A stretch of 64,000 nucleotides of DNA from positions 1 to 64,000 of the forward strand of contig NZ_JAQMUB010000101.1 in assembly GCF_028330965.1 (NCBI RefSeq), written 5' to 3'. The position numbers and the translations under genes were made by a program. This DNA comes from Oscillatoria sp. CS-180 (GTDB taxonomy: Bacteria > Cyanobacteriota > Cyanobacteriia > Phormidesmidales > Phormidesmidaceae). Shown piece after piece: positions 1-64,000 of the stretch. Below the pieces are notes generated by a model, which saw nothing but the letters and a program-made list of their open reading frames with translations, was not told the origin of the DNA and ran no database searches. Positions within the stretch are counted from its first letter, which is position 1, and each line of letters begins with the position of its first letter.

Positions 1-65
1 CGATACGGAAAGCTTTCGTAAATCGCTTGGCGAAATTGGCGCAGCGGTTCAAGATAGGTTGACAT
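1..65 (-). CDS. Possible transposase N-terminus, cut by window edge
   Basis: An ATG at 65 on the minus strand opens a frame that runs off the left edge and reads MSTYLEPLRQFRQAIYESF. The start resembles the N-termini of some cyanobacterial IS4-type transposases, which commonly begin with a short L-x-x-L-R-x-F-R-x-x-Y pattern. That is a recollection of family style and only about 22 residues are visible. It lies directly downstream of the short calcium-binding-like gene, on the same strand. It could equally be the start of an unrelated protein. Confidence 0.3.
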   Translation of the reverse strand, partial: MSTYLEPLRQFRQAIYESFPY

Positions 66-112
66 CAGTGGTAGGGCTTAGAGTTTCCAATCCTCTACCA
101 CTTTCCTGCTCT

Positions 113-328
113 TCAGTCACCCTGATTGTCCAAAGTCCAGACCACTTGCACCGTCGGCCCCTCCCGCTGCGAACCGCGTCTATTTGAGGTGAGCCAAATT
201 GCTGAAAAAGGAAATTGAAGCGTCTTTTCCAGATAGTAGTACCAGCCCATAGCCACTTCTTCTGAGCTGTAGGCATCAACGATGATTTCACCATCAATAC
301 GCTGTTCGCGTTCAGGATCTGCGTCCAT
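113..328 (-). CDS. Short calcium-binding-like cyanobacterial protein, possibly truncated
   Basis: This encodes a 71-residue acidic protein. The first 40 residues, starting MDADPEREQRIDGEIIVDAY and then AMGWYYYLE and LQFPF, closely match a small cyanobacterial family annotated as 'calcium-binding protein'. Family members as I recall them continue for 100 or more residues, with a second beta-rich part ending in a W-H-Y-W type tail. Here the segment after FPF is compressed and the frame stops at NQGD. An AAGGAG ribosome site lies 7 bases before the ATG, so the start is good. It follows the HAD gene by 68 bp on the same strand. The biochemical role is unknown; truncation is inferred from family length. 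Confidence 0.62.
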   Translation of the reverse strand: MDADPEREQRIDGEIIVDAYSSEEVAMGWYYYLEKTLQFPFSAIWLTSNRRGSQREGPTVQVVWTLDNQGD

Positions 329-396
329 GGGGTGCTCCTTAATTGATTCGCGATTTTAGACTTGAAAATTGCGGCATAGTCTTGGAACTTCACACT

Positions 397-1053
397 CTAA
401 TTTTGGAACAAACCGAACTGCTTTAGGCGCTCATCGGCAAACTCGTCAATGACTAAACTCGCGCCATAGCTGTATAAAACGTCCGGCTTGTGAGAGGAGG
501 CGACGCCAATCGTGGGAATCTGGGCAGCCACGGCGGACTGAATGCCGGTTTTCGAATCTTCAAAGACCACTGCGGTTGCGGGCACAATTCCTAGCTGCTC
601 CAAGGCCGTCTGATAGGGCAGCGGATCGGGCTTGCTGCGGGGCAGCTCTCCGGCAATCAGCACCAAGTCAAAGGCCGTTTCCAGATCGAGAACGTTGAGG
701 ACAAATTCAGCGTTGGCTCGGGGAGCATTGGTCACCACGGCAGTTTTGAGAGCTTGACCTTTGATCCAGTCATAGAGCTGGTTGAATCCGGGCATGCGTT
801 GAAGACGAGTAGCAGCCAGTGATCGAAACTTTGCTTCTTTATCAATGGCCAGCTGTTCGCCTTCGGCTTGGGAAAGCTGAGGCAGCAGTTCTTCGATCAA
901 GTGCTCATTCAGTCGTCCGCTGATTTTCTCCTTGAAGAAAGTCTCATCGATGGTATACCCATGCGGTTCAAGGATGTCGCGCCAGACTTCTAGGTGCACA
1001 GGGTCAGTATCGGCAAGGGTGCCATCGAGGTCGAAGATAACGGCCTGAAGCAT
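397..1053 (-). CDS. HAD-superfamily hydrolase (beta-phosphoglucomutase/phosphatase-like)
   Basis: This is a 218-residue cytosolic HAD subfamily IA phosphohydrolase. Motif I is FDLDGTLADTD at residues 7-17, with both catalytic aspartates. Motif II is the VVTNAP segment near 105. Motif III/IV is SKPDPLPY near 140, followed by VVFEDSKTGIQSA. A helical cap lies between motif I and motif II (about residues 18-85). The length and motif spacing fit CbbY/phosphoglycolate phosphatase/beta-phosphoglucomutase relatives. The substrate cannot be told from sequence. The ATG at 1053 has no clear Shine-Dalgarno site. The gene sits between glmU and the short calcium-binding-like gene, all on the minus strand, with 78 bp between glmU and this gene. 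Confidence 0.9.
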   Translation of the reverse strand: MLQAVIFDLDGTLADTDPVHLEVWRDILEPHGYTIDETFFKEKISGRLNEHLIEELLPQLSQAEGEQLAIDKEAKFRSLAATRLQRMPGFNQLYDWIKGQALKTAVVTNAPRANAEFVLNVLDLETAFDLVLIAGELPRSKPDPLPYQTALEQLGIVPATAVVFEDSKTGIQSAVAAQIPTIGVASSHKPDVLYSYGASLVIDEFADERLKQFGLFQN

Positions 1054-1130
1054 AAGTGTGAGGAGTGAGGGAGTGAGGAAGTGGGGGCAGTCAGGATCGC
1101 CAGATCTGGGACAGTGTTTTGCCCTGTCAA

Positions 1131-2519
1131 TTATTGGGATGGCTTGTCGTCGGTGGTGGAGTAGCGTTTAGAGCGCCAGCCAGGAAAGGTGGTTTGTTTG
1201 GCGCGGGCCACAACAAGGGAGTCATCGTCAACGTCTTTGGTGACGACAGAGCCAGCACCGACCGTAACGTCTTCACCCACGGTGACGGGAGCGACGAAGA
1301 CGCTGTTGGAGCCTGTTTTAGTGCGATCGCCAATCACCGTAGGATGTTTTTTCACACCATCGTAATTTGCCGTGATGGTGCCCGCGCCAACGTTGACCTG
1401 ATTGCCCAGGGTGGCGTCTCCCAAATAGGAGAGATGAGCCACATTGACCTGATTGCCCAGCGTCGATTTCTTGATCTCAACGAAATTCCCAATGCGGCAG
1501 TTATCTCCCACCACGGCCTGGCCCCGCAGGTGAGCATAGGGACCAACACGAACGTTGTCGCCCACTTGACTGTCCGACAGGGTAGAGTACAGCACCGTGA
1601 CATCACGACCGATGGTGGTGTTTTCAATCAGACAGCCCGGACCAATGCGGCTGCCGCTGCCGATGACCGTTGCACCTCGCAGATGAGTTTGCGGCTCAAT
1701 AATCACATCTGGCTCAATACGGACTGTCGTATCAACCGTGGTGGAGTCTGGCTCAATAAAGGTCACGCCTGCGGTCATCCATTCGTCTTTAATGCGGTCT
1801 TGCAAAATACTGTAGGCTTCTGCTAATTGAATGCGATTGTTGATGCCCTGAATTTCCTGAGCATCGTCTACATCCACGGCGCGGACAGGGGACAGGTCCT
1901 TTACCACATCGGTGAGGTAATATTCCTGCTGGTCGTTTTCAGATTTGAGGTGAGGCAGGATTTTGCCGAGCGCGGACCACTGGAAGCAGTAGACGCCGGC
2001 ATTAATGCGGCGATTTTGACGCTGAGCTTCAGTGCAGTCGCGGTGCTCAATGATTTCGGTAACCACGTTGTCGTCGTTGCAGAAGACCCGACCGTATCCT
2101 GTCGGATCCATAAACTGAGCGGTCAACAGCGTGGCCTCGTTTTGCTTCGTCTGGTGCATGTCCAACATATGGCGCAGGGTGGATGGGCGCAATAGCGGAA
2201 CATCACCGTTGAGCACGAGAACATCACCGTCGAAGTCAGCCAGGTGAGGAATGACCTGCTGCACAGCATGTCCGGTGCCCAACTGCTCGGTTTGAGGCAC
2301 AAAAGTGAGGTCAGGAATATGGCTGAGGGCAGCTTTGACTTTCTCGGCCTCGTAGCCCACGACGACTAGCCGGTGGGTCGGACTCACGTCACGGAGACTA
2401 TCAAGCACACATTCCACCAGCGATCGCCCGCCTAAAGGATGCAGCACCTTCGGCAATGACGACTTCATCCGCGTCCCTTTTCCGGCTGCTAACACGACAA
2501 CCGCCAGCTTGGATGCCAT
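1131..2519 (-). CDS. glmU: Bifunctional GlmU: N-acetylglucosamine-1-P uridyltransferase / glucosamine-1-P acetyltransferase
   Basis: GlmU makes UDP-N-acetylglucosamine for peptidoglycan and lipopolysaccharide, by acetylating glucosamine-1-phosphate and then coupling it to UTP. I place the start at the ATG at 2519 (462 residues). [19 protein letters not shown] gives the uridyltransferase signature at the correct position, and GGGAG lies 9 bases upstream. The upstream extension to 2597 has no family counterpart. The N-terminal nucleotidyltransferase domain covers about residues 1-230 and contains [12 protein letters not shown]. The C-terminal left-handed beta-helix of hexapeptide repeats covers about 250-440, with the NFVEIKKS and AHLSYLGD acetyltransferase segments and [13 protein letters not shown]. 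Length and domain order are normal. Confidence 0.97.
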
Positions 2520-2607
2520 GAATTTTCTCCCGCTAATCCCAGTCTTCGCCCCGGAGTATACCGCGCTTTGTGGAGGGGCGGGAGGATCCCTGGACAATCC
2601 ACAACAA

Positions 2608-3171
2608 CTACTGCGTGTACTGATAGATAAAGTCAGGCAAACCGCAGGCTAGTTCGGTAAAGTCCGCCGTTGAAATGCATTCCCCCTCGTCTTGATCAGA
2701 AAACTGAGGCTCCTGATCACGGGATTCCAAAATGCGACCGATGACAGGATACACGTCAAACGTTTTGTTCTCACTATCAATCGTTTCCGTTGCGTCACTC
2801 AGCACCCCATAGGTGACTCGCACGTTCTCGAACCAAAATTCAAACTGGTAGGCGGAAAATTCAGGATCATCGATGCGTGTCAGTCGAAAGCGGCTACAGA
2901 CATCACGCACATAACCATCGCGCATGAAGTTGCAGAGCGCTGGATCGGCATCGTCTACCAGTACGGTGGATTGAGTTTCGGTTTCAGTAGTTTCCGCTTG
3001 TTTGGTCGATCGCTCTACAGGGAGCCATGCCTCTGAATAACTGTCAGATACCGGTTCATGCTCCTTTTCAACGGGAGTGGCAGCATGGGCAGACGATAGC
3101 GGCAGACACACCAGAGCAGACAACAGGAACGCCGGAGCAATAATTTTACGCAAGACAGATGTGCTCGCCAT
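2608..3171 (-). CDS. Secreted protein of unknown function
   Basis: From the ATG at 3171 this encodes 187 residues. That start has GAGG 9 bases upstream; an ATG five codons earlier (3186) has no ribosome site. The N-terminus is a clear signal peptide: basic VLRK, hydrophobic [16 protein letters not shown], and a probable cleavage after SSAHA. The mature protein is acidic and contains two cysteine pairs, around [15 protein letters not shown] and in [14 protein letters not shown]. That suggests disulfides in the periplasm or outside the cell. I do not recognise a family. It lies 88 bp upstream of glmU on the same strand, which may reflect co-transcription but says little about function. Confidence 0.75.
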
Positions 3172-3413
3172 GGATGGAGACCTCATCGATAACTAAATAA
3201 TGATATTGGAGCCGCGATCGCAGCCACCCCAATACTAGATCCCCTTCATCGGCTACTCACTGAATTCCGTTCTAGATACGAATGCAATGTGGTGACAGGG
3301 GCGCGATGGGAAATGGGGTGGGTTTCTCACAATCTTTGATTGACCTACCCGGTTGCGGACCAGCTTCACAATGGGTTTGGAGTTAGGAATCCAGCCTTGA
3401 GCCATCAATCACG

Positions 3414-5942
3414 CTATGCTGGCTCATTGCGAAGCTGAGCGAGGAGCGCTTGAGTGACAGGATGCTCGGAGAGCAGTTCCCCTTGACCCGCGTCAAGAGC
3501 TGCTCGGAGGCAGCTCACAAAGTTACTGTTGGCTATTTGAGTTGTGGGATGGTCTTCTCCAAGCTGCTTAAGCAAAATGGATATCGCTTCTAAGTACAAC
3601 GGTTCAGCGGTGTCGTAGCGTTTCATCGAAGTGTAAAGAAAGGCAAGATTGTTAAGGCCTTGGCCTACATCAGGATGATCCTCCCCCAAGAGCTGTTTTC
3701 GCAATCCTATGACCTTTTGAGAGATCGATTCCGCTTTGTCATAACGTCCCTGCCGACAATACAAATCGGCAAGATTGTTAAGGCTCTGGCTCACGTCGGG
3801 GTGCTTCTCGCCTAGCAACTGTTTCCGCAACTCCAATGCCTTTTGATAGAGTGGCTCCGCTTCGTCATAACGCTTCTGCGAAGCATAGAGCATGGCAAGA
3901 TTGTTAAGGGTAGTAGCTGTATAATGATGCTTCTCACCTAAAAGCCGTTTCCACTGCCGCAATGCCTCTCGATACAGTGGCTCTGCTTCACTATAACGTC
4001 TTTGAAAGGTGTATAACAGGGCAAGATCATTGAGGCTGGTAGCGATATCAAGATGTTCCTCTCCCAAAAGCTGTTTCCGCAACTCCAACGCCTCTTTATA
4101 CAGAGGCTCCGCTTCGCTGTAACGCCCCTGCGATTCGTACAGTCCAGCAAGATTATTCAGGCTCATCGCCACATCGGGATGCGACTCCCCCAACAGCTCT
4201 TTACTCAAGACCAAGGCTCGTTTGAGTAAAGGTTCTGCTTCGCCATATTGACCTTTCTTGAATAAAGCTAGCCCTACACGATTCAACCTGCCAGCCATCT
4301 CAAGATCAACCTCGCAACTGCCAATTTGAGCATTCAATTCCTGTCGGTTAGCCAGTTCATCCGCCTGGTCGTGCCATCCTAGCTTTCGACAAAGCCTCAT
4401 TTGGGCCTCCAGGAGGCATTGTGTCCAGGGAGTATCCGGCCCCAACACTTTCTCCGCTAGGTGAACTGCTTGCTGATAATAATCGAAGGATTGCTGCCCC
4501 TTATGAGGTCCCATCAAACGATAGATGTCTCCCATGAGGCCAAGACCATGGATGGTGAGAAAATGGCGATCGCCCTCAGGAACCGTTTTCATCATGCTCA
4601 ACACGTTTTGGCACAGCCCTTCAGCATAGTCCAGGGTATGTTTATGACAGAACACAACAGCCGCCGATAACTTGAATTGAGCCAGTTGTAATGGCTCAAT
4701 AGGTTGATGATTGTCAACAATGGCTAGGGCCTGTTGACTGAGCTTGGTGGCTTCTGAGAGCCGTCCTTGACTAGCAACCACCTCCGCCTGACGACAGAGC
4801 GCCTCTGCCACCGCAAGAGACTCCGCTCCACAATGGTGTGTGCGAATCCGAACTGCTCTCAGACAGGCGTTCTTCGCATCAAACGTGTTTTCCAACGCTA
4901 AATAGACTTCAGCGAGGGCATACCAAGCATCCGCCGCAAGGAGGCTATCCGCTTGGTCGAGTTCTAACTGACTCAGCGCCTCTTTGAAGGTGTCTTTGGT
5001 AGCTTCCCATTCGTATGAGGCTATTTGCGCCTGACCTAAATAGATCCAAGCCAGAACCGTTTGCTGAGGAGTAGCCTGGTGAGACTCCAGCAGCGCTTGC
5101 AACATTATCGGAATTTCGGCATGGGGAGCCTGACGTATCTGCTGGTTGATTGCCGTGAGGCACCAATCAATCGCTGTCTCAGATTTTGATAAGGTCGTGC
5201 TATGGTGCAGCGCCTCTTTCAGCGCCGTGATTGCCTGTGAGGGGTCCGCGCTTAAGGTTTGATAATAGTCGAACAGCCAATGATGAACTGGCTGCTGTTG
5301 TGCCTGGGGCTGCCTTTTAAGGAAATGCTGCCGGATCTCTGGATGTATCTGCCAGGCTTGACTACCCGATGATTGAATATAAGGGTGTTCGGCAAGTAGC
5401 TTCAGATTATCCTGATAGCGGTCTGAGTCGTCACTGTCATTGGCAAACTGGGACACCAGTGCGCGAAAAAGTACCTCGTCCCAATAGCGAGGCACCGACA
5501 AAATTTCAAACAGTTTTAGCTCATCAGGATCCCAGACCTCGTCTGCTTTAGCCAAGGTCTCAGACATGGATTGAGCAAAATCTTCCACACGCGGTAAACG
5601 CTTTCGGTGAATTTTTCGCCACATCTCAAACCCAATATCGAGATAAAGGGGGCTGCCTGCCGCTGTCTGAACAATTGCCTGCCGCAGGTCACTATTCTGA
5701 ATGCCTCCAGTTTGTAGAACAGTATTGCCATCAGCATCACTCATGGGTGAGACAGGCGTTTGCAAAGCATCGTCCATCCACTCCAAACGATCCTTTGATG
5801 TGATGACCCAGAGTGTATGAGGACTGGCTTCTTCTGGGCTAAGCAGATGTTCGAGCCAGGTGCACCGACCAGAGCGCTCATCATCCACCAAGCAATCATA
5901 GCCATCAACGAAAATGATTGAGGCTTGCTTCGATTGAGGCAA
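3414..5942 (-). CDS. C-terminal part of a split STAND-type TPR protein
   Basis: The 842-residue frame begins at a TTG (5942). It continues, in the same frame, the gene at 5967-6704 after one TGA and eight codons. Residues 8-15 (IIFVDGYD) look like the Walker B strand of an NB-ARC/STAND ATPase. SVPRYWDEVLFRAL near 150 fits the region after the ATPase core in cyanobacterial STAND-TPR proteins. After helical repeats, about residues 560-820 hold six kinesin-light-chain-type 42-residue TPRs, each with the pattern GRYxEAEPLYxxALELRKxLLGExHPD. TPRs bind proteins. Whether this half is translated on its own is unknown; I see no good ribosome site. It may be a pseudogene remnant or an independent TPR adaptor. 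Confidence 0.75.
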   Translation of the reverse strand: MPQSKQASIIFVDGYDCLVDDERSGRCTWLEHLLSPEEASPHTLWVITSKDRLEWMDDALQTPVSPMSDADGNTVLQTGGIQNSDLRQAIVQTAAGSPLYLDIGFEMWRKIHRKRLPRVEDFAQSMSETLAKADEVWDPDELKLFEILSVPRYWDEVLFRALVSQFANDSDDSDRYQDNLKLLAEHPYIQSSGSQAWQIHPEIRQHFLKRQPQAQQQPVHHWLFDYYQTLSADPSQAITALKEALHHSTTLSKSETAIDWCLTAINQQIRQAPHAEIPIMLQALLESHQATPQQTVLAWIYLGQAQIASYEWEATKDTFKEALSQLELDQADSLLAADAWYALAEVYLALENTFDAKNACLRAVRIRTHHCGAESLAVAEALCRQAEVVASQGRLSEATKLSQQALAIVDNHQPIEPLQLAQFKLSAAVVFCHKHTLDYAEGLCQNVLSMMKTVPEGDRHFLTIHGLGLMGDIYRLMGPHKGQQSFDYYQQAVHLAEKVLGPDTPWTQCLLEAQMRLCRKLGWHDQADELANRQELNAQIGSCEVDLEMAGRLNRVGLALFKKGQYGEAEPLLKRALVLSKELLGESHPDVAMSLNNLAGLYESQGRYSEAEPLYKEALELRKQLLGEEHLDIATSLNDLALLYTFQRRYSEAEPLYREALRQWKRLLGEKHHYTATTLNNLAMLYASQKRYDEAEPLYQKALELRKQLLGEKHPDVSQSLNNLADLYCRQGRYDKAESISQKVIGLRKQLLGEDHPDVGQGLNNLAFLYTSMKRYDTAEPLYLEAISILLKQLGEDHPTTQIANSNFVSCLRAALDAGQGELLSEHPVTQALLAQLRNEPA

Positions 5943-5966
5943 ATCTGACCGTCTTAGATAATGCTT

Positions 5967-6704
5967 TCAATCCCTAGCTAGGAAGAGAGGCAGTTTAGGC
6001 GCGATATCTAGAGGGCCATCGCAGTCCTCCTTCAGCTCCCGCAAATCTCGATTGCCTCGCTCTTTCCACCAAATTCTGCGCTGCTCATCCAACCCGACAA
6101 AAAACCAGTTCAGCTTCGCCAGAAAAATACCAAAAGGAATAGCCCCTTCTAAATACCTGGCAATGTCCGTCATCATGTGAGGAATCAGAGCACGGGCTGT
6201 CTCTGTCATGTCAGCCAACTGCATCTGCTTCAGAACCTTGGATAGATCGAGGTCCTGCACCGCACCGACTAAATCTGCAAAGGCACTGGCGTTATCAGCA
6301 CGCTGCATTCTTTGGGAAAAGTCTGTCGAATCGACGGCTAAACCGGGATGGCGAGCAGCCCAATAGCACCAATAGGCAATGTCATAGCAGCTACAGTCTA
6401 CGCCGCTGGCACCCAACTCCCGTCGCAGCTCTTGCAGCCCTTCCTCCAAAGAGGGCGTTGAAAACCGTTCGAGACCAACCCCGTCCAGCAATGCACAGGC
6501 ATATCCTTGCGCTTTCAAAGACCTGTACACGTTCTTCGCCAAGTCCCAAGTAATGCTAGGCGGCCCGTAGTAAACCAAAATATTGCGGTTATGGCGACCT
6601 AAGCCTTCGACAGCTTCCTCAACATCTTTGATGTACGACTCTCGTGAAATCAGTCGCTTCAGTGACCTGGGTGATTTTCCATCCGTTTCAGAAGAATGAG
6701 GCAT
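5967..6704 (-). pseudogene. N-terminal part of split STAND ATPase with degenerate P-loop
   Basis: This 245-residue frame starts at ATG 6704. RESYIKDVEEAVEGL and NILVYYGPPS match the entry into the NTPase domain of cyanobacterial STAND/NB-ARC-TPR proteins, where the usual continuation is G-x-G-G-I-G-K-[TS]. Here the loop reads GPPSITWDLAKNV, so the Gly-Lys-Ser/Thr needed for nucleotide binding is missing. The protein ends at PLFLARD-TGA. In the same frame the next codons read KHYL, and relatives as I recall them have D-L-K-x-Y-L at this point, so the TGA likely replaced a Leu codon. Together with the gene at 3414-5942 it would form one protein of about 1095 codons. I treat it as a decaying or neofunctionalised gene. 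Confidence 0.7.
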
Positions 6705-6846
6705 CGAAAAAATACGGATTTCATTGGAGTATTGTTCTTGTTATGGCACAGCCTTTCTAGTCGTGACAAACAATCAGTTGCAGGCTGTTACGCCCAGGCA
6801 TATTGAGTTAGAAATTGAGGCTAGCCCACACTCACCTTTCATAGAT

Positions 6847-6993
6847 TTAGAGAGATGCAATGAGTTTGAGACGCTGGACATAGAAGCTGTTGAGATCGGG
6901 CATGGTGAAGCAGGCAGTTGCCATAAAGTCGAAGGTCATCCACCAAATTTGGGTCACAGGAACAGCACGGTAGCGATCGCGGTTAACGTTCAC
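6847..6993 (-). CDS. Small 48-residue frame overlapping the antitoxin stop
   Basis: A GTG at 6993 opens a 48-residue frame that overlaps the last 11 bases of the antitoxin-like gene, an arrangement common for toxin partners. It contains QIWWMTFDFMATACFTMPDL and ends with a basic stretch (YVQRLKLIASL). I do not recognise a ParE, RelE or PIN fold, and the length is half that of usual toxins. It could be a remnant or a chance frame. Confidence 0.22.
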   Translation of the reverse strand: MNVNRDRYRAVPVTQIWWMTFDFMATACFTMPDLNSFYVQRLKLIASL

Positions 6994-7246
6994 AATTCAC
7001 TGGGCTAAGGCCCTGCCGTTCCTCCTTCCACCAGTCATCTGTGACTTCAATCCCTTCACCACGGTCAAGACTATTCAGTCCCTCATCGAGTTGACTGTCA
7101 AGTGAAAACTTGGCTTGACGTAATCGTTGATCCAAAAGCACTAAAGCCTGAAAGTACTCATCTGCAGACGAGTAACCACTTTGAGTCACTTGCTCATCCA
7201 CATAGGCTTTGAGGTTGTCAGGAAGAGAAATAGTGATGTTGCTCAT
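6983..7246 (-). CDS. ParD/CopG-type antitoxin-like protein
   Basis: From the ATG at 7246 this encodes 87 residues. The start MSNITISLPDNLKAYVDEQV is the ribbon-helix-helix strand and first helix typical of ParD/CopG antitoxins. SGYSSADEYFQALV follows as the second helix. The C-terminal half is charged and ends in a Trp pair (DDWWKEERQG), the usual toxin-binding tail. Such proteins repress their own operon and neutralise a ParE-type toxin. No ParE-like gene follows: only a 48-codon frame overlaps its end and the remaining 140 bp to the next gene are empty. An upstream extension to 7309 lacks family similarity. It is probably an orphan antitoxin. Confidence 0.72.
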   Translation of the reverse strand: MSNITISLPDNLKAYVDEQVTQSGYSSADEYFQALVLLDQRLRQAKFSLDSQLDEGLNSLDRGEGIEVTDDWWKEERQGLSPVNCER

Positions 7247-7392
7247 ACCGTCATGCCTTAAGTTGCTTCCAGGGTATCTCAGCATTTGGAGAGTTACGAC
7301 ATCTGTCACTGTTCTGTTCGCGTTTTCGGCAACTCCTTTATCCCGTCACTGCCTGCTCTACGATCGCCAACTAACCCCATGAAAATTGCTCC

Positions 7393-7488
7393 ATGAAGGC
7401 ATCAATAATCACGATTGGGCTGGTCAGTGCGATCGCTCAAACCACAGCCACCACTGCTATTCCTGACGATTTGCAAACAGGAGAATAG
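7393..7488 (+). CDS. Possible 31-residue peptide or signal-peptide remnant
   Basis: ATG to TAG with a hydrophobic, alanine/isoleucine-rich start (MKASIITIGLVSAIAQ) followed by a few polar residues. There is no convincing ribosome site and no family match. I list it only because it resembles a decapitated secreted protein. Confidence 0.15.
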   Translation: MKASIITIGLVSAIAQTTATTAIPDDLQTGE

Positions 7489-7504
7489 CGGATGGATGCG
7501 ATCC

Positions 7505-7519
7505 GTGGGCGGTGCCCAC
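7505..7519. repeat. Short palindromic repeat, copy 1
   Basis: GTGGGC-ggt-GCCCAC is a perfect inverted repeat, followed by CCTACC. It resembles a short intergenic repeat widespread in cyanobacterial genomes. A related copy lies on the other side of the DUF29 gene at 8115-8129. Confidence 0.5.
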
Positions 7520-7639
7520 CCTACCCCTCGTGTCTACCCTTCAGCCAAACTTGCCATCCCATCATCAGGCATCTCTCTGCCAAAATAGAGAAATAGCGAT
7601 GTCTTCATACTCGCAGACTCACCCCCGCAGGTCAGCGTC

Positions 7640-8071
7640 ATGGATAGCACTTTATACGATCGCGACTACTATCAGTGGCTCAGCGAAACCGCCTATCTGC
7701 TGTCAGAAGGGCGACTGTCTGAAATGGATGTCCCCAATCTGCTGGACGAAATTGAAGCGATGGGAAAAAGCCAAAAACGGGCGATCGCGTCTTACCTGCG
7801 GGTGCTGCTGCTGCATTTGCTGACATGGACCTATCAGCCGGAAAAGCGCTCCGGGAGCTGGCGAAGTTCTATCCGTAATGCTCGCACTGCCTTGGCAGAA
7901 CGCCTGGAAGAAAGTCCCAGCCTTAAGCCTTACCCTGAAACCGTGTTGCCCCAGTGTTATCGCACTGCCCGTGCTAACGCCGCTGATGAAACGGGACTGT
8001 CCCTCACTACTTTTCCCAAGGAGTCTCCGTTCACCCTGACAGACATTTTGTCCGAAGAGTTTTTACCGTAA
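7640..8071 (+). CDS. DUF29 family protein
   Basis: This is a 143-residue protein with the DUF29 pattern: DRDYYQWLSETAYLLSEGRL at residues 8-27, then LLDEIEAMGKSQKRAI, LRVLLLHLLTWTYQPEKRS and SWRSSIRNARTAL. DUF29 proteins are small, helical, cytosolic and highly multiplied in cyanobacteria. Their function is unknown; some authors link them to mobile or toxin-like gene sets, but nothing here proves that. The length is normal (140-160). The gene stands alone on the plus strand and is flanked on both sides by related short palindromic repeats (7505-7519 and 8115-8129). Confidence 0.88.
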   Translation: MDSTLYDRDYYQWLSETAYLLSEGRLSEMDVPNLLDEIEAMGKSQKRAIASYLRVLLLHLLTWTYQPEKRSGSWRSSIRNARTALAERLEESPSLKPYPETVLPQCYRTARANAADETGLSLTTFPKESPFTLTDILSEEFLP

Positions 8072-8114
8072 TAACAATGATGAAGGCCGTCTCAATACTA
8101 TGGCTAGCGTCAGG

Positions 8115-8129
8115 CGGGCAGTGCCCACC
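8115..8129. repeat. Short palindromic repeat, copy 2
   Basis: CGGGC-agt-GCCCACC, the same core as at 7505-7519 with one base changed on the left arm. Confidence 0.4.
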
Positions 8130-8279
8130 TGACCTATAGATATTCTCCGTAAACCCTGTGTCTATGAGGTTGCAGGTGCTTAGTACTCGACGGCGGACGT
8201 ATGTGCATCATTCCTAATGCTCAAAAGTCCCACTATGAGGCAGTTTTGCATTTTGCATTTTGCATTCCGCATAGCGGTA

Positions 8280-11200
8280 CTAGCTAGCAACAGCCTCAAT
8301 AGAGTTGAGGGTGACAACCAAGTCATTGAAGTCGTTGTCAGTCAAGTCTTCGAAGGTCCAGGTCGCGCCATCACGCAGGATACGGTTCATGCCGTTGGCA
8401 GCATCGCCAATCGTTGCCAAGTTGTTGATGTCGCCATCAATGAGTAGAGCGGGTGCATAGTAGACATCGCCCATCAGCGTCAGATCCATCTCGCCAGAAG
8501 CGTTGTTCTCAATGAACAACTCAGCATCAAGCAGGTTCGCCGCCACGGCTGCTTCATATCCCTCTTCACCCGGTAGCAGGCCATTGACGCTGCCTTTGGC
8601 GTCCGTTTCATAGAACGTCAGCACATTGTCGTAGGCCGCTTCGCGGGTCAAGCTAACGTTGACGCTGACGTCGCCATCGCTACCCGTCAGATCAATCAAC
8701 TCGGCCACAGGGTCGGCTTTGGAGAGACCCGCAACGCCAAGGCGATCGTCTAGATCAAGGGGCGTTTCTAGCTTCAACTCAATGATCTCGTTGTTGTCGA
8801 TATCGGGACCGCGACCGACGGAGAACGGATAGTTGTTATCGTTAGCAACGAGGATGGTCTCTTCATCCAGCACTAGCACGTCCTCAATGGTGACGAACGG
8901 GAAGTCGAAGGTGGTTTCGCCATCTCCGTTCAGGTCATTGGGATCTTCGATATGGAGCAGATCAACCACAAGCTCTTTGCTCACAAAGCCGTTCTCATCC
9001 AAGTTTGAAAAGTCAATCTTGAAGATCTGCTTGAACGCTGCTGTTTCCCCTTGCCGACCATCTCGCTCGATCACTAAGAACTCATCGTCATTGACGGGAG
9101 TGAGGTCACCGATCGCATGACTGACCGCCTCCATTTGATACAGACCGACCAGCCCTTCAAAAGCCGCACTGTCAACGTCAAATTCGTAGATGCGAAGAGA
9201 GGCTTCGGGGTCGCCAAAGACAGTGCCTTCCAGCATGGGATAGAGGGTTTGGCGATCAGGGCTGAAGCCCATGCCCTCATAACCCCGTGAACCGCGCAGG
9301 TTAGCGAATTCCTCGGCTGTCTCAAACTGCTCCACGACGATGCGTCCCGTTTCAGGGAAATCCGTGAAGAAGCCATCGACGCCCAGATCAATCAACTGCT
9401 GGAACTCTTCACCCGTGGACTGGGGCGTACCGTCTTCGTTGAGGGTGAGGAAGCGCTCTTCATCCCGCAAAGTGTAGGGGTGAATCTGCAAACCAGCATC
9501 GTGGGCAAAGTCAATCAGCGGAAAAACCTCGCCTGTCAGCTGAGTGGTGATTTCGGCATTGCCGTCGCCGTCACCATCGACTGGCGTGTCAATCCCTTCG
9601 CGAATCAGAATGTTGTTCTTCCAGGGGCCCAGTCCCTCAGCGTAGCTCGCGCTGATTTGGGCGATCGCCTCGGCATTCGCCAGCGCGTCATACCCCGGAT
9701 TCTCAAAGTTGAGGAACGGCAGCAGATCGCCATACACCTCAAACTTCTTCTCGGCGGACAAGTCTGCATTGGCAACCAAGTCAAACGGTACGGAGAAGCC
9801 ACCGCCCCCCGCATTGATGAAGGATCCCTCAGTATCCCCAAAAAGCTGGACCAGAGGCACATTGCCGATGCCTGCCTCATCCAGCAGCGCTTGCAACTCA
9901 ATCAGGTTAGCAATCTCGAAGGACTGAATGAAGATGCGATCAGCATCGGTGAATCCTGTATCGAGCAGTGTTTGCACCAGGGGTTCCTCTAGAGACAGTC
10001 CCTGCTGGTCAAAGAACGTAGGATGCTTGGTTTCGGGGTAAATGCCGATGTCTTTACCCACAACGGGACTGAGTTCTTCAACCAGCTCAATGACTTCTGT
10101 CAGCGTTGGAATCTCAAACAGTCCATCAAAGGCATCATTGCGGAAATCGCGAGATTGAACGGCTCGAATCTCCTTGATTTCTGCCAGGGTGAAGTCTTCA
10201 GCAAACCAGCCGCCAACGAGGGCACCATCTAGGTCTTTGACCATGACGCGATCGGCAAATTGAGGCAGATCAGCAACGTTAGTGGTGAGGGTGCTGTCCT
10301 GTTTGACAACAGGATTACCGTCGTCGTCCAACCGGATAGTGTCGTCCTCGTTTAGCTCAACCTGAGCCAGTGTGGGTTCGTGTCGAGCAATCAGCACGCC
10401 ATCACTGGTGATCGCCAAGTCCGGCTCAACAAAATCAGCCCCTTGATAAATCGCCGCGCGATAGGCTTCCAAGGTGTGCTCAGGGAAGTCGCCACTGGCC
10501 CCCCGATGAGCAATCACCAACGGCGTCTGACCGTTGAACGTATTGAAATCGAAGTCCGGATTTTGGGGCGATCGCACCTCATCAGCCGTCAGCCGATCAA
10601 CGATGGGGTTCCCTGTGCGAGGAAAGTCGGTGAAAAAGCCGTCAGCACCAATTTCTACCAGCTGCTCGAATTCTTCCTCCGGCGACTGGGGCGTGCCATC
10701 GGGGTTCAGCGTCAGGAAGCGCTCTTCGTCACGCAGTGTATAGGGATGCACCTGCAAGCCTGCGTCATGGGCATCTTCAATCAATGATGTGATTTCGCCC
10801 GTCAGTTGAGTCGTAATCTCAGCCTCACCATCGCCGTTACCGTCAACCGGGGTGTCGATCAGTTCACGCAGCAGAATGTTGTTCTTCCAAGGCCCCGCTC
10901 CTTCGGCGTAGAGGTCGCTGATCACCTGCAAAAATTCCGCACTGTCAAGGTCGCTGTAGACCGTCGTTTCAGACAAAGGATTTTCAACAGCAGCCAGGAA
11001 ATCGGCTCCATAGATGGCCTCCAAATCATTGCCTTCGGCAACGTTGAAGCGGATATCAAAGGGTGCAGAGAAGCCGGAGTCGACGGGGGCATCTGGCAGC
11101 GTATTGCCATAGAGCTGCACGAGGGGAATATCACCCAGGCCCTCAGCATCAAGCTGCCCCTGTAGCTCAATCAAATTCTGGAACTCAAAGGACTGAATGA

Positions 11201-12278
11201 AGATGCGGTCAGCATCGGTGAAGCCTGTTGCTTGCAAGGTCTCGATTAGGGGCTCTTCCAGGGATAGTCCTTGCTGATCAAAGAAAGTGGGATGCTTGGT
11301 TTCAGGATAAATACCAACCTGAACGCCCGTTTCCGCTTCCACGTCCTGAACCAGTTCGATCACCTCTTGGAAGGTGGGAATTTCAAAGAGTCCATCAAAT
11401 GCTGGATCGCGGAAGTCACGGGACTGCACGGCCCGCAACTGTTTGATTTCTGCCAGCGTGAAATCTTCGGCAAAGTAAGCAGTTACCTCGACACCATCCA
11501 GCATTTTGGTAGATTTGCGCTCTTCACCAAAGACCTCTGAAACGTTAGTAGTGTCATCCAGCATCGGCTCGTGACGAGCAATCAGCACACCGTCGCTGGT
11601 AATGACGAGATCTGGCTCAACAAAATCAGCTCCAGCTGCGATCGCCGCCCGATAAGCCTCCAGGGTATGCTCTGGAAAATCACCACTGGCACCCCGGTGA
11701 CCAATCACCAGCGGATCTTGCCCGTTGAGCGTATCCAGATCTACGAGGGACGGTGTTGCGATCGGCGCTTGTTGCAGAACCCCTTCAGCGTTGAAGTGCA
11801 GAATGAAGGGACCGAATTCTTCGCCAATCCAGATATCGCCAGTCTCATCAAGGACAAAGGATTCAATATCGAAATCGCCGCCTGTCAACAACCGACCCGC
11901 CTGTCCTTCATTGACAATATCAAAGGGAATCAGGTTATTGGGATCGCTGAGCTGCACAAATCCCTGCACTTCAACACTGCGATCACCCGCTTCAGACCCA
12001 GCAAAACTCGGATCAACTTGATAAAGACGCAACAGATAGTCAGGACTGTTGGACTGAGAACCAAATCCATTATCAGACAAGAACCAGAAGGTCGAACCCT
12101 CGCTGTCAGGTGCAAATTGCACGCCGCTAAAGCCCTGAACAGGCGGTCCTTCAAAAGGTCCAGTCCGCCCGTTTGCTTCAATCCCTTCCCCCGTCAGCGG
12201 ACCATCAGCAAAGGTATCGGCAGGTAGAGCAGCAAACCCGACTAGTTCCACAACAGGCTGATTGGTGTCAGAAGCCAT
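8280..12278 (-). CDS. Giant phytase-like / double GDPD / DUF4114 secreted enzyme
   Basis: This is a 1332-residue acidic protein. Residues 1-180 are the first half of an 'esterase-like activity of phytase' beta-propeller (GFSGVQFAPDSEGSTFWFLSDNG, split here as GFSGVQFAP and FWFLSDNGFG). Two tandem glycerophosphodiester phosphodiesterase barrels follow at about 190-555 and 580-955. Each has HRGASGDFPEHTLEAYRAAI, VEPDL and RHEP, including the catalytic His, Glu and Asp. The propeller resumes at about 960-1185 (GYEGMGFSPDRQTLYPMLEG). Residues about 1195-1332 form a DUF4114 C-terminal domain (TFEDLTDNDFNDLV). It would release phosphate or glycerol-3-phosphate from phosphodiesters outside the cell. 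There is no N-terminal signal peptide, so type I-like export is inferred. AAAGGAG lies 12 bases before the ATG. A Pho-box-like site lies upstream. Confidence 0.88.
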   Translation of the reverse strand: MASDTNQPVVELVGFAALPADTFADGPLTGEGIEANGRTGPFEGPPVQGFSGVQFAPDSEGSTFWFLSDNGFGSQSNSPDYLLRLYQVDPSFAGSEAGDRSVEVQGFVQLSDPNNLIPFDIVNEGQAGRLLTGGDFDIESFVLDETGDIWIGEEFGPFILHFNAEGVLQQAPIATPSLVDLDTLNGQDPLVIGHRGASGDFPEHTLEAYRAAIAAGADFVEPDLVITSDGVLIARHEPMLDDTTNVSEVFGEERKSTKMLDGVEVTAYFAEDFTLAEIKQLRAVQSRDFRDPAFDGLFEIPTFQEVIELVQDVEAETGVQVGIYPETKHPTFFDQQGLSLEEPLIETLQATGFTDADRIFIQSFEFQNLIELQGQLDAEGLGDIPLVQLYGNTLPDAPVDSGFSAPFDIRFNVAEGNDLEAIYGADFLAAVENPLSETTVYSDLDSAEFLQVISDLYAEGAGPWKNNILLRELIDTPVDGNGDGEAEITTQLTGEITSLIEDAHDAGLQVHPYTLRDEERFLTLNPDGTPQSPEEEFEQLVEIGADGFFTDFPRTGNPIVDRLTADEVRSPQNPDFDFNTFNGQTPLVIAHRGASGDFPEHTLEAYRAAIYQGADFVEPDLAITSDGVLIARHEPTLAQVELNEDDTIRLDDDGNPVVKQDSTLTTNVADLPQFADRVMVKDLDGALVGGWFAEDFTLAEIKEIRAVQSRDFRNDAFDGLFEIPTLTEVIELVEELSPVVGKDIGIYPETKHPTFFDQQGLSLEEPLVQTLLDTGFTDADRIFIQSFEIANLIELQALLDEAGIGNVPLVQLFGDTEGSFINAGGGGFSVPFDLVANADLSAEKKFEVYGDLLPFLNFENPGYDALANAEAIAQISASYAEGLGPWKNNILIREGIDTPVDGDGDGNAEITTQLTGEVFPLIDFAHDAGLQIHPYTLRDEERFLTLNEDGTPQSTGEEFQQLIDLGVDGFFTDFPETGRIVVEQFETAEEFANLRGSRGYEGMGFSPDRQTLYPMLEGTVFGDPEASLRIYEFDVDSAAFEGLVGLYQMEAVSHAIGDLTPVNDDEFLVIERDGRQGETAAFKQIFKIDFSNLDENGFVSKELVVDLLHIEDPNDLNGDGETTFDFPFVTIEDVLVLDEETILVANDNNYPFSVGRGPDIDNNEIIELKLETPLDLDDRLGVAGLSKADPVAELIDLTGSDGDVSVNVSLTREAAYDNVLTFYETDAKGSVNGLLPGEEGYEAAVAANLLDAELFIENNASGEMDLTLMGDVYYAPALLIDGDINNLATIGDAANGMNRILRDGATWTFEDLTDNDFNDLVVTLNSIEAVAS

Positions 12279-12903
12279 AAATCCAAGAGTCTCCTTTGGA
12301 AGATACGTATTGACAGGGGCAATTTCTTGTCATTGACACGCGAAGGCACCTGTTTCATATCCGTGTTCTCGCAATGACAAAATCAAGAAATATTCATGAG
12401 GCTTTCCCCTTCCAAAGAGAGAGCTTCCCATGGAAACTTTAAGAGCGGGTCTAGTTAGCGTTAATGAATGGAGAGATCTACGGAGTGTTTTTATTAACTG
12501 TCGAAAAAGAATTTCTTCCATTACGGAGAAACTTGAATTCCAAAAAGCCTTAAATTCAGGTTCAGAAACCGTTAAGCTCAGTTTGAGAAATGTCTGCGAT
12601 GTAATAGTTTTCTTGATCAACTCTTGTCTTTTCTATTGCCAGAGAAACTGTACAACATTGGTCACCAGACTTGAAATTGCTAGAGCGGCAATCTTGTTTA
12701 AGCTATTTTTTTTGAAGCGTTGAGAGTTAAGTCTCTTGCTGCAAGCATCAAAAAGTTTGATGCAGTGTTGTTTGCTACCTTATAGACAAGGGCTGATTTT
12801 GCCTCGGGATCTCTGTGTTTTTCTGACCTTTCATCGCTCGACATGAACATAGAACGACAAAGTGGAATGGTTTAATAGATGTGCTCTGTGTATTGATCTT
12901 GCG
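12279..12903. other. Intergenic region upstream of the GDPD giant and zinc-ribbon gene
   Basis: About 625 bp without a gene I can support; both genes are read outward from it. It holds the Pho-box-like direct repeats (12547-12576). Frames of 96-97 codons on both strands here lack family similarity or ribosome sites. Confidence 0.5.
12547..12576 (-). promoter_or_regulatory. Pho-box-like triple direct repeat
   Basis: On the minus strand the 8-mers CTTAACGG, CTGAACCT and TTTAAGGC follow each other with exactly 3 bases between them (TTT, GAA). That is an 11-bp period, like the cyanobacterial Pho box of CTTAACCT-type octamers bound by SphR/PhoB. Matches to CTTAACCT are 6, 7 and 4-5 of 8. It points toward the phytase/GDPD gene, whose start codon is about 270 bp downstream, so a long leader must be assumed. 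Function is inferred from spacing, sequence and the target's role. Confidence 0.5.
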
Positions 12904-13479
12904 ATGGTTAAGTGTCCCAAAGAGCCAAAAGTAGATTTAGAACCCGGCACGCTCCCGGGTGAATTGACTGGGCAGTGCTGTTCCGACTGTGACGGCGTTT
13001 GGATTCGACCAGAGCACTACGCCGAATGGCAAGCTAGCCAAGGCGTTCTCCCCGATCAGGAAATCCAGGTTGCCGTTGTGCCTAGCCAGCTGCCAACGAC
13101 TTTTCAACCCAGTTCGTTGGATAATCGAGCCGCCCTGTGCCCTGATTGTCAGCACTATCTCGCCCGAGGCCGCGTGCAGCTTCAAGACACCTCGTTTTTT
13201 GTGGAGCGCTGCCCCAATTGCAAAGGGTATTGGTGCGATCGCGGCGAATGGGACATTCTCCAGCAGCTCCAGCTCGACAAACACCTCGACTACATCTTCT
13301 CAGATGCCTGGCAAACCCAAGTCAAAGCTCTAGAGTTTGTCGCCCGTGAACGGAAAGCCATCATCGAAAAACTCGGCCCTGACATCGCCAGCAAAATCTT
13401 TGAACTCGCCGATCTCCTCGAAAACCATCCCAATGGCGACTTCGGCGTTGCGTACCTGATGCGCCGCTTTGACGAATAA
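12904..13479 (+). CDS. TFIIB-type zinc-ribbon protein
   Basis: From the ATG at 12904 this encodes 191 residues. Two zinc ribbons are visible. The first is degenerate: KCPKEP near the start, then CCSDCDGVWI at about 25-35. The second is CPDCQHYLARG near 80 with CPNCKGYWCDRGEW near 105, the typical zf-TFIIB (PF13453) pattern of C-P-x-C with a second knuckle before W-x-D-x-G-E. The C-terminal 70 residues are helical (ARERKAIIEKLGPDIASKIF). Proteins of this kind are cytosolic or membrane-associated with unknown function. A GTG start at 12862 would add 14 residues, but the ATG is preferred because KCPK then stands at the usual distance. It ends 20 bp before the ABC gene, suggesting one transcript. 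Confidence 0.82.
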   Translation: MVKCPKEPKVDLEPGTLPGELTGQCCSDCDGVWIRPEHYAEWQASQGVLPDQEIQVAVVPSQLPTTFQPSSLDNRAALCPDCQHYLARGRVQLQDTSFFVERCPNCKGYWCDRGEWDILQQLQLDKHLDYIFSDAWQTQVKALEFVARERKAIIEKLGPDIASKIFELADLLENHPNGDFGVAYLMRRFDE

Positions 13480-13499
13480 CCTCTCACTCTCTGCCTTCC

Positions 13500-15122
13500 A
13501 TGCTCCTCACCCTGAAAGACTTTTCCGTCATCTATCCCAACACCTCGACGTACGCGGTTGATGCGGTCTCCCTTGATTTAGCCGCTGGTGACATTCTCGG
13601 CCTCGTCGGTGAATCGGGCTGTGGCAAAAGTACCTTAGGGAGGGCAGCCCTGCGCCTCCTGCCACGCGGCACCCAGATTGAGGGCGAAGCTTGGTTTGAG
13701 GAGCGCTCCATTCCGGCAATGTCGGCCCGAGACCTACGGCACTTTCGAGGCGAAGCCGTATCCCTCGTCTTTCAAGACCCCATGACTCGCCTTGATCCGC
13801 TGATGACCATTGGCGATCACTGCCTGGAAACGCTGCTGGCCCACGAACCTAAACTCTCCCGCCCAGTAGCGAAAGCCCGATCGCTGGCAGCCCTAGAATC
13901 CGTGAACATTCCGGCTGATCGCTGGAGCCAATATCCCCATGAATTTAGCGGTGGGATGCGGCAGCGGGTGGCGATCGCCCTTGCCCTGGTTCTCAACCCC
14001 AAACTCATCGTCGCAGACGAACCGACCACCAGCCTGGACGTCACCATCTCAGCCCAAATTCTGGACGAACTCACCCGCCTGTGTCGAGAGCGCCACATGG
14101 GGCTGATCCTGATCTCCCATGATTTAGCCCTGGTCGCCGAATATTGCGATCGCGTTGCTGTCATGTATCAAGGCAAGCTCGTCGAACTCGGTACCTCACA
14201 GCAGGTCTTGCGGCAGCCCCAGCACGACTACACGCGATCGCTCCTGCAGTCGGCCCTCGACCTGCAACAGGCCGATATTCGTGATGAACGGGTTCCAACT
14301 GAAGCTCCCCTGCTGGAGGTTCGCAATCTACAAAAGCACTACGTTTTGACCGTTAATCCACTCGCTCGTCTCCTGGGCCAGCAAACCAGTGGCGTTATCA
14401 AAGCAGTCGATGATGTGTCCTTTAATCTTTACCACGGAGAAATTTTGGGTCTCGTTGGCGAGTCAGGCTGTGGCAAAAGCACCTTATCTCGCACCATCCT
14501 GCAAATCATTCCTCCGTCCTCAGGTGACATTCGATTTCTAGGCCAAGACATTACTCGCCTGTCTCGCCAAAACCTGCAACGACAGCGGCGCGACATGCAG
14601 ATGATTTTTCAGGATCCCCACGCTTGCTTGAACCCGATGATGACGGTTGAGCAGGGCATTGGTGATCCCCTTCGTATCCATCAGCTCGGTACGGCAGCTG
14701 AAATCGCAGACCAAGTTCACGCCATGATGGATCGCGTCGGCCTCACGCCTATTGAAAACTATGCCCATCGCTTTCCTGGCGATTTGTCTGGAGGACAGCA
14801 GCAGCGCGTCGCGATCGCCCGCGCCCTCATCACCCGTCCCAAACTTATCATCTGCGATGAACCCGTAAGTATGCTGGACGCCAGCATTCAAGCCCAAGTC
14901 CTCTCCCTCATGCTGACACTCAAAGAGGACTTTGACCTGACCTATCTGTTTATTACCCATGATTTATGGGTGGCGCGGTACCTGTGCGATCGCATTGCCG
15001 TCATGCAGGCTGGCAAGATCCTAGAGATGGGGTCCACCGAAGCCATTTTCAATCAGCCCCAGCACCCTTACACCAAAGTTCTCCTAGGTGCGGCTCCTCT
15101 TCTCGCAACCCAACCCACGTAG
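13500..15122 (+). CDS. Double ABC ATPase of peptide/nickel (Opp/Dpp) type importer
   Basis: This is a 540-residue fusion of two ATP-binding domains. Domain 1 is residues 1-255: GESGCGKST, then SGGMRQRVA and [12 protein letters not shown]. Domain 2 is about 270-540: [18 protein letters not shown] and [12 protein letters not shown]. Each is followed by the oligopeptide/dipeptide C-terminal segment ([11 protein letters not shown] and [11 protein letters not shown]). The fusion corresponds to DppD plus DppF and would power uptake of peptides or similar solutes at the plasma membrane. No permease gene is adjacent. A family 5 solute-binding lipoprotein lies at 58859-60547, far away. The ATG follows the zinc-ribbon gene by 20 bp. 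All catalytic motifs are intact. Confidence 0.94.
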
Positions 15123-15160
15123 GGTGCAGTTACGCAGTGATGCGCTCTGTTGTGCACCAA
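15119..15160. repeat. Short interspersed inverted repeat after the ABC gene
   Basis: GTAGGGTGCAGTTACGCAG followed by a matching right arm that ends TGTGCACC. GGTGCA at 15123-15128 pairs with TGCACC at 15153-15158. It resembles the GTAGGGTGCGTTACGC...GCACC family of repeats common between cyanobacterial genes. It overlaps the ABC stop codon and may act as a transcript end. A partial relative (CAGGGTGCGTTAAGC) lies after era near 58118. Confidence 0.45.
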
Positions 15161-15206
15161 CACACGAAAGATGACATCCATCCCAGCGGCGCACCAGAAT
15201 GCCCAC

Positions 15207-16385
15207 CTATGCCGCCGCAAACCGAATTTTCAGATAATCTTCCTCCATCTTTGCCCCAGCAGGACTCAAAGCCGCCAACGCCTGAGGCAGCACCAAATTA
15301 CGACGATGATTGCCAATGCGGATATTTAGCTCATCCGCCGACTTACTTAACTCCACCTGATCCTTAGGAACACCCGGCAAATAGACCTCCAGACTATAAT
15401 CATTGCCCTGCTGCACAACCCGCAGCGTATTCTCTTTGTAGTAAACCTGAGCCGGATCCTCATCACCATACAGCGTCTCTTTCAAACGCTCCAACGCCGC
15501 AATACCGCACATCTCCTCAGAGTAAAGAGGAATCTCACGGACAGGTAACGGATGAAAATTCTCATGGATTTCCTGGCGATACTGCTGCTGCTGATCCTTC
15601 CAACGCTGGAAGAACGGATCTTGTACTGAGTCAGGAATAACCCGGTTGGCAATGACCAAGTCAGTCCCTACGTTGTACAAACTGAGATAGGCATGAGCGC
15701 GGAGAGATTCCTTAATGACCATCTTTTCAGGATTCGTCACCAGCCGCACAGACGTCGTACTGGTATCTGTCAAAACCTTCTCCAGCTCTACTAGCTGCTC
15801 ATAAAATTCATAGGGCGCGTCCATCACCTCTTTCGTCGGCAACGAAAAGCCAGCAACCGGACGAAATAGAGGCTCCACGAGCGGTCGCAAGGCTGCCGAA
15901 ACCGCCTCAAACGGTTTGTAGAAGCGACGCATATACCAACCCGCGACTTCAGGCAAACTGAGCAACCTTAGTGCTGTCCCCGTCGGCGCGGAATCGATAA
16001 TGAGGACATCGAATTCCCCCTCATCATAGTGACGCTTCATCCGTACCAAGCTGAAAATTTCATCCATACCCGGCAGAATCGCCAGCTCCTCAGCCTCCAC
16101 TCCTTCCAAACCCCGAGCCTGAAGAACTTCAGTGATGTAGCGCTTTACCGCCCCCCAGTTGCCTTCCAATTCCATTAGGGCATCCAGCTCAGCTCCCCAT
16201 AGGTTGGGACGAACCTGACGAGGTGCATGACCCAACTCCATATCGAAGCTGTCTGCCAGGGAATGAGCCGGATCAGTACTCAAGACTAGCGTTTTGTGAC
16301 CTGCCTCAGCACACCGTAGACCCGTTGCTGCGGCGACGGACGTTTTTCCCACTCCGCCCTTCCCGGTCATCAAAATTACGCGCAT
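15207..16385 (-). CDS. ArsA/Get3-type ATPase with C-terminal Hsp20-like domain
   Basis: This is a 392-residue cytosolic ATPase of the ArsA/TRC40 family. The deviant P-loop [15 protein letters not shown] lies at residues 8-22, and [13 protein letters not shown] (switch I) near 40. [18 protein letters not shown] (switch II) lies near 130. The last 75 residues (about 318-392: [20 protein letters not shown] and on) form the small beta-sandwich known as the ArsA Hsp20-like domain, a form frequent in cyanobacteria and chloroplast relatives. Get3 proteins insert tail-anchored membrane proteins and ArsA drives arsenite pumps. No arsenic gene is nearby, so chaperone or targeting work is more likely, by inference. 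Start ATG 16385. It stands alone on the minus strand. Confidence 0.92.
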
Positions 16386-16493
16386 AGTGTCGCCCTTTTC
16401 GAAATTGTAACGTTTCTTTTACTGTATCGGTTTTGACGGCGATCGGGCAGGTCTCTCCACAAACCTCAGCCCTTCGCCATATCCATACCGCAA

Positions 16494-16832
16494 CTAAAAA
16501 GGACTTCTCCTAGTCATCATCATTTTGTAGCCAAAGCTCATCGCACCGAAAGCCAGAAAAAACTGCCAGAGACTCGTCGTGTTCAGAATGGCGCGGCTAC
16601 TCACAAAGACACACACAATACCGAAGCCTACAGCTATCCAACCCAACGTTCTGGCATCTCCTTTCAGAAAAACAATCATAAACAGACCCAGGCAAAGAGA
16701 GACGACCGAAAGGTCTGCAGCAATCCCTCGCCACCAAGGGTAAGCATGAGTCGTAAAGAGAATGTTCTGTCCCAAAAAGTAAATGCCTAACAACATGAGA
16801 GCTAGACCGGCAAAAAAGTATAGCCATCTCAT
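16494..16832 (-). CDS. Small four-helix membrane protein, unknown function
   Basis: From the ATG at 16832 this encodes 112 residues. GGAGAGG lies 6 bases upstream, so the TTG five codons earlier is not needed. Four hydrophobic segments are visible: WLYFFAGLALMLLGIYFLG, a second around LSVVSLCLGLFMIVFL, a third around LGWIAVGFGIVCVFV, and a fourth at LWQFFLAFGAMSFGYKMMM. It is an inner or thylakoid membrane protein. No family recognised. It lies 50 bp downstream of the YdjM-like gene on the same strand and may share its transcript. Confidence 0.7.
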   Translation of the reverse strand: MRWLYFFAGLALMLLGIYFLGQNILFTTHAYPWWRGIAADLSVVSLCLGLFMIVFLKGDARTLGWIAVGFGIVCVFVSSRAILNTTSLWQFFLAFGAMSFGYKMMMTRRSPF

Positions 16833-16882
16833 AACGCACCTCTCCAAAAACAGTATTGTTCCAGTGATAGTCGTCTTATTGG

Positions 16883-17476
16883 CTAAATATTCTTAGAATT
16901 GCGAGACGGCCCAAGTGCTGAAGCCACCAGCAGAGGTATACCAATACCCGCCAGCAGATTGATGAGCAGCCACCCGTGAGACGCCGCACTGTTGAAACCG
17001 TGAATATAGAAGCCACGACGCAAAGACGACAGTAGTGCATCCCAGAGCAAATGAGCACTGACACCAACAGAGAGACCGATCGCACCGTCTCGCAGCCACG
17101 TCAAGAGCGATCGCTGCCAGTGAGCTATTGACGGCACGCGACTAAGCCAAAGCCATACTCCCAACAGCGCCATCGGAATGAGGATCGAATGGAACAGCCA
17201 GCTTCGATGAATCAGCAGTTTGAGGCCAGTCGCCTTGTACAACGGAATATCCCAGTCGGGAAAGGCCATGTAGAAAAACGTATGGCTCAATCCAGGAATA
17301 CCCAGCTTGCGAAAAAAGAATAATCCGCTTGCCCCCCACACCAGCGTGATCAGGAAGAGAATCGGGTTGATCACCCGAGCAGCTGATCGCAGATAGCGCT
17401 CCAATATCCACCAAAAAGCGATACCCACAGCCAGCCCCACGGCAAAGTGCAATAGCTTATCTACGAAAGAACTCAT
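16883..17476 (-). CDS. YdjM/DUF457-like membrane-bound metal-dependent hydrolase
   Basis: From the ATG at 17476 this encodes 197 residues with about five membrane segments. The sequence FPDWDIPLYK, then HRSWLFHSIL (about residues 90-100) and SAHLLWDALL (about 150) matches the D-x-D, H-R-x-x-x-H-S and H-x-x-x-D metal-ligand pattern of the LexA-binding inner-membrane hydrolase family PF04307. In that family the ligands face the cytoplasm and the substrate is unknown. A TTG start ten codons earlier is possible but less likely; GGAATA lies before the ATG. It is read with the small membrane protein behind it. Confidence 0.68.
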   Translation of the reverse strand: MSSFVDKLLHFAVGLAVGIAFWWILERYLRSAARVINPILFLITLVWGASGLFFFRKLGIPGLSHTFFYMAFPDWDIPLYKATGLKLLIHRSWLFHSILIPMALLGVWLWLSRVPSIAHWQRSLLTWLRDGAIGLSVGVSAHLLWDALLSSLRRGFYIHGFNSAASHGWLLINLLAGIGIPLLVASALGPSRNSKNI

Positions 17477-17605
17477 GGGAATATTCCGAAGCGTAGATAA
17501 AGTCAAGATTCAGTACAGGGTTTAATCTTAGAGTTCCCGTAATTTCACAGAGATCACCAATAGGCTGACTCATTAGCCCATTCGATGCACCATCTCTTTG
17601 CTCAG

Positions 17606-18253
17606 TCACTGATTCTGTTGCTTTACCCAGGCTTTGATAGCACGGCGTAATGGTAAGCGACCGCGATCGCGATACTGTTCGATGATTTGTGGCAAGTCCT
17701 GAATCTTCACTGACGGAAACACACAACTGCTCTCAGACTCAACATAGTGATTTTGCTGAAGTAAGTAGATCGTGAGTATGCCGTCGCTATAGCTCCAAAT
17801 CTCTGGAATTCCTAGACGGGCATAAATAGGGAAGCGGTCAAGGGATTTGCTGGTAATGTCAATGTCAAGTGCCAAGTCTGGTGGAGGGTCTTGGCTGAGA
17901 TCAAACTTTAGTTTGCCACGGACTCTTGCTTCGTTTTGGAAGTAAAAGCAGTTATCGGGCTCTAGCCCAGCTTGGAGTAGTTGACGACGCCAAATAGTGG
18001 AACCATAGCACTCATAGTCCCGTTCCAGAACTTCTGCAATGTCCTCGATAGCGATGCTGATAGCTTGCCTGAAATATTCGTGCTCTGGCGACGGAGCCAT
18101 GATTTCTAGTACACCTTCATCGTAGGTAAATCGCGTACCACGATGCTCTCCCAGCTCTTCTAAAATGGCCTCAAACTTAGCCCAGCCGACATTATGAAGC
18201 AGCAATCGCTGCCCTGCAGGAATCTCCAATTGGCAAAATTCTAAAGCTAGCAT
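17606..18253 (-). CDS. Uma2 family (DUF820) putative endonuclease
   Basis: This is a 215-residue protein with the DUF820/Uma2 pattern: FTYDEGVLEIMAPSPEHEYF at about 42-61, PPPDLALDIDIT near 130 and FPIYARLGIPEIWSY near 145. The fold is PD-(D/E)xK nuclease-like. DIDIT/EIW supply the acidic residues, and Ser-Leu-Asp-Arg-Phe stands where many members have the Lys. Cyanobacteria carry dozens of copies and biological function is unproven. A second copy lies at 61420-62316. Normal length. It stands 130 bp upstream of the YdjM-like gene on the same strand and 86 bp downstream of the GNAT gene. Confidence 0.9.
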   Translation of the reverse strand: MLALEFCQLEIPAGQRLLLHNVGWAKFEAILEELGEHRGTRFTYDEGVLEIMAPSPEHEYFRQAISIAIEDIAEVLERDYECYGSTIWRRQLLQAGLEPDNCFYFQNEARVRGKLKFDLSQDPPPDLALDIDITSKSLDRFPIYARLGIPEIWSYSDGILTIYLLQQNHYVESESSCVFPSVKIQDLPQIIEQYRDRGRLPLRRAIKAWVKQQNQ

Positions 18254-18339
18254 CGACCAGTTAACGGAATACCTCTCTATGCTACTCGGTTCCAGCTGTC
18301 GAAGGAGCTGATGTGCGTCTGTGAACTGTAGAGGTGGGT

Positions 18340-18759
18340 TTAACGATCAGAAATCAACCGCTTGCCCACACTGACGACAGCATCTTCAGTGAATCCAATC
18401 GCTTCGTAGAAGGCGATCGCATCCAAATTGTCTCGGCGAATCTGGAGATTAATCTTGGGACACCCCAGTTTCAAGAGCCATTCTTCAGCCTGATGCATCA
18501 TCTCGCGTCCATAGCCAGCCCGTTGGTATTCAGGAGCGATCGCTAGATAATTAATCCATCCACGGTGACCATCATATCCAGCCATGACCGTTGCCACGAC
18601 TTGGCCGTCCAATACACCTATCAGAAATCCTTCAGGCTGTATTGCCAGCTTGCGTTGAATATCCCTGTAGGGATTATTCCAAGAACGAAGTAATCCGACA
18701 CGTTCCCACAGAGTCACAACAGCAACGGCATCATTGGCTTGAAACGGACGAACCAGCAT
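18340..18759 (-). CDS. GNAT acetyltransferase (YpeA-like)
   Basis: This 139-residue protein carries the GNAT fold. It starts MLVRPFQANDAVAVVTLW (beta1-alpha1). Motif A is INYLAIAPEYQRAGYGREMM, with the acetyl-CoA loop Q-R-A-G-Y-G at about 80-86. Motif B is LDAIAFYEAIGF near 112. It matches the YpeA subfamily, which acetylates small amines or protein N-termini; the acceptor is unknown. The catalytic core is intact and length is normal. Start ATG 18759. Confidence 0.9.
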   Translation of the reverse strand: MLVRPFQANDAVAVVTLWERVGLLRSWNNPYRDIQRKLAIQPEGFLIGVLDGQVVATVMAGYDGHRGWINYLAIAPEYQRAGYGREMMHQAEEWLLKLGCPKINLQIRRDNLDAIAFYEAIGFTEDAVVSVGKRLISDR

Positions 18760-18978
18760 CTATTGATTATTCAAATTGACTCAATAGCTGTCCTGTAGAT
18801 TTAGTGTGAGCGAAAGCCTGCTTGGTCATTTATTAGAAACCATTTTGGTCTAACTCCTCAAAACGCAGATTGCGCCAACGTTTGAATCTCCAGTTATATA
18901 TTTCTTAAACAAATATAATCAAGTTATTGAACCTATTTATGCAATATTGATTTTGAGTTTAGACAGGCTGAGTAGTAG

Positions 18979-19830
18979 ATGTCTCCTTGGAAAAAGCTTA
19001 GAAGGATCGATATTAGAAATGCAGCTTACATTCTTTTTGCAGAGCGTCGAGCAGAAGCACTCAGTCTAATAATAGGGATCACGGGCTTAGGTTTCGCATT
19101 CTTCGAGGCCAAAGGTACCGTTACTTCTATCGTATTAATTGTATTGATATTTGGAATTCTCTTCTATGTTGCTTGGGCTGCCCCTGATCTACGGTGGCAT
19201 ATTCTAGAGCAATCTATTGAAATTCGCTTTTTGGATGCAACAGGAAAGAAAATACAATACGTTGAGACTTCTGTCCTCAAAAGCTTAAAGAATAACAACT
19301 CAAGAATTCGATTTCCCGTCTCTTACAACGGCAAACATCAGGTTGTGAGCGCAAAAGAACTACGGAGAGGAAATGAAGCAGCCGATTTGAGATTTTCAGT
19401 GAACAAGCAAGACTGGGATTTATCACTAGGCTGCGTATACGTTAACGAGGAAACCACAAGTGATTCAACTATCTTCGTGAAGTTCAGCAAAATTCTTAAC
19501 TTTGGTCAAACGACACAGGTAGAAATCACAAGGCTACTAGAAAACGCAAAAGAGGATTCACAATGGTATAGGCCATCAACCCTAGTTGACAAAATTAAAT
19601 TTATTATAGACTTTCATCCTGACCGCCCAGCTGCCGGAATTTACACATACAAAGAATATTTACTTGAAAGAGATATTTCCGAGCGGAATTTAAGGCGAGA
19701 ACGAATAAACGATGAGCCTGACGGCATCAACTACGAAAGAGAAACATTCGAATTCAATAAGCCAATTTTCCAGCATAACTATGGCGTTAGCTGGAATCTG
19801 ATGCCACGAAAAAACCGCTGGAGAAGCTAA
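18979..19830 (+). CDS. AT-rich orphan gene: two-helix membrane protein with cytosolic domain
   Basis: This encodes a 283-residue protein from ATG 18979. A basic N-terminus is followed by two adjacent hydrophobic segments, at about 28-46 (ALSLIIGITGLGFAFFEA) and 50-70 (VTSIVLIVLIFGILFYVAWA). A soluble domain of about 210 residues follows, rich in Lys, Asn, Ile and Arg. I recognise no family. Codon use (many AAA, ATA, AAT) is AT-richer than neighbours, suggesting horizontal acquisition. A two-helix anchor with a C-terminal sensor-like domain is also seen in some phage-defence effectors, but nothing here proves such a role. There is no clear ribosome site. The 450 bp behind it are equally AT-rich and empty. 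Confidence 0.6.
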   Translation: MSPWKKLRRIDIRNAAYILFAERRAEALSLIIGITGLGFAFFEAKGTVTSIVLIVLIFGILFYVAWAAPDLRWHILEQSIEIRFLDATGKKIQYVETSVLKSLKNNNSRIRFPVSYNGKHQVVSAKELRRGNEAADLRFSVNKQDWDLSLGCVYVNEETTSDSTIFVKFSKILNFGQTTQVEITRLLENAKEDSQWYRPSTLVDKIKFIIDFHPDRPAAGIYTYKEYLLERDISERNLRRERINDEPDGINYERETFEFNKPIFQHNYGVSWNLMPRKNRWRS

Positions 19831-20283
19831 AACTCGAAGCATTGACTTATGACTATTAACTAGCTACACCTCTCCACTAATCACCAATCTAGATTCAAAT
19901 GCAACTTTGCTAAAAGCCTGCAATTGAGCCAACATTTTTTGTAGCATCAGAATACGCTGATAATACAAACGAGCTATCAACCACCAGTTGAAGTTCCTAA
20001 TATCACTCTTATCTCCTTCCTTTGTGATTATTTGAAGCTAGATGTTAACATAATGCGGACTCCTTATGGTAGTTTCTTCGTACCAAGAAGCTTTATGTTT
20101 TCTTATTTAATGAAAGACCTCAGATTCAAATAATTAATCCATACAAAGACTCAATAGCTCCATGAAAACTAGCACTTTCCAACGATGTGCACAATCTTTT
20201 GCATCTAATGACATAGATAGATGAAATTGGATTCACACATCAGTAGCGATTGAAATTAACACCTCACTTTTCGAAGTGTATGA
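19831..20283. other. AT-rich gene-free interval
   Basis: About 450 bp without a gene I can support. On the minus strand a frame of about 57 codons without a start (…DIRNFNWWLIARLYYQRILM…, about 19867-20040) looks protein-like and may be a gene remnant. With 18979-19830 it forms an AT-rich patch between the GNAT gene and dnaN. Confidence 0.4.
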
Positions 20284-21426
20284 TCAGCTGCGAATTTGCA
20301 CAGGCATCACCAAGTAGGTCATCTGAAGTTCGCCAAGAGGAATCATCACCGAAGGACTCGTAGCCGTATTGCATTGAAGCTGCACCTCGTTCGTATTGAG
20401 CGCCTTCAAACCGTCTAACAAATAGCGAACGTTAAACGCAATTTCCAAGGCTTCTCCTGTGACCTGAGCCGCCACGACTTCGCGGCCACTTCCGACTTCC
20501 TGAGCTTCAACCGATATCGCTACAGACTGTTGCTCGGGGTCCAAGGAAAGCTTGACGATGTTGTTCTTTTGGTCTGCAAGGACCGCAATGCGTTCCAAAG
20601 CATCGGTTAACTGTTTGCGATCAAGGGTGACTTGTCGCTCAAATTGTTTGGGGATGAGTTGACGATAGTTAGGATACTGCCCTTCTAGGAGACGGGTGGT
20701 GAGCTGTTGTTCACCGAGTTCAAACACAACCTGAGTGCGATCGAACTTGAGAGAAATGGGTTCCGACGACGTATATCCCTGCAACATCCGCTCTAAATCA
20801 CGCAGCGCTTTGGCTGGAACAGTGACATCCATCTTGGCGTCTTCACCAGATTTTCCAGTCCCTGATTCATCGCTGGTTTTTACCACAGATAGGCGATGAC
20901 CATCAGTTGCGGCAAACTCCAAAATCTCGGGTTCCGCCATCAGGTGTACCCCCGTCAATACCTGTTTTGTCTCATCACCACTACTGGCAAATAAAGCACC
21001 CCGCATGCCTTCTAATAGAGACTCTACCGAAAGCTCAGCCGCTTGGCCGTTTTCCACAGTGGGCAAGTTGGGATAGTCTTCTGCGCTGAGACCTCGAACC
21101 TGATACTCTCCTGATGAGCTAGTGATGGTAATGGCCGTATCTTCTGCAATTTCCTGAATGGCAATATCTTCTTGGGGTAAACGAGCAACGATACTTTCCA
21201 ACAGTTTTGCTGGCAACGTCAGTTCTCCCGGTTCCTCAACCCTTGCTTTAAAGGCAGTTTGGATGCCCATCGTTTCATCAAATCCGATCAGGGTAACGGA
21301 TTGAGCTTCCTCATCCACCTTAACTAGCACGTTGCTGAGGATGGGTCTACTGGGTCGTGCAGGAACGACCCGACCAACTAATGAAAGGTGAGTGTTTAGA
21401 TCATTTTGAGGACAAATGAATTTCAT
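20284..21426 (-). CDS. dnaN: DNA polymerase III beta subunit (sliding clamp)
   Basis: DnaN forms the ring-shaped dimer that tethers DNA polymerase III to DNA. The 380-residue protein starts MKFICPQNDLNTHLSLVGRV, the usual DnaN beginning. It contains PARPSRPILSNVLV near 25, GYTSSEPISLKF mid-protein and TRLLEGQYPNYRQLIP near 240. It ends YLVMPVQIRS, the clamp C-terminus that lines the partner-binding pocket. Three clamp domains of about 125 residues fit this length. It is read away from a cluster of DnaA boxes (21528-21794), as in cyanobacteria where oriC adjoins dnaN. No dnaA gene is adjacent. Confidence 0.97.
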   Translation of the reverse strand: MKFICPQNDLNTHLSLVGRVVPARPSRPILSNVLVKVDEEAQSVTLIGFDETMGIQTAFKARVEEPGELTLPAKLLESIVARLPQEDIAIQEIAEDTAITITSSSGEYQVRGLSAEDYPNLPTVENGQAAELSVESLLEGMRGALFASSGDETKQVLTGVHLMAEPEILEFAATDGHRLSVVKTSDESGTGKSGEDAKMDVTVPAKALRDLERMLQGYTSSEPISLKFDRTQVVFELGEQQLTTRLLEGQYPNYRQLIPKQFERQVTLDRKQLTDALERIAVLADQKNNIVKLSLDPEQQSVAISVEAQEVGSGREVVAAQVTGEALEIAFNVRYLLDGLKALNTNEVQLQCNTATSPSVMIPLGELQMTYLVMPVQIRS

Positions 21427-21527
21427 AGGGCTGATCTAGGGAAGTATCAAAATAAGAGCTGAAACCTGCTTGCGTTGACCAAGCCAAACGCACTGAACTG
21501 AACGGATGCTTATCGTATCACCCTGCC

Positions 21528-21794
21528 TTTTCCACGATGTTTGAAAAGAGGCAAAGAAGGATTTAGATCAAATTTTTCTTATAGACGTAATAGTAAGTCT
21601 TGCGGAAAGTGTGGATAATTTGGGGATCGCTTAGTCTGTAAGGTATTCAACTTCCCCAGGATTGTGGAAAACAAGGGGGCAAAAATAGGCGTTCTCCACA
21701 ACCCTCACGGTTGGTAGATTCTTTTCCCCATAGGAGGGTGAAAAGTCCACGATTTAGAGGTCCGTTTTCCACACCGGCGTTCTGTTTTTCCACA
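21528..21794. other. Putative chromosomal replication origin (oriC) with DnaA boxes
   Basis: Within the 530 bp between dnaN and the ABC exporter I find four perfect DnaA 9-mers. They are TTATCCACA on the minus strand (21610-21618), and TTTTCCACA at 21663-21671 (minus), 21765-21773 (plus) and 21786-21794 (plus). Near matches are TTTTCCACG at 21528-21536, TTCTCCACA at 21692-21700 and TTTTCCCCA at 21722-21730. An AT-rich stretch at about 21559-21600 could be the unwinding element. The position beside dnaN matches known cyanobacterial origins. No protein gene of substance lies here; a 65-codon frame (21711-21908) is not supported. Confidence 0.72.
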
Positions 21795-21957
21795 CTATTC
21801 ATTCCTGAAGATTTCACATATCTTTACAGCTTGTTAGTAGATCGCTTTATGCGAGTCAACTTCAAAGCTGGAAGGTTAACAGCTTTAGTTGATGCGAAGT
21901 TTATCTAACTCTCACGACAGTACTCGTCAGGAAGATTTGAATAACTTGAGAGGTGCT

Positions 21958-23730
21958 TTATCGCAGAACCTCTTCCAATTTGTGCTGTTCCCATAGTTGC
22001 TGATATAGACCGGGTTTTTGCACCAGCTCTGTATGAGTACCGACTTGAGCAACGTGACCTTGATCCATCACGATGATGCGATCAGACAGTGCTGCAACGC
22101 CCATCTGATGCGAGATAAAGACGACTGTTTGGTGTTGAGTGCCTGTCTTTAAATTTTGCAGAATGTTGGTTGCGGTTTGGTTATCGACGCTAGAGAGGGC
22201 GTCATCTAAGACCACGACCGGAGCTTCAATCATGAGAGCACGGGCGAGGGCCGATCGCTGCCGCTGTCCACCGGACAAAGTAATTCCTCGCTCACCCACG
22301 ATGGTTTCGTACTGACGCGGGAAATTGTCAATCTCAGGAGCAATTTGAGCAAGCTTTGCAGCATGTTGAATGTCTGTAAACTCAGCTAGTGGTTCGCCAT
22401 AGCGAATGTTGTTGTTGATAGTGGTGCTGAACAGAAAACTTTCTTGGGGGACATAGGCGATCGCGCGACGTAAATCGGCTAGGGGCAGCGTCGTAATATC
22501 TTGCCCGTCTAGAAAAATTTGACCTGGAGCAATATCGAGTAAACGCGGCAAAGCATTGGCCAGTGTGGATTTGCCCGATCCGATAGGTCCCACAATAGCT
22601 ACGGTTTCGCCAGGATAGATGATGAAAGAGACTTGATTGAGTGCTGGAACTGGGCTGTCAGGATAGCTAAAGCTCAGATTTCTAGCTTCCAGTTGACCCT
22701 TCACACCATAGTCAGGCAGAGCTTGAACGGTGGATGCATCGGCTATTTTGGGCTGACTTCTGAGAATAGCCTCGACGCGATCGATGCTGACTTCGCCGCG
22801 CTGATAGGCCGTGATCGTAAAGCCCAATAGTGCAGTGGGAAAAACTAGTCGCTCTACATAGAGGATCATGGCAACAAAGTCACCGACTGACAGCAGACCA
22901 TTGGCGATGGTTCCGGCTCCAGTCGCTAGGATGAGCAGCAGGCTGATGCTGGCTAGTCCCCCCAGCAGGGGGAATAGAGTATTACGGGTACGAGAAAGTT
23001 TGAGGTTAGCTTCTAGGAGATCGCTGTTTAAGTCAGCGAATGCTAGCCGTTCATTATTCTCTTGAGCATAGATTTTGATGAGGGCAATGCCGCTTAGATC
23101 CTCTTGGATCAGTTCGCTCAGTCGCGAGGTGGCCTCTTGCACCTTGAGCTGCTCATCGCGTAGCCGTTCGCTGAACAGCATGACCAGAATCAGCATGACG
23201 GGATAAACCATTAAGGCTACGACGGTCAGCCGCACGTTGAGCGACAGCATGACAGGAACCGTAAAGGCATAAGCAAATATCGTGTTCGCGAAGCTGAGGA
23301 TGGCAAAGCCCAAGAGTCGCCGGATGTTGTCAACGTCACTAGTAGCTCGGCTGATCAGTTCTCCGATGGTGTTAGTGGCAAAGTAAGCCGGTTCCATCCT
23401 CAGCAAATGCTCAAAAATCCGTTGTTTTAAGTCGAATTCGACCTGCCGACCGACGCCAAATAAAAGGATGCGGGAAGCCATGCGGATGACCCACATCACC
23501 GAAGCGAGAACCAAAACGACGATCGCATAGTTGGCAATCTGATCAAAACTGAAGGTTGTCCTCAGATCATCAATACCATCTCGAATGAGGAGCGGAATGC
23601 GAGCGCCTAAGAGATTGACCAATAAGAGTGCCAGAATGCCTGAAGCGGTCTGTATCCAGTGGGGTTTGAGATATTGACCCAGTTGTCTCAGATGCCTGTT
23701 TTTCTGCGAAGGGCTGCTTGAACGCGCCAT
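21958..23730 (-). CDS. ABC exporter, fused membrane and ATPase domains (multidrug/lipid type)
   Basis: From the ATG at 23730 this encodes 590 residues; a TTG six codons upstream is not needed. Residues about 30-310 are a six-helix type IV transmembrane domain (IQTASGILALLLVNLL and others). TNTIGELISRATSDVDNIRR is the coupling region. The ATPase domain starts near 350: GPIGSGKSTL is Walker A, YVPQESFLFS the Q-loop, LSGGQRQRSALARAL the signature, and VVLDDALSSVD Walker B, followed by FISHQ. It is a half-transporter that must dimerise, of the MdlB/BmrA/MsbA class. The substrate is unknown. It is read toward the putative oriC. Confidence 0.93.
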   Translation of the reverse strand: MARSSSPSQKNRHLRQLGQYLKPHWIQTASGILALLLVNLLGARIPLLIRDGIDDLRTTFSFDQIANYAIVVLVLASVMWVIRMASRILLFGVGRQVEFDLKQRIFEHLLRMEPAYFATNTIGELISRATSDVDNIRRLLGFAILSFANTIFAYAFTVPVMLSLNVRLTVVALMVYPVMLILVMLFSERLRDEQLKVQEATSRLSELIQEDLSGIALIKIYAQENNERLAFADLNSDLLEANLKLSRTRNTLFPLLGGLASISLLLILATGAGTIANGLLSVGDFVAMILYVERLVFPTALLGFTITAYQRGEVSIDRVEAILRSQPKIADASTVQALPDYGVKGQLEARNLSFSYPDSPVPALNQVSFIIYPGETVAIVGPIGSGKSTLANALPRLLDIAPGQIFLDGQDITTLPLADLRRAIAYVPQESFLFSTTINNNIRYGEPLAEFTDIQHAAKLAQIAPEIDNFPRQYETIVGERGITLSGGQRQRSALARALMIEAPVVVLDDALSSVDNQTATNILQNLKTGTQHQTVVFISHQMGVAALSDRIIVMDQGHVAQVGTHTELVQKPGLYQQLWEQHKLEEVLR

Positions 23731-23992
23731 ATCTATCCCAAACTCCAACCCTCCTCATCCTAGACGATGTTTGGGTTTACTCCGTTCAACACTGAATCCA
23801 TAGGCATTCCATACGAATCGTCGTTGTCATCGCCTGACTCCTGTTGCTGAAATCCAATCCATAGGGAACAGGGGATAGGGAACAGAGTGTATTGATTGCA
23901 CTTGCAGACCGCGTATCAAGCCAATCCAGTTGGTTCGATACTGTGATTCAACGCGGGGGCGATGACGAACGCTGAGTCGAACTGGAACAGAA

Positions 23993-25129
23993 TTATTCCG
24001 GTACGGGGACCAACTCAACAATCTCGTTCCACCGAACGTCAAAACCCGGTAGCCAGCCCCGCAGGAAGTAGTAGAAAGAGGTCAACACTTCATTCCAATA
24101 GCGGGTTGTAATCCGCAGCGCTTCTGCACTGGGTACTAAATCGGAGAGCCGGGCCAGCGTATCCCCGGTGAGTTCGCCACTGCCGTATAAGTTTGTTGGC
24201 CAAGCGACGACCTGTATGTCTGCTTCTTCAAAAGTCAGGGCAGCACGACGCATAGTCACCGCCGGAGCTACCAGTGCAACCCGACTCGCTGATCGCTGCG
24301 GCGTATCGGGATCACTCAGCAGACCTCGATCGTCCAAAAACGACTTGGTCTGCTCCATTGCCCTGTGGACATCTGTGCCGGCATCTTCGATGATGATCGC
24401 GTCTCGGGGCACTCCATTCCGAATCAAAACTTGACGAAGATCTTCTTCTATCGCCACTTCTTCTTCGTCGTCTGCCACAACAGGGCCAGCCGTGACGATC
24501 ACAAACGGATTGCTGCCGCTACGAATAAGACGGTCATACAGTCTCCCAGCACTGGTTAATCGCGAGACCAAAACGGGTTCAAATCGTTCGCGACTGTCCG
24601 CTTGATCGGGGAGTTCGTCTAGGGGAGAGACAATATCAGCATTTTCACCAATCACGACCATCGCGGCCACTCGGCTCAGAGGCACCTCGGTCGGGATTTC
24701 GACCGGACACACATCATCACAAATGCCGCGTTGCGCATCATAAGCTCTCTGGACCGCCTGTTCTGCTTGGTTGATGAAAAAACGAGCCACAATGGGCGTA
24801 CTGCAAACCAGCAGAATGACAAAAGCGATCGCAACGTAGCGGCCATTGGTGACTTTGAACCCTTCTTTAAAGGGGAGCAGTTCCTTAAACGAGAACAGCA
24901 ATAAGGCTAGTGAGAATCCTAGAGGGGTGAGCGGTAAAGAAATAATTCTCCAGATAGCCCCGATCGTCTCATCATTCGGATCGAGAAAGGAGAAAATAAC
25001 GAGCGTTAGAATAATTGCCCCACCAAACCAGGCCAGAAAGTTGCGAGGGATGAATCTGACCAGCAAGTACCAGACGATCAGCCCAAGGGCGGCCCATACG
25101 AGTATCTGGGTGAGCAGTTCTAAGACCAT
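23993..25129 (-). CDS. DUF218 (YdcF/ElyC-like) membrane protein
   Basis: This 378-residue protein begins with four hydrophobic segments within the first 125 residues (LLTQILVWAALGLIVWYLLV onward to VAIAFVILLVCSTPIVARFF). A soluble DUF218 domain follows at about 150-350: AAMVVIGENADIV, LVSRLTSAGRLYDRLIRSG, VIVTAGPV, and IIIEDAGTDVHRAMEQTKSF. The E-x-x-G/T-x-x-x-x-E pattern and the final VALVAPAVTMRRA strand-loop are typical of YdcF/SanA relatives involved in envelope metabolism. Two close cysteines (ICDDVCPVE) are unusual for the family as I know it and could form a disulfide. Start ATG 25129. Single gene on the minus strand. Confidence 0.85.
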   Translation of the reverse strand: MVLELLTQILVWAALGLIVWYLLVRFIPRNFLAWFGGAIILTLVIFSFLDPNDETIGAIWRIISLPLTPLGFSLALLLFSFKELLPFKEGFKVTNGRYVAIAFVILLVCSTPIVARFFINQAEQAVQRAYDAQRGICDDVCPVEIPTEVPLSRVAAMVVIGENADIVSPLDELPDQADSRERFEPVLVSRLTSAGRLYDRLIRSGSNPFVIVTAGPVVADDEEEVAIEEDLRQVLIRNGVPRDAIIIEDAGTDVHRAMEQTKSFLDDRGLLSDPDTPQRSASRVALVAPAVTMRRAALTFEEADIQVVAWPTNLYGSGELTGDTLARLSDLVPSAEALRITTRYWNEVLTSFYYFLRGWLPGFDVRWNEIVELVPVPE

Positions 25130-25510
25130 GCTGTGCTTTTAGATGCGAGAGTGCGATCGCCGCAGAGTTGCTCTCAATGTGCTGATATTCACCTCAAAGT
25201 AACCCTGCCTCAGGAATGATACCTGTGCTCAAACTTTCTGGCACATCTAATTACGGATTGATTGAGTCAACGCCTTTAACGCCTCCAAGCAAGACAGCTG
25301 GAAAGTTTTAAGTTATCTGTTGAAATGCTAAATTTTCGATTGTTGCCGCACAAACTGACGAAAGGCTCTATCGCCCAGGGATTGCAAGGATATAACCCGA
25401 TAAGATCACCATGATCTAATGGATTTCTCATTGGATTCTCAGGATTTGCATGTATTTTTGTGACGCCAATGAAAACGAACTGCAAGCATAAGTTCTCCAT
25501 TAAGAGTGTT
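25130..25510. other. Intergenic region between DUF218 and DsbA-like genes
   Basis: About 380 bp between two divergently read genes, likely holding both promoters. I see no gene, tRNA or strong repeat. Confidence 0.4.
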
Positions 25511-26299
25511 ATGAGCAATCCTCCTTCCGAATCTTCCCAATCGCAGTCTTCTACAAAACAGAAAACTTCATCCAATCAGTTGCCATTGCTGCTGGGTGCT
25601 GGCTTTTTTGGCTTAGTTGGTATCGGCCTGCTAGCTTCCGTTTGGAACCTGATGGGAGACAACAAAGCCTCGCAAACGACTACGACAGAGGTTGTCACAA
25701 GCGCTCCTGAAGCTTCTCGGCCACCGGCAACGCCCGAGGAGCATCAGCAACTGGTAACTCAAGTCGTCAATGACCTTGAGCGAGACGTTTTAGTAGGCGA
25801 TTCCCCAACATTAGGCAACCCGGATGCAGATGTTGTTTTACTGGAATTTTCTGACTTTCAATGTCCCTATTGCGCTCGTGCAACAGGGCACATTGAAGAA
25901 TTCACTTCAGAATATGGAGACGACGTTTTATTCGTCTTCAAGAATTTTCCGCTGACCAACATTCACCCAGAAGCACTGCCAGCGGCTCAAGCGGCTTGGG
26001 CAGCCGGACAACAAGATCAGTTCTGGCCCTATCACGATGCTTTGTTTGAAAGTCAAGCAGTCTTAGGCGAAAGGCTGTACGTTGATCTGGCTAGAGAATT
26101 AGGGCTGGATATGGATCAGTTCAACCGCGATCGCGCTAGTGAAGACGCTATGAAAGCGGTTGCTCGTGACTTGGCTCTAGCTTCTGAACTTCAGCTCAGC
26201 AGCACACCAACGTTCGTCATGAATGACGTTCTCATTCCGGGGGCAGTGCCTGCTGAATTCTTTGCCGAGGCGTTGGAACGTATCCAGGCAACCCAGTAA
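25511..26299 (+). CDS. DsbA-family membrane-anchored thiol-disulfide oxidoreductase
   Basis: From the ATG at 25511 this encodes 262 residues; an upstream start at 25460 adds a segment without similarity. A Ser/Gln-rich cytoplasmic tail of about 30 residues precedes one membrane helix (LPLLLGAGFFGLVGIGLLASV). A DsbA-like thioredoxin domain follows: FSDFQCPYCARATGHIEEF has the CPYC active site at about 118, then FVFKNFPLTNIHPEA. STPTFVMNDVLIPGAV supplies the cis-proline. The catalytic domain should face the periplasm or lumen and form or isomerise disulfides. Homologues occur in many Gram-negatives (Thioredoxin_4). It is followed by a hairpin at 26338-26381 and a TPR gene. Confidence 0.92.
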   Translation: MSNPPSESSQSQSSTKQKTSSNQLPLLLGAGFFGLVGIGLLASVWNLMGDNKASQTTTTEVVTSAPEASRPPATPEEHQQLVTQVVNDLERDVLVGDSPTLGNPDADVVLLEFSDFQCPYCARATGHIEEFTSEYGDDVLFVFKNFPLTNIHPEALPAAQAAWAAGQQDQFWPYHDALFESQAVLGERLYVDLARELGLDMDQFNRDRASEDAMKAVARDLALASELQLSSTPTFVMNDVLIPGAVPAEFFAEALERIQATQ

Positions 26300-26337
26300 T
26301 CAAAGTTGGGGGTATCTTTTGTAACCTCAAACATGAC

Positions 26338-26381
26338 ATCGCGAGAGTCTTGCGGTTCGTTACGAATTCCCCTCTCGCGAT
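26338..26381. terminator. 10-bp hairpin after the DsbA-like gene
   Basis: ATCGCGAGAG pairs perfectly with CTCTCGCGAT across a 24-base loop, 38 bp after the stop codon. No U-run follows, so its role as terminator is uncertain. Confidence 0.45.
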
Positions 26382-26425
26382 TGTTAATAGCTAAGCTGAG
26401 GTCAATTTAACCCAAACTTAATCTT

Positions 26426-26914
26426 ATGTATCCTCGGACACTTGTTGTACTGGCGTTGTCTGGCCTGCTGACCAGCGGATTAGCAGTGTTCTCACGCGCC
26501 AATGCATCACCCACTACACCAATGTTGTCTTCTTCAGCTGAGTTGCAAGAAGCGGATGTGCTCTATCGGCAAGGCATTCTGCAGTACGAGAAAGGTAATC
26601 TGGAAGCCGCGATCGCGTTGTACACGGATGCACTAGAGCTGAATCCTGAATCAGCGCAAGCTTACGCTGCTCGTGCTGGTGCCTGGGGTAAGCTTGAGGA
26701 ATACGAAGCTGCGATCGAGGATTACAGTTCGGCAATTAGATTAGATGAAGAATTAGCGGCAGCCTATGGTGGGCGAGGGCTGGCGCTTTCTCTGAAAGGA
26801 GAACTAGACGCAGGAGTCAATGATCTATGGACGGCAGCTCAGCTTTTTAGAGCGCAAGATCAATTGGAAGAGTACTTTAAAACGCTTGCCATTATTGAAG
26901 ACATTGCTCCTTAA
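26426..26914 (+). CDS. Exported small TPR protein
   Basis: This 162-residue protein has a signal peptide (MYPRTLVVLALSGLLTSGLAV, written here in part; cleavage probably after ANA near residue 27). Three tetratricopeptide repeats follow: ADVLYRQGILQYEKGNLEAA, then AYAARAGAWGKLEEYEAAIE, and AAYGGRGLALSLKGELDAGV. TPRs are protein-protein scaffolds, here in the periplasm or thylakoid lumen. It is part of a common cyanobacterial class with no assigned partner. The start is the ATG at 26426; the preceding TTAATCTT gives no ribosome site. It stands between a hairpin and the zinc peptidase gene. Confidence 0.85.
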   Translation: MYPRTLVVLALSGLLTSGLAVFSRANASPTTPMLSSSAELQEADVLYRQGILQYEKGNLEAAIALYTDALELNPESAQAYAARAGAWGKLEEYEAAIEDYSSAIRLDEELAAAYGGRGLALSLKGELDAGVNDLWTAAQLFRAQDQLEEYFKTLAIIEDIAP

Positions 26915-27054
26915 TTGAGCGCTACATAATGTGGCTTGTGGCTGAACCCAGTCCGTGAATGGTCCATCCTCAAGTTAGATGAGGAGCCTGCTTGGAGTTC
27001 GGCGATCATCACCCGTCATTAAACGCGATCGCCTAAAAAATTGAGCTAGATTGG

Positions 27055-27092
27055 TACCCAGGCGGCTGTTCTACTGAAGGGCTGCTTGGGTA
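27055..27092. other. 12-bp stem-loop ahead of the zinc peptidase gene
   Basis: TACCCAGGCGGC pairs with GCTGCTTGGGTA (two G-T wobbles) around a 14-base loop, 28 bp before the ATG at 27121. It could be a leader hairpin affecting translation or the end of the upstream transcript. Function unknown. Confidence 0.4.
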
Positions 27093-27120
27093 TTAATCGT
27101 TACTGATGTAGAAGAAGGCT

Positions 27121-27801
27121 ATGGTCTTTGATCCAATGTATCTGGTGTTGATGGTGCCGGGTATCTTGCTGACGTTTTGGGCGCAGAGCAAGGTCAAGGG
27201 GACTTATCGTCGCTACTCTCAAATTCGCTCCGCTACGGGTATGACAGGAGCCCAAGTCGCTCAAACTATTTTGAGCAAAATGGGTGTGCGGGGTGTGCGA
27301 GTTGAGCAAATTGCCGGTGAACTAACCGATCACTACGATCCCAGCGCTAAAGCTGTCCGTTTGTCTCAGGGCATCTACAATTCGACATCGCTAGCGGCAG
27401 CGGCTGTTGCTGCTCACGAATGCGGCCATGTCCTCCAGGACGTTGAAGATTACAAACTGATGAATATCCGAGCTGCGCTAGTTCCCGCAGTCAATTTGGG
27501 GTCTCGGTTAGGACCCATTCTGATCATTGCAGGATTAGTCCTCAACTTCTTGGGCTTAGCTTGGCTTGGGATTATTTTCTTTGCTTCTGTGCTGCTGTTT
27601 CATATCGTCACTCTGCCTGTTGAGTTCGATGCTTCCAAACGAGCTTTGAGGCTAATAGATGAGTTCGGTATCCTTCAGGGTGAGGAGAACAAAGGTGCTC
27701 GGGCAGTGCTGCAAGCTGCGGCGTTTACTTACGTTGCCACTGCGTTCTACGCTCTTTTGAACATTCTGTATTACATCTTCTTGATGGTGGGACGCCGTTA
27801 G
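27121..27801 (+). CDS. Membrane zinc metallopeptidase (YugP/PF04298)
   Basis: This 226-residue protein has an N-terminal membrane helix (MYLVLMVPGILLTFWAQ), then the extracytoplasmic or cytoplasmic catalytic part. AAAAVAAHECGHVLQD near residue 100 supplies HExxH as HECGH. Two central hydrophobic helices (LGPILIIAGLVLNFLGLAWL and IIFFASVLLFHIVTLPVEFD) follow, with the third zinc ligand probably in the Glu-Phe-Asp segment. A C-terminal helix closes it. The family (YugP) is widespread and its substrates are unknown. Normal length. Single gene on the plus strand with a hairpin in front. Confidence 0.93.
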   Translation: MVFDPMYLVLMVPGILLTFWAQSKVKGTYRRYSQIRSATGMTGAQVAQTILSKMGVRGVRVEQIAGELTDHYDPSAKAVRLSQGIYNSTSLAAAAVAAHECGHVLQDVEDYKLMNIRAALVPAVNLGSRLGPILIIAGLVLNFLGLAWLGIIFFASVLLFHIVTLPVEFDASKRALRLIDEFGILQGEENKGARAVLQAAAFTYVATAFYALLNILYYIFLMVGRR

Positions 27802-28011
27802 TCAAGTGGCTGGCTGCATGATTAGGATAATAGACTGTTATTGGGGTGAAGTGTTGATCAAAACAGCTTCACCCTTTTGTAATGCGTCCGTTTCCAGGTA
27901 CGCTTCTACCTCTTCTCCTCCTGTTGCTGTACCCGCAGCAACCGATCATGCTAGTGGGATAGACTGCTCTAACACCCTACTGTTGCTCCTGTGCTCGTTT
28001 AGTCCAGTCCT

Positions 28012-28743
28012 ATGGTGCTTAAAGCCGTTTTTCTAGAATTTAATGGCGTTATTGCTAGAGATATAACCTTGAGAAGGGAGTTAATAGATGAGATTCTGAT
28101 TGCTGAGAATTTACGTCCGAATCCTGATGAATATGTTGAGGTGTGTTCTGGTCGCAGCGATCGCGCCTGCCTCAATGATCTCCTCACCCGTCGTGGGCGA
28201 GTAACAACAACAGAACTACTCAACAAGCTGCTAACTCAGAAATCTCAGAACTATATTCAGCGGCTCACTCAAAATCAAAAGCGACTGCTGTATCCAGGGA
28301 TTGAAGATCTGCTATACAAAGCGAAAACTGACTCTCTGCTGCTAGGAATTGTGACGGGTACAGCGAAAACGGAGGTCGAATGGGTCTTGCAACAAATGAA
28401 TTTGACCGATTCTTTTTCAGTTATTGTGACGGCTGAAGATCTCGCCTTAGAGGATGAAAAGCCGTCTGCTAAGGGATATCAAATCGCGATCGCTCGACTC
28501 AATGAACAACGTCCTAATTTGCTGCTAACAGCAGATGAGTGTGTCGCAGTGGAAGCGTTTTATCCGGGAATTGAGGCAGCTCAGAATGCCAGTATTCCCG
28601 TAATCGGAGTCGCGCACTGCTATCCCTATCGGATGGTTCAACGGCGGGCCGACTGGGTCGTTGATTATCTGGTTGAGATTGACTTTGCCTGGATTCGGCG
28701 TCGCTACGATCCCAACGTTCCCATCGTGGAAGAATCGTTGTAG
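28012..28743 (+). CDS. HAD-like protein with altered catalytic motif I
   Basis: This 243-residue protein has HAD-IA organisation: cap at about 20-85 (VCSGRSDRACLNDLLTRRG), motif II IVTGTAKTEVEWVL near 115, motif III EKPSAKGYQIAI near 155, and a late loop (VAVEAFYPGIEAA) near 185. Cyanobacterial relatives as I recall begin F-D-F-N-G-V. Here motif I is FLEFNGVIARD, so the nucleophile Asp is Glu and the second acidic residue is Asn. The usual FEDS of motif IV is also altered (VEAFYPG). Phosphatase activity is therefore doubtful; a binding or regulatory role is possible. Start ATG 28012. Confidence 0.82.
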   Translation: MVLKAVFLEFNGVIARDITLRRELIDEILIAENLRPNPDEYVEVCSGRSDRACLNDLLTRRGRVTTTELLNKLLTQKSQNYIQRLTQNQKRLLYPGIEDLLYKAKTDSLLLGIVTGTAKTEVEWVLQQMNLTDSFSVIVTAEDLALEDEKPSAKGYQIAIARLNEQRPNLLLTADECVAVEAFYPGIEAAQNASIPVIGVAHCYPYRMVQRRADWVVDYLVEIDFAWIRRRYDPNVPIVEESL

Positions 28744-28926
28744 GCAAAACCCAAGGTTTGATCTGTCACGGTTAGATGTGAAACCTAATTCCCTGAACCC
28801 TACAGATTCAAAGCTTCGAGGTATGCTAGGCGTATTCTTAAAGCGCCGATGGCTTTCTGCAAAAAAGTCCTATCCTGCTTGTATCTGTTATCTGCGATCG
28901 CAATACCGATGCGACACTGCTGCTTC

Positions 28927-31746
28927 ATGTCGACTGCTCAATTATCCCGGAGTACCCTGCTGCTGCTGTTTTATGTGCTGGGAGGCGCTATTTTGCCCGC
29001 CTATTCAGCCGATCCGACGCTGCCAATGCCTGTTGCTCAGTCCATTACGGCAGACGATCGAGACGAACTGGAGCGGCTGCAGCAGGAAGCTAACCTAGCC
29101 TTTACCCGAGCAACAACGTTGGTTTCAATTCTGTTGGCAGCATTGGCCTTGCTGATTGTGCTTGGCGTCATTATGCTGTGGTTCCTGCGTCGCTCAGTCG
29201 TTCAAGAAGTCGCTACGGTGGTCCGCAGTCAGCTGAACCAAATGACTGACTTGGAACATAAGATTCGCACAGCAACTCGCGAGTTGAGTAGCGTATTGAA
29301 AGACGCTGAGGATATTGCCGATGATATTGAACAGGAAGCAGAGGGCTTCAAGGACGATTTAGCGGAAAAGAGGCGGGCGCTGGCGCATGCTCTGGAGGAC
29401 ATCAGCAATTCTAAAAATCGAACCCTTAAAGATTGGGAAGACCAAGCTGCCCATTTACACAAAACGCTGAATGACTTGGAAAGTAGCTTTGGTGAGCAGG
29501 TAGCCCAGTTAGAAAATCGAGTTCAGGAACGCGCTACGGCCTTTGATGCTGATGCCGCGGCTCAGACTACAGAAGTTCTGGCATCTGTGCGCGAAGCAGC
29601 TCAGTCGTTTCAGCAAATGTTGCTGGCAATGGAAGGGCAAGTCGAAGAGGCCAAGCAGCAGACCTTAGAGGAGGTGGAGGCCTCGTCTAGCAATTTTGCT
29701 GATCGCCTACGAAGTCTGACAGCGACCGTTGAGGAAACCCGCGATCGCACTTTGGCTGATTTGGAAAAACTGCAAGACGGTTTTGCACCTTACTTTGAGA
29801 CCCTGCGAGAAAACTTGGAGGCACAGCTAGAGCAGCATCAACAGCGAGTCATGGATGCGATGAACGATCACCGACAGTCGGTGGATCGGCAGCTTGACGA
29901 TGTGCAAGCGAGTGCGCTCGGGCATCGTGATCTGGCATTGGAAACAATGCAGCGCTCTACAAAGGATTTCGAAGAGCAGTTTCGGCAGATTCGGGATGAA
30001 GTTCTGGCGCAGCGGGCCACGATGCTGGCGGATCTCAGACGCTCTTTGGATGACTTTTTGAGTCAATTCAGCGGCTATCAGGGAGACATTGATGAGGGCA
30101 AGGCCCGTATCTTGGCTGATATGCAACGATCGGCCACAGAATTTGTGGCTCAATTTGAAACGCTACAGGGTGATGTGGACGACCGTCAGCAAGCCGCATT
30201 TGCTGAACTACAAGACAGCTCAACCAGCTTCAGCGATCGCCTCAGCCAGATGATGGACGATTTGGAGAATCGCAAAACGGTGACTTGGGAAGCGGTTCAA
30301 GAGAGTGCGACCGAGTTCTCAAAAACTATTCAGCAGCTGCAGGGTGAGAGTCGCGATCGGGCAGCAGTGACCCTGGAAACGCTGGGGCGTCTGGAAGAGG
30401 AGCTAGGTCGTCAATTCAACGAGGTTCGTGATGTGGTGTTTGACCGTCGCGATCGCGTTCTGGAAAAACTTGATGGGTTCGATACTCGCCTGACCGAACA
30501 CGTTAGCGCTTTGGAGGATGAAGCTGCCGAACGGCAACAGCAGGCGCGGCAGCGTTTAGAGACGATAGAAGCCGACTTTGCCAGTCAACTCACTGAGCTA
30601 CAGAAGGATATTGCCTCAGGCCGTACAGATGTCATTGCTGACTTGGAAGACGTCAAACGCACTGTACAGGAGCGACTTATTACCTTACAGGCCGAAGCGC
30701 AAGGTGAGAAGGAATCGATCATGCGTCGTTTAGGGGAAGTGGCTCCTGAATACGTCGCGAACAGCTTTATGGCGGAAACGCAGCAGCAGCTTGAGAATAT
30801 GATCAGTCTGCTGGAACGCTTGCGAGAAAATCGTCCTACCTTGTTCATGTCTGTCGACGAACGGGTTGAAGCGGCTGATCGCTTTTTAGCTGAAAACAAT
30901 TACAGCGCTGCCCTAGAGCAATACACTGAGGCCATTGAGATTCAGCCAGACAACGCACAGATGTGGCTAGGTCAGGCGCGATCGCTCATGGGCTTAGAGC
31001 AGACCGAGGCCGCGATTGCCGCCTTTGACAAAGTGATTGAGCTGGAGCCAGAGAACGCCGATGCTCATTTTCAGCGCGGACAGGCTCTCCGAGAGAGTAA
31101 ACGCTATGAGCAAGCATTAGAAGCCTTTGACAAAGTGCTGATGTTGGAGTCTGAAAACTCTAAAGCCTGGGTCAACCGGGGTATGGTGCTGGGGCGTTTA
31201 CGACGACGGGAAGAAGCGATCGCGGCTTTCGACAAGGCCCTGGCCATCAAGCCTGACTATCAGGAAGCGTGGGTCAATCGAGGGGTTTCGTTTGGTGTGC
31301 TACAGCAACACACTGAAGCGTTTCAATCCTTTGACAAAGCCGTTGAAATTCAGGCTAATGATGCTGTTGCTTGGCTCAATCGAGGTCTGGCTGCCCTTGA
31401 ACTGGATCGATATGAAGAGGCCCTCTCCTCGTTCGACAAAGCAGCTCGCTTTAATCCCAATGTGCCCAAAGCGTGGGACAACAAAGGGGTTGCTTTGATG
31501 CAGCTGGGGCGGGATGAAGAAGCCCTAGCGAGCTTTGACAAAGCGCTAGACATTGACCCGGATTATTCGAAAGCGCTGTATCACAAGGCAACCTGCTACA
31601 GCCTACAACGCGAATACGATATCGCGCTTGAGAACTTGCAAATGGCGGTGAGATTGGATCCGAACCTGAGAGCTGATGCTCAAAGTGAAGAGGCTTTCAA
31701 TGATTTACGTAACGACGACTGGTTCCGAGAACTGGTCGGCCGTTAG
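28927..31746 (+). CDS. Large membrane coiled-coil protein with C-terminal TPRs
   Basis: From the ATG at 28927 this encodes 939 residues. A signal sequence (LLLLFYVLGGAILPAYSA) and a membrane helix at about 80-105 (LVSILLAALALLIVLGVIML) come first; an ATG at 28849 would extend it by 26 residues. About 110-640 is a long, heptad-like coiled coil with repeated units (TLEEVEASSSNFADRLRSL-like, roughly 40 residues). The last 260 residues hold seven to eight TPRs (EEAIAAFDKALAIKPDYQEA and similar). It would extend from the membrane as a rod with a protein-binding head. It may serve cell-envelope or motility organisation, but no function is known. No adjacent partner. Confidence 0.85.
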   Translation: MSTAQLSRSTLLLLFYVLGGAILPAYSADPTLPMPVAQSITADDRDELERLQQEANLAFTRATTLVSILLAALALLIVLGVIMLWFLRRSVVQEVATVVRSQLNQMTDLEHKIRTATRELSSVLKDAEDIADDIEQEAEGFKDDLAEKRRALAHALEDISNSKNRTLKDWEDQAAHLHKTLNDLESSFGEQVAQLENRVQERATAFDADAAAQTTEVLASVREAAQSFQQMLLAMEGQVEEAKQQTLEEVEASSSNFADRLRSLTATVEETRDRTLADLEKLQDGFAPYFETLRENLEAQLEQHQQRVMDAMNDHRQSVDRQLDDVQASALGHRDLALETMQRSTKDFEEQFRQIRDEVLAQRATMLADLRRSLDDFLSQFSGYQGDIDEGKARILADMQRSATEFVAQFETLQGDVDDRQQAAFAELQDSSTSFSDRLSQMMDDLENRKTVTWEAVQESATEFSKTIQQLQGESRDRAAVTLETLGRLEEELGRQFNEVRDVVFDRRDRVLEKLDGFDTRLTEHVSALEDEAAERQQQARQRLETIEADFASQLTELQKDIASGRTDVIADLEDVKRTVQERLITLQAEAQGEKESIMRRLGEVAPEYVANSFMAETQQQLENMISLLERLRENRPTLFMSVDERVEAADRFLAENNYSAALEQYTEAIEIQPDNAQMWLGQARSLMGLEQTEAAIAAFDKVIELEPENADAHFQRGQALRESKRYEQALEAFDKVLMLESENSKAWVNRGMVLGRLRRREEAIAAFDKALAIKPDYQEAWVNRGVSFGVLQQHTEAFQSFDKAVEIQANDAVAWLNRGLAALELDRYEEALSSFDKAARFNPNVPKAWDNKGVALMQLGRDEEALASFDKALDIDPDYSKALYHKATCYSLQREYDIALENLQMAVRLDPNLRADAQSEEAFNDLRNDDWFRELVGR

Positions 31747-31773
31747 ACAGCGAGCAGCGAGAGGGCCGAATAT

Positions 31774-32412
31774 CTACAGCACCCCTTTGGAGCTAGGAAT
31801 TTGGCTGGCGCGACGAGGATCAATTTCTGTTGCCATCCGCATAGAACGGGCGAAGGCTTTGAAAGTCGCTTCGATAATGTGGTGGGAATTGATGCCGTCG
31901 AGCTGGCGGATGTGGAGCGTCATCTGGCTGTGGTTGACGATCGCCACAAAAAACTCTCGCACCAATTGAGTGTCGTAGGTTCCTACACGCTGGGTGGGAA
32001 TATCGAGTCCGTAGCTGAGATGAGGACGACCGGAGAAATCCAAGGCAACTTGCACCAAAGACTCGTCCAGGGGAGCGATAAAGTGACCAAATCGGACAAT
32101 GCCTTTGCGATCACCCAGCGCCTGCTTCAGCGTCATGCCTAACGTAATGCCTACATCTTCATTCGTGTGGTGGTCGTCAATCTCATAGTCGCCTTTGGCG
32201 TGAACCGTGAGGTCAAACAATCCATGGGACGCGATTTGATGCAGCATGTGATCGAGAAACGGCACCCCTGTTTTAGCATCGCATTCTCCTGTGCCATCCA
32301 GATTGATGGTGACTTGGACATCCGTTTCGCCTGTTGTGCGGCTAACCGTCGCTGTCCGGGTCGGAAATGTCGATGGCGTGTGGGTGCTCGGGGTACGATC
32401 TTGCAGTTGCAT
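31774..32412 (-). CDS. hisB: Imidazoleglycerol-phosphate dehydratase
   Basis: HisB dehydrates imidazole glycerol phosphate in histidine biosynthesis, in the cytosol, using manganese. The ATG at 32412 ([13 protein letters not shown]) gives 212 residues; upstream codons to 32496 are not conserved in style. Conserved metal-ligand segments are [13 protein letters not shown], then [14 protein letters not shown] near 85, and [16 protein letters not shown] near 180. Length is normal for the monofunctional bacterial enzyme, about 195-210, with a slightly longer N-terminus. Its stop codon lies 27 bp from the stop of the coiled-coil gene on the other strand, so transcripts converge. It is followed upstream by aroB on the same strand, 209 bp away. 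Confidence 0.97.
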
Positions 32413-32621
32413 AGTTGTAAAATTAAAGAAATGAGCGTGACAGGGAAAGACGTCAGTACCGCTACGCGGAATTCGAAATTCACAATTCAAAACCAAGGCG
32501 GATAAGCGTTCCTAGCGTTTTGAATGATCATAATTTTTGCCGTAGTGTACTAGACTCAAAGCCGAAATTTGGACTTAGCGTTTGATCACTAGCTTAAAGG
32601 CATTGCAGTTCCTTGTTGCGA

Positions 32622-33737
32622 TTAACCACCCATCATGGCAGCTAGCACCGGGCGAATATCATCGTCGGTCATTTGGTCAGTGATGAAAACGTCTGCGATC
32701 GCCCGAGGCAAAATAAATCGCACTCGACCATCCTCAACCTTCTTGTCTCCTTTAAGCAAAGAGAGTAGCGTCTCAATCTCAGTGTTATGAGGAATTTCGC
32801 TAGGCAATTTGGTCTTATCAATCAGAGCAGTTTGGCGTTCTTCAGCGGCTTGAGGCCAATAGTTCAGGGCAGTTGCCAGTTTGCCTGCTGATGTCATGCC
32901 AATGGCAACCGCTTCGCCATGATTCACAATGCGGTAGCCAGTAGCACTTTCTACTGCATGACCAATCGTATGCCCGTAGTTCAAAATAGCCCGTAAGCCC
33001 GACTCTTTTTCATCTTGCGCCACAACGTCTGCCTTGGCCTGACAGGAATGAGTCAAAATGGTTTGCAGCAAATTCTCGCCAACATAACGGTATTGGTCTA
33101 GCCGTGACGCTTGTTCCAAAGCTTCGAAAAGCTCAAGATCCCAAATCACACCGTACTTAATCACTTCCGCCATGCCAGCCCTGAACTCGCGGGCAGGCAA
33201 CGTGCTAAGGACTTTTGGATCGATGACGACTAGACGCGGCTGATGAAAAGCACCGATTAAGTTTTTGCCCTGAGGGTGATTGACGCCCGTTTTCCCACCA
33301 ATAGACGCATCAACCATGGCTAGCAAAGAGGTGGGAACCTGCACAACGCCGATACCCCGCAGCCAAGTAGCAGCAGCGAACCCTGTCATATCGCCGATGA
33401 CGCCACCCCCCAAGGCAACCATGGCTGATTTTCGTTCCAGCTTAGCGGCATAGGCCGCATCGTGAATTTTTTGGATAGACCGTAGGGTTTTATAGCGTTC
33501 TCCCGCTGGCAAGATGCAGGTACTGACCTGATAGCCAACCGTCTCCAGAGACTGGATGAGGCGATCGCCATAGTGGCGAAAAATAACCGGATTAGAAACA
33601 ACCAAGAGTTTCTGTCCTGGTTTAACCAGTGGTTTCTGGTGATCTGTTAGCCAGGCACCAAGATGGTCTAAAGAATCGGGGGCAATGACAATACCGTAAG
33701 GATTCTGGGGAATATCAACAGTAATAGTGGATTTCAT
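32622..33737 (-). CDS. aroB: 3-dehydroquinate synthase
   Basis: AroB converts DAHP to 3-dehydroquinate, the second step of the shikimate pathway, using NAD and a divalent metal. The 371-residue protein contains [21 protein letters not shown] (NAD-binding glycine loop near 100) and [19 protein letters not shown] near 130. The metal-ligand His residues lie in [11 protein letters not shown] (near 250) and [11 protein letters not shown] (near 270). Length and motifs are typical. Start ATG 33737; read on the minus strand in front of hisB. Confidence 0.97.
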
Positions 33738-33812
33738 GGATCAAAGGCGAAGCGTTCTTGAGATAATCGACCGCAGCATTTAGGTATTGTACGAGACGGG
33801 TCTACTCCTACC

Positions 33813-34793
33813 CTAGTTTGTAATAACTCGGTTTCTACCAGTACTCTTCGCCCTCAAAAGGTTTTGGTCGGCCCGGCCCAGTAACTGTTCCGCTGGCTCA
33901 TTGTCTCCAGCCGCAACCGTAGCAACACCAATGCTCACAGTCAGCGGTAAATCTAGATGCCTATTAATGACGAACGGAGCGTCGTTAATCAGCCTTCGAA
34001 GTCTTTCGGCGACCTTCTGAGCTTCCTGGAGAGAGGTGTTTTGAAGAATCACAATGAACTCTTCGCCGCCGTAGCGAAAGGGCGTCTCGTAGAATCTCAT
34101 ATTATGGCGCAAACGACTGGCGAACATACGCAGCACTTGGTCACCCACGAGATGACCATACTCATCATTCACCTTCTTAAAGAAGTCGATGTCCAGTATT
34201 AGCAAACTCAAGGACTGTTCTTGATCGCGCGATACTTGCAGCTGTCGTGGTAGCTCCCAATCAAAGGCACGACGGTTTCCGAGTTGTGTCAAGGGATCAA
34301 CAAGGGCGATCGAAGACAGCAAATCATTGGTTTGTAATAGCTCGTTGTGGGCCTGAATTCGGCGTATTGCAGTTCTGATGTGAGCTTGAACTAAGCGGTC
34401 AAGATGGTCATGAGCGTCTTCATTCTTGCTTTTGGAAAAATTGGGAAACCACAAGTACGCATCAGCCCCTATTTCTAGGGCCGTTGTTGACACTCCGGCT
34501 TGCCGCAGCAAGATTGCCTCGTTGGTGTGGGTCTGTGGGCAGTCTCTTTCATCCAATAGGATGCAATAGCACCAGAGGAAGCGACGGTGCTGCTTGATGG
34601 AACGACAGATTTCCCAATTACTTTGCTGACTAGCCTGTAGTAATAGGATCTCGGGGTTGTCTGATTCTAGAAATTCGAGGGCTGCTTCTACACCATTGAC
34701 TTGCTGACAGTTCAAAGCATTGAGACCTTTGACTTGTTCAGAAAGGCGTGCGGAAAACAAGGAATCTCCTACGATCAAAACCGATGCATTCAT
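33813..34793 (-). CDS. Diguanylate cyclase with degenerate receiver domain
   Basis: This 326-residue protein has a receiver-like N-terminal domain (about 1-125) and a GGDEF domain (about 165-326). The GGDEF active site is RYGGEEFIVIL. DPLTQLGNRRAFD, LILDIDFFKKVNDEYGH and ADQNLLRAKSTGRN are also present, so c-di-GMP synthesis is expected. The receiver has no phospho-acceptor: the strand reads ILLLQAS where ILLLD is usual. The inhibitory I-site R-x-x-D before the GGEEF reads RFYE. Control by phosphorylation and product feedback may be weakened. Start ATG 34793; 75 bp upstream of aroB on the same strand. Confidence 0.9.
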   Translation of the reverse strand: MNASVLIVGDSLFSARLSEQVKGLNALNCQQVNGVEAALEFLESDNPEILLLQASQQSNWEICRSIKQHRRFLWCYCILLDERDCPQTHTNEAILLRQAGVSTTALEIGADAYLWFPNFSKSKNEDAHDHLDRLVQAHIRTAIRRIQAHNELLQTNDLLSSIALVDPLTQLGNRRAFDWELPRQLQVSRDQEQSLSLLILDIDFFKKVNDEYGHLVGDQVLRMFASRLRHNMRFYETPFRYGGEEFIVILQNTSLQEAQKVAERLRRLINDAPFVINRHLDLPLTVSIGVATVAAGDNEPAEQLLGRADQNLLRAKSTGRNRVITN

Positions 34794-35412
34794 TGTCAGG
34801 GAAAGAAATTAACCTGTGCGGATGAGTAGAACCACGGCGGATGAGTGAGCAAGACGCAGGAGCAGATAGAACAGTAATCTGTCTACTTCGAGCTTTGATG
34901 GACGCTCGTCAGGATTAGAGTTGTTGTGGAAGCACTAAGGTAGGGAGGCAATTTCGAAACCCTTGAGCACCTAACTTCATAGACTCCTCTCTGAGCGACT
35001 CATCAAAAGGGAAAACCTCTTTCGATTGAGAGTATCTGTGGAGAGGGACTTTGCTTTCAGGCAATATGAGACCTGAAAGAGGCGCTTCTACTATCCATTC
35101 AACTTAGTTTCTATAATTCCCGGAAAATCTTGCAATCTACTCAAATATGAGTTCCCAGAAGAACTTTTGAGTCGTTCGAGTAGAGCCAATCAGTATCAGC
35201 AGCATAGCAATTGTCAGCGCATGTCATGAGTTTATAGAAGTCGATAGAATTTTAACGGTAGAAAAAAATAACTACGATGATGAAGCCAATAGCCCTTGTT
35301 CGAAATTAATGTCTTGAATTTGTCTTCAGTTCGACACAGGATGAACGAACATCCCTCACAATAGATAAGCAGCTGCCAAACTCGTTTACGCCTAGCTCGT
35401 CCAAATTATCCT
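34794..35412. other. Long intergenic region upstream of alaS with a stem-loop
   Basis: About 620 bp between the divergent GGDEF and alaS genes, with no gene I can support. An 8-bp perfect hairpin lies at 35054-35079 (CTTTCAGG...CCTGAAAG, 10-base loop). The CCTCTC and GAGAGG arms near 34985 and 35041 can also pair around it. This could be a structured leader or small RNA. No known family recognised. Confidence 0.4.
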
Positions 35413-38058
35413 ATGCCTAATTCCCAGTCTCAACCTGCTGTTACTCGTGGAGCCGATATTCGAAAAACCTTTTTGGACTTTTATGCCCAACGAGGACATA
35501 CGATTCTGCCTAGTGCTTCCCTAGTTCCCGAGGATCCGACCGTTTTATTGACGATCGCGGGAATGCTACAGTTCAAACCTATTTTTCTAGGTCAGCGTAA
35601 GGCCGAGGTGGACAGAGCAACGACTTCTCAAAAATGTATTCGCACCAATGATATTGAAAATGTAGGACGTACGGCGCGTCATCATACCTTCTTTGAAATG
35701 CTGGGGAATTTCAGCTTTGGTGATTATTTCAAGGAGCAGGCAATTGCATGGGCTTGGGAACTCTCTACCGAAGTTTTCCAACTGCCTAAAGAGAGATTAG
35801 TCGTCAGTGTTTTTCGAGAAGATGACGAAGCATTTGCGATTTGGCGAGACCAAATTGGTATCCCACCTCACCGTATTCTTCGTATGGATGAGGAGGATAA
35901 TTTTTGGACTTCGGGTCCAACCGGTCCCTGTGGTCCGTGTTCTGAAATCTACTATGACTTCCATCCTGAACTGGGGGATGAGGATATTGATCTAGAGGAC
36001 GACACTCGTTTCATCGAGTTTTATAACCTGGTGTTCATGCAGTACAACCGGGATGCCAATGAAAAGCTAACGCCACTAGAAAACCAGAATATTGACACGG
36101 GGCTGGGGCTAGAACGAATGGCCCAGATTTTACAAAAAAAGCCCAACAACTATGAAACGGATCTAATTTTCCCCATTATCCAAACGGCTGCTGATATTCC
36201 TGGTTTGCTTTATGAGCAGTGTGATGAGCCAACCAAAACGTCTCTCAAGGTGATTGGTGATCATGTCCGCGCTGTTGTACATATGATTGCCGATGGCATT
36301 ACGGCGTCCAATGTAGGCCGAGGCTATATCCTGCGACGGCTGATTCGGCGGGTCGTCCGGCATGGGCGGTTGATTGGTATTGAGGGCGCCTTCATCAATT
36401 TAGTGGCTGCCAAGGCGATCGCCCTGGCTGAAACCGTCTATGCCAATGTCCGTGAGCGAGAAACTGTGATCATGGCAGAGCTGGCTCGTGAAGAAGCCCG
36501 CTTCTTGGAAACGTTGGAACGTGGAGAAAAACTGCTGGTAGATATTCTGGAGCAGCAAGCTGAGCAAATCTCGGGTGCAGAAGCGTTCGTCTTGTATGAC
36601 ACCTACGGCTTTCCACTAGAGCTGACACAGGAGATTGCTGAGGAGAATGGCCTGACGGTTGATGTCGATGGCTTCGAAGTTGAAATGGAGAAGCAGCGGC
36701 AGCGCTCCAAGGAGGCCCATGAAACCATCGATCTCACTGCTCAAGATAGCCTAAACCAGCTGACTGAAAAACTGCGATCAACGTCTTTTTTGGGATATAC
36801 CGACTCGACAAGTGCTAGTCGAGTCGAGGGCATTTTAGTGTCTGGTCAGTCGGAAACGACGGCAGGCCCAGGCACTGAAGTCCAGATCTTGATGGACCAG
36901 ACGCCTTTTTATGCCGAGTCGGGGGGCCAAATTGGCGATCGCGGCTATCTCCTAGGTGAAACATTTGTCGTTCGGGTTGAGGATGTTCAGAAGGAAAGCG
37001 ATTTCTTTCTCCATGTTGGCCGAGTCGAGCGAGGAGATGTGACAGTTGGCGACTCGGTGACGGCTCAAATTGACCGTGCTCATCGACGCCGAACAATGGC
37101 CAATCATACGGCCACTCACCTGCTGCAGGCAGCCCTCAAAGCCCTTGTTGATGACAGTATTTCTCAAGCCGGTTCATTGGTCTCGTTTGACCGTTTGCGA
37201 TTCGATTTCAATTGCTCTCGCTCACTGACCTCAGACGAGATTCAGCAGGTTGAGGAGCAAGTGAACACCTGGATCTCAGAAGCGCATCAGGCCAAAGTCG
37301 AGGTCATGCCGATCGATGAGGCTAAAGACCGAGGGGCGATCGCGATGTTTGGTGAAAAATATGGCGCAGAAGTTCGTGTCATTGACTTTCCCGGTGTTTC
37401 GATGGAGCTTTGTGGTGGCACCCACGTCAATAACACCGCAGAAATTGGCGTTTTCAAGATCATCTCAGAAACAGGTGTAGCCGCTGGTATCCGCCGAATT
37501 GAAGCTGTTGCAGGGCCAGCAATCTTGGATTATCTCAACGTCCGTGATGCGGTTGTGCGCGAGCTTTCTGAGCGTTTCAAAGTTAAGCCAGAGGAGGTGC
37601 CTGAGCGGGTCTCTAGTCTGCAAGGCGACCTTAGAAATGCTCAGAAAGACCTGGAGGGACTTAAATCGGAGTTGGCTGTTCTGAAATCTGATCAATTGGT
37701 CAGCGAAGCTGAAGCGGTTGGCAACGTCAAAGTTTTGGTGGCTGCAATGGAAGCCGTCGCTCCCGATGCTCTCAAAACGGCTGCTGAGCGACTTTTGCAA
37801 AAGCTGGGAGAAGGAGCGGTTGTCTTGGGATCTGTGCCAGAGGCGGGTAAGGTCAGCTTAGTGGCTGCCTTCAGTCCCCAAGTTATCGACAAGAAATTGC
37901 AGGCTGGCAAGTTTATTGGGGCGATCGCGAAGCTATGTGGCGGCGGTGGTGGTGGGCGGCCAAACTTGGCTCAGGCAGGTGGTCGTGATGCAGCGAAACT
38001 ACCGGAAGCTTTGCAGACAGCGAAACAGCAGCTGATGGACACTTTAGGTGATAGCTAG
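35413..38058 (+). CDS. alaS: Alanyl-tRNA synthetase
   Basis: AlaRS charges tRNA-Ala and edits mischarged Ser/Gly. The 881-residue protein begins the catalytic domain with [16 protein letters not shown] (residues 14-29). [20 protein letters not shown] and [14 protein letters not shown] near 60-95 are class II motif regions. The editing domain carries [12 protein letters not shown] (HxxxH, near 563) and [13 protein letters not shown] near 665, the zinc ligands. The C-terminal coiled coil and DHHA1 domain end [17 protein letters not shown]. All domains are present; normal length. It is preceded by a long gene-free leader region. Confidence 0.98.
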
Positions 38059-38223
38059 CCAGAAGGCCGCAAACGCGCCAGTGGCTTTTCGAAGGGAATG
38101 AATAAACGCTTCAGGGTTGTGAAGGCGGCTATGCTATCTCATCGGTCCTAACGCTGACGGCTACAGCTGATTTGTAGAGTGTTTCCGTTGGCTGAACCAA
38201 TCGAAATGCCTTTGGGAACACTT

Positions 38224-38889
38224 TTAGGCCGGTTGAATACCTTCTAAACGGTGTTGATCCAAGGTGTTGCCTAACTTATCAGCAATGCCTTCAATCCAGT
38301 TCTCATCCTGTTTGGTATAGCTGCGAGGTGCGTTTGCTCCCAAGATCAGTGCGCCCTTTTCTCCCATAGGCTGACAGATCAGACCTTGGGTATTGTCGGG
38401 CAAATAGTCAAACTCGACTCGTCCAGGATAGAGCTTCATATCAACCAGATAGACTGCCTTGCCCTTCTCCAGAACTCGCTTCAGGATAACCCCTTGGGTG
38501 ACGTCTCCTGTGGGACCCAAAACACCCCGCCGCATGAGAACTCGTCCGTCGTAATAGGCAACGAGTGACCGCGTCACCGTATTCGTTAACAACAAATGGG
38601 AGGCCCAGGCTAACTCTACTTGAACGGCCTCCGGCAAATCATCGTTTAGCTCAAAGCCTTCTTCTCCTGATAGCTCTACAACATCAGGCGATCGTGGCTG
38701 CACCCGCTGCCACAGCAATCCTGTGAGTACCAAAAGGGCACTGAGAATAATGCCCATGACGTCTGATCGAGCTTGAGAATCGGTCAAGGCAGGTGTCAGG
38801 AAGCGATTGATAATTAAAAGAGAACTTCCTAAAATCCCAGTCGCGATCGGAAGTCTGCGAAGTACTGTGTTGACGTCAGAACGAGCCAT
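38224..38889 (-). CDS. Cofactor assembly of complex C subunit B (CCB2/CCB4-like)
   Basis: This 221-residue protein has two N-terminal membrane segments (LPIATGILGSSLLIINRFL and VMGIILSALLVLTGLLW). A conserved stroma-side domain follows: ASHLLLTNTVTRSLVAYY, GPTGDVTQGVILKRVL, FDYLPDNTQGLICQPMGEKG and LILGANAPRSYTKQDE. It matches the cyanobacterial CCB2/CCB4 family, which attaches haem c-n (ci) to cytochrome b6 on the cytoplasmic side of the thylakoid. The target, PetB, is encoded in this window (51054). The gene stands on the minus strand, convergent with alaS. Normal length. Confidence 0.88.
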   Translation of the reverse strand: MARSDVNTVLRRLPIATGILGSSLLIINRFLTPALTDSQARSDVMGIILSALLVLTGLLWQRVQPRSPDVVELSGEEGFELNDDLPEAVQVELAWASHLLLTNTVTRSLVAYYDGRVLMRRGVLGPTGDVTQGVILKRVLEKGKAVYLVDMKLYPGRVEFDYLPDNTQGLICQPMGEKGALILGANAPRSYTKQDENWIEGIADKLGNTLDQHRLEGIQPA

Positions 38890-39010
38890 TGGTCAAGGCA
38901 AAAGAACGGTTAGATGAAGGAAAAAGCGATGTCTTGATGGGGTAGAACGTCGCTCATCACGAGTACCCCTTATCCTTCTCTATTCAGCTTAAAGGAACTC
39001 ACGTCAAAGC

Positions 39011-40195
39011 CTAAATTTTCGACTTGGCTAAAATGCTCTCAAAATGCTGTTTTGCCGATTTACCCACCACTTCCCAGTTTAGACGAGTTTGATATTCGAC
39101 AAAGGCGTTCAGTGCGAGTTGATGATAGGCCGCGCGATCGCTCCTATAGCGGGCAATGTATTCACCGTAGGCCGCCGCTGCCGCGTGGAGTGGAAACATT
39201 CTGCCGTTGACATCATTGCGAATGACTGTTGAGATGCCGGTAATGTTGGTTGTCAGACAGGGAACGCCAAATGCATTGGCTTCGATCAAAACATTCGGCG
39301 TGCAGTCGCCCCGTGTTGGCAGAATTAAAAAGTGAGCGCTTGCAACCCAGTCCAGCAGCTCTTGTTGGCCCGTGGCGGTTGATTTGTCGATATAGCCAAC
39401 AACTTTGATAAACGGCGGCATGGGGTTCAACGGTGGCTGGCACCCCAGGACAACCAACTCGGTTGGGACACCGTTTTGGTTTAGCCAAGCTGCAACCTGA
39501 ACGGCAGTATCCCCCCCTTTTCGCTCCCACGATACACCTGAGAACAACAGACGGCAGACTGTTGTTGAACGCTGATGAATGAGATGTTCAATATCTGCCA
39601 ACGTACGCCTTGGTGATAGTTCGATATTGGCGCCCCTAGGGAGAACAATGACCTTTTCTGGCGGCAAATGGTAGTGTTCAATAATCCGGTCTCTGCCCCA
39701 GTCTGATGTCAATACAATCAGAGAGCAGCGATCAAGTCCTTGCTTTTCATACGCCAAGATATTTTGTTTGGTTTCTTGACACAAGTTTTGCAAATAGGGG
39801 TAGTAGTCAATCAGCTCAGCAACACAGGTATCTGTCCAAAAAATAATCGGTTGAGAGCAATTCAAATAGGCTAAATGAAACGTTCCTTCTGTTGCCAAGA
39901 TGAAGTCTGCTGATGACTGCTGAAGCCGCTGTCTGATTTGTTTGGCGTATTGCTGATTGACGAGCGGTTCAGCCCAGCTGTAATATTTGCGCTCAGCAAT
40001 ATGTTGATAGTAAAGCCATTTAATTCGCGTCAACCAGCGATATTTTTGCTTTAGAGGAGCAACATAATCGATTTCAAATCCTTCGTTTTCCAAGGTTTTA
40101 GCAATAAAGTGATTTGAACCATACGTGCCACGCTGATGCTTGGACCAAGTTGAATCGTCATTAACATCATAGGTACTGGCGTAGGCGATTTTCAT
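39011..40195 (-). CDS. Glycosyltransferase family 1/4 (GT-B)
   Basis: From the ATG at 40195 (MKIAYASTYDVNDDSTWSK) this encodes 394 residues; a longer frame to 40312 has no similarity. The C-terminal GT-B half is typical of GT4: LLFSGVSWERKGGDTAVQVA, then FLILPTRGDCTPNVLIEANA (near 320, with the E-x7-E-like region) and GVPCLTTNITGISTVI. The N-terminal Rossmann half contains HQRGTYGSNHFIAKTL. It transfers a sugar from an activated donor in the cytosol, probably for exopolysaccharide given its neighbour. It is read behind the HpsE-like gene, 147 bp apart, on the same strand. Confidence 0.88.
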   Translation of the reverse strand: MKIAYASTYDVNDDSTWSKHQRGTYGSNHFIAKTLENEGFEIDYVAPLKQKYRWLTRIKWLYYQHIAERKYYSWAEPLVNQQYAKQIRQRLQQSSADFILATEGTFHLAYLNCSQPIIFWTDTCVAELIDYYPYLQNLCQETKQNILAYEKQGLDRCSLIVLTSDWGRDRIIEHYHLPPEKVIVLPRGANIELSPRRTLADIEHLIHQRSTTVCRLLFSGVSWERKGGDTAVQVAAWLNQNGVPTELVVLGCQPPLNPMPPFIKVVGYIDKSTATGQQELLDWVASAHFLILPTRGDCTPNVLIEANAFGVPCLTTNITGISTVIRNDVNGRMFPLHAAAAAYGEYIARYRSDRAAYHQLALNAFVEYQTRLNWEVVGKSAKQHFESILAKSKI

Positions 40196-40342
40196 GAGGA
40201 ATTTTTGATGATTCTGGCAGTTTAAGCTTGGAAAACCGAAAGTTTTTTGATCAGATGCGAGACTTAAATTGTCTTTTAGAGCTGATCGCTTATGCTGATT
40301 GAGCCGCTTCAAAGAATATTTAGAAAAAGCATTAAACGACGT

Positions 40343-41308
40343 TCATCGAACTGCTATCCGAGGTTTTTTGAGCCAAACATATAACAAATAAAGAGGGCTG
40401 AATAGGGTGCCTAAAAGAAGCATCCATTCGCAATTGGCAAGTCCTTCTGTACTCACTTGTCCTTTGTGCTTCAGAAGATGTCGCAATAGCTTGATGCTGT
40501 CGCTCATGCCATACAACAAAGTCATGATCGGACGCTGCCAGGTATGTTTTAAGGCGAGCATTCGCAAGTAATACCGGGAAAGTCCAATGCCGTGTAGATT
40601 GCGGCGCAGATAGGACCATTGCAGGCGATCGCTCGGAATGCAGTGGTCAATCTTCATGGCTGGGTTATACCAAATCTCCCATCCTGCCCGATGAAGATGC
40701 AGCAGAGCTTCCGCATCTTCGCCAGACAGCATCGACTGATTCACTCGCCCTACAAGCAAGAGTGACTTAGGGACATGATTGAGCCAAGCCTGACGACGGA
40801 CTACTAAGCCTGCACCGGGAGGAACCCCCTTTTCGGCTGGGCTGTATTTTAAGGGAGAATCGCCTCGCTGGTTAATTGCCAGATAGAACAAAATAGGCTG
40901 AAGTTCTGGTGTAGGGGGAGTTTCGAACTGGCCCACAACTTGGCTACCGAAGGCACCAATGCAGGGCTGCCCCTGAGCGAACTGACACGCTGCTGCAACC
41001 CAATTCACCGCTGGCAAATTATCGTCATCCAAGAAACCCACGAGTTCGCCTGCAGCCTGCTCAACACCACATTGACGGGCAAACGCCAGTCCCTGTTTAG
41101 GTTCGAGCACATATCGTAGGGGAATAGTTTTCGGCCATGCTTGCTGCCAACGTTGGACGACTTTGCCCAGAGCATCGTTGCTGTTATTGTTGACGACCAC
41201 AACTTCCCACTGTAGGTTTGCTGGGACTTGCTGCTTTATCAGACGTTCCAAAACCCCTGAGATACGTTGTGCGCCGTTATAGGTGGGAATGACGACGGTG
41301 ATATCCAT
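40343..41308 (-). CDS. hpsE: HpsE-like family 2 glycosyltransferase
   Basis: This 321-residue GT-A enzyme starts MDITVVIPTYNGAQRISGVL (nucleotide-sugar fold). It contains ELVGFLDDDNLPAVNWVAAA, the D-D-D metal and sugar site, and KGVPPGAGLVVRRQAW and SMLSGEDAEALLHLHRAGWE (E-D pair). The C-terminal GIGLSRYYLRML and hydrophobic WMLLLGTLFSPLYLLYVWL suggest membrane contact. These segments agree with cyanobacterial HpsE of hormogonium polysaccharide synthesis as I remember it. Other family 2 enzymes could look similar. The linked GT1/4 gene fits a polysaccharide role; other hps genes are not adjacent. Confidence 0.75.
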   Translation of the reverse strand: MDITVVIPTYNGAQRISGVLERLIKQQVPANLQWEVVVVNNNSNDALGKVVQRWQQAWPKTIPLRYVLEPKQGLAFARQCGVEQAAGELVGFLDDDNLPAVNWVAAACQFAQGQPCIGAFGSQVVGQFETPPTPELQPILFYLAINQRGDSPLKYSPAEKGVPPGAGLVVRRQAWLNHVPKSLLLVGRVNQSMLSGEDAEALLHLHRAGWEIWYNPAMKIDHCIPSDRLQWSYLRRNLHGIGLSRYYLRMLALKHTWQRPIMTLLYGMSDSIKLLRHLLKHKGQVSTEGLANCEWMLLLGTLFSPLYLLYVWLKKPRIAVR

Positions 41309-41512
41309 CGATGGTGAGACCGCGATCGCTGCGCGCTTAGATTACCCAAGTTGCAGCCAATGGCTCTAGGCAATAACGAGGAGAAGCGATCAGATATAGC
41401 TTGAGTCATCTAGGCTTGTGCACCTAACAGCATTCAGGGACTTAGCTGTATAGCCCAATGACTCGCCGTCTTGTCCTAGCGAAACTAGCGACGGCTATGG
41501 TTTTGGCAAAAG

Positions 41513-41550
41513 AGGTAAAAAACGGTCACTTTTTGGCAAGGTGACCGTTT
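41513..41550 (-). terminator. Rho-independent terminator for the RTX gene
   Basis: AAACGGTCAC and GTGACCGTTT form a perfect 10-bp stem around an 11-base loop. On the minus strand the stem is followed by T residues (GTTTTTTACC). It lies 52 bp beyond the stop codon of the RTX gene (41602). Confidence 0.8.
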
Positions 41551-41601
41551 CTCTGAAGTTGGATTGACTACCTTGACTAAGGCGAACTGATTTTGAACAA
41601 C

Positions 41602-44073
41602 TTAACCCACAACAACGGAATCAACCAGATCGTCAGCCTGCACGTTGGCCAAGCCGACTAACGGTGTACCCGTTTCAGTTAGGACTAGAGTGTTGCTGTC
41701 AGACTGTACGAGAGAGATTTGACCTAAAGTGAGCCCTCCCTCCAGCCGCAGCGTATCAACCCCGACTTCAAAGTCGACAATGATGTCTACGCCTGAGGTG
41801 GGTGTCACAGTAAAGGTGTCCGCTCCGATACCACCCAGAAGAACGTCATTGCCTGAGCCACCGTCAATTAAGTCATCGCCAGCATCACCACTCACAACAT
41901 CGTTATCGTTGCTGCCGAGGAGAATGTCATTATCGGAACCTCCATTGATGACGTCGTTTCCAGTATTGCCATCTAAAGAATCGGCACCTGCCAACCCGCT
42001 AATGACGTCATTGCCACCCAGGCCATCCAGGAGGTCAGAATCTGGAGTGCCAATTAGAATTTCATTCTCGCTGCCATCTGAGAAAACGGAGGCTTCAGGG
42101 TTTCCGAGCGTTGGTAAGTTAGGGGTTTCCTCTTCAAGAAGAATGTCTGCGTTAACCTCTCGAAAACGGCCTAGCTGATCGGGTGAGATAAAAGGTACGA
42201 AGGCGATCGCCTTGCCAGTGGTTTTTGCTGTAATGATGGTGCTGTTAAACAGGCTCTCGATTTTGAGGTCACTAGCGTTCAAATCGCCTAGGGCTAAAGA
42301 ATCTTCGCCCGCCGTAAAATCCGCGATCGCTACGAAGCCTTCGTCTGATAAAAGGACCCGGTCCTGTCCGGCTCCGGTGATGACAAAGTTGACGCCCGAA
42401 CCTCCAGAAATGTCGTCGTTGCCAGATCCACCGTCAATGAAATCGTTACCACTGCCTCCCGACAAAATATCGACGAGACCATTGCCCAGGATGAAGTCGT
42501 TACCGCTGCCGCCGCTCAAGATGTCGCGGCGATCGCCTCCTAACAGCTGATCATTGCCGTCGTTACCAAAGACAACGCCTTGGGTTTGCCCTGCCAAACC
42601 AATGTAGACATCATCGTTCTGGCTCAGCTTCACATCCCCAATAATGCGGTTGTTGTTGACCAAAACGATCGGGCTAGCAGCTTCCTCGGCATCTACAGCA
42701 ACCCGTGCAGAAGTTTCCTCATCTCCGCCTCGGATCAAGCCATTGTTCACAATCGTGCCATTGAGGACAACGCGATCGTCAATGATGACGGCACCGCCTG
42801 TTTCGGACAGCAGGGTTCCGTCGTTGATGATGTCTCCGTTGAAAACTGACACAGGACTGCCCGCTGATTCAACCCAGTACAGACGAATAGCAGCCGCTTC
42901 GGTGTTGTCACTTTGGGATTCTCCGCGTCCCCGAATTGTTCCTGTATTAACAACTGCGCCATTAACGACTGCACCTAGCTCTAGCGAAATTGCATCACCG
43001 TTGTTCCCTTCGCCAACGTCAATAAAACCGTTGTTCTCGATGACTATATTGCGTGCAGTGACATCACCATAAACCGTGCCGTTGCGAGGGTCTGCTGTTG
43101 ATAGAATGCGGCTGTTGTTGACCAGAATGTTAGTGTCGCCGCCTAAATTGACTGGACGACTATCACTCAGAATTCTGCCCTCGTTGATGATGGTAGCGTT
43201 TGCGGTGCCGCCGTTAGCAATATCAATTGCAGTGCGATCGCCGATGATAGTGCTGTTGTTGAGAATGACACCCGTCACTTCACCGCCATCTTCCACCCGA
43301 ATACCAACACCGTTGTCGGGGTTAGTGTTCTCAATCAATCGGTTGTTGATCAGATCGCCATTCAAGATAGTGTTTTCTTCAACGACCACGACCGGACCAT
43401 TCTCTGCGGTGAGAATGCCGTCGTTAATGATGTCACCATTGAAGGTTGAGGTCTCTCCTGCTGCGGGCACCCAGTAAAGTCGTATCGCCGCTGCCTGATT
43501 GCTACCCAGCGCTTCGCCACGTCCATGAATTCTACCGGAATTAACAATTTGCCCAAACACTTGGTGTCCAAGTTCTAACGAAATGGCGTCTCCGTTGTTG
43601 CCCTCACCGACGTCAATTGTGCCTTCGTTGAAAATAGAAATGTTATCTGCCGTCACATCCCCATAGACTGTGCCGTTACGAGGATCGGCTGTCGTGGTTA
43701 TCAATCCACGATTTTTCAGGACAGCACCAATTCCACCGATGTTAACAGCGCGGCTTTCACTAGTAATCACACCCCGACGCTGGTTTGTAATCAATGCAGA
43801 TGCAAAATCGCCATTCGCAACGTTGATACCGTTGAAGTCGCCGCTAATGAGACCCCGGTTCTCGATTACGGTGTCAATACCTTCAACCTGAATAGCCGTG
43901 GTGTCTGATTGAACCGTTCCCCGCACCAGAATAGAATTATCTACACTTTGAGTGAGAACAGCGGGTTCCTGCTCGACCTGAAGCACACCATCCACGCGCA
44001 GACTTTCTCCTGGGTTGAGAAGCTCTACGCCATCCTGCTGAACTTCATTTCTAGAAATTACGTTGTCAGTCAT
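41602..44073 (-). CDS. Acidic beta-solenoid protein with RTX calcium-binding repeats
   Basis: This 823-residue, very acidic protein lacks a signal peptide. Residues about 50-480 are short repeating strands with the pattern [I/V]xNxGxI, in two long near-duplicate halves (NGTVYGDVTADNISIFNEG and NGTVYGDVTARNIVIENNG; both followed by IDVGEGNNGDAISLELG). Two RTX blocks follow, at about 500-570 and 660-745, with nonapeptides such as GGSGNDFIDG that bind calcium as a beta-roll. Such proteins leave by type I secretion with the C-terminal signal and act at the surface. No type I exporter is adjacent. AAGG lies 9 bases before ATG 44073. A terminator follows at 41513. Confidence 0.88.
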   Translation of the reverse strand: MTDNVISRNEVQQDGVELLNPGESLRVDGVLQVEQEPAVLTQSVDNSILVRGTVQSDTTAIQVEGIDTVIENRGLISGDFNGINVANGDFASALITNQRRGVITSESRAVNIGGIGAVLKNRGLITTTADPRNGTVYGDVTADNISIFNEGTIDVGEGNNGDAISLELGHQVFGQIVNSGRIHGRGEALGSNQAAAIRLYWVPAAGETSTFNGDIINDGILTAENGPVVVVEENTILNGDLINNRLIENTNPDNGVGIRVEDGGEVTGVILNNSTIIGDRTAIDIANGGTANATIINEGRILSDSRPVNLGGDTNILVNNSRILSTADPRNGTVYGDVTARNIVIENNGFIDVGEGNNGDAISLELGAVVNGAVVNTGTIRGRGESQSDNTEAAAIRLYWVESAGSPVSVFNGDIINDGTLLSETGGAVIIDDRVVLNGTIVNNGLIRGGDEETSARVAVDAEEAASPIVLVNNNRIIGDVKLSQNDDVYIGLAGQTQGVVFGNDGNDQLLGGDRRDILSGGSGNDFILGNGLVDILSGGSGNDFIDGGSGNDDISGGSGVNFVITGAGQDRVLLSDEGFVAIADFTAGEDSLALGDLNASDLKIESLFNSTIITAKTTGKAIAFVPFISPDQLGRFREVNADILLEEETPNLPTLGNPEASVFSDGSENEILIGTPDSDLLDGLGGNDVISGLAGADSLDGNTGNDVINGGSDNDILLGSNDNDVVSGDAGDDLIDGGSGNDVLLGGIGADTFTVTPTSGVDIIVDFEVGVDTLRLEGGLTLGQISLVQSDSNTLVLTETGTPLVGLANVQADDLVDSVVVG

Positions 44074-44493
44074 TGGAATTTACCTTGTTGTCGATAAGAG
44101 TCGAAAACGCGGAGATTCCAAAATCCGGATTTTGAACCTCTGACGGGCTAAGAGAAATCACGCTCTCTTGCCTTGTCTTTCATTAAGATGCCGGATTTAT
44201 GTCATCTCAATAACTCAGTTTTTAAGTGCGCTGTGAACTGAGGTGATGTCGATCAACTTCACAAGAATGACAATTTCCCGTTAGATTTAGAGGCGCTTCA
44301 TCGCACTCTCAGATTTCGTTTATGCTTGGCTCAGACAGTCATTGCCGAAGCAGGGAAAGCGCGCTTTTCTCCGCGCGTTAACATGAAATGCGTGATACAA
44401 GTTCTCAATTTTCTGTTTCAGTTGTCTCACTAACACTGAGATTTTCAAGTATTTCTCATATCGACTGAATTCGGCAGTGAAATCGGGTGACTT
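44074..44493. other. Divergent promoter region between RTX and WD40 genes
   Basis: About 420 bp, with genes reading outward on both sides. AT-rich, with no gene, RNA or clear repeat that I can support. Confidence 0.4.
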
Positions 44494-47400
44494 ATGGCTG
44501 ATTCACTCAAAGCATCCACTGTTGGTCTGCAACATATCGACCAAGCGCGTCGGGCTAAGGGGTGGCGTAAAACCGCAGAAGCTTGGTGTGCGGCTGCCTA
44601 TACCTCACGCGCAACTCTGAATCGCTTTTGGGGACGTAAATCGATTCGGAGTGAAACGTTCATTGCTATCTGTGATGCCGTTAATGTTGACTGGCAGGCG
44701 ATCGCCGAGTCCCTTCCACTTCAGAACAATGAGGTTTTCCCTACCCGTATTGCGCCCTCTCCACTCACATCGGCTATTTCCCCGCCTTCTATTGCCACAC
44801 CACCTACTGTCACGTCTTCAACTGACGGATCGTCTGATTGGGGCGATGCGCCTGATACGACAGGGTTTGTCGGTCGAGAGGAAGAGCTGCACACTCTCTC
44901 TCAATGGCTAGAAGATAAGAACTGCCGTATGGTTGTGCTGCTGGGAATGGGGGGCATTGGCAAAACAACGCTCTCGGTTCACAGTGCTCATCTCCACGAG
45001 GCCACCTTTGACTGTGTGGTGTGGCGATCGCTTCGCAATGCGCCTGCCCCCGACACCGTTATCAAAGACTGCATTTCGACTATCCTGCCGCAGGCCGTTT
45101 CGCAACTGCCCAACCACATGGACGGTCTGGTGAATTGGCTCTTGAAAGCACTACGCACCTGTCGCTGTCTCCTAATTCTGGATAATTTAGAAGCCATTCT
45201 TCAGCAAGGCAGCCGGTCTGGCAGCTATCGCGCTGGTTACGAAGGGTATGGGCAAATACTGCGATCGCTAGGGGAGACTCAGCATCCCAGCGTGGTCATG
45301 TTGACTTCGCGTGAAATGCCTCGGGGATTAACTGCTCGTGAAGGTCGTGACTTGCCGGTTCGTTGCTTGCGGCTCTCGGGTCTCATGACGGCTGAGAGTC
45401 AAGCGATTTTTCACCATAAGGGCAGCTTTCTGGGGACAGAGACTCAGTGGCAGGCCCTTACCAATCGCTATGCCGGAAATCCTCTAGCCCTAAAAATCGT
45501 TGCTTCTGCTATTCGTGACTTTTTTAATAGCGATCTCAATCAATTCCTAGACTTTGTTCAGCAAGAAGCCTTTCTGCTGGATGATATTCGCGACTTGATT
45601 GCGTGTCAGTTTGATCGACTGCCGCCGCTGGAGCAGTCCATTATGTACTGGCTAGCTATCAATCGTGTGCCAGTTTCTATAAAACTGCTGCAGGCTGATC
45701 TGCTCGATCCACCTCCCATGCGGGACCTGCTGCAAGCATTGGCGCTGCTACAGCAGCGATCGCTGATTGAAAAGCAGCAAGAAACCTTCAGTCAGCAGCC
45801 CGTCGTCATGGAGTATGTCACCGCGCGACTTATCGAACAGGTCTGTAGCAATATCGCCTGTAATGCTGGCGCAACACCTCATGACTCACATCATAAAGAT
45901 GCTGTCCGCTCCCTGCTTGAGACCCATGCCTTGAGCAAAGCGAGCTCCGAAGACTATATTCGCGACAGTCAGCTTCGTCTCATCATTGCGCCAATTGTAC
46001 AAACTCTCAATCACACCTTTGGCACCTCTGCCCAAACTGAAGCCCATTTGCAAACCTGGCTGGCTCATCTTCAGACGCTGCCGCAAATTCAAACTGTCCC
46101 CTCCTACTTTCCGTCCTATGCGCCTGGTAATTTACTGACTTTGTTTCAAGTGCTAGCCACGGATCTCACTGGCTATGACTTTTCGGGGCTTCCTGTTTGG
46201 CAAACGAACCTGCAAGATTATCCTCTGCATCAGGTTGATTTTGCTCGCTGTCATTTCAACCATACGGTGTTCACTGAGAATTTAGGCAACATCCTAGCCG
46301 CTGCCTTCAGTCCGGTGGCGATTTCTCTGGATAGCCCACAGCCCTCGGCGACACCCAGTGTTCGAGAACACGTATTAGCAACCTGTGATACAGACTGCAC
46401 CGTACGCCTTTGGGAGACCACCAGCGGCAAACTCCTACGGATCTTTCAGGGACACAGCAACTGGGTGCGGGCGATCGCTTTTAGTCCCGATGGCAAGGTG
46501 TTGGTGAGCTGCGGCGCTGATCACACACTGCGGTTGTGGGACCTTGAAAGTGGAGCGTGCCTGAGAATCTGTCAAGGACATCGCAACGAGGTTTTCTCGG
46601 TGGCTTTCAGTCCTGATGGACGATGGATTGCGAGCGGCAGTAGCGACTGCACTGTGCGCCTGTGGGACAGCCATTCTGGAAACTGCCTGCACGTGTTGGC
46701 AGCGCACGAAGGCTGTGTGCGGACGGTTGCGTTTTGTCCCAGCAGTATTACGTTAGCGAGCGGCAGTGACGATGGCACTGTTCGCTTATGGGACAGTCAT
46801 ACCCGGCAATGCTTGCAAGTGCTTGAGGCCCACCCCGGCGGAGTCCGATCTGTTGCGATCGCCTCAGAGCAGCCAATAGACTCTCCGTCAAATGGGCAAT
46901 TTTCCCAAAATCTAGTGTTAGCGTCTGGCGGTAGTGGCTGTGATGTGAAGCTTTGGGATGTCTATACAGGGATGCTGCTACGAACATTGTCGGGACATAC
47001 GAACGATGTCTACACCGTCACGTTTGCCCCTCATCTCTCTTTATCCCAGGAGCTGATGCTAGCAAGTGGTAGTAGCGACCATACGATTCGTCTCTGGAAT
47101 AGCACGACTGGGCGGTGCTTAAAAACCTTCGTCGGACATCATAATCAAGTCAGCTCGCTATCGTTCGATGCGGCGGCAACTATGCTAGCCGCTGTGAGTC
47201 TCGACCAAACGGTGCGTCTATGGAATGTACAAACAGCCCAGTCTTTGCGAACTTGGACCAGTCATACCGATTGGGTGTATCCGGTGGCTTTTAGTCCAGA
47301 TGGGCGATCGCTGGTCAGCGGTAGCAATAACAGCAGCGTGCGCGTTTGGGAGTTAGCAGGCAAGACCTGCCACCTCACGCTGGTAGGTCATTCCGATCAG

Positions 47401-48264
47401 GTGTGTGCGATCGCGGTGTGCCCTGACAATCATCTCATTGCCAGTGCTAGCCGCGATCGTACGATTCGTTTGTGGGATTTGCAGACGGGTCAATGCTGCT
47501 GCATTCTGCGGGGGCATACGGATTGGGTCTACAGTGTCGCTTTCTCCCCGCTCCTCAGAACGCCTTCTGGATTTCCTCTATTGGCAAGTGGTGGAGCAGA
47601 CAGCACAATTCGTTTGTGGGATTGTCATACAGGCGAATGCCTGGAAACGCTGGTAGGCCATCAGGGGCAAGTATGGAACGTTGCCTTTTCCAAAACAGGG
47701 CTTCTGGCCAGTGCTGGGGCCGATCACACGGCCCGGGTTTGGGATGTGGAGACAGTCGAATGTCTTCAGATCCTCCAAGGACACAACAACCGCGTTTACG
47801 GGGTCGATTTCCAAGCAACATCTGCCGTGGAAGACGACATTTTAGTTACGAGTAGTTCTGATGGCACGCTCAAAATCTGGCAGTGGCAGACAGGGACTTG
47901 TTTACAGACTTACAAGCAGCACACCAATTGGGTGTTTGCCGTCGCCTGTGCCCCCGACAGGTCTGTTTTTGCCAGTGGCTCGCATGATCGCACCGTCCGC
48001 ATCTGGGATACCAAGACAGGGCAGTGCTTACACTGCTGTACTGGTCACGAGCACGTTGTGTCTTCGGTTGCTTACAGTTCTGATGGACGGCTGATCGCGA
48101 GCGGCTCACAAGATCAGTCAGTCAGGCTGTGGGATAGTCAAACGGGTGAATGCATGGGTCTGCTGCGAGCACCCCGTCTCTATGAAGGCATGATTCTCAG
48201 GGATGTGATCGGGCTCACGGAAGCCCAGCAGCAAACCCTAGAGGCATTGGGCGCTGAGCTTTAA
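44494..48264 (+). CDS. STAND NB-ARC ATPase with 14 WD40 repeats
   Basis: This 1256-residue protein has three parts. Residues 1-75 form a helix-turn-helix-like module (TSRATLNRFWGRKSIRSETF) typical of cyanobacterial STAND proteins. An NB-ARC ATPase follows at about 120-480: FVGREEELHTLSQWL, GMGGIGKTTLS as Walker A, LILDNLEAIL as Walker B and VVMLTSREMPRG as sensor region. From about 610 to the end there are 14 WD40 repeats (LASGSxDxTVRLWD type), enough for two seven-bladed propellers. STAND proteins switch by ATP-driven oligomerisation after ligand binding by the propeller. The role (regulation, defence or signalling) is not known. All nucleotide motifs are intact, unlike the gene at 3.4-6.7 kb. 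Confidence 0.93.
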   Translation: MADSLKASTVGLQHIDQARRAKGWRKTAEAWCAAAYTSRATLNRFWGRKSIRSETFIAICDAVNVDWQAIAESLPLQNNEVFPTRIAPSPLTSAISPPSIATPPTVTSSTDGSSDWGDAPDTTGFVGREEELHTLSQWLEDKNCRMVVLLGMGGIGKTTLSVHSAHLHEATFDCVVWRSLRNAPAPDTVIKDCISTILPQAVSQLPNHMDGLVNWLLKALRTCRCLLILDNLEAILQQGSRSGSYRAGYEGYGQILRSLGETQHPSVVMLTSREMPRGLTAREGRDLPVRCLRLSGLMTAESQAIFHHKGSFLGTETQWQALTNRYAGNPLALKIVASAIRDFFNSDLNQFLDFVQQEAFLLDDIRDLIACQFDRLPPLEQSIMYWLAINRVPVSIKLLQADLLDPPPMRDLLQALALLQQRSLIEKQQETFSQQPVVMEYVTARLIEQVCSNIACNAGATPHDSHHKDAVRSLLETHALSKASSEDYIRDSQLRLIIAPIVQTLNHTFGTSAQTEAHLQTWLAHLQTLPQIQTVPSYFPSYAPGNLLTLFQVLATDLTGYDFSGLPVWQTNLQDYPLHQVDFARCHFNHTVFTENLGNILAAAFSPVAISLDSPQPSATPSVREHVLATCDTDCTVRLWETTSGKLLRIFQGHSNWVRAIAFSPDGKVLVSCGADHTLRLWDLESGACLRICQGHRNEVFSVAFSPDGRWIASGSSDCTVRLWDSHSGNCLHVLAAHEGCVRTVAFCPSSITLASGSDDGTVRLWDSHTRQCLQVLEAHPGGVRSVAIASEQPIDSPSNGQFSQNLVLASGGSGCDVKLWDVYTGMLLRTLSGHTNDVYTVTFAPHLSLSQELMLASGSSDHTIRLWNSTTGRCLKTFVGHHNQVSSLSFDAAATMLAAVSLDQTVRLWNVQTAQSLRTWTSHTDWVYPVAFSPDGRSLVSGSNNSSVRVWELAGKTCHLTLVGHSDQVCAIAVCPDNHLIASASRDRTIRLWDLQTGQCCCILRGHTDWVYSVAFSPLLRTPSGFPLLASGGADSTIRLWDCHTGECLETLVGHQGQVWNVAFSKTGLLASAGADHTARVWDVETVECLQILQGHNNRVYGVDFQATSAVEDDILVTSSSDGTLKIWQWQTGTCLQTYKQHTNWVFAVACAPDRSVFASGSHDRTVRIWDTKTGQCLHCCTGHEHVVSSVAYSSDGRLIASGSQDQSVRLWDSQTGECMGLLRAPRLYEGMILRDVIGLTEAQQQTLEALGAEL

Positions 48265-48284
48265 GATAGTTGACCCATTTACCT

Positions 48285-49535
48285 TTATTTCAGTTGTTCA
48301 TCCAGCCACGGGGTGACTTCAGCAGGGTGCAGTAGCCAAGTGCGGTGATAGGTGTGTGTTAGGGGAGCAATCAGGGGTGAAAGCTGTTTGATGTCTACGG
48401 GGCGATCGCCGACCCAAATTTTGATGCCTCGCTGATAGAGGGTGTATCCACGACTTTGACTCTGGCTCAGGCCGCAGTAAATGTCGGGATCGTAGCCTGC
48501 TTCAAAGACTTGGGTACGGGTTCTGGCGAGGAGATCATTACGATCTCCTTCGTCCCAATTCGAGACGTCTCGTCCCTTCAGTAAATTGCGATGGATGAAT
48601 CGCTGGCAAAGATCAGACAGCAGTGGATCGCTGTGGTGCTGCCAGCGCTGGAGATGGTAGGTAAATACGATATCATCGGCTGCTAAATAATCGTCTAGCG
48701 TTAGGGTTAGCTGCGGATGGTTGAGCCAAGCCTGCATCGTCCTATCAGTTTCTAAATCTCCCAGCGCAAAGCATTTCTGAGCCTGCTGAAAGGCTTTCGT
48801 CAAAATCCACGTAGCGGCCAAATTTTTGGGATGGTTATAGACCTGGGCATACATGAAGTAGCGCACGAGGAGATAGTGCTCGACTGCTGTCTGCCCTTTG
48901 CGAGAAACGACCAAATTGGTGTCATGATCAATGTCCATCGATCGCACAATCCGGTCCAGGTCTAAATTTCCGTAGGATGCGCCGGTAAAGTAGCTGTCGC
49001 GCATGAGGTAATCGAGGCGATCGCAGTCTAATTGACTGGAGACGAGTTGCCAGACCAGTGGAACAGGGTGCTGATGCACGTAAACCGATTCAATGCTTGC
49101 AGTTAGGGACGAATCGTGCTGTGTGATTAGCGTTTGCACCTCGGGCGACTCACGAATAATCCGTTGAGTCCAATATTCGTGATGGGTATTAAAAATGTCT
49201 TCAGCGGTGTGACTAAACGGGCCATGACCAATGTCATGTAGGAGAGCAGCACATAAAACCGTAGCGCGGTGAGGTGCCAGCTTAGGATAGCGTTTTGCTA
49301 ATAGATCAAAGGCCTTACGGGTCAGCTCCATGACGCCGAGAGCATGGGTAAAGCGAGAACTTTCGGCACCGTGAAAGGTGAGGCTAGCGGCTCCGAGCTG
49401 TCGCACTCTGCGTAGACGCTGAAAAGCAGGAGTATCAATCAAGCGGATCAGCAGCTGTTCGACTGGCTCGTGTCGGTCCAGTGCGATCGCCCCGTGGAGG
49501 GGATCATGATATGTGCGACTTCGTTTACGGAGCAC
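48285..49535 (-). CDS. HD-domain phosphohydrolase (SAMHD1/YwfO-like)
   Basis: This 416-residue protein begins at a GTG (49535). RTYHDPLHGAIALDRHE, FQRLRRVRQLGAASLTFHG, RFTHALGVMELTRKAF and LLHDIGHGPFSHTAE (residues about 98-112) are the HD metal-site motifs of dNTP triphosphohydrolase-like proteins. LDYLMRDSYFTGASYG near 180 supplies a later Asp. Relatives hydrolyse dNTPs or other nucleotides. Its start overlaps the end of ctpA by 11 bp, so translational coupling is likely. Length and motifs are normal; the substrate is not established. Confidence 0.9.
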   Translation of the reverse strand: MLRKRSRTYHDPLHGAIALDRHEPVEQLLIRLIDTPAFQRLRRVRQLGAASLTFHGAESSRFTHALGVMELTRKAFDLLAKRYPKLAPHRATVLCAALLHDIGHGPFSHTAEDIFNTHHEYWTQRIIRESPEVQTLITQHDSSLTASIESVYVHQHPVPLVWQLVSSQLDCDRLDYLMRDSYFTGASYGNLDLDRIVRSMDIDHDTNLVVSRKGQTAVEHYLLVRYFMYAQVYNHPKNLAATWILTKAFQQAQKCFALGDLETDRTMQAWLNHPQLTLTLDDYLAADDIVFTYHLQRWQHHSDPLLSDLCQRFIHRNLLKGRDVSNWDEGDRNDLLARTRTQVFEAGYDPDIYCGLSQSQSRGYTLYQRGIKIWVGDRPVDIKQLSPLIAPLTHTYHRTWLLHPAEVTPWLDEQLK

Positions 49536-50760
49536 TCGCCATTACCATTGACTGACTTAGCAGATCGATTGCAGCCTGATATTGGGTGTCTTGTTCAGTT
49601 CCCACTTGGTCACGGGCAAGGTTTGCCAGCGGAACCGTTTGGTTGGGCCGAATACCTAAACGGTTGATGTCGTGGTTGGCAGGTGTTTTGTATTTCGCCA
49701 CTGTAACGATTAATCCTGACCCGTCGGAGAGATCAAACAAAGACTGAATTAATCCTTTGCCGAACGTTTTACTACCAACAAGCTGAGCACGACGATTGTC
49801 CTGGAGAGCACCTGCCAAAATCTCGCTGGCGCTGGCAGTACCTTCGTTCACCAATATGACCAAGGGCGCGTCTGTAAGAGCTGACCCCGTTGCTTCAAAG
49901 TCGTCTACTACACCTCGGCGGTCAAAGGTATACACAATCTTGCCGTCGTCTAGCCACTGTCGAGCAATGTCAATCCCCCCAGAGAGAAGCCCACCGGGAT
50001 TATTGCGGAGGTCTAGGATATAGCCGTTAACATTTTGCTGCTCAAAGGTCTTGATGGCATCGCTAACTTCACTAGCAGCGTTCGCATTGAACTGACTCAA
50101 GCGGATGTATCCCACTGTCAGGTCCTCTGAGATACGGGCTAAGCGGGTGAAGACAGGATTCAAGTTGACCACATCGCGCACTAATGGGATGTCTTGGGGG
50201 GCTTCTTCGCCACGCACAATCGTTAGCACAACCTTGGTGCCAATGGGGCCGCGCATGTGGTTAGCGGCTTCGTCAAGGGTCAGATCTTCGGTAGGCAGCC
50301 CATCAATAGCAATGATGCGATCGCGCGGCTGAAGATGGGCGGTGGCAGCAGGTGAGCCTTCAATGGGAGCAATGATTTGTAGTGACTGACTTTGATTGTC
50401 TTTAGAAATTTGCAGACCCACCCCTGTTAACTCCCCTGCCGTACTGGTTTGTAAGCTACGGTATTGTTCGGGTGGTAGCAGACGAGTGTAAGGATCGTCT
50501 AGGGAACCCAGCATTTCGCGAATGGCATCGTAGGTCTCTTCTCGACTGGTTAAGTCACGCTTCAAAAAGCCTTCTCGTACAAACCACCAGTTCTGATGGT
50601 TGAACGTCTCATCCAAGTAGGCCCTGTTGACAATCCGCCAAACCTCGGCTAACAAACTTTGCTCATCGGTGAGTGCCAGTGCAGCAGGTTGGAAGATGCC
50701 CCAGCTGAATATGAGCGTGAGTGCGAATATCGCAGTGATCCTTAAGATTTTGTGTCGCAT
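49525..50760 (-). CDS. ctpA: Carboxyl-terminal processing protease (CtpA family)
   Basis: From the ATG at 50760 (MRHKILRITAIFALTL) this encodes 411 residues with a signal peptide ending near ALA (residue about 30). A PDZ domain lies at about 95-180 (ELTGVGLQISKDNQSQSLQI and GLPTEDLTLDEAANHMRGP). The S41 protease domain follows, with the catalytic Ser in NEGTASASEILAGAL and Lys in KTFGKGLIQSLF. CtpA in the thylakoid lumen trims the D1 C-terminus, which photosystem II needs to build its manganese cluster; related CtpB/C act elsewhere. Divergent placement beside petBD is a known cyanobacterial arrangement and supports CtpA. It overlaps the HD gene. Confidence 0.93.
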   Translation of the reverse strand: MRHKILRITAIFALTLIFSWGIFQPAALALTDEQSLLAEVWRIVNRAYLDETFNHQNWWFVREGFLKRDLTSREETYDAIREMLGSLDDPYTRLLPPEQYRSLQTSTAGELTGVGLQISKDNQSQSLQIIAPIEGSPAATAHLQPRDRIIAIDGLPTEDLTLDEAANHMRGPIGTKVVLTIVRGEEAPQDIPLVRDVVNLNPVFTRLARISEDLTVGYIRLSQFNANAASEVSDAIKTFEQQNVNGYILDLRNNPGGLLSGGIDIARQWLDDGKIVYTFDRRGVVDDFEATGSALTDAPLVILVNEGTASASEILAGALQDNRRAQLVGSKTFGKGLIQSLFDLSDGSGLIVTVAKYKTPANHDINRLGIRPNQTVPLANLARDQVGTEQDTQYQAAIDLLSQSMVMASAP

Positions 50761-51053
50761 AGAACCCAATTCCCCTACCTCTGATTGTAGAAGCCACATC
50801 CCAGATTAGGGATCCTATCAGAGCAGCCTTGTGCTTTACAGTTCTCGACCCTTCTACACATATGCAAAGATATGTAAAGGACCTTGCACGGGATTCTAGC
50901 GGTGAAAAACTATCAAAAAGGTTGATAGAAAAGGGATTTGCAGTCTTTTTGGATTGAATTCTGTAACGTTCTCGGGGGAATGTCTCTTGTGGAAGTTTGA
51001 GCTATGTTAAATTTCTAAGGAATGGACTACGTACATAAACAGCCTTTCGCTTC

Positions 51054-51722
51054 ATGTTTACCAAACAAGTTACAGATTCAAAAGCTTATCAGTGGTTCAA
51101 CGAACGGCTGGAAGTTCAGGCACTCGCCGATGATATCTCCAGTAAGTACGTTCCACCCCACGTCAACATCTTTTACTGCCTTGGCGGTATTACTTTGACC
51201 TGCTTCTTGATTCAGTTTGCAACTGGCTTTGCAATGACTTTTTATTACAAGCCAACTGTGACTGAAGCATTCTCCTCTGTTCAGTACTTGATGACTGATG
51301 TCAACTTTGGTTGGCTCATCCGTTCCATCCACCGCTGGTCCGCCAGCATGATGGTCCTGATGATGATTCTTCATGTTTTCCGAGTTTATCTCACGGGTGG
51401 TTTCAAAAAGCCTCGTGAGCTGACTTGGATTACTGGTGTCGTCTTGGCAGTCATCACCGTCACCTTTGGGGTAACGGGTTACTCTCTGCCTTGGGATCAG
51501 GTCGGTTATTGGGCCGTCAAGATTGTGTCGGGTGTTCCGGGTGCTATCCCCGTTGTCGGTTCCACGATTGTTGAACTGATGCGCGGTGGTGAAGCCGTTG
51601 GTCAAGCAACATTGACCCGCTTCTACAGCCTGCATACCTTTGTTCTGCCTTGGGCGATCGCAGTCTTCATGCTGCTGCACTTCCTGATGATTCGGAAGCA
51701 AGGTATTTCTGGTCCCCTCTAA
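51054..51722 (+). CDS. petB: Cytochrome b6 of the b6f complex
   Basis: PetB is the haem-carrying core of cytochrome b6f, passing electrons from plastoquinol in the thylakoid membrane. The 222-residue protein has four membrane helices. [20 protein letters not shown] has the Cys at position 42 that binds haem c-n. [20 protein letters not shown] and [20 protein letters not shown] carry haem-binding His residues. The Qo-site helix has [16 protein letters not shown]. The N-terminus is seven residues longer than the common 215-residue form. petD follows 91 bp later in the usual operon. Confidence 0.98.
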
Positions 51723-51813
51723 GGAAGTTTATATTCCTTAAGACTGTTGAGAGAGAACCTTTTCGTTGGTAATTTCCCCTTAAACTGTAAGTCTTGAAGT
51801 CGAGCAACGCACT

Positions 51814-52296
51814 ATGGCAACCATCAAGAAACCGGATCTGAGTGATCCTAAGTTGAGAGAGAAGCTCAAGCAGGGAATGGGCCACAACTACTACGGCGAG
51901 CCCGCTTGGCCTAACGACCTTCTCTATATTTTCCCCGTTGTAATTTTGGGCAGCATTGCATGCTGTGTCGCGCTGGCAATTCTCGATCCCGCAATGGTCG
52001 GTGAGCCTGCGAATCCTTTTGCAACACCTTTGGAAATTCTGCCTGAGTGGTACCTATATCCCACCTTCCAGATTCTCCGTATCGTTCCCAATAAGCTTTT
52101 GGGGATTGCTGGCATGACAGCGATTCCTTTGGGTTTGATGCTGGTTCCTTTTGTCGAAAACGTCAACAAGTTCCAGAACCCTTTCCGTCGCCCTGTTGCG
52201 ACAACTGTTTTCATGTTTGGTACGCTGGTCACTCTGTGGCTAGGTATTGGTGCAACTTTCCCAATCGATAAGTCTTTGACACTCGGTTTGTTCTAA
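51814..52296 (+). CDS. petD: Subunit IV of cytochrome b6f complex
   Basis: PetD corresponds to the C-terminal half of mitochondrial cytochrome b and completes the quinol site with PetB. The 160-residue protein starts [20 protein letters not shown] and has three membrane helices ([57 protein letters not shown]). The conserved PEWY motif of the Qo site is in [15 protein letters not shown]. Normal length. A strong terminator at 52316-52359 ends the petBD transcript. Confidence 0.98.
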
Positions 52297-52315
52297 GTTG
52301 ACCTGTTGTGAATTG

Positions 52316-52359
52316 CAAGGTCGTCTGCTGTTAGTTACGCAGGCGGCCTTGTTTTTTTT
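52316..52359 (+). terminator. Rho-independent terminator of petBD
   Basis: AAGGTCGTCTGC pairs with GCAGGCGGCCTT (12 bp with wobbles) around a 10-base loop and is followed by GTTTTTTTT. It begins 20 bp after the petD stop. Confidence 0.88.
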
Positions 52360-52425
52360 ATACGTTTGGTTTTAATAGACGTAGGAGCATCTGCTAGCTT
52401 GCAAAACAGAAAGCTGAGTAGAGTC

Positions 52426-52875
52426 ATGCTAAGACGTGAACATCTAGTCATCGATAGTCGGTTAGAGGCTCTATTGACTGTACAGCAATGGTTTCAAACG
52501 CTGTACGATTCTTTAGAACCTGAGCTTAATTGGGTCGAAGAATACTGCGATCGCCTAAACATTGCCATAGCAGAAGGATTCACGAATGCCGTTCGCCATG
52601 CGCATGCAATGCTTCCTGCCGAAACGCCTGTTGTTATCAATGTCGTGCTTAAAGAGAGTCGCATTGATATTCATATTTGGGATCATGGTGACCCTTTTGA
52701 TCCAGACAAGCTAGATGAGCCTGAACCCGGCAGCTTGCTTCAGGGCGGTGGGTACGGTTGGTTTCTCTTAAGGCGAGCAGCTGACCAAGTTGCGTACGAA
52801 CGCCAGGATGATAGAAACCGTTTGACGATTACCCAGTATCGCTTTGCTAAGCAGTCCCAAAAAGCCGAAGTGTAG
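52426..52875 (+). CDS. RsbW/SpoIIAB-type anti-sigma regulatory kinase
   Basis: From the ATG at 52426 (MLRREHLVIDSRLEALLTVQ) this encodes 149 residues; a TTG at 52366 would overlap nothing useful. It is a single HATPase_c_2 domain: N-box NIAIAEGFTNAVRHAH (about 50-65), G1 box WDHGDPFDPDKL and G2 box GGGYGWFLLRRAADQ. Such kinases bind sigma factors or phosphorylate anti-sigma-antagonist proteins in the partner-switching stress response. No partner gene is adjacent, and petBD upstream is separated by a terminator. Confidence 0.88.
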   Translation: MLRREHLVIDSRLEALLTVQQWFQTLYDSLEPELNWVEEYCDRLNIAIAEGFTNAVRHAHAMLPAETPVVINVVLKESRIDIHIWDHGDPFDPDKLDEPEPGSLLQGGGYGWFLLRRAADQVAYERQDDRNRLTITQYRFAKQSQKAEV

Positions 52876-53180
52876 CCTTGTGGTCATCGCAGAAGGGCAA
52901 TGGATACATTTTCTGTACGTCTGTGATGGAGGTCCCGTTCAGCAAAGGGAAGACATTTGCGCCTGTTCCGGCATGGATAGATGAACGTTGACGTCACAAG
53001 CTCACTGGTTATTGTCCATGGTGATGACCACTCTGGGGGTATTGTCGTTGGTAATCAAGCGCTGATTGAGCAGCCAGAGGCGATCGTAATGACACCCTAC
53101 CAACGGCAAATTTTCTCCTGGAGATTTCCACAATCTGGATACTGTTAAGACCTAGATACTGCTAAGACAGCGTTCAAAAC
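52876..53180. other. Intergenic interval between convergent genes
   Basis: About 305 bp between the RsbW-like gene and cruH, whose transcripts converge here. It contains a 55-codon frame (52981-53148) and an imperfect 17-bp tandem repeat (GATACTGTTAAGAC and GATACTGCTAAGAC near 53138-53168). No tRNA. Confidence 0.4.
52981..53148 (+). CDS. Possible 55-residue small protein
   Basis: ATG to TAA frame reading MNVDVTSSLVIVHGDDHSGG and ending FPQSGYC. No ribosome site or family is recognised. The sequence is acceptable for a protein but could be chance. Confidence 0.2.
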   Translation: MNVDVTSSLVIVHGDDHSGGIVVGNQALIEQPEAIVMTPYQRQIFSWRFPQSGYC

Positions 53181-54293
53181 TCAAGTGCCGTTGTGTATTG
53201 ATGCAACACGACTCTGTGCCTGCTGGCGAATGAGCTTCTGAACGCTAATCATTGCTCGGTTAAACTCAGGACCTTTGTAGAGAGGATTTTCGTTGTAGGA
53301 CTGTTGCTCTTGTTCCAACATTAGAACGTCCTGTGCGACGAGTCCGTCCAACATCTTTTGAGCAGATCCGAATAGGCTATTTTTGATCCAGCGGCGGAAA
53401 GGAACAGGCAGTTTGTGCAGCCGATGGAATGCCTGTAGCGAGGTGAAGTGGACCAGATAGGCACGGGTGTGGGTTGGGCTAATGGGGCAAAAGAGACAAC
53501 AAATCTTGAAGTCTTGGCCCAGGGTTGAAACCCAATGAGGATAGATGTAGCTCACCCGCAGTTCTTCAGGATGGAGCTTTCGCAGTGCTGGAAAAAAGAG
53601 CTGCGAAACTGACCAAATTTTGTCAATGCGGTAATAGCTCTGGGCGTCATAAAGAACATCGACCCGCTGGTCGGTCATCTCTAGATTGGCAAGCACTGGG
53701 TCTGCCCAAGCCTGATAGTCATCATGCAAGCGCCCATGATACATATCCATCAGGTTTTCAATTAAGAAAGAGTAGTGCGCTTCGACGTCGATGATGGAAA
53801 CCGTTGCGATGTAGTTGAGGTGATCCCATTCAGGTAATCCTAGGGGCTTAATGTCCGCAGCAATGAGCTGATCGCGATCGCCCGGATAAAGCCAAATAAA
53901 CCCATCGAGTTCCTGCACTGGAAACTGTCGAATGGTGCAGCCTGGCAATTTTTGATTGTCTGCCAGGTAAGGAATCTCTGTGCATTTGCCAGCAGCATTA
54001 AAACGCCAGCCGTGATAGACGCATTCTAGTTCACCATCAACGACTTCGCCTTGGCTCAACTTGACCTGGCGATGGGGGCAGCGGTCTTCCAACGCCTGGA
54101 TGTGCCCATTGGTATCTCGGAATAGAACGATCGCCTCACCCCAAAGCATGACCCCGAGCGGTTTATCCGTGACCTCATCGGCACGAGCCACAACATACCA
54201 GTGGTTAGAGTTAATTCCCAGCGATCGCACATCCTTACTTACTGCCGAATCCACTGGGGTGTCTGGCGTAGGTGTAGGGGGAATCGCAACCAT
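53181..54293 (-). CDS. cruH: Rieske oxygenase, probable CruH (synechoxanthin biosynthesis)
   Basis: From the ATG at 54293 (MVAIPPTPTP) this encodes 370 residues. The N-terminal Rieske [2Fe-2S] domain has CPHRQVKL (C-x-H) and CVYHGWRFNA (C-x-x-H) at about 72-100. The catalytic non-haem iron site is ENLMDMYHGRLHDDYQ near 190, with Asp and two His ligands. The C-terminal hydrophobic region fits a membrane-facing oxygenase of the pheophorbide a oxygenase class. It lies 76 bp downstream of a CrtU/CruE-type gene. As recalled from work on Synechococcus PCC 7002, CruH oxidises the methyl groups of renierapurpurin to synechoxanthin. The assignment rests on this neighbour and motifs, so other Rieske oxygenases remain possible. 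Confidence 0.62.
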   Translation of the reverse strand: MVAIPPTPTPDTPVDSAVSKDVRSLGINSNHWYVVARADEVTDKPLGVMLWGEAIVLFRDTNGHIQALEDRCPHRQVKLSQGEVVDGELECVYHGWRFNAAGKCTEIPYLADNQKLPGCTIRQFPVQELDGFIWLYPGDRDQLIAADIKPLGLPEWDHLNYIATVSIIDVEAHYSFLIENLMDMYHGRLHDDYQAWADPVLANLEMTDQRVDVLYDAQSYYRIDKIWSVSQLFFPALRKLHPEELRVSYIYPHWVSTLGQDFKICCLFCPISPTHTRAYLVHFTSLQAFHRLHKLPVPFRRWIKNSLFGSAQKMLDGLVAQDVLMLEQEQQSYNENPLYKGPEFNRAMISVQKLIRQQAQSRVASIHNGT

Positions 54294-54369
54294 GTTGAGT
54301 ATCACCGCGTTGAACAACAGTCACTATTTACCGATATTACCGCTTAGGCTTTTGTTGCAGAGGCTGCCA

Positions 54370-56331
54370 TTAAATTTTCAGGATGCCTTCAGGATTGACC
54401 GATAAAATTGGGCGTCGTTGTGCGCCCTCCTTCTGCAACACAGCATTAGCTGCCAGCAAGCCGCTACTGACCGCTCGCTCCATCAGTCCGCAAGGAAATG
54501 GCATTTTGACCCAGTCTCCTGCGAATAACAGGTTTGTAGCCTTAGTGGTGGTCTCAGGACGAGCTGCAAAGCTGCCGGGTGGGAAACCAGCAAAGTTCTT
54601 CTGATTCACTAACTGCTTATGCAACAGGGTAGCCTCTTGCAAAGAGGGCACAATTTCAAACAGTTCCGACTGAAACGTTTCTAATAATGCCTGCTGGGTC
54701 GGAAATTCTTTCTCTTTATAGCAATAAGCATGAAGCTCGACGACGCTGCCTCCAGTGCGTTCGGCCCACTCAATGTAGTCCTCTTGAATACGGTGATAGA
54801 GCGTGATGCTGTCCGTGAGTCGATAGCCTGACAGCGATGTAAACCAGCTATGTTCCCAATCAAAGTCGCGGTCAAACCAGAACCGTCCTACGGCAAACGG
54901 ATCGGCAACTTGAAGCTGATCAACCTGAGCCACAACAACCGGTTCAACCTGCCCCTTGGAGAGGGCTATGAGGTGCTTGATACCAGGAATATCAGCCGCG
55001 AGGACGTAATAATCGGCTTCTAGAGTTTCTGCGATCGCCGCTGCCCCTGAAGTAGTCATCGCCACGAGCTGAACCTGATCGTCAGCCCGCGCCAGGACTT
55101 TATAGCGTGTCAGATTATCTTGAGCTGGTCCAGCCAGAACCTCACCGCCTTCGCCATAAAGTGCACCGTGGCAGGGACATGCATAGCCATCACCGGATGC
55201 ACTAACCTGCACTGTCTTTTGCACTGTGCAGCCCTGATGAGTACAGGTCAACGACAGGGCTTCTTGGGTACCTGGTTTGTGGCTGAAGACGCGATCGCCC
55301 GCTCCAAAATACTCCATATCGTCATTGCTGAGGAGAGGATTTCGCCCTACCCAAAAAGGTGCTGAATCCGTTGAAACGGCTCCCTTCTGATAAGTAACGC
55401 TACTAATTTGTCCATCCTGCCAATCGAGACCACTCACTGTTGCTTGGGTGATTACCTGTCCGCCCTGATTTTGAATAGCGGCAACAATGGGATCAACTAG
55501 GCTGCGTCCCATATCCTGACATGTGCCGTTGAACGCTAGTCCCTCTGGATTACCGAAAAAGTAGAAGTGGAAAAACTGCATCAGTTCCCCAGCACTCATG
55601 AGATCTGGCGCATTGAGGCTGGACTTCGCGAAGGGAAGAAAATATAGATCGTAGAGTCCTTGAGGAAAATCTTCTTTAACCCATTCAGCGACCGAAAGCT
55701 GATCTAGGCGATTAAAACTTTGAGGTGCTCGAAACCCAGTAATTTCTCGAAACACTTCTAAGTGCTTAAGCTTAGCTAAATTAATGCCCCACTTCAAACG
55801 ATTGGGAGAATTAATTGCCAGGTCAACGACATTCCAAGGAAAAGCAGAGTGACTGGGGCGAAATACCTCTGGCTTGTAGTCATTTTTGTAGACAACAGAA
55901 TAGTAGTCTAGTGACTTAAAATTCTCGCGGATGTTGAGCTCTTCAACCAAACCGAAAAGATTGTAGTACTGCGGGAAGAATCCATGAAAGCCATGTTCCA
56001 TCATGAACCGGTCTTCCCCAACCTGAATCGGCCAGCTAGCAATCTTGCCGCCGAGCTGAGGCGATCGCTCCAGCAACGTAACCTGCACTCCTCGCTGGCT
56101 CAGCTCATAAGCAGCGGCTAAACCGGCTAAACCACCTCCCACAACGACCGCTTTGAGGTCACGCTGAGGCTGTCGGGGCAACGTTAGCGTGTCTTGAGAA
56201 TGAATAGTGGGCTGCGGCTTACTCAGGCGGGAATATCCTACCCCAGCAGCAAGAGTACCAAATCCAAACAGTTTGAGAACGCTACGACGAGAAAGAGCTT
56301 GCAGAGATGAAAGTTCCGGGAGTTGGGACAT
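54370..56331 (-). CDS. cruE: Carotenoid desaturase/methyltransferase with Rieske insert (CruE/CrtU-like)
   Basis: From the ATG at 56331 this encodes 653 residues. The first 30 resemble a twin-arginine-type start (SRRSVLKLFGFGTLAAG). An FAD-binding GGGLAGLAAAYELSQRG follows near 70, then LLERSPQLGGKIASW and the amine-oxidase fold. A Rieske module is inserted at about 345-425: CTHQGC and then CPCHGA. The C-terminal FAD end is LLFAGDWVKMPFPCGLMERA near 615. This combination is that of CrtU/CruE, which converts the beta rings of beta-carotene to aromatic rings by desaturation and methyl shift. Length is as expected. cruH follows 76 bp later, so one transcript is likely. Confidence 0.8.
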   Translation of the reverse strand: MSQLPELSSLQALSRRSVLKLFGFGTLAAGVGYSRLSKPQPTIHSQDTLTLPRQPQRDLKAVVVGGGLAGLAAAYELSQRGVQVTLLERSPQLGGKIASWPIQVGEDRFMMEHGFHGFFPQYYNLFGLVEELNIRENFKSLDYYSVVYKNDYKPEVFRPSHSAFPWNVVDLAINSPNRLKWGINLAKLKHLEVFREITGFRAPQSFNRLDQLSVAEWVKEDFPQGLYDLYFLPFAKSSLNAPDLMSAGELMQFFHFYFFGNPEGLAFNGTCQDMGRSLVDPIVAAIQNQGGQVITQATVSGLDWQDGQISSVTYQKGAVSTDSAPFWVGRNPLLSNDDMEYFGAGDRVFSHKPGTQEALSLTCTHQGCTVQKTVQVSASGDGYACPCHGALYGEGGEVLAGPAQDNLTRYKVLARADDQVQLVAMTTSGAAAIAETLEADYYVLAADIPGIKHLIALSKGQVEPVVVAQVDQLQVADPFAVGRFWFDRDFDWEHSWFTSLSGYRLTDSITLYHRIQEDYIEWAERTGGSVVELHAYCYKEKEFPTQQALLETFQSELFEIVPSLQEATLLHKQLVNQKNFAGFPPGSFAARPETTTKATNLLFAGDWVKMPFPCGLMERAVSSGLLAANAVLQKEGAQRRPILSVNPEGILKI

Positions 56332-56424
56332 GTATCCGCAGTTCAAAAGGACATTACGTGTATTGAACTGAGAGGCAACACCTCTCGCAGCTCAGGCCAC
56401 CGCCATCCAGACATTTCAGCAACG

Positions 56425-56454
56425 CCAAAAAAACAGGCTAGCTTGATGCCTGTT
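56425..56454 (-). terminator. Minus-strand terminator with no known gene in front
   Basis: AACAGGC and GCCTGTT form a 7-bp stem around a 9-base loop (56432-56454), followed on the minus strand by a T-run (CCTGTTTTTTTGG). No minus-strand protein gene precedes it within 260 bp, which suggests a short untranslated transcript. Confidence 0.65.
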
Positions 56455-56718
56455 GGATTCTTTAAATACACGATGTAAATCGTAACAACACTTTTGCCGA
56501 TTTTAATAGTAGATGACGGGATATAGCGCTTTATAGTTCATAATCCTTCCTTATAGACAGCAATCTCGATTTCTCAAACGCTCTCATATTGAAGGATGGA
56601 AAATGTTTCCGTTCAAAGTTTATTCTTTCCTTAAAGCTTATGAGTTCTCTAAAGTTGGAGTTGCCGGGCTGTGATGTAGAGGATAGTAGGATAAATACTC
56701 CTAAGCTCTTTATTCACT
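56455..56718 (-). ncRNA. Possible small RNA or short leader transcript
   Basis: The minus strand between the yjbQ-era promoter region and the terminator at 56425-56454 holds no protein gene. It does contain AAGGAAGGATT just before a 12-codon frame (MNYKALYPVIYY, about 56510-56548). A small RNA of about 100-250 bases ending at this terminator, or a mini-protein, would explain the terminator. No known RNA family recognised. The plus strand side would carry the yjbQ promoter. Confidence 0.25.
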
Positions 56719-57153
56719 ATGCCTGCGACTACCATCACACACCATTTTCAAAAAGTGCTGGATATTGCTACCCGAGGTAAGTCGCTACAGCGGTTTACGT
56801 CTCAGGTTCAGAACGTTGTGAGTGAATCGGGAATCACCACAGGACTTTGCACCGTTTTCATTCGTCATACCTCTGCCAGTCTCATCATTCAGGAGAATGC
56901 TGATCCGGATGTCTTGGTGGATTTGGAAACTTTTTTATCAAAACTGGTACCGGATGGTATGCACTACGTCCATAACATGGAAGGCCCAGACGATATGCCC
57001 GCTCATATCCGCTCTGTGCTGACGAGCACCTCCGAAACCATTCCCGTTGTGAATGGACGGTTAGCGCTGGGTACTTGGCAAGGTATTTACCTATGGGAGC
57101 ACCGATCGCGGGGTCACAATCGCGAAGTGGTTGTTCACGTGATTGGTGGCTAG
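56719..57153 (+). CDS. YjbQ/UPF0047 family protein (secondary thiamine-phosphate synthase)
   Basis: This 144-residue protein has the YjbQ signature: GLCTVFIRHTSASLIIQENA (about 44-63), with the HTSASL phosphate/metal region. GPDDMPAHIRSVL and LGTWQGIYLWEHRSRGHNRE follow. A weak thiamine phosphate synthase activity has been reported for family members; the physiological role is unknown. It is cytosolic, a trimer in known structures. era starts 4 bp after its stop codon, so the two genes are co-translated. Confidence 0.92.
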   Translation: MPATTITHHFQKVLDIATRGKSLQRFTSQVQNVVSESGITTGLCTVFIRHTSASLIIQENADPDVLVDLETFLSKLVPDGMHYVHNMEGPDDMPAHIRSVLTSTSETIPVVNGRLALGTWQGIYLWEHRSRGHNREVVVHVIGG

Positions 57154-57157
57154 AGAC

Positions 57158-58096
57158 ATGATCGATACCTTAGGGCCATCTACCATCCCTACCCCGCCCG
57201 CCAATTTTCGGTCTGGGTTTGTCGGCATTGTCGGGCGACCTAATGTCGGTAAATCGACCTTGATGAACTATCTGATTGGGCAAAAGATAGCCATCACCTC
57301 ACCGGTGGCGCAAACGACTCGCAATCGGCTACGTGGCATTCTGACGACTGAGACAGCTCAAATCATCTTTGTGGATACCCCAGGCATTCATAAACCCCAC
57401 CACGAACTTGGCAAAGTCTTGGTTCACAACGCTCGCATGGCGATCGCCTCTGTTGATCTCGTGCTCTTTGTGGTGGATGGTTCCGTGCCTGCTGGTCGTG
57501 GGGATCAGTTCATTGCCGATTTACTAGCTCAGCAGCAAACCCCGGTCTATCTCGGTATGAACAAAATTGATCTGCGATCGCCCGACACAGCTGACGAAGT
57601 TGCCAACAGCTATCGAGCGATGGCGGAACAACAGAATTGGCCCCTGCTTGAATTCTCCGCTATCACGGGAGATCAAGTGACTAGCCTGCAAGACCACCTG
57701 ATCCAAGGGCTTGAACCGGGTCCCTATTACTACCCTCCTGATTTGATTACCGATCAGCCTGAACGGTTCATCATGGGCGAACTGATCCGAGAACAAATTC
57801 TCTATCACACCCGTGAGGAAGTTCCCCATTCGGTTGCGATCGCCATTGATCGGGTTGAGGAAGATGACGCCATTACCCGCATTCTGGCTACAGTCCATGT
57901 TGAGCGAGACTCTCAGAAAGGCATCCTCATCGGTAAAAAAGGCAGCATGATGAAAACCATCGGCACTGCTGCTCGTGAGCAAATGCAGAAACTCATCACC
58001 GGCAAGGTGTACCTAGAGCTGTTCGTCAGGGTGCAACCCAAATGGCGGCAGTCGCGCACACGATTAGCAGAGTTGGGCTATCAGCGAGAAGACTGA
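57158..58096 (+). CDS. era: GTPase Era
   Basis: Era binds 16S rRNA 3' ends and aids 30S subunit maturation. From the ATG at 57158 this encodes 312 residues; a TTG five codons upstream would overlap yjbQ and is unneeded. GTPase motifs are GRPNVGKSTLMN (G1, near 32), VDTPGIHKPHHELG (G3), NKIDL (G4) and FSAITGDQ (G5). The C-terminal KH domain, ILIGKKGSMMKTIG near 260, binds RNA. Length and order are normal. The partner rnc lies 4.3 kb downstream on the same strand, not adjacent. Confidence 0.97.
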   Translation: MIDTLGPSTIPTPPANFRSGFVGIVGRPNVGKSTLMNYLIGQKIAITSPVAQTTRNRLRGILTTETAQIIFVDTPGIHKPHHELGKVLVHNARMAIASVDLVLFVVDGSVPAGRGDQFIADLLAQQQTPVYLGMNKIDLRSPDTADEVANSYRAMAEQQNWPLLEFSAITGDQVTSLQDHLIQGLEPGPYYYPPDLITDQPERFIMGELIREQILYHTREEVPHSVAIAIDRVEEDDAITRILATVHVERDSQKGILIGKKGSMMKTIGTAAREQMQKLITGKVYLELFVRVQPKWRQSRTRLAELGYQRED

Positions 58097-58300
58097 GAAA
58101 GGTTGGGAGGGACAGGGTGCGTTAAGCTCCAGATGCTGTTGGGGACACAAGTCTAGATGGCTAAAGTTATATATCGGCATGCTTTGAATCAAGCGCACCC
58201 CATTCCCTACGCTATCCCCCATTTCCCTAAGACACTGAGAGGGACTTCACCAAGCTTCACAGGGCTTATATTGAAAGGCGTACTATAAACGCGATCGCCC

Positions 58301-58783
58301 ATGTTCATGCCAACTCCTGATGATCTGGATCGGATCTTTCAAGTTTCAAATTTGTTTGTACTGCCCTTTTGGGCGCTGATGATAGTGCTTCCAAACTGGT
58401 CGCTGACTCAGCGCGTTATGCAGTCTTACATTCCATTTGCGGCGCTAGCAAGTTTGTACGTGTATCTATTTGCCACGCTAGATGGCAGCATTCTCGAAGC
58501 TTTTTCTGATCCTCAGCTGGAGCTGAGCAGCTTGGCCGGAATGTTTGCTAATTCCCAAGTGATGGCAACCGGATGGACCCACTTTCTGGTGATGGATTTA
58601 TTTGTAGGGCGGTGGATTTATCAGCAGGGACAAGAGAAAGGCATTTTTACTCGACATTCATTAGCTTTCTGTCTCTTTGCAGGACCTTTGGGTCTTTTGA
58701 GCCACTTTTTGACAGACGCGATCGCTCAACGCTTCTTCCAATCGACCAGTGACAGCACATCCTCAGAACCCTCCGCTGTATAA
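58301..58783 (+). CDS. ABA4-like family protein (DUF4281)
   Basis: This 160-residue membrane protein has about four helices and the ABA4/DUF4281 features: SNLFVLPFWALMIVLPNW near the start, FANSQVMATGWTHFLVMDLF (about 82-101), VGRWIYQQGQEKG and LFAGPLGLLSHFL. In plants ABA4 is needed to make neoxanthin. Cyanobacteria have homologues of unproved function, possibly in carotenoid or membrane biology. It stands alone on the plus strand, 4 kb from cruE on the other strand. Start ATG 58301; GCGATCGCCC precedes it and no ribosome site is visible. Confidence 0.85.
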   Translation: MFMPTPDDLDRIFQVSNLFVLPFWALMIVLPNWSLTQRVMQSYIPFAALASLYVYLFATLDGSILEAFSDPQLELSSLAGMFANSQVMATGWTHFLVMDLFVGRWIYQQGQEKGIFTRHSLAFCLFAGPLGLLSHFLTDAIAQRFFQSTSDSTSSEPSAV

Positions 58784-58858
58784 AGTCTGATTGACAGGTA
58801 CCCCCAATCCAAGGCTTAATAGACGACATTTAGGTTCTCTGAGTCCTGGGGTTACTCT

Positions 58859-60547
58859 ATGATGTCCTCTGGTTTGTCTCGTTTGTTGCAGATTCGTCAC
58901 GCCTTGGCTCGACGACAGTGGCGCTCGCTGTTCCGATTTGGCACGCTGTTGGGTCTATGCTTTGCTTTCATCGTGGCTTGCACGAGTAGTCCGACTTCTG
59001 AGACAGAAGGGACAGCAGAGACAGCGAGTGAGGCCGGGAGCGATCGCATCTCTATGGGCACAACGTTAACGGCGCGAACTCTGGATCCTGCTGATGCCTA
59101 TGAGATATTTCCCGGTATCCTCTTACATAATTTGGGCGACCAGCTCTACGCCTATGAACCCGGCACGACGGAGTTGATTCCTCAGTTGGCGGCTGAAATG
59201 CCCACCGTCAGCGAAGATAATTTGACGTATACGATTCCCCTACGTGAGGATGTCGTTTTCCATGATGGCACCCCGTTCAATGCAGAAGTGATGGCCTTTT
59301 CCCTAGAGCGCTTCATGCAAAACGGTGGACGTCCTGCCTTCCTGCTGGCAGATCGTATTGCCTCTGTCGAAGCGACAGGCGAATATGAACTGACTGTCAC
59401 ACTCAATTCTCCTTTTGCGGCTTTTACTGCGCTGATGACGTTTTGGGGAGTCACCCCGGTCCCACCAGACGTTTACGAAATTGCTGAGGGCAGCTTTATT
59501 CCGGATAACTTTATTGGTACTGGGCCTTACAAGCTGGCTGAGTTCAACAGCGACTCCATCAAATTAGACGTCAATGAGGACTATTGGGGTGAAAAGCCTG
59601 CCAATGGTGGTATTGATATCCAGATCTTCACGAGTCCGGCCAACCTCTACAACACCTTCACGACCAATGGTGTGGATGTCGCTTATCAAACGCTGGATCC
59701 TGATCAGATCGCAGCTTTGGAGCGAGAAGCTGATACTGGTAACTGGCAGGTTATTGAAGCGGGGACAACCGTGGTCAACTATATGAGCCTGAACCAGAAG
59801 ATTGAGCCGTTGAATGATGTGCGGGTGCGACAGGCGATCGCCGCGATGATTGATCGTGAACTGGTCAACGAGCGTGTTTTTCAAGGGCAAGCAGAACCCC
59901 TTTACAGCCTGATTCCCACCAGCTTTGATGTCTACGAACCAGTGCTTCAGCAAGCTTATGGCGATGGGAATTTTGAACAAGCCGAGAGCCTGCTGAGAGA
60001 AGCCGGATTTTCGGAAGACAACCCCTTTAACTTTGAAATCTGGTACCCCTCCGCATCAACGACTCGCAGTATTGTTGCCAACACCCTTAAAGAATCTTTC
60101 GAATCCGGATTACCAGGACTGGTCACCGTCACGGTACAAACGGCTGAGAGTGCAACTCTTTGGGGCAACGTGGATAAGGGCGTTTATCCCTCCGTGCTAG
60201 CGAACTGGTATCCCGACTACTACGATGTTGATACGTTTGTACAGCCCTTCTTGAGCTGCGAAGTAGGTTCAGAAGCAACACTGTGTGAACAAGGGGCAAG
60301 TCAAGGAAACGGCTCTTTTTACTACAGCGATCGAGCAAATGAACTTGTTGCGGCGCAGCAGTCGGAGCAGGATCCCGAAGCTCGTAAACAGATATTCAAG
60401 GATTTGCAAACCCTGCTAAAAGAGGATGTACCTTACATTCCTCTCTGGCAGAATAAAGATTACGTGTTTGCCCACGAGGGTATTTCGGGAGTTGCTGTTC
60501 AACCAACCCAACAATTTTTGATGTGGCAGATCAGCAAAGAAGGCTAG
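58859..60547 (+). CDS. Family 5 solute-binding lipoprotein (peptide/nickel ABC importer)
   Basis: This 562-residue protein has a signal peptide with lipobox FIVAC, the lipid-modified Cys at position 41. The mature part is a family 5 extracellular solute-binding protein: LAAEMPTVSEDNLTYTIPLR, DVVFHDGTPFNAEVMAFSLE (signature, about 135) and FIGTGPYKLAEFN. It would bind peptides or similar solutes for an ABC importer. The double ATPase at 13500-15122 is of the matching class, but 44 kb away and with no permease in the window. Start ATG 58859. It is followed by a TetR gene. Confidence 0.93.
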   Translation: MMSSGLSRLLQIRHALARRQWRSLFRFGTLLGLCFAFIVACTSSPTSETEGTAETASEAGSDRISMGTTLTARTLDPADAYEIFPGILLHNLGDQLYAYEPGTTELIPQLAAEMPTVSEDNLTYTIPLREDVVFHDGTPFNAEVMAFSLERFMQNGGRPAFLLADRIASVEATGEYELTVTLNSPFAAFTALMTFWGVTPVPPDVYEIAEGSFIPDNFIGTGPYKLAEFNSDSIKLDVNEDYWGEKPANGGIDIQIFTSPANLYNTFTTNGVDVAYQTLDPDQIAALEREADTGNWQVIEAGTTVVNYMSLNQKIEPLNDVRVRQAIAAMIDRELVNERVFQGQAEPLYSLIPTSFDVYEPVLQQAYGDGNFEQAESLLREAGFSEDNPFNFEIWYPSASTTRSIVANTLKESFESGLPGLVTVTVQTAESATLWGNVDKGVYPSVLANWYPDYYDVDTFVQPFLSCEVGSEATLCEQGASQGNGSFYYSDRANELVAAQQSEQDPEARKQIFKDLQTLLKEDVPYIPLWQNKDYVFAHEGISGVAVQPTQQFLMWQISKEG

Positions 60548-60678
60548 CGTGGTTTCTAGGATGGTTGTCCTAAAGCGTTGGCTTTCAGGTGATGATGTAA
60601 ATTCTGTAGAAACAGGTCACTCAGGCAACCCAGACAATACAATCAAGGCAGACATCTAGACTGTCTACATACTTTTCT

Positions 60679-61305
60679 ATGACCGCTGCTTTGAACAAGA
60701 ACGATAAAGCTACTCAAATCCTTGACGGTGCGTTACAAGAATTTTTGGCGCGAGGCTATGCCGGCACCAGCATGGATCGGGTTGCGGCTACGGCAGGTGT
60801 ATCAAAGCCTACGGTCTATAACCACTTTCAAGACAAGGAAGGGCTTTTTCGGGCACTAGTTCAAAAAATTGCCCGAGAGCGCTTTCAGTTGAAGTTTACG
60901 CCCGAGTCTTTCGGTACGTCTGCAGAGGAGTCTTTGCCTCGTTTGTTGGCTTTAATGGTAGACACGATCGCTGATGATGATGACTATCAAGACTTTGTGC
61001 GGCTTGTGATTGGTGAGTCGGGTCGATTTCCAGAGTTGGCGAGAACGTTTATTACTTACCTCAGCAAGCCGGGTCTAGAACTCATGCAGTGCTATTTGAA
61101 AGAGCATCCTGAGTTTGGTTTTGCGGATTCTCAAGCGATCGCTCAAATTATTCTGGGATCTGCTGTCTATATGTGTTTGACGCAGCATATTCTTCACGGT
61201 CGCGACATCATGCCACTCAGCAAAGAGCGCTATATCGAGACGATTGTGACTTTGATGCTGAAGTCCATTCATCCCCCCCGTGATCAGAAAGACGAGTGTC
61301 GCTAA
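60679..61305 (+). CDS. TetR/AcrR family transcriptional regulator
   Basis: This 208-residue protein has an N-terminal TetR helix-turn-helix: ILDGALQEFLARGYAGTSMD, RVAATAGVSKPTVYNHFQDK and EGLFRALVQKI at residues 12-60. The C-terminal ligand-binding domain is about 70-200, resembling AcrR-type regulators (GESGRFPELARTFITYL). It would repress an efflux or metabolic gene after ligand release. Nearest genes are the lipoprotein (131 bp upstream) and Uma2 (114 bp downstream), both on the same strand; the target is unknown. Start ATG 60679. Confidence 0.92.
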   Translation: MTAALNKNDKATQILDGALQEFLARGYAGTSMDRVAATAGVSKPTVYNHFQDKEGLFRALVQKIARERFQLKFTPESFGTSAEESLPRLLALMVDTIADDDDYQDFVRLVIGESGRFPELARTFITYLSKPGLELMQCYLKEHPEFGFADSQAIAQIILGSAVYMCLTQHILHGRDIMPLSKERYIETIVTLMLKSIHPPRDQKDECR

Positions 61306-61419
61306 GAATAGGCTGCGAGGGTGAAGTGTGGTTCTGAGCGTTTCGCAAAGTTGGAGGTCAGGATTCGCGATCGCCTCTCTTACAATTAAAGTAACCCTCT
61401 TGTCAGGCCATACTGTTCT

Positions 61420-62316
61420 ATGAGCCGTTTTTCCAAGCCTCTCGTTTCGTCCAACGCTGCTGCTTCTGTATCGTCGCACCGAAATACGCTGCCGACGATG
61501 TATGATTTGCCCAGCGAATTTCCTGGGGAACCTGGCTTGCCTGATGAGTTTCACGACCTACAGCCGCAGTTACTCAGTCGCACGTTGTCCTTGGCGAACT
61601 ACTCTCGGGACAACTGGTTCACAGGCACGGACTTGAACGTCTATTACGACGAAGCGCATACGCTTTGGCACAAGCGACCTGATTGGTTTTTGGCGGTTGA
61701 CGTTCCGCGTCTTTACGACGGGAACTTAAGACTGAGCTATGTGGTGTGGCAAGAGCAGCAGACCCCGAGGGTGGTGGTGGAGTTTCTCTCCCCCCGAACA
61801 GAACAGGACGATCTAGGACGGTTTTATGAAGAGCGTGACCAGGTGAAACCGCCGAGCAGTTTTCCGATAGGCCCTGAGGTCCCTGAGGTGCAAGACCAAC
61901 CACCGAGCACAGTAGACGTTTACGAGCAGTATCTGCGCGTGCCGCACTACATTGTCTACAGCCGCTATACTCAGCGACTCCGGTACTTCAAGCTGACTGA
62001 GGGTGCTTATCAAGAGCAGGCGTTGGCAGCGACCAATCCTCGCATCTGGTTAGAAGATTTGTCGATTGGTCTAGGTGTCTGGCAGGGAGAGTTTGCAGGG
62101 GTGCCCGGAGAGTGGCTGCGGTGGTGTGATGCTGTAGGGGACTGGTTGCTGACGGACACCGAAGCTGAGCGCATCGCCAAAGAACAGGCCCAACAGCAGG
62201 CTGAACTGGAAGGACAGCGTGCCAGGGCTGAACAGCAAGCTAAAGAACAGGCTCAACGGCGGGCAGATCAGTTGGCTGCAAGGCTGCGATCGCTCGGCAT
62301 CGATCCGGATGCTTGA
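61420..62316 (+). CDS. Uma2 family protein with C-terminal coiled coil
   Basis: This 298-residue protein contains the DUF820 core: HKRPDWFLAVDVPRLYDG and TPRVVVEFLSPRTEQDDLG near 115, and VDVYEQYLRVPHYIVYSRYT near 170. An E-x-V-x-V-E-F-L strand gives the acidic site of the nuclease-like fold. A Glu/Gln/Ala-rich coiled coil covers the last 60 residues (AERIAKEQAQQQAELEGQRA), a common extension in cyanobacterial members. Function unproven. Start ATG 61420. A second Uma2 lies at 17606-18253. Confidence 0.88.
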   Translation: MSRFSKPLVSSNAAASVSSHRNTLPTMYDLPSEFPGEPGLPDEFHDLQPQLLSRTLSLANYSRDNWFTGTDLNVYYDEAHTLWHKRPDWFLAVDVPRLYDGNLRLSYVVWQEQQTPRVVVEFLSPRTEQDDLGRFYEERDQVKPPSSFPIGPEVPEVQDQPPSTVDVYEQYLRVPHYIVYSRYTQRLRYFKLTEGAYQEQALAATNPRIWLEDLSIGLGVWQGEFAGVPGEWLRWCDAVGDWLLTDTEAERIAKEQAQQQAELEGQRARAEQQAKEQAQRRADQLAARLRSLGIDPDA

Positions 62317-62380
62317 CCCCCATCGGGCTGTCTTGATCGGTCTTTTGCTATTCTCCTACCGTTCGCCATGGGTCTGATCT

Positions 62381-63052
62381 ATGAACACGCCGCCGCCTTT
62401 TCAAAATCCTGAACTCTTTCAGCAGGCCATGACCCATAAGTCCTATGCAAAGGAATACCCTAATGCGGGCAGCGACAATGAACGTCTGGAATTTTTAGGC
62501 GATGCCATACTGACTTTCCTCTGTGGCGAATTCTTGTTTGCCCGATATCCTGAAAAATCAGAAGGTGAATTAACTCCGCTCCGGGCTTCCTTAGTAGATG
62601 CGACACAGCTGGGTAAGTTTGCTCAACAGCTTTGTCTGCAAAAAGATTTGCGATTAGGTAGAGGGGTGGAAGGCAGCGGTGGGCGTCAGAACGCGCGCCT
62701 TCTGAGTAGTGCCTTTGAAGCGATGGTTGGTGCTTACTTTTTAGATCAGCGATCGCGCATAGACCCTGTCAGAAAGGTCGTGTTTCCTTTATTTGAATCC
62801 GTGGTTGAATTGCTCGCTGATCCAACGCATAACATTAACGAAAAAAGTGCCTTACAGGAATGGGCTTTAGCCCAGGTGTTGCCCATTCCAACCTATATCA
62901 TCGTGACTGAAGCAGGCCCTGATCACGCTAAAGAATTCACTGCCGAAGTTTGGATCGATACGACAATGTATGGGCAGGGCAAAGGGCGACGCAAACAGGA
63001 TGCTGAAAAAGCCGCAGCCCGGGATGCTCTACGCCGGCTGGGTTTGCTGTAG
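62381..63052 (+). CDS. rnc: Ribonuclease III
   Basis: RNase III cuts double-stranded RNA, processing rRNA and regulating mRNAs. The 223-residue protein has the catalytic signature NERLEFLGDAILTFL at about 33-47, with the Glu and Asp that bind magnesium, and FEAMVGAYFLDQ near 120. The C-terminal double-stranded-RNA-binding domain is about 148-220 (NEKSALQEWALAQVLPIPTY and GQGKGRRKQDAEKAAARDAL). Normal length. A stem-loop follows directly. Confidence 0.97.
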   Translation: MNTPPPFQNPELFQQAMTHKSYAKEYPNAGSDNERLEFLGDAILTFLCGEFLFARYPEKSEGELTPLRASLVDATQLGKFAQQLCLQKDLRLGRGVEGSGGRQNARLLSSAFEAMVGAYFLDQRSRIDPVRKVVFPLFESVVELLADPTHNINEKSALQEWALAQVLPIPTYIIVTEAGPDHAKEFTAEVWIDTTMYGQGKGRRKQDAEKAAARDALRRLGLL

Positions 63053-63082
63053 GAATGCGGTAATATAGCGATCCTATTTGAG

Positions 63083-63119
63083 TTTTGAATCAGGTTTTCT
63101 TTGGGAATCTGATTCAAAA
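63083..63119. terminator. Stem-loop after rnc
   Basis: TTTTGAATCAG pairs with CTGATTCAAAA (11 bp) around a 15-base loop, starting 31 bp after the rnc stop. A run of A, not T, follows on the plus strand, so it may stabilise the transcript end rather than terminate it. Confidence 0.5.
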
Positions 63120-63261
63120 AGCCTTTTCATTCCCGAAAATTATCTGGCTAAGTGTCCCCAATATAGCCCTATGTAGCTTGGTCAAGTACATCTCAGTGTT
63201 TTCAGGAAGCAGGGAATAGGATTGATGCCAGTGCGTGCCGCTATGAATGGCTAAAGCTGTC

Positions 63262-64000
63262 TCATAGCTGCCGCCAAATTTCAGGAAGCCATGCAGCAGG
63301 CACCTGACTTAATGAGCGCTGCTGTGCTTCAATTCCTAAATAACGAGCTTGTAGGTGTAGATTTCTCACTAATGCTTGGAAAGCCGTTTCCATCGTCACG
63401 GCTTCTGTCGCCTGCCAGCCCACTAGTGCTCTGATGTAGTGGAGAGTGGCATTGGTGAGCAAAGGCTCTTGAGCAACTGCATTAGGAGCCAGGGCGATCG
63501 CCAGTTGATCATACACAACGCCTACACTATGGTGAGTTGCCCACAAATCGAAGCTGAGATGTCCAGACCGTTCGCGATCTGCTGCGAGGATAGCTGCATC
63601 ATAAGCTGCGATCGCCTGTTGCCAAGCCGCCTGCTGCTCAGTAGACCGCTCTTCACAATGACCCCCTAAATCCCAATAGGCTGTACCGAGATTGTTATGC
63701 GTGGCGGCACATCCCCCTGGGTCAGTGTCTAGGGTGCGATACGCCAAAGCGGTACGATAAGCCTGAATGGCCTGTTCTAGAAGGAAAACGGGGCGCTCAT
63801 GACGGGAGAGGCTCCAGAGTGCAATCCCCAAATTGTTTTGTAGCTGAGCGTAGGTCTGCGGCGACTGTTGTGGATGGGAGTGTCGAAGCGCTTCCTGATA
63901 GGCTGCGATCGCCCGATGTAAATGATTGGCTTCCTGAGTATGCTGCGCCAAGCTCCAATAGGCTGTTCCAAGATGAGTCTGTAAGGTCGCGTATTCGTCT
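63262..64000 (-). CDS. TPR protein, N-terminus cut by window edge
   Basis: The frame is open to the right edge, so the TTG at 63951 is not the true start. About 245 residues are visible. They are tetratricopeptide repeats with the pattern YAxLQNNLGIALWSLSRxxR and AATHNNLGTAYWDLGGHCEE, each followed by a helix like AIAAYxxAL. This class of TPR protein is frequent in cyanobacteria, often attached to CHAT or other effector domains. What precedes it is outside the window. The last residues (SQVPAAWLPEIWRQL) resemble a capping helix. Function not assigned. Confidence 0.8.
   Translation of the reverse strand, partial: DEYATLQTHLGTAYWSLAQHTQEANHLHRAIAAYQEALRHSHPQQSPQTYAQLQNNLGIALWSLSRHERPVFLLEQAIQAYRTALAYRTLDTDPGGCAATHNNLGTAYWDLGGHCEERSTEQQAAWQQAIAAYDAAILAADRERSGHLSFDLWATHHSVGVVYDQLAIALAPNAVAQEPLLTNATLHYIRALVGWQATEAVTMETAFQALVRNLHLQARYLGIEAQQRSLSQVPAAWLPEIWRQL

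Follow-up and report, generated by a model that had tools for sequence, protein, structure and literature searches.

A predicted chromosomal replication origin of the DnaA-box and DnaA-trio type beside dnaN in Oscillatoria sp. CS-180

The intergenic region between dnaN and an ABC exporter gene in Oscillatoria sp. CS-180 is very probably the chromosomal replication origin (oriC), of the type that combines DnaA boxes with DnaA-trios. It lies in the window analysed here, a stretch of 64,000 nucleotides that forms bases 1–64000 of contig C44 (162.6 kb) in a draft genome of 6.53 Mb (6,529,313 bases; 102 contigs). An earlier reading of the bare sequence had already proposed an origin at this place, and the proposal is supported by the register of the boxes, by an unwinding module, by a unique match to an origin model built with the window left out, by an intact dnaA gene and, to a limited degree, by a local minimum of GC skew. 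Directly observed are the sequence elements, with their conservation and genome-wide uniqueness, and an intact dnaA. Origins beside dnaN are textbook knowledge for cyanobacteria; the site itself was therefore to be expected and is almost certainly an ordinary origin of a known type. What the present analysis adds is the comparison, in which a single core of roughly 215 bp, with a fixed order of boxes and a trio module, is recognisable across the class.

Architecture of the dnaN-exporter gap

Open reading frames and Pfam domains bear out the two genes that the sequence-only reading had placed around a gap of about 530 bp, and the candidate region directly adjoins dnaN (20284–21426). DnaN is 85% identical to that of Halomicronema sp. 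CCY15110, 84% to that of Leptolyngbya sp. SIOISBB and 73% to that of Leptolyngbya sp. PCC 6406. An Rfam search across the window gave no matches. The features, in window coordinates, are as follows.

20284–21426, minus strand: dnaN, DNA polymerase III beta clamp, with all three beta-clamp Pfam domains
21427–21957, no strand: dnaN/ABC-exporter intergenic region holding the putative oriC, from open reading frames, Pfam and box count
21528–21536, plus strand: one-mismatch box TTTTCCACG, outside the core; register retained in just 4 of 25 family members
21559–21600, no strand: AT-rich stretch that adjoins and overlaps the trios; putative DNA unwinding element
21581–21794, plus strand: predicted oriC core (about 215 bp); full-length model match, 111.6 bits, E 7.7e-32 in the whole genome (model E-values are rough, from a shortened calibration)
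21588–21596, minus strand: DnaA-trios 5′-TTA CTA TTA-3′ (opposite strand 3′-AAT GAT AAT-5′), 13 bp from the exact box
21601–21609, minus strand: tandem low-similarity DnaA box CTTTCCGCA, 2 mismatches, from the alignment and a scan with the published rule
21610–21618, minus strand: DnaA box TTATCCACA, exact, predicted anchor of the unwinding module; at most 1 mismatch at this register in 23 of 25 family members
21663–21671, minus strand: DnaA box TTTTCCACA, exact; at most 1 mismatch in 25 of 25 family members
21692–21700, plus strand: weak DnaA box TTCTCCACA, 1 mismatch; at most 1 mismatch in 23 of 25 family members
21722–21730, plus strand: weak DnaA box TTTTCCCCA, 1 mismatch; at most 1 mismatch in 22 of 25 family members
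21765–21773, plus strand: DnaA box TTTTCCACA, exact; at most 1 mismatch in 25 of 25 family members
21786–21794, plus strand: DnaA box TTTTCCACA, exact, and exact also in 25 of 25 family members
21958–23748, minus strand: ABC exporter, at the site of the relatives' dnaA, from Pfam and synteny

The earlier claims of four perfect boxes, three one-mismatch copies and a clustering beyond chance all survive recounting. Exact matches to TTWTCCACA occur four times within 185 bp, two per strand; the one-mismatch copies are at 21528(+), 21692(+) and 21722(+), and all seven boxes span 267 bp. Those at 21765 and 21786 are set 21 bp apart, which corresponds to two helical turns. Because its register is so poorly retained in the family, the box at 21528 is possibly incidental or lineage-specific. 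A fifth exact box that had gone unmentioned lies inside dnaN (21050–21058). The whole genome holds 107 exact sites (68 TTTTCCACA and 39 TTATCCACA). Per 530 bp, 0.0084 exact boxes are expected, and the Poisson probability of finding four or more is 2e-10, or about 2e-6 to 2.5e-6 genome-wide. No other site in the genome reaches four exact boxes, whether counted over 300 or 800 bp, and the strongest competitors (on contigs C20 and C45) have three; the genome-wide box count that had been suggested as a check revealed no equal cluster elsewhere.

The AT-rich stretch noted earlier is indeed the most AT-rich part of the gap (74% AT, where the gap as a whole has 57%), and 42-bp intervals as rich as this make up just 0.24% of those across the 64 kb. 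Along the minus strand the order is TTATCCACA (21618–21610), CTTTCCGCA, AGAC, TTA CTA TTA CGT CTA and then AT-rich DNA, the last CTA (21582–21584) being an extra triplet beyond the three trios. Relatives carry GTTTCCACA or TTTTCCACA at the aligned position of the tandem box (21601–21609) and read TTTTCCACA-GTTTCCACAG-GCC-CTACTACTACTA across the module. Most of them conserve the trios as TAGTAGTAG repeats, reading (CTA)3-6, and these TAG repeats keep the same register as the trios of CS-180. The order box, spacer, trios has been described for Bacillus subtilis and is predicted in 85% of bacterial origins, most commonly with a spacer of 13 bp; in vitro work with the DnaA of Synechococcus elongatus has demonstrated unwinding through DnaA-trios, on that species' own origin only (PMC8287927). 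A scan with the published rule, which looks for a DnaA box of at most two mismatches and at least three NAN trios within 16 bp (PMC8287927), picked out TTATCCACA, the 13-bp spacer and TTA CTA TTA. Since it is also satisfied, with lower scores, at two further boxes of the gap, the rule applied to a single genome is a poor discriminator when used alone.

By analogy with homologous systems, we infer that DnaA binds, melts the DNA and initiates replication at 21427–21957. DnaA-ATP would load on the spaced high-affinity boxes, and a DnaA filament would run from the box at 21610–21618(−) through its weak tandem neighbour and along the single-stranded trios (21596–21582). The filament would thereby open the AT-rich stretch at 21559–21600, where the helicase would be loaded and from which two forks would leave.

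Conservation of the core among relatives

Regions upstream of dnaN were fetched via DnaN from 29 relatives and aligned. The boxes share columns and strands across the aligned relatives, and at six of the seven box positions at most one mismatch is seen in 22–25 of the 25 family genomes outside genus g12 that were used for the register counts. Among members of the genus of CS-180 and the near relative G012, pairwise identity is 0.958 in box columns versus 0.517 in other columns (p 2e-17), and that of the trio region, at 0.774, also lies above background (p 5e-5).

The named members of genus g12 are Nodosilinea and allied strains, and in this group the boxes at the shared register are eroded, whereas the run of trios persists. 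Three of its genomes (G023, G032 and G028) have 3–4 exact boxes tightly clustered between two divergent genes, one for a sigma-70 factor and one for PriA, at a distance of 22–38 kb from dnaN (L218:9030-9123, L220:10420-10468 and L222:10492-10540); candidate readings of this cluster are a relocated origin and a DnaA-controlled promoter. Among Nostoc and related named genomes (L193–L216), the 800 bp upstream of dnaN are free of exact boxes at most Nostoc loci, whereas 5–7 boxes and a linked dnaA persist in Anabaena sp. 4-3, Nostoc sp. FACHB-280 and Nostoc sp. JL33.

The origin model comprises 216 positions and was built from 18 relatives. After the full-length match in the window, the next independent match in the genome is an array of boxes on contig C20, at 21 bits. 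The core was matched in 188 of 194 genomes of the class, a set that includes some of the 18 model-building genomes. Outside the family, the positions of core and dnaN are both listed for 20 genomes, and in 19 of them the two are no more than 650 bp apart (distances read by hand). In the exception, G052, the C-terminal domain of dnaA is 365 bp from the core, and dnaN is distant on the same contig (3.08 Mb).

The position of dnaA, GC skew and alternative readings

The dnaA gene of CS-180 is intact, a 473-aa frame at C37:97099-98517 with DnaA_N, Bac_DnaA and Bac_DnaA_C domains, and the single DnaA box found at dnaA itself lies within the gene. The earlier statement that cyanobacterial origins lie beside dnaN rather than dnaA holds for CS-180 and for S. 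elongatus but is not general: many relatives, from the same genus as well as from the same family, show the order dnaA-oriC-dnaN, and in G052 the core is beside dnaA. In six relatives (G001, G003, G004, G005, G011 and G012) and many other family members, dnaA sits across the origin and points its 3′ end towards it; by hand reading, at least 30 of some 150 listed genomes have no more than about 1 kb between the core and the dnaA C-terminal domain. Judged by gene order, the usual arrangement has been broken in the CS-180 lineage, dnaA having moved and oriC having been left with dnaN. Genes upstream of dnaA in G005 match genes next to dnaA at its new place on C37. The literature on Nostoc (PMC5987646) and S. 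elongatus (PMC3480399) already describes origins that lie between dnaA and dnaN or occur where these genes are separated.

Three genomes of at least 90% completeness are without dnaA (G166, G172 and G178), and the core is absent from all of them. The other three of the six core-less genomes (G146, G169 and G204) have dnaA and all belong to family f2. The overlap between loss of dnaA and loss of the core has a hypergeometric probability of about 2e-5 on the assumption of independent genomes, an assumption that does not hold. Two incomplete genomes, G122 (62% complete) and G134 (83%), gave no dnaA match and have the core. The joint absence of core and dnaA agrees in direction with the published loss of DnaA dependence (PMC7198777).

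GC skew, a further check suggested earlier, gave a divided answer and lends the oriC reading limited support. Along C44 the cumulative skew reaches its lowest point at kb 21 and climbs from there to the other end of the contig (p 4e-4 by permutation of 5-kb blocks), with a left arm of just 21 kb and confounding by gene orientation. Chromosome-wide skew was sampled in the same-genus relative G005, as 80 stretches of 20 kb over 7.87 Mb. It is weak there, with a minimum at 3.15–3.25 Mb, whereas dnaN is at 3.606 Mb, some 0.4 Mb away; fitting two symmetric arms gave no significant result (p 0.24), and left/right contrasts about dnaN had the right sign with p 0.05–0.27. In the sampled half of G011, its presumed right replichore, skew is not positive (mean -0.0035, p 0.3). 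Cyanobacterial skew is usually weak or irregular (PMC7198777, PMC5987646), so that these data decide neither for nor against an origin beside dnaN.

In one alternative reading the region is a true ancestral oriC that has become a relic or optional, replication now being independent of DnaA and starting at multiple sites, the situation in Synechocystis PCC 6803 and Nostoc PCC 7120. DnaA dependence has been lost several times among cyanobacteria, some of which have dnaA and replicate without needing it (PMC7198777), and such a history would fit both a dnaA that no longer adjoins oriC and the irregular chromosome-wide skew of the relative. We nevertheless consider it improbable here, given that dnaA is intact and that the core, with its four exact boxes and box columns that are 96% identical, is uneroded, unlike the corresponding positions of the Nodosilinea group, which are decaying.

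It could also be argued that the gap is a DnaA-controlled promoter region of dnaN (or of the exporter) and not an origin, as the boxes lie directly upstream of dnaN and DnaA doubles as a transcription factor in other bacteria (PMC7198777). This is very unlikely: the core of G052 stays with dnaA, far from dnaN, and the core includes trios and an AT-rich melting stretch that a promoter would not need.

The array on C20 (C20:38388-38504; L014:10388-10504) lies between sfsA and a small DUF2811 gene. Its five boxes, three of them exact and two with one mismatch, share a strand and are spaced by 11 and 20–22 bp; a conserved block containing TTGACA follows. Among the genomes examined the array was found in 14 of 20 from the family and in 0 of 10 from outside it. 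The idea that this array is the real origin and the dnaN site secondary could draw on three conserved exact boxes within 40 bp at helical spacing, but we give it hardly any credence and rejected it on model score, skew and trios: it scores 21 bits against 112, contig C20 has flat skew, the alignment shows no conserved DnaA-trio at the one-stranded boxes, and the array is absent from six family members and all ten outgroups and lies away from both dnaA and dnaN. It is possible that the array serves as a DnaA titration or regulatory site. A further proposal, which we consider less likely than not, is two-site control, in which the sfsA array would titrate or reload DnaA in the manner of datA or a DnaA-box cluster and so set the firing time of oriC. 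A literature search on DnaA-box arrays at sfsA found nothing relevant.

Other clusters were also set aside as origins. The one on C45 (L015:10351-10653), a contig of 32 kb, lies close to the contig end, where its three exact boxes fall within the reading frame of a 357-aa winged-helix protein; this frame contains internal repeats around VLPQ(R/D)N.VAP, and the protein is possibly a plasmid replication protein. The clusters on C71 and C43 have just two boxes each.

Comparison with known origins

Whether a given cyanobacterium uses DnaA and oriC has so far been settled strain by strain through knock-outs. The presence of the core in 188 of 194 genomes, its absence from the three near-complete genomes without dnaA and its decay in the Nodosilinea group suggest that it is a candidate predictor of DnaA-oriC initiation that needs nothing but sequence.

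The oriC of S. elongatus PCC 7942 is intergenic, beside dnaN, and contains 11 DnaA boxes, with dnaA elsewhere in the chromosome (PMC3480399, PMC7198777). The CS-180 region resembles it in adjoining dnaN, in the TTTTCCACA consensus, in the unlinked dnaA and in combining boxes with a trio module; it differs in having fewer boxes (four exact and three near) and an ABC exporter on the far side. The S. elongatus origin was determined experimentally (PMC7198777), whereas that of CS-180 is a prediction from sequence. The oriC of Cyanothece ATCC 51142, which was predicted and tested in vitro (PMC4674748), likewise has TTTTCCACA boxes beside dnaN. It has three boxes, whereas CS-180 has a fully spaced core with trios that fits the family-wide model. 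Outside the cyanobacteria, the closest parallel drawn here is with the basal unwinding system of B. subtilis (PMC6669920, PMC8287927), with which CS-180 shares a box and a weak tandem box, three or more trios set 13 bp from the exact box, and AT-rich DNA beyond. Unlike the repeated GAT of B. subtilis, the trios of CS-180 read AAT GAT AAT, with a fourth triplet off the pattern, and their function is a predicted one.
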